Shown: positions 1 to 30,629 of the stretch, in pieces | Layout: each line of letters begins with the position of its first letter | Position numbering within the stretch: the stretch's first letter is position 1 | The notes under the pieces: generated by a model | The model's input: the letters and a program-made list of their open reading frames with translations, nothing else | Told to the model about the DNA's origin: nothing | Database searches by the model: none | IMG/VR virus record: IMGVR_UViG_3300007538_000113 | Span: 1 to 30,629 of that record | Reading direction: 5' to 3' (one strand) | DNA from: a virus | Length of the DNA stretch: 30,629 nt | Translations under genes and position numbers: made by a program

Positions 1-2
1 AT

Positions 3-47
3 TGTCGTCATCGTTGGGTAGAACAAGTTGTAATTAAAAGAAGATAA
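3..47 (+). CDS. C-terminal end of an upstream gene, possibly minor head protein (partial)
   Basis: Frame 3 is open from the window edge and ends with TAA at 45-47, sharing its last base with the ATG of the next gene (TAATG), a join used repeatedly in this genome. The visible 14 residues are CRHRWVEQVVIKRR. A Cys-Arg-x-Arg-Trp ending resembles the zinc-knuckle-like C-terminus of SPP1 gp7/Mu gpF-type minor head proteins, and such a gene would be expected between the portal and the head-tail connectors. That identity is inference from 14 residues and position only. Confidence 0.35.
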   Translation, partial: CRHRWVEQVVIKRR

Positions 48-637
48 TGAGCGCGAATATTTTATTTATAAGCGAAACAACGCTAAAAGATAGGTCACTA
101 TTGCAGGACAATGTAGACCCTAAACTTATAAGACCAACTATCAAGCAATCTCAGGATATGTATATTGAGCCTATTTTAGGGACGGGTTTATATCAAGAAT
201 TGCAAACTCAAATAGAAGATAATTCTTTGACTGTTTTAAATAAGAAGCTTCTTGATTTATACGTGACAGATTGTATTTGCTGGTATGTCGCAAGTGAAAT
301 GGTTATGTCATTAGGTTTTAAAATGACTAACAAAAACGTGCTTAGAAAAAATAGTGAAAATTCAAACGAAGCTAGTTTGTCTGAATTGTTTGATTTAATG
401 AGCTATTACAAAAATAAAGCTGAATGGTACGCGCAAAGAATCACAAATTATCTTTGTGAGAATATAATCGATTATCCTTTGTATAACAATCCCGGTAGCG
501 GTTCTGATATCATACACCCGAACGGTTCTAGTTATAGCACAGGAATGTTTCTTGGTGGTATTGAAAGAGATTACAAAGACTATTCAGATATGTATCAATC
601 ACAATTCGGTGCATTAGGTAAAGATTATAGAGATTAA
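47..637 (+). CDS. DUF6712-like head-tail connector protein
   Basis: A 196-residue protein that resembles the DUF6712 proteins of Bacteroidota phages, which sit just after the portal/minor head genes and are thought to act as head-completion or neck adaptors. The N-terminal part has the pattern IRPTIKQSQDMYIEPILGTG (residues ~28-47), where a helix and the 'I.P.LG..LY..L' stretch recall that family. A central helical region rich in Asn, Lys and aromatic residues follows, then a low-complexity Gly/Ser/Tyr-rich tail after residue 145. It starts on the stop codon of the preceding gene and shares one base with the next ORF, so it belongs to the rightward virion operon. The family call is from memory of sequence pattern; the connector role is inferred from position. 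Confidence 0.5.
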   Translation: MSANILFISETTLKDRSLLQDNVDPKLIRPTIKQSQDMYIEPILGTGLYQELQTQIEDNSLTVLNKKLLDLYVTDCICWYVASEMVMSLGFKMTNKNVLRKNSENSNEASLSELFDLMSYYKNKAEWYAQRITNYLCENIIDYPLYNNPGSGSDIIHPNGSSYSTGMFLGGIERDYKDYSDMYQSQFGALGKDYRD

Positions 638-735
638 TGGCAAAGGATTATTCTAATAAGAACGTGGTTAAGCTAAAGACTTACCTAAATACTGTAAAAA
701 ATGACAATCAAGGAAGTAAAAAGTCTGTTAAATAA
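637..735 (+). CDS. possible 32-residue peptide overlapping the next gene
   Basis: An ATG overlaps the stop of the 47-637 gene (TAATG) and opens a 32-codon, very Lys/Asn-rich frame that ends at 735, inside the gene starting at 701. Its start join is typical of real genes here, but the product is tiny and lacks any recognisable motif. It may only serve to carry ribosomes to the 701 start (translational coupling). Confidence 0.3.
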   Translation: MAKDYSNKNVVKLKTYLNTVKNDNQGSKKSVK

Positions 736-1150
736 TTTAGCAAGCGACCACAAGCAAATCAATGACTTTGGTTGGGGCGATGTTTGGGAATTAGGTGAAA
801 GTAAATCAATTACTTATCCGCTCATGTATTGCACAATCGAAAGTTCAAACCTAAGCGGGTCAATATTTAACCTTTCTTTGTCTATTATCTTTGCTGATTT
901 AGTATTTGCAGACGAAAAGAACGAGGACGATGTTATAAGTGACCAGATGCTAGTTTGTCAAGATATAATCGCACAATTACGAAGCGATACTTTTGAATTT
1001 ACGCTCGGTAATTCGGTTAATATTAACTTCTTTACAGAAAGATTATCAGACCTTGTAGCGGGTGTTCAAGCTTCAATCTCACTTGCTATTCCATACGTTG
1101 CAGATAGGTGCGCTGTGCCTTCCGATTACCCTTTAATTGATGCAGTGTAA
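701..1150 (+). CDS. putative neck / tail-completion protein
   Basis: A 149-residue protein of mixed alpha/beta character, with an N-terminal helix (residues 1-20), the segment NDFGWGDVWELGES (~21-34) and alternating hydrophobic strands from ~45 to 70. The 'D....W.......YP..' layout followed by a conserved-looking core and a mid-length helix is common among Bacteroidota phage proteins encoded between the connector and tail genes. By size and position it could be a tail terminator or head-tail stopper. No catalytic motif is visible. It overlaps the following gene by one base (TAATG at 1148-1152). The role is inferred from synteny. Confidence 0.45.
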   Translation: MTIKEVKSLLNNLASDHKQINDFGWGDVWELGESKSITYPLMYCTIESSNLSGSIFNLSLSIIFADLVFADEKNEDDVISDQMLVCQDIIAQLRSDTFEFTLGNSVNINFFTERLSDLVAGVQASISLAIPYVADRCAVPSDYPLIDAV

Positions 1151-1416
1151 TGACTCAAAAAGAATCTGCTACTTTAGAAAAGGTATTTGAAGAATTACGC
1201 AATCTATCGCATAAAGTGCAAACGATTGAGGACGCTATTCTAGGAAGTGAATATTTCGGGGATGGATTGAAACTTCAAACTAAAAAAAACACTGAAGAAA
1301 TAGCATCGATTCAAAATAAGTTTAAATATGTTTACTATACTTTAATTGGGGTAGGTATCACTGGAGGGTGGCAAATAACGGAATTAATTAAAAAAATATT
1401 CCCTGCTTTATTTTAG
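1150..1416 (+). CDS. small membrane protein with N-terminal coiled coil (XhlA-like layout)
   Basis: 88 residues. Residues 1-55 are charged and predicted helical with heptad-like spacing (LEKVFEELRNLSHKVQTIED), and residues ~61-74 (VYYTLIGVGITGGW) form one hydrophobic segment followed by a short amphipathic end. The arrangement of soluble coiled coil plus C-terminal membrane anchor recalls XhlA/hemolysin-type phage lysis accessory proteins, but there is no diagnostic motif. It is the last gene of the connector group; a hairpin and the promoter of the lysis operon follow directly, so it may equally be a holin partner acting with the 3208 gene. Function is uncertain. Confidence 0.5.
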   Translation: MTQKESATLEKVFEELRNLSHKVQTIEDAILGSEYFGDGLKLQTKKNTEEIASIQNKFKYVYYTLIGVGITGGWQITELIKKIFPALF

Positions 1417-1432
1417 CATTTTTCAACATTAC

Positions 1433-1461
1433 TATTTTATTTAATAAAATAAGTATCTTTG
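1433..1461 (+). promoter_or_regulatory. promoter of the phosphoesterase-lysis operon, with AT palindrome
   Basis: TATCTTTG at 1454-1461 fits the Bacteroidota -7 consensus TAnnTTTG and lies 18 bases before the ATG at 1480. No good -33 TTG is visible at the normal distance. Immediately upstream, 1433-1451 is a perfect AT palindrome (TATTTTAT-TTA-ATAAAATA), which could be an operator or a weak 3' hairpin for the upstream transcript. Confidence 0.6.
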
Positions 1462-1479
1462 TTTTAAAACAAAACAAAA

Positions 1480-2223
1480 ATGTATAGACCGAGATTAAAT
1501 TCTAATGAATACGACTTGATAAAATCATTTCGTAATTCAAATGTAGTAGGCATCATAGGCGATAGACACGCTCCATTCACACATCCAGATTACTTTGAGT
1601 TCGTGTACGAAGTGTTTAATAAGTTTCAAGTTTCAACAGTTGTGGATATTGGTGACGATACCGATTTTCACGCAATTAGTTACCATGAATCAGACCCTGA
1701 TGGTGAAAGCGCTGGTAATGAATTAGAACTAGCACGTAAAGACCACGTTAAATGGCACGAAGCATTCCCAAATGTTTATGGTTGTATAGGTAACCATTCA
1801 AGCCTACCAACTAGAAAACTTCAAACAGCTGGTTTGCCAAAATCAATGTTCAAATCGTATAACGAAATGCTAGGTTATCCCGAAGGATGGAAATGGGCGT
1901 ACTCACATGAAATAGATAACACATTATATATCCATGGCACAGGGTCAAGCGGTGCGCAAGGTGCAATCAACCGCGCAAGGGATAATCGACAATCCACAGT
2001 GATAGGTCATATTCATTCATTTGGTGGTGTAAACTATTCAGCATCAGATAGAGATATGATTTTCGGAATGAATGTCGGGTGTGGTATTGATGTACGTTCT
2101 TATGCAATGGCTTATGGCAAAGTGTACGCAAAGAAGCCTACTTTAGGATGTGGAATAGTTATCGATGGTAAAACAGCAATATTTTTGCCAATGAATTTGG
2201 GGAGTAAAATTTCTTGGTTATGA
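1480..2223 (+). CDS. calcineurin-like metallophosphoesterase
   Basis: 247 residues carrying the full metallophosphoesterase signature in order: GDRH (D28, H30), GDDTD (D59), GNH (N105-H106), a middle His (H152 in LYIHGTG) and GHIH (H177, H179). These residues bind the two metal ions in this family, so an active phosphohydrolase is expected. The substrate is unknown; phage members may act on nucleotides, nucleic-acid ends or cyclic signals. It is the first gene behind the 1454 promoter. Its stop overlaps the next ATG (ATGA at 2220-2223) and the operon runs on to the lysis genes. The family call is strong; the role in infection is open. Confidence 0.88.
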   Translation: MYRPRLNSNEYDLIKSFRNSNVVGIIGDRHAPFTHPDYFEFVYEVFNKFQVSTVVDIGDDTDFHAISYHESDPDGESAGNELELARKDHVKWHEAFPNVYGCIGNHSSLPTRKLQTAGLPKSMFKSYNEMLGYPEGWKWAYSHEIDNTLYIHGTGSSGAQGAINRARDNRQSTVIGHIHSFGGVNYSASDRDMIFGMNVGCGIDVRSYAMAYGKVYAKKPTLGCGIVIDGKTAIFLPMNLGSKISWL

Positions 2224-2354
2224 TATACATGAAGATATTAGAGGAAAAGGCAATCGAGAATAAAAAGATTAAGGGTTTAATGAAGCTAAAAGCTTTGAAA
2301 GAAGCGGAACTTCAAGAGATAGTTATGGCATTAAGAAAATTAATACAAAAATGA
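2220..2354 (+). CDS. small helical protein of unknown function (44 aa)
   Basis: ATG at 2220 overlaps the phosphoesterase stop (ATGA) and its own TGA overlaps the ATG at 2351 (ATGA), so the frame fits exactly between its neighbours. The 44-residue product is Lys/Glu/Leu-rich and almost certainly a single long helix; a second ATG at 2229 is an alternative start. No family is recognised. The double ATGA coupling is the main evidence that it is real. Confidence 0.6.
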   Translation: MIYMKILEEKAIENKKIKGLMKLKALKEAELQEIVMALRKLIQK

Positions 2355-2761
2355 AAAGAATACCGGGCGTACATTATGAGTATATAGAAGAAAAGAAAGA
2401 CAATCCTATCGCGGAATATGTAAAAAATGCAAATAAAAGAGTGTTCGAAAGCGGAAGTCAGCGAGATGACGACACAAATAAGCCATTAGTAAACCATTTA
2501 GATGCTTATGTAAGGCTAAGATTTGGCTATCTATTGCGAATGGGTGCTAATAAGTACGAAAAAAACAACTGGCAAAAGGGACAACCAGACGAATCTTCAC
2601 TTGAAAGTTTACATAGGCACTTAGCTAAGTATGAATTAGGTGATAGAAGCGAAGACCATTTAGCTTGTATTATGTTCGGCATTCAATTAATAATGAAGAA
2701 CGAACAAAAGGAAGGAATAGCAATAGACCATTATTATAAAGAGCATGAAAATAACAGTTAA
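2351..2761 (+). CDS. dATP/dGTP diphosphohydrolase-like protein (DUF5664)
   Basis: 136 residues that match the pattern of the DUF5664 / dATP-dGTP diphosphohydrolase N-terminal family. The pattern is a GSQRDDDTNKP segment (residues ~35-45), a helix ending in GANKYEKNNWQKG (~65-77), then SLHRHLAKYELGDRSEDHL (~86-104), whose His, Glu and Asp residues are those usually conserved, and finally a hydrophobic helix with I/M residues. Such proteins remodel the purine dNTP pool in phage-infected cells; a base-modifying role needs further genes (for example PurZ) that are not seen here. It overlaps the next gene by 17 bases, which places it in the lysis-proximal operon. The family call is reasonably firm, the exact substrate is not known. 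Confidence 0.7.
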   Translation: MKRIPGVHYEYIEEKKDNPIAEYVKNANKRVFESGSQRDDDTNKPLVNHLDAYVRLRFGYLLRMGANKYEKNNWQKGQPDESSLESLHRHLAKYELGDRSEDHLACIMFGIQLIMKNEQKEGIAIDHYYKEHENNS

Positions 2762-3197
2762 AAGGGAATTCTTTACAGATACCGAAACTATCGGTTCGAT
2801 GTTTATCAATGATAAGTTCTTTTGTTATACGCTTGAGGACAAAGACAGAATGCTACACCAGTTACAAATTGAATCCGAAATAAAAACTCAAAAGAAATTT
2901 GGTGTTACGGCAATACCTTCAGGAACTTATCGAGTGATATTAACTTTGAGCAATAGATTTAAAAGAGTAATGCCCGAAGTTTTGAAAGTCAAAGGATTTT
3001 CGGGAATCAGAATTCATGGAGGCAATACACATGAATCTACGGAAGGCTGTATTCTAGTAGCAAACACAAAGCATATTAATAAACCATTTGGCAAAGTCTT
3101 AAATTGGATTCAGGGCAGTACTGAGGTCAAGCTTATAAAAGAGATAAACAAAGCTATTCAAATCAATGAAAGAGTAGAATTGCAAATCGTTTATTAA
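2745..3197 (+). CDS. DUF5675 protein, candidate endolysin
   Basis: 150 residues. The core reads GTYRVILTLSNRF (residues ~60-72), then SGIRIHGGN (H91) and ESTEGCILV (C102). This H...GC arrangement is typical of DUF5675 and resembles the His/Cys active site of YkuD-type L,D-transpeptidase folds (HG....S.GC). In phages, DUF5675 proteins often lie beside holin genes. Here the gene is followed by a two-TM protein and a lipoprotein with a C-terminal TM, so a peptidoglycan-cleaving role is likely. There is no signal peptide, so export would depend on the holin. Enzyme chemistry (transpeptidase-like versus peptidase) is inference. Confidence 0.65.
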   Translation: MKITVKREFFTDTETIGSMFINDKFFCYTLEDKDRMLHQLQIESEIKTQKKFGVTAIPSGTYRVILTLSNRFKRVMPEVLKVKGFSGIRIHGGNTHESTEGCILVANTKHINKPFGKVLNWIQGSTEVKLIKEINKAIQINERVELQIVY

Positions 3198-3207
3198 TTT
3201 TATATTT

Positions 3208-3414
3208 ATGATTGTGAGCAAATTAAAAAATAGATATTGGAAACCAACGCCAAAGACGTTCCGTAAAATAGGTGACACGCTACTTGCTTGTTCTACAATG
3301 ATAGCTAGTTATTCAATTTATGCAGGTTTTGAATGGGTAGCAATCGTTGCTATCGTTTCTGGCGTTGTAGGGAAGTTTCTAACAAACTTTAGCACGTATG
3401 ATGACAAATTATAA
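3208..3414 (+). CDS. putative holin (two TM segments)
   Basis: 68 residues with a basic N-terminus (residues 1-20 hold six Lys/Arg) and two hydrophobic stretches at ~22-40 and ~42-58, then a short polar tail with Asp-Asp. The size, topology and place between an endolysin candidate and a spanin candidate fit a class II-type holin. The leader TATATTTATG just upstream is AT-rich and close to the -7 consensus. It overlaps the next gene by 17 bases, so holin and spanin are translationally linked. Confidence 0.6.
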   Translation: MIVSKLKNRYWKPTPKTFRKIGDTLLACSTMIASYSIYAGFEWVAIVAIVSGVVGKFLTNFSTYDDKL

Positions 3415-3787
3415 GGATTTACTATTTGCGTTGCTTACATCGCTTCTAATCGCTTCGTGTGCAAGTAAACGATTTACGGAAACGATTACAATTAAGGACA
3501 CTATTATAGTACCCGCAAAGATTCAGCTTGATACTTTGGTTTTATTTAAAGATTCAATCGTAACTATTCATGACACAACGGGGCAGATGACTATAACTAT
3601 TCAAAAATTTAGAGATAAGTATATAAGAGTCCAAGGTATTTGCAAACCTAAAGAAATTATCATTCCTATTACAAAAACAATCACAAAGACAAAGGAAGTC
3701 ATTGTTAAAAACTCTTTTTATAAGTATTCATTATTTTTATTACTTTTGTTTGTCGGTGCTTATGTAGCGTTTAAACGCTTTAATTAA
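3398..3787 (+). CDS. candidate unimolecular spanin (lipoprotein with C-terminal TM)
   Basis: 129 residues. The N-terminus is a lipoprotein signal peptide (hydrophobic residues 8-20, lipobox I18-A-S-C21). The middle is periplasmic and beta/Thr-rich (KDTIIVPAKIQLDTLVLFKD). The C-terminus holds one strong hydrophobic helix (~109-124, YSLFLLLLFVGAYVAF) followed by KRFN. An outer-membrane lipid anchor at one end and an inner-membrane helix at the other is the topology of u-spanins such as T1 gp11, which fuse the two membranes at lysis. It is the last gene before a strong terminator. No sequence similarity to T1 gp11 is claimed; topology and context carry the call. Confidence 0.65.
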   Translation: MMTNYKDLLFALLTSLLIASCASKRFTETITIKDTIIVPAKIQLDTLVLFKDSIVTIHDTTGQMTITIQKFRDKYIRVQGICKPKEIIIPITKTITKTKEVIVKNSFYKYSLFLLLLFVGAYVAFKRFN

Positions 3788-3811
3788 GTTTTTTCATTGT
3801 TGTTTGTTTAG

Positions 3812-3842
3812 AAGGTGGTCATTAATTTGACTGCCTTTTTTT
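3812..3842 (+). terminator. rho-independent terminator after the lysis cassette
   Basis: Stem AAGGTGGTCA (3812-3821) pairs with TGACTGCCTT (3828-3837) across the loop TTAATT, with two G-T pairs, and runs into seven T (3836-3842). It separates the lysis operon from the early promoter directly downstream. Confidence 0.85.
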
Positions 3843-3845
3843 ATT

Positions 3846-3867
3846 TATGACAATTCTATGACAATTC
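3846..3867 (+). repeat. perfect tandem 11-bp repeat upstream of the early promoter
   Basis: TATGACAATTC occurs twice with no gap (3846-3856, 3857-3867). The period is one helical turn, so a protein could bind both copies on one face. The second copy ends 16 bases before the -7 box. The same element with the same spacing precedes the leftward promoter at 24714-24759. Confidence 0.85.
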
Positions 3868-3891
3868 TTTTGTAGATTGACCTTATATTTG
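3868..3891 (+). promoter_or_regulatory. rightward early promoter
   Basis: TATATTTG at 3884-3891 is a perfect Bacteroidota -7 box, 23 bases before the ATG at 3915. A TTTTG at 3868-3872 is too close to act as the normal -33 element, so the tandem repeat directly upstream probably takes that place or binds an activator. It is the only strong promoter seen ahead of the early operon. Confidence 0.75.
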
Positions 3892-3914
3892 TTTCAACAA
3901 CAAAAAGAAATAAT

Positions 3915-4061
3915 ATGAAAAACCTAAACCAACAGCAACCTATTTTTTACAGAAACGAATTAATTTCATTTATTGATTTTGATTCTCAAAGAAATGGCTA
4001 TATTCAAATATTTATTGGAATGGCTTTATTATTTGTTAATATTGATGAACTTTCAAATTAA
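3915..4061 (+). CDS. small early protein of unknown function (48 aa)
   Basis: The first ATG after the early promoter opens a 48-codon frame ending with TAA at 4059-4061. The product begins MKNLNQQQPIFYRNELISF and ends with a hydrophobic stretch (GYIQIFIGMALLFVNI) that might be a short membrane segment. No family is recognised. As the first gene of the early transcript it could be a host take-over peptide. The next gene follows four bases later. Confidence 0.6.
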   Translation: MKNLNQQQPIFYRNELISFIDFDSQRNGYIQIFIGMALLFVNIDELSN

Positions 4062-4065
4062 TATT

Positions 4066-4194
4066 ATGGAATTAACACCACTCGAAAAGTCAAGGCTTCA
4101 ATATATGAAGCTTTATGAAGAACAAATAATCTTTAAATCAAATCAAAACAAACAAACAACTTTTAAAAAACTATTATCATGGATAACAAAGTAA
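4066..4194 (+). CDS. small early protein, 'TPLEKS' type (42 aa)
   Basis: I chose the ATG at 4066, not the longer in-frame start at 3973, because 3973 lies inside the 3915-4061 gene. The 42-residue product starts MELTPLEKSRLQYM. The TP-x-E-x-S opening recurs at 8860 and 9069, and the 18 bases at 4075-4092 match 9072-9089 with one difference. Lys-rich helical tail; function unknown. Confidence 0.6.
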   Translation: MELTPLEKSRLQYMKLYEEQIIFKSNQNKQTTFKKLLSWITK

Positions 4195-4352
4195 AACTAT
4201 TAACTAATCCGCAAGGGATTGACGTACAAACGACAGGAAAAACAGGTATCATTTTAAAACGATGGTTTAAGTTTTCATTGATTGAATTTACCAATGAGTT
4301 TAACGAGCCTGAGGAATGGTATTTTGAGAATAAAGAATTTGTAATTTTATAA
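4179..4352 (+). CDS. small early protein of unknown function (57 aa)
   Basis: 57 codons from the ATG at 4179, overlapping the previous gene by 16 bases and ending four bases before the ERF gene. The product has alternating hydrophobic residues (TGIILKRWFKFSLIEF) and the acidic stretch NEPEEWYFENKEF, suggesting a small beta-rich fold. A leftward frame across the same bases is a shadow. No family recognised. Confidence 0.6.
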   Translation: MDNKVKLLTNPQGIDVQTTGKTGIILKRWFKFSLIEFTNEFNEPEEWYFENKEFVIL

Positions 4353-4355
4353 GAA

Positions 4356-4940
4356 ATGGAAAAACTAATTAAAAAGCTAGTCACAATTCAAAGCGAATTG
4401 AAAGCACCAAAGGGGCAAACTAATAACTTTGGTAAATATAAATACCGTTCATGTGAAGATATACTAGAAGCCGTTAAACCGCATCTATTAAAGCATGGTT
4501 TGTTCTTATCAATCACAGATGAACTTGTAAACATCGGAGATAGGTATTATATCAAAGCTTCGGTAAACATCACAGACGGAATAGACAAATATTTAGTTGA
4601 TGGATTCGCACGTGAAGAAGAAAATAAAAAAGGGATGGATGCTTCGCAAGTCACCGGGGCGTGTTCTAGTTATGCACGTAAATATGCCTTAAATGGAATG
4701 TTTGCGATTGATGACACCAAAGATAGTGACGCAACGAATAACAACGATAAAGAGCCTGTAAAGATTTCAGCAGGTGAAGCCGTGCAATTAAGTAACTTGC
4801 TTAATATAGCGATAGCCGAAACAAACGTGTGCGATAACGTAGATAGTTTAAAAGCAATTTGGGCATCATACCCAATGTTTCACACAAATACAACCTTTAA
4901 AGAATTAATAAATAGTAAAAAACTTGAATTTAATAAATAA
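4356..4940 (+). CDS. ERF-family single-strand annealing recombinase
   Basis: 194 residues with the ERF pattern: an N-terminal helix IQSELKAPKG (12-21) followed by NNFGKYKYRSCEDILEAVKP (23-42), then a beta-rich part (GDRYYIKASVNITDG), then GMDASQVTGACSSYARKYAL (~92-111), where the 'G...SY..+Y.L' core is the family hallmark, and FAIDDTKDSD. ERF proteins coat and anneal ssDNA in phage recombination and replication. The C-terminal third (from ~125) is a separate helical part, possibly for partner binding. It is followed directly by a small protein with an SSB-like acidic end, a plausible functional partner. Confidence 0.88.
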   Translation: MEKLIKKLVTIQSELKAPKGQTNNFGKYKYRSCEDILEAVKPHLLKHGLFLSITDELVNIGDRYYIKASVNITDGIDKYLVDGFAREEENKKGMDASQVTGACSSYARKYALNGMFAIDDTKDSDATNNNDKEPVKISAGEAVQLSNLLNIAIAETNVCDNVDSLKAIWASYPMFHTNTTFKELINSKKLEFNK

Positions 4941-4960
4941 ATTATATAAATTTGAAAACT

Positions 4961-5176
4961 ATGACAGACGAAAAAAAAGTAAGTTTTGGCGCATGGAAGC
5001 GACAGACTGCAAAAGGCGAAGTAATTAACTTTGCAATTAATGGAACTCGCTATTCGATGTGGGCAAATGGCTACAAGAAAGAAGAAAAGCAACCAGATTT
5101 CAATATCTACGTAAACGATTACGTAGCACCTACGGAAACACAATTAACAGAATCAAAAACAGATTTACCATTTTAA
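4961..5176 (+). CDS. small protein with SSB-like C-terminal tip
   Basis: I use the ATG at 4961 (71 residues); the TTG at 4952 is a less likely start. TAAATTTG at 4947-4954 fits the -7 consensus but would put initiation almost on the start codon, so it is weak as a promoter. The body (residues ~4-50) is beta-like with Trp, Tyr and Phe spaced as in a small nucleic-acid-binding domain (SFGAWKRQTAKGEVINFAIN). After a short polar linker the chain ends TESKTDLPF, very like the D-x-P-F tip through which SSB recruits partner proteins. It lies between ERF and another small early gene. A true OB fold cannot be confirmed by eye. Confidence 0.55.
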   Translation: MTDEKKVSFGAWKRQTAKGEVINFAINGTRYSMWANGYKKEEKQPDFNIYVNDYVAPTETQLTESKTDLPF

Positions 5177-5178
5177 TC

Positions 5179-5376
5179 ATGACAGAAAACGAAGCATTGA
5201 ACATACTTGTTCAGGTAGCCTTAAAGGCTCAATCAGTTGGCGCACTTAAATTAGAAGAAAGCGTTTTAGTAAAGGAAGCAATCGACACTTTCACGCCAAA
5301 GCAGGAAGAAATTGCAAATGATGACACAGGCAAAACTAAAAAGTTAAAGCCTGTAACGACAGAAGACGCATTTTAA
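5179..5376 (+). CDS. small early protein of unknown function (65 aa)
   Basis: The start at 5179 is preferred to the in-frame 5059 ATG, which lies inside the preceding gene. The 65-residue product begins MTENEALNILVQVALKAQ, an amphipathic helical N-terminus. It has a KEAIDTF segment and an Asp/Lys-rich disordered tail ending TTEDAF. Small proteins with this opening are common next to recombination genes in Bacteroidota phages, but no function is known to me. A terminator follows immediately. Confidence 0.6.
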   Translation: MTENEALNILVQVALKAQSVGALKLEESVLVKEAIDTFTPKQEEIANDDTGKTKKLKPVTTEDAF

Positions 5377-5383
5377 ACCAAAC

Positions 5384-5410
5384 AAGGGAGCGTAAAACCT
5401 CCCTTTTTTT
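5384..5410 (+). terminator. intra-operon rho-independent terminator
   Basis: AAGGGAG (5384-5390) pairs with CTCCCTT (5399-5405) around an 8-base loop and is followed by seven T (5404-5410). Genes continue in the same direction only 17 bases later without an obvious new promoter, so it may act as an attenuator that lowers expression of the replication genes or be overcome by an antiterminator. Confidence 0.8.
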
Positions 5411-5421
5411 ATACAAACAAC

Positions 5422-5664
5422 ATGACAAACGAAAACAAAAAGACATTATTTGAACGCCTTGAGTCAGATATTAAATATAAACTTGATAGGGTAGAAGAAT
5501 TATACCCAAATAGTATCAATGGTATTTATAAAGAGCTTCATGAAAATTATTATTTCAGAAAATTAACGTATGACTGCATAATTGATTTAGTTTATTATTG
5601 TGAATTAAAAGATTGCAATTCTGGGACTATTAAAAATTTATTTATAGATACTGAAAATATTTAA
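5422..5664 (+). CDS. small protein, paralogue of the leftward 24209-24427 gene
   Basis: 80 residues with the pattern LFERL...LYP...LTY.C...LV.Y..L.D....I.NLF. It aligns without gaps to the 72-residue product encoded leftward at 24209-24427 (27 identities over 66 positions by my count, about 41%), so the two are paralogues in opposite early operons. Helical, acidic, no catalytic motif. Function unknown; duplication in both early arms suggests a dosage or host-interaction role. Confidence 0.7.
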   Translation: MTNENKKTLFERLESDIKYKLDRVEELYPNSINGIYKELHENYYFRKLTYDCIIDLVYYCELKDCNSGTIKNLFIDTENI

Positions 5665-5668
5665 AGAC

Positions 5669-6223
5669 ATGAATCAAGACACATTAAAATTATGTTACTA
5701 CGCTTCCGAATTATATGAATCTAAGAAGCTAAGTTCAAACGATATTTACCAATTATTAACGACTACTAACAGACGTATTGGTGAAGTTACAAAAGCAAGG
5801 CAACTAGTTTCTTATTTTTTGTATAACCATTACAAAATGACTATGGTGCAAATAGCAAAAGAATTTAAATTGCAAAATCATAACTCAATAATTTATCAGA
5901 TTGACAAGGTATTTTACAGCCTTCGTACCGACAAAAGAATGAAATACAGGCATGACTTCATGCTCGATATAATTAATGGCGTACAGCGCACAATAATGCG
6001 CGACAGACCTATTTCAAAAGGTATCTTATCAGAAGATGACAAAGATTTTATAAAAACAAACTTATCAAATGATTTCTCGGTAAGTTATTACGCAGATATT
6101 TTAAACAAAACTAAAGGAGCGGTTAAATTTTATCTTTATAGCTTAAATAAAGAAACGCTAAACGCAACGAGAAAACCTCAAGTAAAATTGTCTAGATTTG
6201 TAATTCAAAAAATCGACTATTAA
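5669..6223 (+). CDS. DnaA domain IV-like DNA-binding protein
   Basis: 184 residues. Residues ~42-95 resemble the C-terminal DNA-binding domain of DnaA: KARQLVSYFLYNHYKMTM, then QIAKEFKLQNHNSIIYQIDK with the N-H-N-S turn at 70-73 (DnaA has D-H-S-T). The first part is helical. Residues ~120-160 hold a second helix-turn-helix-like stretch (VSYYADILNKTKGAVKFYL). There is no AAA+ ATPase, so it cannot act as a full initiator; it may mark the phage origin or mimic DnaA. It lies just upstream of the replication protein and helicase, overlapping nothing and spaced by one base from the next ATG. Confidence 0.65.
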   Translation: MNQDTLKLCYYASELYESKKLSSNDIYQLLTTTNRRIGEVTKARQLVSYFLYNHYKMTMVQIAKEFKLQNHNSIIYQIDKVFYSLRTDKRMKYRHDFMLDIINGVQRTIMRDRPISKGILSEDDKDFIKTNLSNDFSVSYYADILNKTKGAVKFYLYSLNKETLNATRKPQVKLSRFVIQKIDY

Positions 6224-6224
6224 A

Positions 6225-6851
6225 ATGAAATATTTCTTACACGACACCGCAAGTTTTGAAGATGAAAAAATCTCGGAGCTATTTATAAACTTTGGATATG
6301 AAGGTCTTGGATTGTTCTATACTTTGATTGAAAAGATGGCACGTCAAGAAAAGCCTATCAAAACCAACGTCTTAAAACATCAATGCAAAGTTGGTAAAAG
6401 ACTTGAAAAGTGCTGGGATTTTATGGAAGAAATAGACTTGATTTCCTCGAATAATGGGGAAACTTTCAACAAACAATTACTAAACTTTGCACAAAAGTAC
6501 CAGATAAAAAAAGAAAAAAACGCGAAAAGAATTTCACAATGGCGTGAGAAACAAGCAGTTACAGAAAATGTAACGCATTCAGAACGCGCGTGTAACACTC
6601 CTAAAGTAAAGAAAAGTAAAGTAAATATATATATGCCCGATATTGATGAAGTGATTAAGTACTTTTTAGAGAATGGATTTAAAGCAGATGCAGCGAAGAA
6701 CGCTTATAAATATTACAATGAATCTGGCTGGGTCGATAGCAATGGTAAGAAAGTTCTAAACTGGAAACAAAAAATGAGGGGCGTATGGTTTAGAGATGAA
6801 AATAAAATAAACACAAATAATACTTTAAGTTTTAATATACCAGTTAATTAG
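6225..6851 (+). CDS. Lin1244/DUF4373-type replication protein
   Basis: 208 residues. The N-terminus (YFLHDTASFEDEKI, then FGYEGLGLFYTLIEKMA) matches the Lin1244/Lin1753-like (DUF4373) domain found in replisome-organiser proteins of phages and mobile elements. A Lys/Asn-rich linker (~100-138) follows. The C-terminal part (YYNESGW...LNWKQKMRGVW, ~165-193) resembles the DnaD/DnaT-like end that binds DNA or helicase. With a DnaB-like helicase gene next, a role as origin organiser or helicase loader is likely. The linker-coding DNA (6558-6634) is unusually repeat-like and is nearly copied in the 24.9-kb intergenic region, raising the idea of an origin inside the gene. Confidence 0.7.
   Translation: MKYFLHDTASFEDEKISELFINFGYEGLGLFYTLIEKMARQEKPIKTNVLKHQCKVGKRLEKCWDFMEEIDLISSNNGETFNKQLLNFAQKYQIKKEKNAKRISQWREKQAVTENVTHSERACNTPKVKKSKVNIYMPDIDEVIKYFLENGFKADAAKNAYKYYNESGWVDSNGKKVLNWKQKMRGVWFRDENKINTNNTLSFNIPVN
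6558..6634 (+). repeat. iteron-like and AT-rich segment inside the replication gene (copy 1)
   Basis: GTTACA (6558-6563) and TGTAAC (6569-6574) form an inverted repeat, and TGTAAC recurs at 6591-6596, 22 bases on. A run of AAAGTAAAG-type repeats and an ATATATAT stretch follow to 6634. The segment has a near-copy at 24928-25002. The layout of repeats beside an AT-rich tract resembles intragenic origins such as lambda O, but the origin role is inference. Confidence 0.5.
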
Positions 6852-6852
6852 T

Positions 6853-6860
6853 TACATTTG
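6853..6860 (+). promoter_or_regulatory. possible internal promoter for the helicase gene
   Basis: TACATTTG fits the TAnnTTTG -7 consensus and ends 17 bases before the ATG at 6878. No clear -33 element; it could boost helicase expression in the early operon. Confidence 0.45.
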
Positions 6861-6877
6861 ACAAACGACAAACAACA

Positions 6878-7867
6878 ATGATAAAAAACTTAATCCAATT
6901 TGAAAACGAAATCTTAGACTTTCATAAGTCGGGAATACAACGAGGGCAGTACGTTGGCTTTAAATCTTTAGATGCTTTATACACAAAGAAAAAAGGGTCA
7001 ATGACTTTTATTCTTGCATCACCACACTCAGGTAAAACAGAATTTAATCTCGAAATACTTTTAAACCTTTCAATTAAGCACAACGAAAAGCACGTAATAT
7101 TTAGTCCAGAAACAGGAGATTATAAAGACCTAGCGAAAGAACTAATATCTAAATACATTAGAAAACCATTCTTTGCAAGTGACGTTAATGCATGTAGCGA
7201 ATCAGAAATTTACAACGCTATTGCTTTTTTAAGTGATAAGTTTTTTATTGTAGATAACGACGAAAATTCCTTTAGCTTTGATGACATAATAGGTCAAGTT
7301 AAAATCTTAGAAGCTGAAAATCGAATCAAGATTGATAATATTTTGTTTGACCCTTATAATGAAATCAAACACAATATGAGCGAGTTTGGCAGTCGTCAAG
7401 ACTTATATATCGAGGACGCAGTCGGTAAGCTTAGACGTTACGCAAAGAAAGAAGAAAAGCATATTTTTATTTGTATGCATCCTCAAGACCAACAACCGAT
7501 AACCGAAAACGGTGTTACTTATTATCCACCCCCACATCCTAGACAATCCGCTGGTGGTCAATCGTTCTTTCGTAAAGCAATGGCGTTTATAATCTTGTGG
7601 CGACCTCCATTTGGGTTTAATGACAAAGATGGTCAGCCTTATAAAGAAAATGAAACTCATGTGATTATTGCAAAGGCTAAGCCTAAAGGTTCGGCAAAGC
7701 TAGGAATGTGTAAATTATTTTGGGACTGGAAGAAAAATCGCTTTTATGAGGAAATCGAGGGCGCAATTTACTTTGGTCTTGAATACGAAGCGAAAGAAAA
7801 ATTAAATAAAGAACCGGGTAATATATCCGTTTTAAATAGTACATTTGGTAAAGACTTTGATTTTTAA
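6878..7867 (+). CDS. DnaB-like replicative helicase (C-terminal ATPase domain only)
   Basis: 329 residues. It begins close to the RecA-like core: FKSLDALY (28-35), Walker A ASPHSGKT (47-54), SPE with the likely catalytic Glu (E78), and Walker B ILFDPYN (D158), then the helicase-type CMHPQ segment (~200) and a Q-rich/Gly loop (RQSAGGQSF) before a C-terminal beta part (IIAKAKPKGSAKLG). It lacks the DnaB N-terminal domain and any primase, so it resembles truncated phage DnaB/Twinkle-like helicases. Loading probably relies on the preceding DUF4373-type protein, and DNA synthesis on host polymerase and primase, since neither gene is seen. Confidence 0.85.
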   Translation: MIKNLIQFENEILDFHKSGIQRGQYVGFKSLDALYTKKKGSMTFILASPHSGKTEFNLEILLNLSIKHNEKHVIFSPETGDYKDLAKELISKYIRKPFFASDVNACSESEIYNAIAFLSDKFFIVDNDENSFSFDDIIGQVKILEAENRIKIDNILFDPYNEIKHNMSEFGSRQDLYIEDAVGKLRRYAKKEEKHIFICMHPQDQQPITENGVTYYPPPHPRQSAGGQSFFRKAMAFIILWRPPFGFNDKDGQPYKENETHVIIAKAKPKGSAKLGMCKLFWDWKKNRFYEEIEGAIYFGLEYEAKEKLNKEPGNISVLNSTFGKDFDF

Positions 7868-7875
7868 GATATGAA
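7862..7875 (+). repeat. 14-bp direct repeat, left flank of the methyltransferase gene
   Basis: TTTTAAGATATGAA spans the helicase stop and the methyltransferase start. An identical copy lies at 8531-8544 on the other side of the gene, so the methyltransferase gene is bracketed exactly. Confidence 0.6.
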
Positions 7876-8536
7876 AAGCACAAATAAAATACAAATAACA
7901 AATGAGGACAATATGGAGCTAATGGCTCGTTATCCTGATAACTATTTTGATTTGGCTATCGTAGACCCGCCATATGGAATTAATGAGGATGGAGCTAAAA
8001 ACCATTCAAGAGGTAAAGCAACAAAGCCAAAATTATACACTCCTAAAAATTGGGATAAAGAAACACCTAAAAAAGAATATTTTATTGAATTATTAAGAGT
8101 ATCTAAAAATACTATTATTTGGGGCGCAAATCATTTTATTCAAGATATACCAAACTCAAATAGCAGCAGTTGGGTTGTATGGGATAAACAAAATGGGGAT
8201 AATGACTTTGCAGATTGTGAACTTGCTTGGACTAACTTTAAGACAGCAGTTAGAAAATTTGAATTTAGATGGGCTGGAATGTTGCAAGGCAATATGAAAA
8301 ACAAAGAAAATAGAATTCACCCAACTCAAAAACCAGCAGCACTTTACAAATGGCTACTTGACAAATACGCAAAACAAGGGGATAAAATATTAGACACTCA
8401 TTTAGGTTCTGGCAGTATTGCAATAGCCTGTCATGATTATAAATTTGATTTAACAGCTTGTGAATTAGACAAAGAGTATTTTGATTCAGCAATGCAAAGA
8501 ATTAACAATCACATGGCACAAACTAAACTATTTTAA
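7871..8536 (+). CDS. DNA adenine-type methyltransferase
   Basis: 221 residues of the N6-adenine/N4-cytosine methyltransferase family. Catalytic motif DPPYGI is at 32-37, WGANHF at ~84-89, HPTQKP at 150-155 and the AdoMet-binding motif LDTHLGSGS at 174-182. The order (catalytic motif before the AdoMet motif) indicates the beta class. There is no restriction partner beside it, so it is an orphan enzyme that probably shields phage DNA from host restriction. The His-Leu in place of the usual Phe before G-x-G is a minor variant. The gene is flanked by a 14-bp direct repeat that covers its start codon and the next gene's start, which suggests a cassette that was gained by recombination. Confidence 0.88.
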   Translation: MKSTNKIQITNEDNMELMARYPDNYFDLAIVDPPYGINEDGAKNHSRGKATKPKLYTPKNWDKETPKKEYFIELLRVSKNTIIWGANHFIQDIPNSNSSSWVVWDKQNGDNDFADCELAWTNFKTAVRKFEFRWAGMLQGNMKNKENRIHPTQKPAALYKWLLDKYAKQGDKILDTHLGSGSIAIACHDYKFDLTACELDKEYFDSAMQRINNHMAQTKLF

Positions 8537-8544
8537 GATATGAA
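8531..8544 (+). repeat. 14-bp direct repeat, right flank of the methyltransferase gene
   Basis: TTTTAAGATATGAA, identical to 7862-7875. The repeat unit spacing (669 bases) equals the methyltransferase gene plus its three-base spacer, so loss by recombination would leave the operon intact. Confidence 0.6.
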
Positions 8545-8863
8545 TTATAAAGAATTAATAAACGACTTACAAAACAAGCTAAACGCTTACAAGTTCTTCG
8601 ACGACGAAAGGCTAAGCCTTTTAAAGGTAGCTTTAGACTTGCAAATAATCAATAGAGCCTTAACAGATTTGAAAGGTTTTGATAACGAAATCAATCAAGC
8701 TCAAATATATGTCGAACAGGCAATGAATGAATATAGCAAGATGTTTGCAAAGTACGAACTCGCAGCGATTGAATTAGAAACAATGCGAATGCAAATAGGA
8801 ACTTTGCTTTTATATGTAAACGATTTAGAAAAGGAAGTGATTAAATTAAATTCAAGTATATGA
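8540..8863 (+). CDS. coiled-coil protein of unknown function (107 aa)
   Basis: 107 residues, nearly all helical. Leu/Ile heptads run through LINDLQNKLNAYKFF at the start and ELETMRMQIGTLLLYVND near the end. No membrane segment or catalytic motif. It overlaps the next gene by four bases (ATGA at 8860-8863). Function unknown; it may oligomerise or act as an adaptor in replication. Confidence 0.65.
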   Translation: MNYKELINDLQNKLNAYKFFDDERLSLLKVALDLQIINRALTDLKGFDNEINQAQIYVEQAMNEYSKMFAKYELAAIELETMRMQIGTLLLYVNDLEKEVIKLNSSI

Positions 8864-9072
8864 CACCGAAAGAAAAATCAAAAGAGTTATATTGGAAATT
8901 CTATCGTTTTACAGATTCTGAGTTTAATGAATTACACCACAAATATACTAGGGATTGTTCATTAATAGCAGTTGATGAAATATTAGAAAGTCATTATAAA
9001 GTATTTACTGGTGTAAATTCAACAATTTACGAATATTATCAAGAAGTTAAACAAGAAATAGAAAAGTTATGA
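8860..9072 (+). CDS. small conserved phage protein, 'MTPKEKS' type (70 aa)
   Basis: 70 residues: MTPKEKSKELYWKFYRF at the start, CSLIAVDEILESHYKV in the middle and YYQEVKQEIEKL at the end. This N-terminal helix, 'C.LIAVDEI' core and terminal 'YWQEVK.EIE' helix form a layout that recurs in hypothetical proteins of many Bacteroidota phages. No function is known. It overlaps both neighbours by four bases (ATGA), so it is part of the tight early operon. Confidence 0.7.
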   Translation: MTPKEKSKELYWKFYRFTDSEFNELHHKYTRDCSLIAVDEILESHYKVFTGVNSTIYEYYQEVKQEIEKL

Positions 9073-9329
9073 CACCACTCGAAAACTCATTAATATTATC
9101 TTATCTTCATTCTAAGATGTCGATTAAGAATTTAGAAGTCGCAGTACATGAATTATCAGTCTTGAATAATGAAGATGCAGGTAAGTTACAACACAAGTTT
9201 GAAAAGCTAATTAATGCGCACCGTAAAGCTATGGGTACGATGGAGCGTAATATGGTAGATACTGAACTATTTGAAAAAGATTTCGAGGAAGAAATGAATA
9301 ATAACTGGAATGAATTGATAAATAAATAG
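9069..9329 (+). CDS. small early protein, 'TPLEKS'-like start (86 aa)
   Basis: 86 residues, helical, acidic C-terminus (FEKDFEEEMNNNWNELI). The start MTPLENSLILSYL shares its first residues, and 17 of 18 bases, with the 4066 gene, which hints at a shared origin or a shuffled 5' end. No recognised domain. Overlaps the preceding stop (ATGA). Confidence 0.65.
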   Translation: MTPLENSLILSYLHSKMSIKNLEVAVHELSVLNNEDAGKLQHKFEKLINAHRKAMGTMERNMVDTELFEKDFEEEMNNNWNELINK

Positions 9330-9331
9330 TT

Positions 9332-9694
9332 ATGGAATACAACTCGGATTTTAAATATGATTTATTGACTAGCGGACTAATCGGTGAAACATTTATTCAT
9401 AGGTTACTAGAAAACAAGAAAATAGAAGTTAAGAATGAAGAAAAAATCTCTTCAATAACAGGTAATTTTTATATTGAATATGAATGCAGGGGTAAAATGT
9501 CAGGACTTGCTACAAGTGAAGCCGACTTTTATGCGTTTAAACTTTCAGAAGAACGCGCATTTATCATATCTACATTAGAACTAAAACAAAAAATAAAAGA
9601 ACTTGTAAAAAGTGGTAAGGCATTTGCAAACATAAAGGGTGGTGATAGTAATTTATCTACTGGTGTATTAGTTAAAATTAAAGATTTGTTATGA
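9332..9694 (+). CDS. putative PD-(D/E)XK-type nuclease
   Basis: 120 residues. The N-terminal helix has GETFIHRLL with E19; I read E32-V-K34 as the E-x-K catalytic pair, then GNFYIEYE with E49 and CRGKMSGLATSEADFYAF (52-69). The pattern 'E-K ... TGN..IE....GK.SG..T..AD.Y' is one I associate with a phage PD-(D/E)XK-like family with Holliday-junction-resolvase or nicking-type folds. A separate catalytic Asp is not obvious. It overlaps the VRR-NUC gene by four bases, so two small nucleases are co-translated; they may act in recombination or degrade host DNA. Confidence 0.55.
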   Translation: MEYNSDFKYDLLTSGLIGETFIHRLLENKKIEVKNEEKISSITGNFYIEYECRGKMSGLATSEADFYAFKLSEERAFIISTLELKQKIKELVKSGKAFANIKGGDSNLSTGVLVKIKDLL

Positions 9695-10077
9695 AAAACA
9701 AAGAAGATTTAATTCAGTTAAGCGTTATTAATTATTTAAAAATGCAATATCCACAAGTCAGATTTATGGCTAATTATCTTTCAGGTGCAAGGCTTCCGAT
9801 TTATTTAGCGCGTAAAGCAAAGAAGTTAGGTCAAGCAGGGCAAGGGACACCAGACTTATTTATATTTCATAATAACGGTAAGTACTCAATGCTAGTTTTA
9901 GAGTTAAAAGTCGAAAGTCCTTTTAAGCTGAATGGTATGTTGAAAACTAATGAGCATTTAACTAAACAAAAGAATTATCTTGACTACCTAAATAGAGAGG
10001 GTGCTTTCGCTTCGTTTGGCGTTGGTGTAACAAATACAATAGAATTGATTGATAAGTATATGCACAATGAACTATAA
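9691..10077 (+). CDS. VRR-NUC domain nuclease
   Basis: 128 residues matching the VRR-NUC domain. LSGARLPIYLARKAKKLG (~30-47) leads to GQGTPDLFIF (~50-59, catalytic Asp), LVLELKVES (E-x-K, ~70-78), HLTKQKNYLDYL (Gln of the helix) and EGAFASFGVG at the end. Stand-alone VRR-NUC proteins in phages are structure-specific endonucleases. It lies in the replication/recombination part of the early operon, overlapping the upstream nuclease gene by four bases and the downstream sigma-like gene by 11 bases. Confidence 0.85.
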   Translation: MKNKEDLIQLSVINYLKMQYPQVRFMANYLSGARLPIYLARKAKKLGQAGQGTPDLFIFHNNGKYSMLVLELKVESPFKLNGMLKTNEHLTKQKNYLDYLNREGAFASFGVGVTNTIELIDKYMHNEL

Positions 10078-10618
10078 TAGAGTTATAAGCGATTATTACA
10101 CGCAAAAGGATATAATAACATTCTTTAAAAACATCGCTGGTGAATGGTGGGAAGAACTTCGTCAAGATGTATTTTTAACGATTTGCGAGTACGACCAGAC
10201 GAAAATAATTGATATGCACGAAAGAAAGTGCTTAAAATTCTTTATTGTTCGCATAGGATTAAATCAATTCAGGTCTAAAAACTCAAAGTTTTATTATCAG
10301 AATTTCAAGAATCAAAGGATAAGTGATAATATTATTGACGACGAACTGATTGAAAATAGCGACCATATATTATTCGCAAATCATTTGTTTGAATTACAAG
10401 ACGATAACGCTTATGATAAGATAGAAACTAGGATTCAAGCAGTCGAAAAGAGTATATCAGAACTTCGCTTCTTTGAATGTGAAGTCTTAAAGTTATATTT
10501 ACAACTAGGTACGTATAAGAATGTGAGTTTAAAGACTGGCATTCCAATACGAACAATCGCAAACGGAGTAAAGAATGCTATAAATAATGTTAAATTAAAT
10601 GTTAAAGAATATGAATGA
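10067..10618 (+). CDS. sigma-70 family-like RNA polymerase sigma factor
   Basis: I take the ATG at 10067 (183 residues); an in-frame ATG at 10049 lies deeper in the nuclease gene. The N-terminal half has the sigma region 2 look: ELRQDVFLTICEYDQTKI, then KFFIVRIGLNQFRSKNSKFY. The C-terminal ~45 residues look like region 4: ELRFFECEVLKLYLQLGTYKNVSLKTGI with a helix-turn-helix ending RTIANGVKNAINNVK. Proteins of this size and position in Bacteroidota phages are often annotated as sigma factors and could switch host polymerase to late genes. Similarity is by pattern; a plain HTH regulator is the alternative. Confidence 0.6.
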   Translation: MNYNRVISDYYTQKDIITFFKNIAGEWWEELRQDVFLTICEYDQTKIIDMHERKCLKFFIVRIGLNQFRSKNSKFYYQNFKNQRISDNIIDDELIENSDHILFANHLFELQDDNAYDKIETRIQAVEKSISELRFFECEVLKLYLQLGTYKNVSLKTGIPIRTIANGVKNAINNVKLNVKEYE

Positions 10619-10910
10619 ATTATTTCTTATTGTCGGGTCGGCTTGTTTAGGCTTTAGCTTTGCCGAAATTTCAATGATACCGCAATCATTATCACGTTGG
10701 TTGTTTGATAGATTTAATATCGGTAACAAACTAAAGGGTTACGATTTTATTAAGACACCTTTACGATTGAAGCCTTTTGATTGCGGGTATTGCTTGAGCT
10801 TTTGGGTTGGTTTGTTATCAGCTTTATATTTTAACTATATAATTATCACAGCTTTAATGATTGCTTTCGCAGCTAGTATTGTGGCTATATTATTTAAAAA
10901 ATTTATATGA
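10611..10910 (+). CDS. membrane protein with Cys-x-x-Cys motif
   Basis: 99 residues from the ATG at 10611, which overlaps the stop of the previous gene (an ATG at 10599 is further inside it). Hydrophobic segments lie near the N-terminus (LFLIVGSACLGFSFAEI) and near the C-terminus (IIITALMIAFAASIVAILF). Between them is KPFDCGYCLSFWVGLL, with a Cys-x-x-Cys just before an aromatic membrane segment, a layout reminiscent of DUF1360-type membrane proteins. It may act on the host envelope. Overlaps the next gene by four bases. Confidence 0.6.
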   Translation: MNELFLIVGSACLGFSFAEISMIPQSLSRWLFDRFNIGNKLKGYDFIKTPLRLKPFDCGYCLSFWVGLLSALYFNYIIITALMIAFAASIVAILFKKFI

Positions 10911-11263
10911 ACTATCTAACTAAAAAAACACTTGATAAATATAAAGAGCATTGGGTTTCATTACGAGATGCAGGGTTTATCAAGAACTTAAACGAGGTTA
11001 CTATCTTAGAACTTGAAGCTATTTACAAGCAAGAAGTAGACGATAAATTCTTTGTTAATAAATGGTGTATGTCTTGCGTCGCGGAAATGATTCAAAGGAT
11101 ATATCTAAGCGTTAATTACGATAGCTACATTGAACCTATCGAAGCGTTTGCAGAATCAATACAAAGTACTACTAATGTAGAAGCTACGTTTATAAATGAC
11201 TTTAAGCCTGAAGATGTGAATAAGCAAGTGCCTAAAAGGCGTGGGCGTAAATCAAGAAAGTAA
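10907..11263 (+). CDS. hypothetical protein with basic C-terminal tail (118 aa)
   Basis: 118 residues. The helical body has aromatic and acidic residues (YKEHWVSLRDAGFI, WCMSCVAEMIQRIYL), an acidic middle (IEPIEAFAES), and a very basic end (VPKRRGRKSRK) that would suit nucleic-acid binding. No family is recognised. It overlaps the upstream gene by four bases and shares one base with the next start (TAATG at 11261-11265). Confidence 0.6.
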   Translation: MNYLTKKTLDKYKEHWVSLRDAGFIKNLNEVTILELEAIYKQEVDDKFFVNKWCMSCVAEMIQRIYLSVNYDSYIEPIEAFAESIQSTTNVEATFINDFKPEDVNKQVPKRRGRKSRK

Positions 11264-11388
11264 TGCCAGTAATTAAATGTTCAAACGGAAAGTATAAAAT
11301 CGGGCAGGGTGCTTGTATTTACGATACTAAAGAGAAAGCTCAAAAAGCTTGGGAAGCTATTATAATAAAAGAATCAAAAAAGAAATAA
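11263..11388 (+). CDS. 41-residue 'KCSNGKYKIG' mini-domain protein
   Basis: A 41-codon frame from ATG 11263 (overlapping the previous stop) to TAA 11386-11388, whose last base starts the next ATG. The product, KCSNGKYKIGQGACIYDTK followed by a helix (KAQKAWEAII), matches a small motif I know from the ends of larger phage proteins and as single tiny proteins: C-x-N-G-K-(W/Y)-(R/K)-I-G..C.Y......A..A. The two Cys may bind metal or pair. Function unknown. Confidence 0.65.
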   Translation: MPVIKCSNGKYKIGQGACIYDTKEKAQKAWEAIIIKESKKK

Positions 11389-11555
11389 TGTCTAATAAAA
11401 TCGAAATCGAGAAAGAAACGAATCAGAACTTAGATAAGATAATGGTTATGCTTGAAATACTCGCGCAACTAGATGACATTGATTTGCTAGGTAATTCAAT
11501 ACCAATGAAGATAAAGGTTATAAACAAAATAGATACTTTGCTTGATAAGTTATGA
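11388..11555 (+). CDS. small helical protein of unknown function (55 aa)
   Basis: The ATG at 11388 overlaps the preceding stop (TAATG) and is preferred to the in-frame ATG at 11349, which is inside that gene. The product (55 residues) is helical and rich in Leu/Ile (NLDKIMVMLEILAQLDD), with an end that overlaps the ParB-like gene by four bases. No family recognised. Confidence 0.6.
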   Translation: MSNKIEIEKETNQNLDKIMVMLEILAQLDDIDLLGNSIPMKIKVINKIDTLLDKL

Positions 11556-12088
11556 TTGAACTTAAAATATCGGATTTAATCCCAGACGATAAAAATTATA
11601 ACAAAGGTACTGAATTTGGTAATTCATTAATTGAAAAATCATTAAGGAAGTTCGGGGCGGGTCGTTCAATCTTGTTAGATAAAAACAATCGAATCATAGC
11701 AGGTAACAAAACTATTGAAAACGCAAACGCTATTGGCTTAGAAGATATTATTATTGTTGAAACGACAGGCAATCAAATCGTAGCGGTCAAAAGATTAGAT
11801 ATTGATTTGGATTCTAAAATTGGTCGAGAATTAGCCTTTGCAGATAATGCTTCAGCAAAAGCAAATATCGATTGGGACATGGATAATGTCTATGAAGATT
11901 GGACTAAACAGGAAGCTTTAAATTGGGGTGTTAGCGAATCAAAAGAAGATATGCAAACGGTAGAGGAAGCTCAAGAAGAAAACTTCATTAAGATTTCAAT
12001 CGAAACAACGAATAACGCTTTCATTGAAATGAATGAAAAGCTTCAAAACTTGTGTGACGAATACAGTGCGATAATGAAAGTCAAATGA
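11552..12088 (+). CDS. ParB/sulfiredoxin-like (ParB N-terminal) domain protein
   Basis: 178 residues. It opens with ELKISDLIPDDKNYNKG (3-19), then SLIEKSLRKFGAGRSILLDK (~25-44) and NRIIAGNKTIENANAIG (~46-62), the typical ParB N-terminal domain order (IP..N...........F....ILVD..N.IIAGN.......LG). Residues 100-178 are acidic and helical. In phages this domain is usually linked to DNA methyltransferases or terminase regions; here it stands alone just before the HNH and terminase genes. A nuclease/CTPase role or DNA-partition role is not resolved by sequence. Confidence 0.75.
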   Translation: MIELKISDLIPDDKNYNKGTEFGNSLIEKSLRKFGAGRSILLDKNNRIIAGNKTIENANAIGLEDIIIVETTGNQIVAVKRLDIDLDSKIGRELAFADNASAKANIDWDMDNVYEDWTKQEALNWGVSESKEDMQTVEEAQEENFIKISIETTNNAFIEMNEKLQNLCDEYSAIMKVK

Positions 12089-12357
12089 AAAAGCACGTTA
12101 AACTTTATTTATCATTCTTCGGCTACGATACTAGCGACTTCATTTCTTGCGAAGTCTGTGGCAAACAATCGGTAGATATTCACCACCTAGAATGTAGGGG
12201 AATGGGTGGCTCTAAACTTGCAGACCATATCGATAACTTACAAGCTTTGTGCCGAGATTGTCATATCGAGTTTGGAGATAAGAAACAACATAAAGAATAC
12301 TTACAAGACATTCACGACTTATTAATTCAAGAAAGACTATATGGAAAAGGTAATTGA
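12085..12357 (+). CDS. HNH endonuclease
   Basis: 90 residues with a zinc-binding HNH layout: C22-E-V-C25, D31-I-H33-H34, RGMGG (38-42), D50-N51-L52, LC56RDC59H60. This is the classical HNH arrangement with two Cys pairs and the catalytic His. HNH proteins lying just upstream of terminase often help cos-type DNA packaging, so that role is plausible, but it could also be a free-standing nuclease. It overlaps the ParB-like gene by four bases and the small TM peptide gene by 17. Confidence 0.82.
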   Translation: MKKHVKLYLSFFGYDTSDFISCEVCGKQSVDIHHLECRGMGGSKLADHIDNLQALCRDCHIEFGDKKQHKEYLQDIHDLLIQERLYGKGN

Positions 12358-12439
12358 ATTTGTTTTATACGTTTCATTCTTAGGACTAGCAACGTATTTT
12401 TTAGTATTGGGAATTATAGGTATATTTAACTATTTATAA
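12341..12439 (+). CDS. 32-residue single-TM peptide
   Basis: ATG 12341 opens a 33-codon frame ending at 12439, two bases before the next ATG. The product is almost entirely one membrane helix (FVLYVSFLGLATYFLVLGII) with a short charged start (MEKVIE). It overlaps the HNH gene by 17 bases. Tiny TM peptides in this place may act on the envelope, but no function can be assigned. Confidence 0.5.
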   Translation: MEKVIEFVLYVSFLGLATYFLVLGIIGIFNYL

Positions 12440-12440
12440 T

Positions 12441-12662
12441 ATGCCAGACTTCACAATGTGCAAGGGCGAAGATTGCCCTTTAAAAAATGATTGCTATCGT
12501 TACACAGCGACACCAAGTGATTATCAAAGTTACTTTGTAGACCCGCCGTATATTGAAGATGAATGTGATTTCTTTTGGGGTAAACAATCAAGTTATACTT
12601 ATGATAGCTTAAAGGATATATTTAACGGTGATTTAAATAAAAGTGAAACAAAAGCGAAATAA
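12441..12662 (+). CDS. Cys-rich small protein, probable zinc-binding
   Basis: 73 residues with Cys at 7, 12, 18 and 42: MCKGEDCPLKNDCYRYTATP, then YQSYFVDPPY and ECDFFWG. This 'C.G..CPLK..CYR...P....Q.YF..PP......C.FF' pattern is common in small proteins next to terminase in Bacteroidota phages. Four Cys suggest one zinc site. It shares one base with the small terminase start (TAATGG at 12660-12665). Confidence 0.7.
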   Translation: MPDFTMCKGEDCPLKNDCYRYTATPSDYQSYFVDPPYIEDECDFFWGKQSSYTYDSLKDIFNGDLNKSETKAK

Positions 12663-13045
12663 TGGCAAATGAACAAAATTTAAAACCTTTCAATAAAGGT
12701 TATGATTCAAGACGCGAGGGAAACGGTAGACCTAGAAAATGGGTATCTACATTAACAGAACAAGGCTATAAAAATTCAGAGGTCACAGATACGATTCAGG
12801 CTTTGATGTCAATGACTATCGACGAACTTAAAGAAGTTTATCAAGATAAAAATACAACCGTTTTAGAAAAGACCGTTGCGGGTGCGATAAGAAAGTCAAT
12901 CGAAAAAGGTACTCTTTATTCATTAGATTTATTATGGAATCGTGTATATGGTAAACCTAAAGAGCAAATGGATTTAAACGCTTCAGGTGGGTTTAAAATT
13001 GAAGTAACATATAAAGATGCAGACGATAGCAATCGAGCTTCCTAA
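12662..13045 (+). CDS. putative small terminase subunit (DUF5681-like)
   Basis: 127 residues. The N-terminus LKPFNKGYDSRREGNGRPRK (7-26) matches the DUF5681-type start seen in many phage small terminase/packaging proteins, then a helical middle with VTDTIQALMSMTIDELKEVY and a C-terminal tail. It directly precedes and overlaps the large terminase gene by 29 bases, the usual order TerS-TerL. An HTH is not obvious, so DNA-recognition may lie in the basic N-terminus. Confidence 0.65.
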   Translation: MANEQNLKPFNKGYDSRREGNGRPRKWVSTLTEQGYKNSEVTDTIQALMSMTIDELKEVYQDKNTTVLEKTVAGAIRKSIEKGTLYSLDLLWNRVYGKPKEQMDLNASGGFKIEVTYKDADDSNRAS

Positions 13046-14186
13046 ACCACACGAGGGACAGCGTAACGTCTTAGAATCAAAGGCACGTTTTAGGGTTTTA
13101 ATGTGTGGTCGTAGGTGGGGCAAATCTTTGATAAGTAAACAGTACACAATTACGGAATCTTTAGCCGGTAATATTAATGCTTACATAACTCCGACCTATT
13201 CACTTGCAAAAGTTTTCTTTGACGAGATAGCAAAGTTAATCCCGAACGAAGTAGCAACCGCAAACAAATCAGATTTGGTTTTTAAGTTCGTCACAGGTGG
13301 TGAGATTCGTTTCTTTACAGGTGAGCGATTAGATAACTTGCGTGGTTTAAAGTTTCACAATGTCATAATAGACGAAGCTTGTTATATACCACACTTAGAA
13401 GATGCATGGAACAACGCAATAAGACCAACGCTTACCGACTATCAAGGTCGTGCCTTGTTCATATCCACCCCACGTGGTAAAGACTTTTTTTATCGACTTT
13501 ATTTGCGTAATGGTGACAAAGACTTTCAATCCTTTAAATACACGACATATGACAATCCATTTATTAACAATCAAGAAATTGACGATGCTCGTGCTTCGCT
13601 ACCTTCGGCGGTCTTTGAGCAGGAATATCTCGCGAATCCGATGGAGAATGCAGCTAATCCATTTGGTATGGACTTTATTCGTCAAAACATTACGCAAATA
13701 TCCAGTGCCGTTCCCGTTTGCTACGGCATTGATTTGGCTAAGTCTTACGATTATACTGTCATTATCGGTCTTGATGGTAATGGTTGCGTATGTCATTACG
13801 ACCGCTTTCAAGCTGACTGGAATACTACTAAGAATAAGATAAAACAACTAGCAAACGTACCGAAAGTAATTGATGCCACCGGCGTTGGCGACCCAATAGT
13901 AGAGGACTTGCAACGTGACGATTACATGATTGAAGGGTTTAAATTTACTAGCACTTCTAAACAGCAATTAATTGAGGGATTAGTCATTGCTATTCAGCAA
14001 GGTTTGATTAAATACCCAGAGGGGTCAATCGTAGACGAATTAAGTTTGTTTGAATATGTGTATAGCAAAACAGGCGTTAAGTATTCAGCACCTCAAGGGA
14101 TGCACGATGACGCTGTATGTTCTTTAGCCTTAGCGTGGCGTGGTTTTATTCAAGGGCGTACACTTGGGCAATATGCTTTGATATGA
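13017..14186 (+). CDS. terL: large terminase subunit (TerL)
   Basis: 389 residues with both motor and nuclease parts. Walker A is CGRRWGKS (30-37), Walker B VIIDEA (116-121, D119/E120), and coupling motif STPRGKDFF (150-158). The RuvC-like nuclease begins with CYGIDLAKSYDYT (D239) and ends with HDDAVCSLALA (~363-373). The protein is complete in length for compact Bacteroidota TerL proteins. It ends the early/packaging transcript; a non-coding region with dyads follows. The start at 13017 overlaps the small subunit gene by 29 bases but gives a sensible N-terminus; no better ATG lies before Walker A. Confidence 0.93.
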   Translation: MQTIAIELPKPHEGQRNVLESKARFRVLMCGRRWGKSLISKQYTITESLAGNINAYITPTYSLAKVFFDEIAKLIPNEVATANKSDLVFKFVTGGEIRFFTGERLDNLRGLKFHNVIIDEACYIPHLEDAWNNAIRPTLTDYQGRALFISTPRGKDFFYRLYLRNGDKDFQSFKYTTYDNPFINNQEIDDARASLPSAVFEQEYLANPMENAANPFGMDFIRQNITQISSAVPVCYGIDLAKSYDYTVIIGLDGNGCVCHYDRFQADWNTTKNKIKQLANVPKVIDATGVGDPIVEDLQRDDYMIEGFKFTSTSKQQLIEGLVIAIQQGLIKYPEGSIVDELSLFEYVYSKTGVKYSAPQGMHDDAVCSLALAWRGFIQGRTLGQYALI

Positions 14187-14249
14187 AAAACACTTATTAT
14201 TTGTGTAAAATAGTTATTTGCACCTATATTTTATGTAAAACGCTTATTA

Positions 14250-14286
14250 TTGTCACAAAGTAAGCATGAAGTGTGACAAATTTTTA
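14250..14286 (+). terminator. possible terminator after terL
   Basis: TTGTCACA (14250-14257) and TGTGACAA (14272-14279) form a perfect 8-bp inverted repeat with a 14-base loop, followed by ATTTTT. The stem is AT-rich and the loop is long, so it is a weak terminator or an operator-like dyad. Confidence 0.45.
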
Positions 14287-14385
14287 AAAAAAGTTGTAAA
14301 CAAAGCTTACAAAATTATTTTATGATGTCTTTTATTATACACATAAAGCGTATTATTGTGCATTATATCACACTTTATACAATAA

Positions 14386-14413
14386 TTTGGCATTATATTT
14401 GAAAACTGCCAAA
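14386..14413 (+). promoter_or_regulatory. promoter with an operator-like dyad around the -7 box
   Basis: TATATTTG (14394-14401), a perfect TAnnTTTG box, sits between the arms TTTGGCA (14386-14392) and TGCCAAA (14407-14413). The arms are 21 bases apart start-to-start, two helical turns, as expected for a dimeric regulator that would cover the promoter. Confidence 0.55.
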
Positions 14414-14455
14414 CTATTGTGCATTGTTTTGCACTTTTATTGTGCAGATTTATTG

Positions 14456-14463
14456 TATATTTG
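14456..14463 (+). promoter_or_regulatory. second promoter -7 box before the virion operon
   Basis: TATATTTG lies four bases before the ATG at 14468. That distance would give an almost leaderless mRNA for the 14468 gene; TTTTG at 14427-14431 is slightly far for a -33 element. Confidence 0.4.
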
Positions 14464-14467
14464 AATT

Positions 14468-14677
14468 ATGAAAGATAAAGCTTTTGAGTTTTTCGATTCA
14501 ATGCTAGGCGGTCAGATAATAGCTATAAAGGAAATAGCTAAGAATGACCCCGAAGCATTTAAACAATATCTAAAGGACTATATCGATAGCGGTGGTTTGA
14601 TTACCGTATCACCAGACTGGCGAAAGTTCAGAAAAGATAATGACCCTAATGACTTTAAAGATTTGCCACAACGGTAA
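14468..14677 (+). CDS. small protein of unknown function (69 aa)
   Basis: 69 residues, helical N-terminal half (FEFFDSMLGGQIIAIKEIA) then PEAFKQYLKDYIDSGG and a polar end with SPDWRKFRKDNDPND. It is the first gene after the control region and 35 bases ahead of the tail chaperone. No family recognised; position suggests a virion-assembly or regulatory role. Confidence 0.6.
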   Translation: MKDKAFEFFDSMLGGQIIAIKEIAKNDPEAFKQYLKDYIDSGGLITVSPDWRKFRKDNDPNDFKDLPQR

Positions 14678-14711
14678 GTCTTTTTTTTATTTACATTATA
14701 TTTAAACAATA

Positions 14712-15374
14712 ATGAAGAACTGGAATACAATTACAATAGAAGATTATCAGCTTATTTATGGTATCATAAACGATGCTAATATGAATGACTTTGAAAAAGA
14801 AGTTAAATTGATTTCAATAATTAATGAAATTTCAGAAGACGAACTTGATAATATGCCTTTGGATAAATTCAAAGATTTAAAACCTAGTTTGGATTTCTTG
14901 CATAAAGGTACGATTGAAGGTAAACTTCAAAAGTACGTGAAAGTAAACGATACTAAATATGTAATGTCTTTAGATGCTTTTAAATTGACTTATGGTCAAT
15001 ATGTAGATATCACAACTTTCTTAGCTGGTGAAAACGCAATGGTAGAAAACTTGCACTTAATCATGGCTTCATTGTCAATGCCTGTTAAAACTAACTGGTA
15101 TGGCAAAGAAAGTGTAATGCCTTATGGTAGCTTAGAGCATAGCAAGGTATCAAGCGATATGCTGAAGTCAAACTTTGCAAATTGCTATCATACAAGCGTT
15201 TTTTTTTTGAAACTTATAAGCGCCTTAATAAAGGTTATAGGGGTCTATTCGGTCAAGGAGGTTTTGAAGAGCAAACGAGTGACGAAGGAGAAATTGAGGT
15301 CGATTCTGAAACCTTTGAAAAACGGTGGGGGTGGGTTTACAATGCCGAACTTATCGCAAAGTTTGAACGAGTAG
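14712..15374 (+). CDS. putative tail assembly chaperone, unshifted product
   Basis: 220 residues in the zero frame. The N-terminal part (WNTITIEDYQLIYGIIND, then EKEVKLISIINEISEDEL and KPSLDFL, residues ~4-65) has the layout of Bacteroidota phage tail-assembly-chaperone-like proteins. A middle domain with YVDITTFLAGENAMVENLHLI follows. At residues 163-167 the codons GTT TTT TTT TTG AAA run through ten T (15199-15208). After this point the zero frame gives an unlikely end with KNGGGG, while the -1 frame continues as a well-behaved helical protein to 15484. Both products, sharing about 165 residues, are expected, like lambda G and GT, though the gene is separated from the tape measure gene by three genes. 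Confidence 0.65.
   Translation: MKNWNTITIEDYQLIYGIINDANMNDFEKEVKLISIINEISEDELDNMPLDKFKDLKPSLDFLHKGTIEGKLQKYVKVNDTKYVMSLDAFKLTYGQYVDITTFLAGENAMVENLHLIMASLSMPVKTNWYGKESVMPYGSLEHSKVSSDMLKSNFANCYHTSVFFLKLISALIKVIGVYSVKEVLKSKRVTKEKLRSILKPLKNGGGGFTMPNLSQSLNE
15199..15208 (+). other. slippery T10 run, candidate -1 frameshift site
   Basis: GTTTTTTTTTTG; in-frame codons GTT TTT TTT TTG allow P- and A-site tRNAs to slip by one base. The frame change leads into the 15206-15484 frame. A CCTT/AAGG hairpin just downstream is weak. Confidence 0.6.
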
Positions 15375-15484
15375 CATTAAACGAAGTTTGGAAATTAAAT
15401 ATAATACAGGCGTTAAATTCATTAGCTTATTTAAAGGATAAGAATGCAAATGAACGTAGACAGTTGGAAAAGTTAAGGAAATAA
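15206..15484 (+). CDS. C-terminal part of the tail chaperone, -1 frame
   Basis: The -1 frame from the slippery run encodes ~92 residues: FETYKRLNKGYRGLFGQGG, an acidic patch (TSDEGEIEVDSETFEK), then RWGWVYNAELIAKFERVALN and a helical end (LNSLAYLKDKNANERRQLEKL). This has the look of the C-terminal domain in tail-chaperone-like proteins and is far better protein than the zero-frame end. A separate start at 15182 is possible but would begin inside the first product without an initiation context. The fused protein would be about 257 residues. It ends one base before the next gene's ATG. Confidence 0.65.
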   Translation, partial: FETYKRLNKGYRGLFGQGGFEEQTSDEGEIEVDSETFEKRWGWVYNAELIAKFERVALNEVWKLNIIQALNSLAYLKDKNANERRQLEKLRK

Positions 15485-15485
15485 G

Positions 15486-16145
15486 ATGGTAGATGACGAA
15501 AGTTTTTATGCAAATTTAGGGGGTGGCAAAGGTGACTTCAAGATATTGGGTAAAAATGAGGTGGCACTTCCTGAACTTGAGCTTATCCTTTTTAAATATG
15601 CTGGTTTAATTGCGTCACGTGCTGCAAAGAATTTAAACAAACCTAAAAAAAATAGTCCTAGCGGTTCGAATGCTTCTGGTGACTTAGAAGAAAGTATCAA
15701 GATTTCACCTGTTAAATTCATGGGCGGTGTTTATTCAATCGAGGTTACTATGCTTGATTACTTTGAGATAGTAGACCAAGGGCGTAGACCTAATAGTAAG
15801 CGCCCACCGATTGAGAATATTAAAAAATGGATAAGAGATAAGCAGTTAAGACTTGACGATGGGGGAACTACTAAAAATGGTTATAAGCGTGAAGGTACTT
15901 TAATTAGCAAATCAAAAAAGAAAGTACTTTCGGGTAAAAAGAAAGTTTCAATTTTAGATATGACAGCTTACAAAATAGCTTCAAGCATAGGGAAAAAAGG
16001 AACTCCACCGACTTATTTTTTAACGAATGCTATTAAGTCAGTTGAAAAGAATTTCTACAAAGAATTATCAGGCGCATTAAAAAGAGATATAAGAAATAAT
16101 ATAATGGTATTTAATCCATTGGCGGAAAAGTATAAAAATAAATAA
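15486..16145 (+). CDS. HK97 gp10-like neck/tail-completion protein
   Basis: 219 residues. The N-terminal part has LILFKYAGLIASRAAKNLN, then the middle SGDLEESIKISPVKF and YFEIVDQGRRPNSKRPPIE followed by NIKKWI. The 'G.L..SI......... Y...VD.GR+P...PP...I..WI' string is typical of HK97 gp10-type neck/minor tail proteins. A Lys-rich insert (ISKSKKKVLSGKKKV) precedes a conserved-looking PPTYFLTNAI end. It lies between the tail chaperone and the large tail proteins with a one-base gap to each. Confidence 0.65.
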   Translation: MVDDESFYANLGGGKGDFKILGKNEVALPELELILFKYAGLIASRAAKNLNKPKKNSPSGSNASGDLEESIKISPVKFMGGVYSIEVTMLDYFEIVDQGRRPNSKRPPIENIKKWIRDKQLRLDDGGTTKNGYKREGTLISKSKKKVLSGKKKVSILDMTAYKIASSIGKKGTPPTYFLTNAIKSVEKNFYKELSGALKRDIRNNIMVFNPLAEKYKNK

Positions 16146-16146
16146 G

Positions 16147-17388
16147 ATGGCAATAACCTACATTCAAACTCCACAGCTTTGGACACCGATAAATAATGAC
16201 ATGATTTATTACGTGCAAACTAATTCGGCAATTACAAGCGTATTTTTAGAGATTTATATTCAATCGTCTTTAATCGGTCGGGTTAAGTTAGTTGTTAATG
16301 AAGATGGATTTGCTTATTGCGATGTTAAACAATTCTTGTTATCGTTTATAAAAAACGACCAAATGTTTTTTGAGTTTGACGTATTTTGGAAGCCTTTAAA
16401 CGATTTAAGTTATTATGTGAACTACCAGATTAAGTGCGTGGAAACTATCGGAGGAACGTCTTATAATGATACTGTTCGTTATGCCTTTAATGGACAAGTT
16501 TCTTTCACTGATTTTGTGCAATTTAATCAAACACAATTTACAACAACAAACACAACTACAAAGTTTTTGACAAGTTCGCCACGTGTTTTAAGCACAGACT
16601 TTGAGCGTACAAATTTCTTGAGTTATATTGATGGGGTTTCACCCGCTACAAAGATACTTTTAAAGTTATATGAAAGCAACGCTTTAATTCCAACGGGCGT
16701 TTATGAGTTTGATATTCCAGACCTTTCAGCTTTAGCGGGTATTATTGCAATTAGTCGTGAATCATTCGGCGCGGATTTCGTTTATTGGGAAGATGTATCA
16801 GAAGCATGGGAGACGGTCGATTCCACTTGGGAAACGGTAGGGGGATATTTAATTAATCCTTTTGTCACAGCGTGTGAAATTACCTTATTAGATGCAGACG
16901 ATATTGCAGTCAGCGAAACATTCAAATTTACATTTGATGATTATTGTTCTAAGTACGCAAAAACAAACGTGTACTGGCAGAATAGCCTTGGAGGGTTTGA
17001 TAGTTACACGTTTAACATGGTAAAGCGTAAACGTTACGACATTGAAAGAAAGAGTATTCAAAATTATCCGTATAACTTTACACCTACTGGTTATAGTCAG
17101 CACGTAAACAATATGTTTAATCTTTCGAATCAAAACTATTTTACTAATTACACAGAGGGCGTAGTATTAAATTCAGATTTGCTAAACGATGCAGAGCATG
17201 AGTGGTTTTGGGAACTTATCAAAGCGCATTCTCTTTACGTAGAAGAAAAGATAAATGGAGTTACCTATTATATACCCGCGACGATTAAATCGACGACCTA
17301 CGAGCCTAAAATACAGCGAGTAGATGGATTGCAAAACGTTCAAATTGAGCTTCAGTATTCATACGATAATATTAAACTAACTAAATAA
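16147..17388 (+). CDS. Bacteroidota-phage structural tail protein
   Basis: 413 residues of mostly beta structure. It begins ITYIQTPQLWTPINNDMIYY, has beta-strand repeats in the middle, a Trp-rich segment WEDVSEAWETVDSTWETVGG (~225-245), and a late region YWQNSLGGFDSYTFNMVKRK (~282-301), which is a common feature in tail proteins of Bacteroidota phages. No enzymatic motif. It is coupled by a one-base overlap to the next gene. A baseplate/distal-tail role is inferred from its position among the tail genes; it could alternatively be a minor tail tube protein. Confidence 0.6.
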   Translation: MAITYIQTPQLWTPINNDMIYYVQTNSAITSVFLEIYIQSSLIGRVKLVVNEDGFAYCDVKQFLLSFIKNDQMFFEFDVFWKPLNDLSYYVNYQIKCVETIGGTSYNDTVRYAFNGQVSFTDFVQFNQTQFTTTNTTTKFLTSSPRVLSTDFERTNFLSYIDGVSPATKILLKLYESNALIPTGVYEFDIPDLSALAGIIAISRESFGADFVYWEDVSEAWETVDSTWETVGGYLINPFVTACEITLLDADDIAVSETFKFTFDDYCSKYAKTNVYWQNSLGGFDSYTFNMVKRKRYDIERKSIQNYPYNFTPTGYSQHVNNMFNLSNQNYFTNYTEGVVLNSDLLNDAEHEWFWELIKAHSLYVEEKINGVTYYIPATIKSTTYEPKIQRVDGLQNVQIELQYSYDNIKLTK

Positions 17389-19439
17389 TGGCTACGCAAA
17401 GGACACAGATATATTTGGAAGGCGTTGCTTTAGATTTAGATAAGAACGTAGATATAGATTTCACTTATTCGATAGTAGATATTGAGGACTTCGAGAAAAG
17501 AACAACGACATTTTCAAAGACTATTTACATTCCTGGCACTGCTCATAACAACTTTTTATTCGGTAGTTACTTTGACTTTAATATAGAAAATCCATATTCA
17601 AGTTTAGAAACTAATATCGGGGTTAATTTTAACCCTTTAAAGAAAGCTTTTACAAAGGTAACGCTTGATAATATCGAAATATTTGTAGGCGTTTTAAGGC
17701 TTTTAGAGATAAAGTATTTGAACGGTGAGCTAATATACGAGTGCGCTTTATTCGGTTCGTTAAACAACCTCTTTAGTAGCGTAGGTGACAAGCTATTGAC
17801 CGACTTAAACCTAAGTGAGTTCAATCAAGTTTATAACTTAACAAATATCGAAGAAAGTTGGTCGCGTGACGATTATATTTATACTTTGGCAAACTATGGT
17901 AAGTTTAAAAATGCAACGCCGAGCAAATTAGATGTAACTAATTTTAGACCTACATTGTTTTGTCGTGAAATATTCGATAAGATAATGAGCGAAGCGGGTT
18001 ACACTTATAACACTACGCTATGGGATAGTAATAACTTAGATAAGATAACGCTTTTAAATAATGAAGAGGATTTCACGGTCTACATTTCGGCATTAGGTAG
18101 CGCGGATTTAGAAGCTCAAGAAGTCAATAATTTATACAGGTCTTTGCAATTAGACCCCGGAAGTTTAGTACCTAGTTATTTTAATTTCGCGGACGATGGG
18201 TTGGGAAATTACTATATCGTAAACAATTCAGCTTCGGAAATAAAAGCAAAGTTCACCGGCATGATAGTTTGGGAGCGCGATACCTTTGCACCCGAAAATA
18301 TGTCTATTGGAATGATTGACTTATTCACAGGCGTTGAGAATTATTCTGAATATCCTATCTCTGGTGGCATAGGTTCTTTCAATTATGAGTTTACTTTTGT
18401 ATTACGACCCGGTGCAGCGAATGAATTTAGGGCAAAGATAGGTGATGCTTTAAGTACAACCATTTTAAACATTCAATTATCTTCTAATCTAGTAATTACT
18501 AATTTTGATAATTCGGCAAAAGTACCTGCAATTTATGGTAAGCAATTCGAAGGCAAATCATTTGTCCCGACCGCGATTAAACAAGCTGATTTCTTAAAGT
18601 CAATTATTAATCTTTTAAACTTGTATGTCATTCAAGATAAAGACGATGAATTTAAACTTACTTTCATACCTTATCCAGATTTCTACAATGACAATGTAAT
18701 CGATTGGGATAATAAGAAGGATTTGTCTAAAGGGTTTACAATTAAATCATCAAACGATTTTCTACCTAAAACTTTAAGCTTTAAATACAAAAACGATAAT
18801 GACTATTATTCAAAATTGTATTTCAATAAATATAATAGCGCGTATGGTAATAAAACGTACACAACTCAAAACGAATTTAGCAAAGATGACAAAGCATTTG
18901 AATTGATTTTCTCTTTAGTCCCTAACGTGTTTATTAATACCGATATGGCATTACCTGCAATGTTTGATATAAATACAGATGGCACGTATAAGAAAGTAAA
19001 GACAAATCCAAAGTTAGTATTTTACGGAGGGTTACAAGATTGCACCAACTTTGAAATTTACAATGGTGATACTTTGCTTGATGCAACGAATGTGCAATAC
19101 CCTTATTTCGGGCATATCTATAATTATTTAATTGATAGCACGACGACTGAATTATACGACCTAACTTTTGAAGCACCAAAAGAGATTTATTTTCAAACCG
19201 CTTTTTATCCCGCGTATAACTTATTCGTTAAATATTATCAGGAATTTATAAAGTCACAAGATAATAAAGACGCTAAGCTAATTACTTTATATTTATTATT
19301 GAATACTATCGACATTATGGATTTAGATTTTAAGAAACCTATCAAAGTTCAAAACGGTTTATATTACCTAAATAAAATAGATGGGTATAATCCTTTAGGG
19401 GATTCATTAACAAAAGTAGAATTATTAAAAAAAATATAG
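17388..19439 (+). CDS. large tail/baseplate structural protein
   Basis: 683 residues. The start is RTQIYLEGVALDLDKN, then SIVDIEDFEKRTTTFSKTIY and IPGTAHNNFLFG (~28-60); this 'DI..F..R.T.FSKTI.IPGT..N...FG' block is a familiar signature in Bacteroidota phage tail proteins. A long beta-rich body follows with RLLEIKYLNGELIYECALFG (~122-141) and several acidic loops. The last 100 residues (DIMDLDFKKPIKVQNGLYYL) look like a typical baseplate-type end. Probably a tail-tip or baseplate hub protein that works with the 16147 gene product and tape measure. Confidence 0.6.
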   Translation: MATQRTQIYLEGVALDLDKNVDIDFTYSIVDIEDFEKRTTTFSKTIYIPGTAHNNFLFGSYFDFNIENPYSSLETNIGVNFNPLKKAFTKVTLDNIEIFVGVLRLLEIKYLNGELIYECALFGSLNNLFSSVGDKLLTDLNLSEFNQVYNLTNIEESWSRDDYIYTLANYGKFKNATPSKLDVTNFRPTLFCREIFDKIMSEAGYTYNTTLWDSNNLDKITLLNNEEDFTVYISALGSADLEAQEVNNLYRSLQLDPGSLVPSYFNFADDGLGNYYIVNNSASEIKAKFTGMIVWERDTFAPENMSIGMIDLFTGVENYSEYPISGGIGSFNYEFTFVLRPGAANEFRAKIGDALSTTILNIQLSSNLVITNFDNSAKVPAIYGKQFEGKSFVPTAIKQADFLKSIINLLNLYVIQDKDDEFKLTFIPYPDFYNDNVIDWDNKKDLSKGFTIKSSNDFLPKTLSFKYKNDNDYYSKLYFNKYNSAYGNKTYTTQNEFSKDDKAFELIFSLVPNVFINTDMALPAMFDINTDGTYKKVKTNPKLVFYGGLQDCTNFEIYNGDTLLDATNVQYPYFGHIYNYLIDSTTTELYDLTFEAPKEIYFQTAFYPAYNLFVKYYQEFIKSQDNKDAKLITLYLLLNTIDIMDLDFKKPIKVQNGLYYLNKIDGYNPLGDSLTKVELLKKI

Positions 19440-21155
19440 ATGGCAACCGAAGAAGTAGCGTTTAAGATAACAACCGACACAAGTCAAACCGAAAAGGCTG
19501 TTAAGTCTATAAAGACCGAATTAAGGGAAGCCACACAGGAAGCCTTAAATCTATCTAGAAAGTTTGGCGATACCTCGAAAGAAGCAATCGAAGCACAACA
19601 AAAGGTTGCAAATCTAAGGGATGAAGTCGGGGATTTTAAAGATAGAGTCGATGCCTTAAATCCAGATGCTAAATTCAAAGCGTTTTCACAAACTTTGCAA
19701 GGTGTGGCGGGTGGTTTTGCAGGTGTTCAGGGTGCAATTGGTTTATTCGGCACTGAAAGCGCGGAACTTGAAAAGCAATTATTGAAGGTGCAAAGTGCTT
19801 TGGCATTATCTGAGGGCTTAAATAGCGTTTTAGAATCAAAAGATGCCTTCACTAACTTAGCGGTTGTAATTAAAAAGAATGTAATAACTGCATTCACTAC
19901 CTTAAAGGGTGCTATTATAGCCACTGGAATAGGTGCTGCCGTTGTGGTAATTGGTTTATTGATAGCTAATTTCGATAAAGTTAAAAAAGTAGTTGAAAAT
20001 CTTATCGGTCCGCTTTCTAATATTACTAATTTTATTGGAAAATTAGTAGATAGTGTTACCGATTTTGTAGGTGCTACTAGCGAAGCATCACGTGCTTATG
20101 ATAAATTAGCAGGTAGTAACAAAACAGCTAATGAAGCGATTCAAAGACGAATTGATTTATTGAAAGCTCAAGGTGGTTCTGAAGCTGAAATTGCAAAGCT
20201 ATCAAAGCAAACAGCCGAAAACGATTTAAACGTATTAAGAGCAAAGTATAAATCAGAAAATGGATTACGTGGCGAAGATTTAAAAAACTTTGAAGATTTA
20301 AAAAATCAAAAGAAAATAATTGACGCTGAAGAAACCGCAAGGCTAAAAACCGAAGCTGAAAAAAGAGCAGCAGACCAATTAACAGTACAAAAAGAAGCTG
20401 AAGAAAAACGCAAAAAAGATGAGGAAGAACGACTTTTAAAACAAGGCGAAATTAGGGTCGCAGCATTTGAGAAAGAACAACAAGAAATAAAAGATAGAGA
20501 AGAAAAAAGAATAGGCTTAATTACTCAATTAGGTAAAAGCAATGAAGATTTTTTAAAGCGTTCGGCAGATACTGAATTAGGAATAAAAACAATTACCGAT
20601 TTTAAAAAACAACAAGAAGATGCAAAGACATACGCTAAGTTTCAAGAAAACGCTAAGTTTGATTTAGAAATAAAAACTAAAGCAGCTGCAGCGGAAATAG
20701 AACTTTTAACGGCGGTATCAAGCACAGCGGGACAACTAGCAGATTTAGCAGGCAAAGAATCGGCAGCGGGTAAGGCATTAGCGGTTGCACAAGCTTTGAT
20801 AAATACTTACTTAGGTATTACGGCGGGGGTTAAATTAGGATTCCCAGCTGCTATTCCAGCGGTATTGGCTGCGTCGGTTACAGGATTTAAGGCAGTCAAA
20901 AGTATTATGTCTGTGAAAGTCCCAGGCGGTGGAGGTGGTGGTTCTATTCCGGGTGGTGGAAGTCCACAAAGCTTTAGCACTGCTTCAGCTCAAGCACCTA
21001 TTCAATCAGGTATTAACGTGACACAAACTCAATCATTAGGAACTGCAAACGTAAACGTGCAAAACCAACAAGCGATTAAGGCTTTCGTTGTAGAAACAGA
21101 CATCACAGATAGTCAAGATAGAATTAATAAAATAAAAGCAGCTGCAACAATTTAA
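19440..21155 (+). CDS. tape measure protein
   Basis: 571 residues. A long helical N-terminus (TEKAVKSIKTELREATQEAL; KKVANLRDEVGDFK-like heptads), a membrane-like helix at 157-177 (GAIIATGIGAAVVVIGLLIA), a highly charged coiled coil at ~260-360 and a hydrophobic segment (TYLGITAGVKLGFPAAIPAV) before a Gly-rich linker (VPGGGGGGSIPGGGSP) and C-terminal tail. This is the composition of a tape measure protein. At ~1.5 angstrom per residue it predicts a tail of roughly 85 nm, a rule-of-thumb estimate. It follows the tail proteins by no gap and precedes the capsid protease. Confidence 0.8.
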   Translation: MATEEVAFKITTDTSQTEKAVKSIKTELREATQEALNLSRKFGDTSKEAIEAQQKVANLRDEVGDFKDRVDALNPDAKFKAFSQTLQGVAGGFAGVQGAIGLFGTESAELEKQLLKVQSALALSEGLNSVLESKDAFTNLAVVIKKNVITAFTTLKGAIIATGIGAAVVVIGLLIANFDKVKKVVENLIGPLSNITNFIGKLVDSVTDFVGATSEASRAYDKLAGSNKTANEAIQRRIDLLKAQGGSEAEIAKLSKQTAENDLNVLRAKYKSENGLRGEDLKNFEDLKNQKKIIDAEETARLKTEAEKRAADQLTVQKEAEEKRKKDEEERLLKQGEIRVAAFEKEQQEIKDREEKRIGLITQLGKSNEDFLKRSADTELGIKTITDFKKQQEDAKTYAKFQENAKFDLEIKTKAAAAEIELLTAVSSTAGQLADLAGKESAAGKALAVAQALINTYLGITAGVKLGFPAAIPAVLAASVTGFKAVKSIMSVKVPGGGGGGSIPGGGSPQSFSTASAQAPIQSGINVTQTQSLGTANVNVQNQQAIKAFVVETDITDSQDRINKIKAAATI

Positions 21156-21168
21156 TATATTTAAAGAT

Positions 21169-21756
21169 ATGGATTTACCAATTTACAAATTAATTATTAA
21201 CTCCGATATGTCGGACGATAGCGAAGTAGACTACATCGCGCTAGTAGATAGACCAGCTATTCAGAAAAATTTCTTAGCGTTCAATGAGCGTTTAAAGTTT
21301 GAAGTTATTAGCGAAGATAAACAAATATTATCTGGTGCTTTGATGTTAGCAGACATTCCTATTTATAGAAATAATGAGGAGTTTGGCGAACACTATGTAG
21401 TTTTCGATTCAGGAACTATTCAGCAAATAGCAGAGAAATTCTTCAAACGTGGTTATCAGTCAAACGTAAACGAGATGCACAATCCAGATAAGGCGGTGCA
21501 GGGCGTTACAATGTTTGAATCATGGCTAGTAAATAAAGAAATGGGCAAGATGCCTATCAAGGGTTTTGAAGATGCAAAAGACGGGTCATGGTTTGGAAGC
21601 TATAAAGTAGACAACGCGGACATTTGGGCAAAGGTAAAGTCTGGCGAATTTCAAGGCTTTAGCGTTGAGGGTATTTTTGGCTATTCCGACATCGTAAAGA
21701 AAGAAGATATAATGCTTGAAAAGATAAAAGAGATATTACGTTCAGCAGAGATTTAA
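21169..21756 (+). CDS. XkdF-like prohead protease
   Basis: 195 residues matching the XkdF-type phage serine protease pattern: YIALVDRPAIQKNF (22-35), ILSGALMLADIPIYR (53-67), YVVFDSGTI (76-84), NVNEMHNP with H104, GVTMFESWLVN (112-122), DGSWFGSYKVDN (138-149) and WAKVKSGEFQGFSVEGIF with S165. H104 and S165 are the likely catalytic residues. Such proteases mature the capsid by cutting the scaffold and major capsid. It precedes a scaffold-like gene and the capsid gene, fitting that role. Confidence 0.8.
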   Translation: MDLPIYKLIINSDMSDDSEVDYIALVDRPAIQKNFLAFNERLKFEVISEDKQILSGALMLADIPIYRNNEEFGEHYVVFDSGTIQQIAEKFFKRGYQSNVNEMHNPDKAVQGVTMFESWLVNKEMGKMPIKGFEDAKDGSWFGSYKVDNADIWAKVKSGEFQGFSVEGIFGYSDIVKKEDIMLEKIKEILRSAEI

Positions 21757-21805
21757 GTTGCATAAAATCAATTAACATATATATTATAATTATTAATCAA
21801 AAAGT

Positions 21806-22375
21806 ATGAAAGCAAAGGAAGCATTAGAGCAAATTAAAAGTTTGTTGTTTTCCGACGAGGTTGTGAGTACTCCAGAAGAGGTGATAACTGAATTTGCTGA
21901 AGGCGTTTTAGCCGACGGTACTATCGTTAAGTTCGACAAGTTAGAAGTTGGCGGTTTAATTTCAGTTGTAACAGAAGAGGGAGAGATTCCAGCACCAGTT
22001 GGTGAGCATGAGCTTGAGGACGGAACTATCGTTATAGTATCTGAGCCGGGCGTAATTGCCGAAGTTAAAATGGTAGAGGAAGAGGTATCTGTTGAGGTTG
22101 AGGTTGAGCAGTCGCAAGATGAAGCATTTAATTACGATGCTAAATTTCTTGAGATTAGCGATTCATTCAATTCTAAGATGTCCGAGATTGAAACCAAAGT
22201 AAGTGCATTAAACGATGTTACTAAAAAGCTAATTGAATTCATGGAAGCTTTTGCGACAATCGAATCTGCACCAGAAACACAAGCACCGAAAAACACATTT
22301 CTTGCACAAAGCAAAAACGTAAAATCGGATAGCTTTAAAAAATTACAAAACATTTTTCAAACAATTAAAAATTAA
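21806..22375 (+). CDS. capsid scaffold-like protein
   Basis: 189 residues, acidic. Residues ~30-100 contain two similar blocks, VLADGTIVKFDKLEVGG and ELEDGTIVIVSE, followed by GVIAEVKM; such 'L.DGT.V' repeats are typical of the protein between protease and capsid in Bacteroidota phages. Residues ~105-160 form a coiled coil (KFLEISDSFNSKMSEIETK) and the end is Lys-rich. It is six bases upstream of the capsid gene and should work as scaffold cleaved by the XkdF-like protease. A decoration role cannot be excluded. Confidence 0.7.
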   Translation: MKAKEALEQIKSLLFSDEVVSTPEEVITEFAEGVLADGTIVKFDKLEVGGLISVVTEEGEIPAPVGEHELEDGTIVIVSEPGVIAEVKMVEEEVSVEVEVEQSQDEAFNYDAKFLEISDSFNSKMSEIETKVSALNDVTKKLIEFMEAFATIESAPETQAPKNTFLAQSKNVKSDSFKKLQNIFQTIKN

Positions 22376-22380
22376 AAAAC

Positions 22381-23334
22381 ATGGCTTTAGATTTAACTGG
22401 TTTAACCAATTATGTAAAAGAGAACGAGCAACAACTTGCTACTTCTCTAGTGTTCGCGCCAAAAACTGCAAAATTAATCGAAGCAGCTGGTAACGTTCAG
22501 GTAGGTATCAAGTCCTCCGAAAAAATTAACTTAATGGAAACCGATGCTGTATTTCAAGCTGGTGGAACTTGTGGATTTAGCTCAAGCGGTACAACTGCTT
22601 TCACACAAAGAGCATTAACTCCCGGTAAGATTAAAGTAAACGAATCAATTTGTCCTAAGTCTTTTGAGGCTAAGTACACACAAAAGGCTTTGAGAGCTGG
22701 TTCTATGTACGATTACATGCCGTTTGCTGACGAGTACACTGCTAAGAAAATCGCTGTAATTGGCGAAGCTCTAGAAGTTGGGTTGTGGCAAGGTGATACC
22801 GCTTCTGGTAACGCACAATTAAATAAATTTGATGGACTTTTGAAGCTCATAGCTCCTGCTGGTGTACCTGTTGCGGGTGTAATTGATGGCAATCCGGGTA
22901 ATGTAGCTGCTTTGTCTACAAGCACTATCATTGCAGCGGTTGATGAAGTTTATACTTTGATACCTGCTGACATCGTTTCAAATGGTGACGTTGTTATCTT
23001 CGCGGGAATGGATGCTTTCAGAATGTACACAGTTGCATTGAAGGCTGCAAATCTTTTCCATTACGCTGCTGAGTCAGTAGATTTCGAAATCGTTATACCG
23101 GGAACTAGCGTTAAGCTAATTGCTGTAAATGGTTTGAATGGAACTGATAAGCTTATCGCAACTAGAATGTCAAACCTTTATTTAGGTGTTGATTTACTAA
23201 ACGAAGAAGAAAGATTTGAGTTGTTCTACGCGAAAGAAGCTGACGAAATGCGTTTCGTTGCTGAGTTCAAAATGGGCGTTCAATATGCTTTCCCAACTGA
23301 AATCGTTTACTGGCAAGAAGGTGGCGTTGCTTAA
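22381..23334 (+). CDS. major capsid protein
   Basis: 317 residues, placed directly after protease and scaffold genes and followed by a strong terminator. Hallmarks: LTNYVKENEQQLATSLVFAP (7-26), FQAGGTCGFSSSGTTAF (~58-74), then PGKIKVNESICPKSFEAKY and GEALEVGLWQGDT, an abundant Ala/Gly content and a beta-rich C-terminal half ending FKMGVQYAFPTEIVYW. The pattern matches capsid proteins of Bacteroidota siphoviruses with an HK97-like fold (fold inferred). Codon use is smoother than in its neighbours, as expected for a highly expressed protein. Confidence 0.82.
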   Translation: MALDLTGLTNYVKENEQQLATSLVFAPKTAKLIEAAGNVQVGIKSSEKINLMETDAVFQAGGTCGFSSSGTTAFTQRALTPGKIKVNESICPKSFEAKYTQKALRAGSMYDYMPFADEYTAKKIAVIGEALEVGLWQGDTASGNAQLNKFDGLLKLIAPAGVPVAGVIDGNPGNVAALSTSTIIAAVDEVYTLIPADIVSNGDVVIFAGMDAFRMYTVALKAANLFHYAAESVDFEIVIPGTSVKLIAVNGLNGTDKLIATRMSNLYLGVDLLNEEERFELFYAKEADEMRFVAEFKMGVQYAFPTEIVYWQEGGVA

Positions 23335-23354
23335 TAATTAATTAATTTTTAACC

Positions 23355-23390
23355 AAAAAGGGTAGGTGGTCAATCTGCCTACCCTTTTTT
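23355..23390 (+). terminator. strong terminator after the major capsid gene
   Basis: GGGTAGG (23360-23366) pairs with CCTACCC (23378-23384), with extra inner pairs and flanking A5/T5 complementarity, then TTTTTT to 23390. Partial termination here would make capsid mRNA end separately from the next gene. Confidence 0.9.
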
Positions 23391-23403
23391 AATTCTCAAA
23401 TAT

Positions 23404-23916
23404 ATGTCATGTGCATTAACGCAAGGGTACATTTACGATTGTAAATCGTCGCTCGGAGGTTTAAAATCAGTTTTATTTATAGAGCAAGGAAACGTAACTG
23501 CCACAACTGAAGTAGCTGGTGTTGTTACTGCAATAACTTTAGCGGTTGGAAAATTCTTCTATAAATACGACTTAATAAAAGAAACATCTTCTTTTACAGA
23601 AACGATTACAGCTTCCGTTCAAAACGGGACAATCTTTTACGCTCAAGAATTGACTGTAATTCTAAATAAATTACAAGCTAATACGCGTAATGAAATTTTA
23701 CTTTTAGCACAAAATAGCTTAATCGCTATTGCTGAAGATAAAAATGGTAAATACTGGATGCTAGGTCAAGCGGGTGGATTAGACATCACTGCTGGAACTG
23801 CTGCGTCTGGAACTGCAACTGGTGACCGTTCAGGTTACGAATTAACTTTTAGCGGTCAAGAAAAAGCTCTTTCACCTGAGGTTAGTTCTGCAATCATTGC
23901 TGCTTTAATAGATTAA
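23404..23916 (+). CDS. probable major tail (tube) protein
   Basis: 170 residues. It begins SCALTQGYIYDCKSSLGGLK (2-21), with VLFIEQGNV and an FFYKYDLIKETSSFTETI segment, then ANTRNEILLLAQNSLIAIAE, KNGKYWMLGQAGGLDI and DRSGYELTFSGQEKAL. This string of features is common in Bacteroidota phages in an abundant virion protein encoded after the capsid gene; a tail-tube identity is likely but unproven, and a head-decoration protein is an alternative. Terminators flank it on both sides, so it has its own short transcript or is made by read-through. Confidence 0.6.
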   Translation: MSCALTQGYIYDCKSSLGGLKSVLFIEQGNVTATTEVAGVVTAITLAVGKFFYKYDLIKETSSFTETITASVQNGTIFYAQELTVILNKLQANTRNEILLLAQNSLIAIAEDKNGKYWMLGQAGGLDITAGTAASGTATGDRSGYELTFSGQEKALSPEVSSAIIAALID

Positions 23917-23925
23917 ATATTAAGA

Positions 23926-23956
23926 GGGTGGGGCTTATAAACCCCATCCACTTTTT
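23926..23956 (+). terminator. terminator between convergent gene sets
   Basis: GGGTGGGG (23926-23933) pairs with CCCCATCC (23942-23949) across CTTATAAA with one G-T pair, followed by ACTTTTT. It stops the rightward transcript; it overlaps the 3' end of the leftward gene at 23935, so it may serve both directions. Confidence 0.8.
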
Positions 23957-24216
23957 ATTGACATACCACCTTCACCGAATGATGACTTCGACCCACTAGA
24001 GCGATTGTCGTACGTTTTAAGCAAGTCCAATAAAAAAGGGTGTTCTTCTTCACTTAACAAATTATCTTCAAGGTAGTCGGCTATATCGCCACCAATCCAT
24101 CCAAAACTTTTGCCAGTCTTTAAAGCGTGTAAAGTTTTAGTTTTCATTTCGCTTTCTGGTAGTGCATAAAATTTATCTAAATAAACCTTATCCATTTTGT
24201 CTATTAGCTTAGTCAT
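23935..24216 (-). CDS. leftward small protein of unknown function (93 aa)
   Basis: The ATG at 24216 overlaps the stop of the upstream leftward gene and is preferred to a TTG two codons earlier. 93 residues: helical start (MTKLIDKMDKVYLDKFYALP), then ALKTGKSFGWIGGDIADYLE, SEEEHPFLLDLLKTYD and a Gly/Ser-rich end. No family recognised. It is the last gene of the leftward operon. Confidence 0.65.
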   Translation of the reverse strand: MTKLIDKMDKVYLDKFYALPESEMKTKTLHALKTGKSFGWIGGDIADYLEDNLLSEEEHPFLLDLLKTYDNRSSGSKSSFGEGGMSIKSGWGL

Positions 24217-24427
24217 TATCAAATAAGTTTTCTATTGCACAAGGTGAATAATCGTAAAGGTCTAAATAACTTACCAAAGTAAATACGCAAGAATAAGTTA
24301 AGTCTGCCCAAAAAGTATTTAATTCTAGTTCCAAAAATAAGTTTGGAATTGTCGCTGGGTATAAAGTTTGTGCTTCTTTAAGCTTTTCGATATGCTCTGG
24401 TTTTAGTCTTTCAAATAGATTTCTCAT
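24209..24427 (-). CDS. leftward paralogue of the 5422-5664 gene
   Basis: 72 residues: RNLFERLKPEHIEKLKEAQ, LYP, FWADLTYSCVFTLVSYLDLY and IENLF. It aligns gap-free with the 80-residue product at 5422-5664 (about 41% identity by my count). It overlaps the TM peptide gene upstream by 17 bases and the next gene by eight. Function unknown. Confidence 0.7.
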   Translation of the reverse strand: MRNLFERLKPEHIEKLKEAQTLYPATIPNLFLELELNTFWADLTYSCVFTLVSYLDLYDYSPCAIENLFDND

Positions 24428-24530
24428 TGTCGTGTTTTTTAAGTGCTTTCATAAAATAGTGAACTGCGGTTGCGAACAAAAGTACAAATAAAATAGGTAC
24501 TGCGCAAAAAATAAAAGCTAAAATTTCCAT
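24411..24530 (-). CDS. leftward 39-residue single-TM peptide
   Basis: ATG at 24530 to TGA at 24411. MEILAFIFCAVPILFVLLFA is a membrane helix, followed by a basic tail (MKALKKHDNEKS). It lies one base downstream of the 24532 gene and overlaps the next by 17 bases. Such small inner-membrane peptides could take part in superinfection exclusion, but this is only a suggestion. Confidence 0.6.
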   Translation of the reverse strand: MEILAFIFCAVPILFVLLFATAVHYFMKALKKHDNEKSI

Positions 24531-24531
24531 A

Positions 24532-24687
24532 TTAATAAATTCTAAAGTTAGTGACATCGTTATCGCAAAGGTTCGCTAAAATTTGTTTAGCAAAAGATTT
24601 GACTTCTTTTAAATTATTAAATTGAACTTTTTTAATTATAAGGTCATTATAATCATTGTCCATAAATGCGATTGTGTAATTTTTCAT
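24532..24687 (-). CDS. leftward first gene, small protein of unknown function (51 aa)
   Basis: ATG at 24687, 27 bases after the leftward -7 box, to TAA at 24532. The 51-residue product (MKNYTIAFMDNDYNDLIIKK, then a helical middle ending with QILANLCDNDVTNF) has a beta-strand-like start and a helix; no family recognised. As the first gene of the leftward early transcript it may be a host-interaction protein. Confidence 0.6.
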   Translation of the reverse strand: MKNYTIAFMDNDYNDLIIKKVQFNNLKEVKSFAKQILANLCDNDVTNFRIY

Positions 24688-24713
24688 GTCGTTTTTTGTT
24701 TTTGTTTATGAAT

Positions 24714-24759
24714 CAAATGTAAAAGTAATATTGTATTTAATTGTCATAGAAATGCCATA
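24714..24759 (-). promoter_or_regulatory. leftward early promoter with 11-bp tandem element
   Basis: Read leftward: TATGGCATTTC (24759-24749), TATGACAATTA (24748-24738), then TACATTTG (24721-24714), a perfect -7 box. From the end of TATGACAATT to the -7 box there are 17 bases, the same as in the rightward early promoter. Confidence 0.75.
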
Positions 24760-24800
24760 ATGTATAATAATATTAAACATTAAATTTGTGTTTTTTTAAT

Positions 24801-24858
24801 ATGTTTTCATGATACTTTCACCATAGTTTCAGCATAGTTTCACTAAAGTTTAGTGAAA
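24801..24858. repeat. four tandem 11-bp repeats plus a 21-bp palindrome
   Basis: ATGTTTTCATG, ATACTTTCACC, ATAGTTTCAGC and ATAGTTTCACT follow one another without gaps (24801-24844). The last runs into a perfect palindrome, TTTCACTAAA-G-TTTAGTGAAA (24838-24858). The layout suggests protein-binding iterons or operators. The rest of the 340-base gene-free stretch (24688-25027) holds the leftward promoter, TAAATTTG at 24781-24788 (a possible rightward -7 box), A/T tracts and the 24928 near-copy. Confidence 0.75.
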
Positions 24859-24927
24859 GTGCAAAGGTTTTTCAAAAAAAAATTAAGAAAATAATCTCAT
24901 AACTAATTGATATTTAAACTATTGCAA

Positions 24928-25002
24928 AAAATGTAACGCGTTCGGAATGTGTTCGTAACGCTTGTAAAGTAAAGTAAAGTAAAGTAATATATATATATAG
25001 TG
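24928..25002 (+). repeat. near-copy of the replication-gene segment (copy 2)
   Basis: From 24928 the sequence follows 6565-6625 with about 82% identity over 60 bases by my count, including ATGTAACGC, a second GTAAC 22 bases on, the AAAGTAAAG repeats and an ATATATAT run. Read in the same frame it still gives NVTRSE...KVK then a stop. It is either a remnant of a replication gene or a conserved DNA element such as an origin. Confidence 0.7.
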
Positions 25003-25027
25003 TTTTTTACGTTTAAAAATTATATTT

Positions 25028-25387
25028 ATGATTATGATACTTTTTGAAAAAGGAACTGTAAAAGATTTGGTTTTAAGCTTAGAAAAAATAAGTTTAGAAA
25101 CACCTATTTATGTGTTTGAATTTGTTAATGATATTACGAATGAAATCGTTATATTTGAAGCAGTAAACGAAAGTTTATATATTGAAAGATATTCAGAATT
25201 CGAGATAAACGTAAATGATTATTTTTTAAATGCAACGGAAGGTTTTTGGACTTATCAAGTTTTTGAATTTCAAGAAGAACCAGAAATAAAAAAACAATTG
25301 GAAATCGGTAAAATGAAATTAGTGGGTGAAGCTTTTACTTTCACTGAATACAATGGACAATCTGAAGACTTTATAACATACAAATAA
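25028..25387 (+). CDS. probable virion-associated protein ahead of the tail fibre
   Basis: 119 residues, acidic, beta-rich: IYVFEFVNDITNEIVIFEAV, ESLYIERYSEFEINVNDYFL, EGFWTYQVFEFQE and EIGKMKLVGEAFTFTEY. The 'RY..F.I.........GFW.Y.V.E....LE.GKM.L' layout recurs in small proteins encoded with tail-fibre genes of Bacteroidota phages. TATATTTATG just before the start is close to a -7 box. It precedes the fibre gene without a gap. Likely a fibre- or baseplate-associated protein; no motif proves it. Confidence 0.5.
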   Translation: MIMILFEKGTVKDLVLSLEKISLETPIYVFEFVNDITNEIVIFEAVNESLYIERYSEFEINVNDYFLNATEGFWTYQVFEFQEEPEIKKQLEIGKMKLVGEAFTFTEYNGQSEDFITYK

Positions 25388-28300
25388 ATGGCTACACTTA
25401 CTGGAGAATTAATTTCGGAAACATACGACTCGCTTTTAAAGGTAACCGATAACAATACAATCACAGGAATAAAGAAAAGGATTACAGATGGATTTGGAAA
25501 TGAAATCCCTTTGCAACTTTCTTCTACTGATATCGAAATTGATGGAACGTTAATTCTTTCAGCACTTACAGATTTAGAAGTCGCTACAAAGTTTCTAAGC
25601 CTAAAAGCAGATAATTCCGTTTCATATCGTACAGCTTCCGAGGTCTTAACAGATATTGGTGGCGCGTCAAGCTCAAGCATTTCAGGCACAACTGGCAGAC
25701 TATCAAAGTTTACAAGCTCCGGAACTGTTGGAAATTCAATCTTAAATGAAATCGGTAATGTTATACACTTAACCGATGGAACTTCAAGCTATGCAAGTTT
25801 TGGGATAATTAATCCGGGCGTAGATAATGATGCTTACATAGGTTCGACAATAAACAATGACTTTATAATCCGAGTAAACAACACAGAAGCGTTAAGAATA
25901 GATACTAATTTTAGATTAAAAATAGCTAACATTCAAAACGCTTTATATGACACGGATAAATTTCTAGTTTCTGAAGATGGTGTTGTTAAATATCGGACAG
26001 GCGCTGAAGTTTTAGCAGATATTGGTGCAGGGGTTGGTTCGGTTACTAGCGTTGGTTTAACGATGCCAGTAGCGTTTAGCGTTGCTAATTCACCAATAAC
26101 AAGTTCGGGAACTTTAGAAGTCACGGCAATAGGTACGGCATCTCAATACATTCGTGGCGATGGAACTTTAGCGACTATACCATCGACATCAAGCGGAGGT
26201 GCTAATGTTAACTATTATTTGAACGGCTCGGTAGCTGCAAGTGTAGCGACATACAAGCAAATGGCTAACAGTGCCATAGTTGGTGCAGGTACTGACTTTA
26301 ATTTGACTGGCAATGGTTTAATTGCTCAATTCTTAACAGATGCAGGTAATCCAAATAGATTGCTTATTCCGGGTGGTGCTTGGAACTTCGAATTGTTTTT
26401 CAATGTTTCATCTAGCGGAGGTTCGCAAAAGTTTTATGTAGAGCTATTAAAATATAACGGTTCGACTTTTACAAGTATTGCAAGTTCGGTTGCTGTTCCT
26501 GAAGAAATAACAGGCGGAACAACCACAGATTTATATATCACATCTTTAGCAGTTCCCGAAACTACTTTATTAATCACTGATAGGCTAGCTCTTCGGGTTT
26601 ACATCGTAGATAATTCAGGCGGTCGTACAGTTACTTTACACACTGAGGATAATACTTTGTGTTTAGTAACTACAACTTTCGCAGGTGGTATTGCAGCTCT
26701 TAACGGATTAACGGCTAATACTCAATATTTTGCAACTGGAACGACTGGAAGCGATTTTAATATCTCTAGTGTTTTAGATACTCATACCTTTAATCTACCA
26801 ACTGCAAGTGCTACAAATAGAGGGGCATTGAGCTCAGCTAATTGGAGTACGTTTAACGGCAAAGAAAATGTATTAACTTTTTCATCTCCTTTAGTTAGAA
26901 CATTAAACACTATTTCTATTCCTGCCGCTACCTCTACTATTAATGGGTATTTATCCTCTACGGATTGGACTACATTTAATAGTAAGCAAAACACAATTAC
27001 GCTAACCACAACTGGAACAAGCGGTGCAGCTACATTTATAAGCAATACTTTAAACATTCCACAATACACCGTTTTATCTTTAGCTGCTATCGGTATAACA
27101 CCAAACGCAAATGGAGCTAGTATAGTTGGTAGCCTTTTAAGTTTACAACCTGCTGATGCAAGTTTTGGCGGTGTAATAACCACTGGAGCGCAAACAATAG
27201 CAGGGTCTAAAAGTTTTAGTAATGATTTAACGGCAAACGGTATTACTATTGGTAGAGGTGGCGGTAATATTTTTACAAATACTGGAGTTGGTTTAAATGC
27301 TCTTTTTTCAAATACAACGGGCTCTTTAAATACCGCATTTGGCTATCAATCGGGCTATGGCTCAGGCGGAACGAATGCAAACACAACTGGATTAAATAAT
27401 ATTTTTATTGGCTATAATACAGTCGGAGAGTCAGCAACCGAAAATAGTAGAACGTGGATAGGTAATTCTTCTACTACATCAACATGGCTAGGCGGTAACT
27501 TGCTTTTAGGTTCACGAACAAATGCTACTAGCGATAAGCTACAAGTTACAGGAGGTGCAACAATTACAGGAATACTTAAATTGGGTTCCGCAGATAATAC
27601 TTTTGTTTACGAGTCGACTGGTAGTTTGATTTTACAAACTGGAGCGTCTGCAAGATTAACGATTAATTCAGCTGGAAATACTACTATATCAGGAACTTTA
27701 AATGGTACAAGTGCTACATTTAGTGGTATAGTAGGAACAGGGAGTGGGGCAGCTGGGTTTGCATTTAGAATGGGGTATGATGCAAATGCTGCTTCTCGTT
27801 CTTGGCAGATATATAGCGATGCTTATAATTACGGTGATTGGGCTTTAGCACAATCAACAACACAAACAGGAACAACTTATGCTGCAAAATTATTAGTATC
27901 TGGCGGTAATTTAACTATTGGAGCAGTTCCAGGTACGGGCATTGGTGGCTTATATGCAGGTGCAGCTACATTCTCTAGTAGTGTGACGGCATTAGGTGGT
28001 GGAATAGATGGTACTCTTGGGGATGTAATGTATTTTGGTAATGCAAGTTATCCAAATGCTCAAAAAAATAGAATTAGAAGTTCAATATCTGCTTCAGGTT
28101 CTGCCAATTATTTAGTATTTGAAACAAACAATGGTACAACAGGTAGTTACAATACAAGTCAATTAGTTTTAAATGGAGCTGGTAACGTACTAATAGGCAC
28201 TACAACAGATGCAGGTTACAAGCTAGATGTTAATGGGACTGGGAGGTTTAGTCATACAAGCGGATTTGGAATAAATAATAGATACACAAGTGAAAATTTA

Positions 28301-28906
28301 GAGTTAAATTTTGGTACTGTTATTGGTGGTAAAATAGGGATTCAAGCAAATGTAATAAGTAACGGTAACCCTTATACATTATTTTTAAGCCCTAATGGTG
28401 GCGGTATTGATGTAACAGGTGCAGCGACATTCTCTAACGATGTTATAATAAATGGTACACTTGCAAATTTAACTCTTGGTGGAAGTGGAGCTGAGGTATT
28501 TTTTAGCAGAAATAGTGCAAATTATATTACTGCAAATGGAGGAGCTGGCGCTGAAATAAGAATAATAAGTAATACAAATGGAGTTGTTTTAGCAAATGGA
28601 GGCACTTCATGGGGTTCACTATCTGATGAAAATTCTAAAGATGTAATTGAACCAATAATGAATGCTTGTGATAATTTATCTCAGGTTAGGACAGTTATTG
28701 GTAAATATAAAACTGATAATGAAGATAAAAGAAGATTATTTTTAATTGCAAAAGATATAGAAAAAGTTTATCCAGAAGCGGTATTTAAAATTAAAAATGA
28801 AAATGGCAAAGAAAATTTAGGTTTAAATTATCAAGATTTAATCCCAGTATTAATAAAAGCAATACAAGAGCTTAACGAAAAAATAACGCAATTAGAAAAC
28901 AAATAA
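25388..28906 (+). CDS. large tail fibre with C-terminal S74 chaperone domain
   Basis: 1172 residues. The first ~240 contain repeats such as YRTASEVLTDIGGASS and YRTGAEVLADIGAG. A lectin-like/beta part (~280-430) follows, then fibre repeats (GALSSANWSTFNGKEN, GYLSSTDWTTFNSKQN), then a YadA-head-like stretch (NTGVGLNALFSNTTGSLNTA, FGYQSGYG, NNIFIGYNT). The end (~1075-1172) is a Peptidase_S74 intramolecular chaperone: SWGSLSDENSKDVIEPI with the Ser-Asp cleavage motif and a terminal YQDLIPVLIKAIQELNEKI coiled coil. S74 domains assist trimer folding and then cut themselves off. It is the likely host-binding protein. Confidence 0.88.
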   Translation: MATLTGELISETYDSLLKVTDNNTITGIKKRITDGFGNEIPLQLSSTDIEIDGTLILSALTDLEVATKFLSLKADNSVSYRTASEVLTDIGGASSSSISGTTGRLSKFTSSGTVGNSILNEIGNVIHLTDGTSSYASFGIINPGVDNDAYIGSTINNDFIIRVNNTEALRIDTNFRLKIANIQNALYDTDKFLVSEDGVVKYRTGAEVLADIGAGVGSVTSVGLTMPVAFSVANSPITSSGTLEVTAIGTASQYIRGDGTLATIPSTSSGGANVNYYLNGSVAASVATYKQMANSAIVGAGTDFNLTGNGLIAQFLTDAGNPNRLLIPGGAWNFELFFNVSSSGGSQKFYVELLKYNGSTFTSIASSVAVPEEITGGTTTDLYITSLAVPETTLLITDRLALRVYIVDNSGGRTVTLHTEDNTLCLVTTTFAGGIAALNGLTANTQYFATGTTGSDFNISSVLDTHTFNLPTASATNRGALSSANWSTFNGKENVLTFSSPLVRTLNTISIPAATSTINGYLSSTDWTTFNSKQNTITLTTTGTSGAATFISNTLNIPQYTVLSLAAIGITPNANGASIVGSLLSLQPADASFGGVITTGAQTIAGSKSFSNDLTANGITIGRGGGNIFTNTGVGLNALFSNTTGSLNTAFGYQSGYGSGGTNANTTGLNNIFIGYNTVGESATENSRTWIGNSSTTSTWLGGNLLLGSRTNATSDKLQVTGGATITGILKLGSADNTFVYESTGSLILQTGASARLTINSAGNTTISGTLNGTSATFSGIVGTGSGAAGFAFRMGYDANAASRSWQIYSDAYNYGDWALAQSTTQTGTTYAAKLLVSGGNLTIGAVPGTGIGGLYAGAATFSSSVTALGGGIDGTLGDVMYFGNASYPNAQKNRIRSSISASGSANYLVFETNNGTTGSYNTSQLVLNGAGNVLIGTTTDAGYKLDVNGTGRFSHTSGFGINNRYTSENLELNFGTVIGGKIGIQANVISNGNPYTLFLSPNGGGIDVTGAATFSNDVIINGTLANLTLGGSGAEVFFSRNSANYITANGGAGAEIRIISNTNGVVLANGGTSWGSLSDENSKDVIEPIMNACDNLSQVRTVIGKYKTDNEDKRRLFLIAKDIEKVYPEAVFKIKNENGKENLGLNYQDLIPVLIKAIQELNEKITQLENK

Positions 28907-28907
28907 A

Positions 28908-29207
28908 ATGAAAACAATTCAAGAAATCCCTACATGGGTAAAAGGTCAAGCAGTAACAGCAACTATTTTTAATCTACGTCCTATCGGTGGCGAACTATTT
29001 CAAAGTGCAACATTTTATTATGCTTTATTAGATAGTGATTTAGTTATGGTTGCAGATGGCAATTTAACGATGTCAGGCGAATCTTATAACGAATGGGGTA
29101 ATGATGACGAGGTTGCTTATAACTGGGGCGCTAGTGAGCTTAATTTAGTTATTACAGGGGATTACGTAGCTCCAGTTGTAAAGGAATCCTTGACAGTTGA
29201 AGATTAG
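28908..29207 (+). CDS. small fibre-associated protein
   Basis: 99 residues: IPTWVKGQAVTATIFNLRPI, then FQSATFYYALLDSD, ADGNLTMSGESYNEWGNDDE and LNLVITGDYV. This pattern (IP.WV.G......F........SA.FYY.L....L..GNL.MSG..Y..W) is familiar from small proteins placed after tail fibres in flavobacterial phages, presumably fibre- or chaperone-like. It begins one base after the fibre stop. Confidence 0.65.
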   Translation: MKTIQEIPTWVKGQAVTATIFNLRPIGGELFQSATFYYALLDSDLVMVADGNLTMSGESYNEWGNDDEVAYNWGASELNLVITGDYVAPVVKESLTVED

Positions 29208-29490
29208 GGTTTTAGATACCGAGCTAAAAGTCGGTAATATTTCACGAAAAATTAATTCGGTTAATATACTTTCTTTTAGATATGACTTGTTTTGTGAGGG
29301 CATAAATATCATTTGTCAAATATGCGACGCTAATAATTGTATTTGTTTTGAAGAAGTTATATTTATAAAAAAAGAAACGCTTGATAAGTGGGGCAAAGAT
29401 GACAATTTTATAGTTAATGAGTTGTTAATACGATTAGGATTAAAGAAATACACAACTGAAGAGCAAGGAAATAAAAATATTAAAAAATGA
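29197..29490 (+). CDS. hypothetical protein with a TTG start (97 aa)
   Basis: The frame from 29197 has no in-frame ATG near its beginning, so TTG at 29197 (overlapping the previous gene by 11 bases) is the best start. 97 residues with a beta-rich front (LKVGNISRKINSVNILSFRY), four Cys (CEG, CQIC, CICF) that could bind metal, and KWGKDDNFIVNELLIRLGL before a Lys-rich end. Its TGA overlaps the portal ATG (ATGA at 29487). Function unknown. Confidence 0.55.
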   Translation: MKIRVLDTELKVGNISRKINSVNILSFRYDLFCEGINIICQICDANNCICFEEVIFIKKETLDKWGKDDNFIVNELLIRLGLKKYTTEEQGNKNIKK

Positions 29491-30629
29491 GTAATTTAAT
29501 AGCGATAAATTTTAGCGAATATTCACAACCAAAGTTCACTGAAAAGAAGAATCAAGATTGGGTTAATTATGGCGAAGATAATAAGTTCCCTTTGCACTTG
29601 CTTTCATTGCTTAATACGTCGGCAAAGCATAACGCTATCGTAAATGGTAAGGCTAATTACATCGCTGGTGGTGGTATTGTATTTGACGATGAAGCGAACC
29701 AGTATTTAGTTGAAAAGCCTATCAATAGGTCAAAAGAAAACATAAACGATATACTAGATAAAATTACTTTAGACATCGAAACTTTCGGAGGTTGCTATCT
29801 TGAGATTATTTACAATCATTTTGGCGATGCGGTTTCTTTATACCATATTGACTACGCAAAAGTTAGGTCTAATCCAGATAATACTTATTTCTACATATCG
29901 AATGAATGGGATATTAAAGCAAAGCCAAACGATATTAAATCTATTTCAGCATTTAATCCCGAAAACAAAGTAGGTAAGCAATTAATTTACTTAAAAGAGT
30001 ATCGTCCGGGCGTTAATACGTACACGTTACCAACTTATCAGGGTGCTTTAAATTATATCGAGCTAGATGTCGCGGTTTCTGAATTTCATTTAAACGCTAT
30101 TCATAACGGAATGATGCCTTCAAAAATGTTATCATTTAATAATGGTATTCCGACCGAAGAAGAACAACGTAAAATTGAGCGTCAAGTTAAAGACAAGTTT
30201 TCTGGTGAAAAGAACGCTGGTAAATTTATTATTAATTTTAATAACGACCCCGCAAAAGCTCCGACCGTGATTGACTTATCCGCTTCCGATTTAGATAAGC
30301 AATTTGATATGCTAAATAAGACTATACAACAAGAGATTTTCTCTGGTCATAGGATTACTTCAGCTTCATTGTTTGGTATCGCTCAAGAGGGCGCATTAGG
30401 TGCAAGGACTGAAATGCGCGACGCTTACGAGATATTCCAAAATACTTATGTAAGTGGCAAACAACAATTTATTGAAAGGTGGCTCGGTTATATTTTACCA
30501 TTGTTTGGAATCACAGCCGAATTTCATATTAAACATACCGAACCTTTAGGCTTTGAATTTAGCGAAGCGATTATTTCGGCTAATATGACACAAGAAGAAA
30601 TCCGCGAAAAGTTAGGATTGCCTCTTTTA
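29487..30629 (+). CDS. phage portal protein (3' end outside the window)
   Basis: ATG 29487 overlaps the preceding stop (ATGA); the frame is open to the window edge (381 codons). Portal features: NWVNYGEDNKFP-type start (IAINFSEYSQPKFTEKKNQD), LLNTSAKHNAIVNGKANYIA (~54-73), IETFGGCYLEIIYNHFG (~99-115), then FHLNAIHNGMMPSKMLSFNNG and EEEQRKIERQVKDKFSGEKN, followed by HRITSASLFGIAQEGALGAR (a classical portal element), MRDAYEIFQ and a C-terminal ANMTQEEIREKLGL. It probably continues some tens of residues. The connector genes at the window's left end would normally follow it. Confidence 0.85.
   Translation, partial: MSNLIAINFSEYSQPKFTEKKNQDWVNYGEDNKFPLHLLSLLNTSAKHNAIVNGKANYIAGGGIVFDDEANQYLVEKPINRSKENINDILDKITLDIETFGGCYLEIIYNHFGDAVSLYHIDYAKVRSNPDNTYFYISNEWDIKAKPNDIKSISAFNPENKVGKQLIYLKEYRPGVNTYTLPTYQGALNYIELDVAVSEFHLNAIHNGMMPSKMLSFNNGIPTEEEQRKIERQVKDKFSGEKNAGKFIINFNNDPAKAPTVIDLSASDLDKQFDMLNKTIQQEIFSGHRITSASLFGIAQEGALGARTEMRDAYEIFQNTYVSGKQQFIERWLGYILPLFGITAEFHIKHTEPLGFEFSEAIISANMTQEEIREKLGLPLL

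Follow-up and report, generated by a model that had tools for sequence, protein, structure and literature searches.

Two promoters of a tailed phage share a tandem TGACA operator that may be bound by a heme-linked OmpR-family regulator of Bacteroidota hosts

The window analyzed here was a whole IMG/VR virus record of 30,629 bases, which was recognized as a tailed phage by its genes (an Erf annealing protein, a DnaB-like helicase, a DNA methyltransferase, a terminase, and a tape measure protein). A near-identity search of positions 3600-4200 against public phages returned no match, and the window terminase had only distant matches among public phages (33% identity at best among the matches listed). 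The terminase was also compared with 395 Bacteroidota genomes at E<=1e-60 without a match, and for this reason no host is named. Two small ORFs, one in each arm (5422-5664, plus strand, and 24209-24427, minus strand), resemble paralogs (...LFERL...) and belong to one protein cluster, and the protein of the ORF at 5669-6223 (+) scored 29.3 bits against the DnaA C-terminal domain, just short of the 31.5 bits required by Pfam. The features on which the analysis was centered are collected in Table 1.

Table 1. Promoter elements of the window and the genes and gap associated with them
Feature	Position	Strand	Remarks
Rightward tandem operator, TATGACAATTC-TATGACAATT	3846..3866	+	TGACA at 3848-3852 and 3859-3863, 11-bp period
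Rightward -7 box, TATATTTG	3884-3891	+	17 bp downstream of operator, 20 bp downstream of second TGACA
First ORF behind rightward promoter, 48 aa, MKNLNQQQ..	3915..4061	+	Several relatives have other small ORFs here
Erf-type ssDNA annealing protein	4356..4940	+	Downstream of rightward promoter
Gap where relatives (e.g. L076) hold operator, -7 box, leader, and small ORF	14455..14468	+	Between terminase and 69-aa gene
Leftward run of small ORFs (51, 48 or 39, 72, and about 93 aa)	23935..24687	-	Flanked by plus-strand ORFs
Leftward -7 box, TACATTTG	24714..24721	-	17 bp downstream of operator
Leftward tandem operator, TATGGCATTTC-TATGACAATT	24739..24759	-	Distal TGACA copy one base off

The window has exactly two occurrences of the arrangement TATGACAATT-N17-TAnnTTTG, one at 3857-3891 (+) and the other at 24748-24714 (-), with an 11-bp copy upstream of each. 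Written out, the rightward site (3846-3891) is TATGACAATTC-TATGACAATT-N17-TATATTTG and the leftward site (24759-24714) is TATGGCATTTC-TATGACAATT-N17-TACATTTG; TATGACAATT is present at 3846-3855 and again at 3857-3866 (+), and the minus strand has TATGGCATTT at 24759-24750 followed by TATGACAATT at 24748-24739. The initial annotation had given the bases and coordinates of both promoters, the N17 spacing, and the upstream copies correctly, and its claim that the -33 TTG is missing was confirmed, since no TTG was found 17-22 bp upstream of the -7 box at either promoter. The TAnnTTTG box of the primary sigma factor lies close upstream of a gene start in both cases, the ORFs beginning 23 and 26 bp past the box, and both variable positions are free of G in either box. 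What is conserved is a TGACA pair with an 11-bp period, placed 20 bp upstream of the -7 box, so that the core element is TGACA-N6-TGACA-N20-TAnnTTTG and TATGACAATT is the version of this phage group. Dimers of OmpR-family proteins usually bind an 11-bp direct repeat, and a direct repeat with a period of about 11 bp, as expected of promoters run by such response regulators, is present both in the window and at the viral sites described next.

The full 35-mer has two perfect matches in the window, and five matches were obtained with up to three mismatches against 1.59 expected, a count reached in one of 100 shuffles. The 10-mer TATGACAATT alone is ordinary in the window at one mismatch (six found, 5.58 expected), and the weight therefore rests on the tandem, the spacing, and the conservation. 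IMG/VR viral contigs were scanned using a tandem-only pattern that contained no -7 box, which selected 56 sites in 54 stretches; TAnnTTTG was found at exactly N17 in 33 of the 56 and elsewhere within 60 bp in 0 of the 56, the remaining 23 having no TAnnTTTG in reach. The motif and its spacing, which the initial annotation had suggested seeking in related phages, are present there. When viral contigs were searched with the core element, 79 stretches with 82 sites were obtained, and 64 of these sites were noncoding, as against 11 noncoding sites out of 83 for a control with identical bases but repeats 12 bp apart; noncoding was called by a simple ORF rule, and related contigs inflate any p-value that might be attached to this difference. 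In certain relatives, a single contig bears two or three of these sites, and the 21-mer at 3846..3866 recurs both in viral relatives and in bacterial genomes. The shared two-promoter architecture is real and well above chance. Several sites come from closely related contigs, which is what chance, or plain descent of one phage promoter without any special operator, would have in its favor; but the 82 core sites and the two window sites form 36 spacer clusters (coding sites counted in), the same spacing recurs at bacterial genes of heme synthesis that encode glutamyl-tRNA reductase (hemA; see below), and the noncoding excess over the control is large enough that such an origin is hardly credible.

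Some viral contigs add detail to this picture. The relative L078 has a further promoter copy in the form of a second element (11780-11823, plus strand), whose GACCTTATATTTG end it shares with the rightward promoter. In L194, L204, and L206, the tandem lies downstream of AATAATACTT and is followed by a TTAA-rich stretch without TAnnTTTG, which suggests another promoter type or regulator.

A phage moron is a small gene with its own promoter that is inserted between conserved genes and differs among relatives. The terminase-side cassette is missing from the window, the flanks of which align closely with those of L076, and a promoter with its small gene is therefore present in L076 and absent from the window (14455-14468) between conserved neighbors. 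Among 13 relative loci (the cut locus L069 excluded), the first gene behind the rightward promoter was of seven kinds, and six kinds were counted in nine loci behind the post-terminase site; the leftward gene run was steadier, the first ORF being missing in three of the eight loci compared. A relative of the window gene at 14468-14677 sits behind the promoter and before Erf in L193 and L514, from which it appears that genes have moved between sites. These small promoter-bearing genes are like phage morons in lying between conserved genes and in varying among relatives, and unlike them in that the cassettes at separate places have one operator-promoter design in common; to judge from the gene arrangements, the behavior is moron-like with a common operator. 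Because a further copy lies downstream of the terminase and the first gene often varies by phage, accessory-gene (moron-like) promoter would be as good a name as 'early' promoter.

Bacterial genomes were scanned using the tandem alone, and at least 119 stretches were obtained from the collection. No exact TAnnTTTG at 17 bp was present among the bacterial tandem matches listed. An element confined to phages, as first suggested by this missing exact N17 box, was rejected after a search with one mismatch showed a Bacteroidota peak at N17: among the matches listed, the boxes with at most one mismatch at 44 Bacteroidota tandem sites peaked at N17 and N37 (five each, the next value being two), and the other 78 sites had two at N17 and peaks at 52 and 32. 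Three of the five N37 sites (L232, L234, and L259) look by eye like one gene in related genomes. The neighboring genes were read at 18 loci chosen from the 44 listed Bacteroidota sites, and hemA was next to the tandem in five of them (L245, L261, L301, L238, and L322; assigned by eye, L301 by NCBIfam), two of which (L238 and L322) lack a near -7 box at the N17 spacing. A gene read by eye as HmuY-like, accompanied by a TonB-type gene, is contained in L307 and lies beside L290; when 130 residues of the L307 protein were compared with family models, nothing was matched. The neighbor in L299 is TonB-related in appearance, and near L253 a cytochrome-oxidase-like gene is encoded on the other strand. 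Against a heme reading, many Bacteroidota tandem sites precede genes without a visible heme link, and most of the other loci read are unclear.

The complete element was then sought with at most two mismatches. Four sites were found in three of 296 Bacteroidota genomes, where a reversed control gave none in the genomes listed, and the element was also present in four of 201 genomes of one family. With an exact -7 box, the complete element (at most two mismatches) is found at hemA in L387 and at a DUF4856 gene (Pfam) in L386, where an imelysin-like gene (by eye) follows, and G152, a genome that bears the regulator described below, has two complete elements (at most two mismatches) in prophage-like surroundings. 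The rarity of the complete element among bacterial genomes counts against the reading in which a host regulator binds it. Tandems at one mismatch or less are numerous in G007-G009 (e.g. L209, L211, L218, L223, L225, and L303), with seven to ten per genome and none in the reversed control; part of them precede TonB-like genes and many lie elsewhere. A Pho-box-like arrangement of three TATGACATT-like repeats with an 11-bp period is present, in similar contexts, at loci from Methylophilaceae and other Betaproteobacteria (L215, L239, L243, L244, L257, and L262).

Five element-carrying genomes were screened for OmpR-family regulators, and one type stood out. Its gene is followed in G152 (L413) by those for a TPR-like protein and hemE (the latter by NCBIfam) and preceded by a kinase gene, and a 16/19 match to the tandem lies upstream of it in G007 and G008 (L401 and L402). 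The distribution of the regulator was surveyed in a sample of 61 Bacteroidota genomes, in which it was called at 52% identity or above (the next match being at 48%); it was present in 11 of the 61, ten of which have hemA. The pattern T[GT]AC[AG]-N6-T[GT]AC[AG] was found upstream of hemA in nine of these ten and in none of the 39 regulator-less genomes read (41 genomes have hemA without the regulator; G001 and G077, both with hemA, were left out). An operator at host genes thus co-occurs with the regulator gene, with a Fisher p of about 5e-9 when kinship is ignored, related genomes not being independent and both the relaxed pattern for hemA and the 52% identity limit having been fixed after inspection of the data. 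Seven of the nine hemA tandems are strict TGACA-N6-TGACA, and the hemA repeats of regulator-bearing genomes often depart from TATGACA (TTACA, TGACAG). Six of the nine have their -7 box at a distance of 20 bp, exact in G075, G113, and G109 (the last upstream region read by eye) and with one mismatch in G117, G089, and G079, and in the other three (G105, G090, and G080) it is at 30-31 bp, one helical turn more. Exact -7 boxes also accompany the hemA tandems of four further element-carrying genomes (G152, G440, G497, and G503), at 20, 20, 20, and 21 bp, respectively. hemA may not be the operon head in every genome. hemE is adjacent to the regulator gene or one gene off in five of the 11 genomes (L449, L455, L456, L458, and L459; by eye); within the stretch examined it was not found near the regulator in the other six, which speaks against the heme link. 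One genome, G074, has the regulator beside hemE yet no hemA tandem, a case that tells against regulation by the host protein.

Compared with the NCBIfam equivalogs, the regulator scored 179.6 of 370 bits for RprY and 178.9 of 270 bits for Bacteroidota PhoB, below the cut-off in both cases, and it was under the cut-off of each of the best 25 of 103 matching NCBIfam models. These scores bear on the alternative that the tandem is bound by Bacteroidota PhoB, the regulator of phosphate starvation. The reversed tandem is Pho-box-like, with TGTCAT repeats at 11 bp, its geometry and half-site resemble those of the Pho box, and many of the non-Bacteroidota tandem matches listed look like multi-copy Pho boxes. 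Binding by PhoB is nevertheless quite improbable, given that the regulator is below the cut-offs for PhoB and RprY, that no pst or pho gene was recognized in the 18 neighborhoods read, and that the hemA tandem tracks one regulator although all five genomes searched have several OmpR-family genes. A literature search by title and abstract opening, with subscription journals mostly outside its scope, gave no description of the motif or of a hemE-linked regulator.

The hemA tandem is not universal in Bacteroidota, because it was absent from all 30 of the upstream regions taken from Flavobacterium, a genus with hemA in each of the 61 genomes searched. Flavobacterium was accordingly rejected as the home of the regulon; the regulator had no match at E<=1e-50 in G001 and G073, the two members of the 61-genome sample known to be of this genus. 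Many of the Flavobacterium hemA upstream regions (e.g. L356-L385) carry a different element with AGCG cores, such as CAGCGATAcaaaaagt..AGCGTTG (by eye), and the opposite strand of L385 carries an AraC-like gene (by eye).

The initial annotation had suggested footprinting with the DnaA-like and sigma-like proteins of the phage, as candidate binders. The window does encode a DnaA_C-type protein (5669-6223) and a weakly sigma-like one (10049-10618), and in L388, L389, L492, L493, L074, and L521 mutually related, divergent ORFs of 73-86 aa lie 27-48 bp from the tandem on its upstream side. A phage-encoded DNA-binding protein might thus bind the tandem as repressor or activator, in which case the bacterial likeness would be convergence on a PhoB-like repeat; we regard this as unlikely, since a phage protein leaves the same geometry at bacterial hemA unexplained. 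Moreover, a tblastn search of five of the small divergent proteins against the window and selected window-type loci found none, with only L521 and L074 matched, and the two proteins that were tested had no Pfam hit, their HTH/DNA-binding character having been read by eye. In a prophage-like subgroup, the small divergent protein could be the actual binder. These 73-86 aa proteins are a possible regulator family of Bacteroidota prophages. For the window promoters, a host protein is the better candidate, because an element with the same spacing precedes hemA in many Bacteroidota and co-occurs with a host OmpR-family regulator, and the proposal of a DnaA-like or sigma-like phage binder is unsupported. 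The broader claim of one regulon with two arms, in which the element replaces the -33 box, held with respect to real-looking promoters, a common operator, and its -33 position, and did not hold with respect to the identity of the binder.

With moderate confidence, we propose that the two promoters belong to one phage regulon that is run by a heme-linked OmpR-family regulator of the host acting as an activator, the operator replacing the -33 box. Each phage promoter would combine a host-type -7 box (TAnnTTTG) with a TGACA-N6-TGACA operator located 20 bp upstream instead of a -33 box. The operator would be bound by a response regulator of the host from the OmpR family, the gene of which is near hemE in part of Bacteroidota and which would normally drive heme-related promoters of like design, hemA foremost. 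A head-to-tail dimer of this protein would contact RNA polymerase carrying the primary sigma factor and compensate for the lost -33 contact, and no phage activator would therefore be needed for the host regulator to turn on the phage genes. In the phage group, interchangeable small genes would be placed behind this module. Binding by the regulator, activation rather than repression, the heme or iron signal, and the host are all points that we infer. The phage promoter may be stronger than the host hemA version, because its -7 box is perfect and that of several host hemA promoters is one base off.

The opposite sign of control, in which the host regulator represses and keeps the phage genes silent until this control is lifted, is very unlikely. 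Operator position alone gives no sign of regulation, and the heme-linked HaeR of Porphyromonas gingivalis is reported, in the available text of PMC3764172, as both activator and repressor. The -33 box is missing from the promoters, however, and the operators stand at 20 bp, at 30-31 bp, and about two turns further (N37) from the -7 box, in steps of about one helical turn, so that those located one or two turns further upstream would also fit contact with polymerase.

Because both outward promoters have the paired operator of the hemA promoter of many Bacteroidota, at an equal distance from the start site, the phage probably runs these genes through the heme-linked two-component regulator of the host. 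A wider proposal, to which we give somewhat less than an even chance, is that phages of many Bacteroidota took over the host promoter of hemA to serve as a portable switch. Both accessory and early genes would then be read only when the heme-linked regulator is active, the infection would therefore sense the heme or iron state of the host, and hypervariable small genes would move between sites behind the common operator. If true, a transcription switch of Bacteroidota phages would be predictable from sequence with its host regulator named, an operator would be defined for a response regulator that is under the cut-off of the best 25 of 103 NCBIfam models, and TGACA-N6-TGACA-N20-TAnnTTTG would serve as a sequence handle for finding phage accessory-gene promoters. 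Counter-defense genes are often among the accessory genes of phages.

CtrA belongs to the OmpR family. In CtrA-controlled phages of Alphaproteobacteria, sites of this host response regulator are located in phage promoters and arose in several phage lineages, and binding was demonstrated (PMC9437464, available portion). The window phage is like these phages in having promoters with sites, here putative, of a host response regulator; as far as the same portion goes, it differs in that CtrA is a cell-cycle regulator whereas the candidate here is linked to heme genes and belongs to Bacteroidota, and in that each promoter has a single tandem, fixed in its distance and standing at the -33 position. 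Cyanophage genes are under the control of the host PhoBR system in phosphate stress, as supported by gel shifts (PMC10976474, in the part available), which is likewise the use of a host two-component regulator by a phage (here a candidate one); unlike the genes described in that part, those headed by the window promoters are small and of unknown function, and no phosphate link is seen. The closest likeness in heme control, drawn by description and not by sequence, is to HaeSR of P. gingivalis, a heme-linked Bacteroidota system whose response regulator binds upstream of its own gene as well as of heme-uptake genes, and for which no HaeR DNA motif was found in the available text (PMC3764172). 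The primary-sigma promoter of Bacteroidota, given as TTTG / TANNTTTG in the accessible part of PMC6847099, is matched by the -7 boxes of the window, including the lack of G at the variable positions, and is departed from where the 11-bp direct repeat replaces the -33 TTTG. Phages that use OmpR-family regulators of their hosts are already known, as the available portions of these sources indicate for CtrA and PhoB; the apparent novelty lies in the regulator, in the fixed architecture resembling that of hemA, and in the common operator over exchangeable genes.
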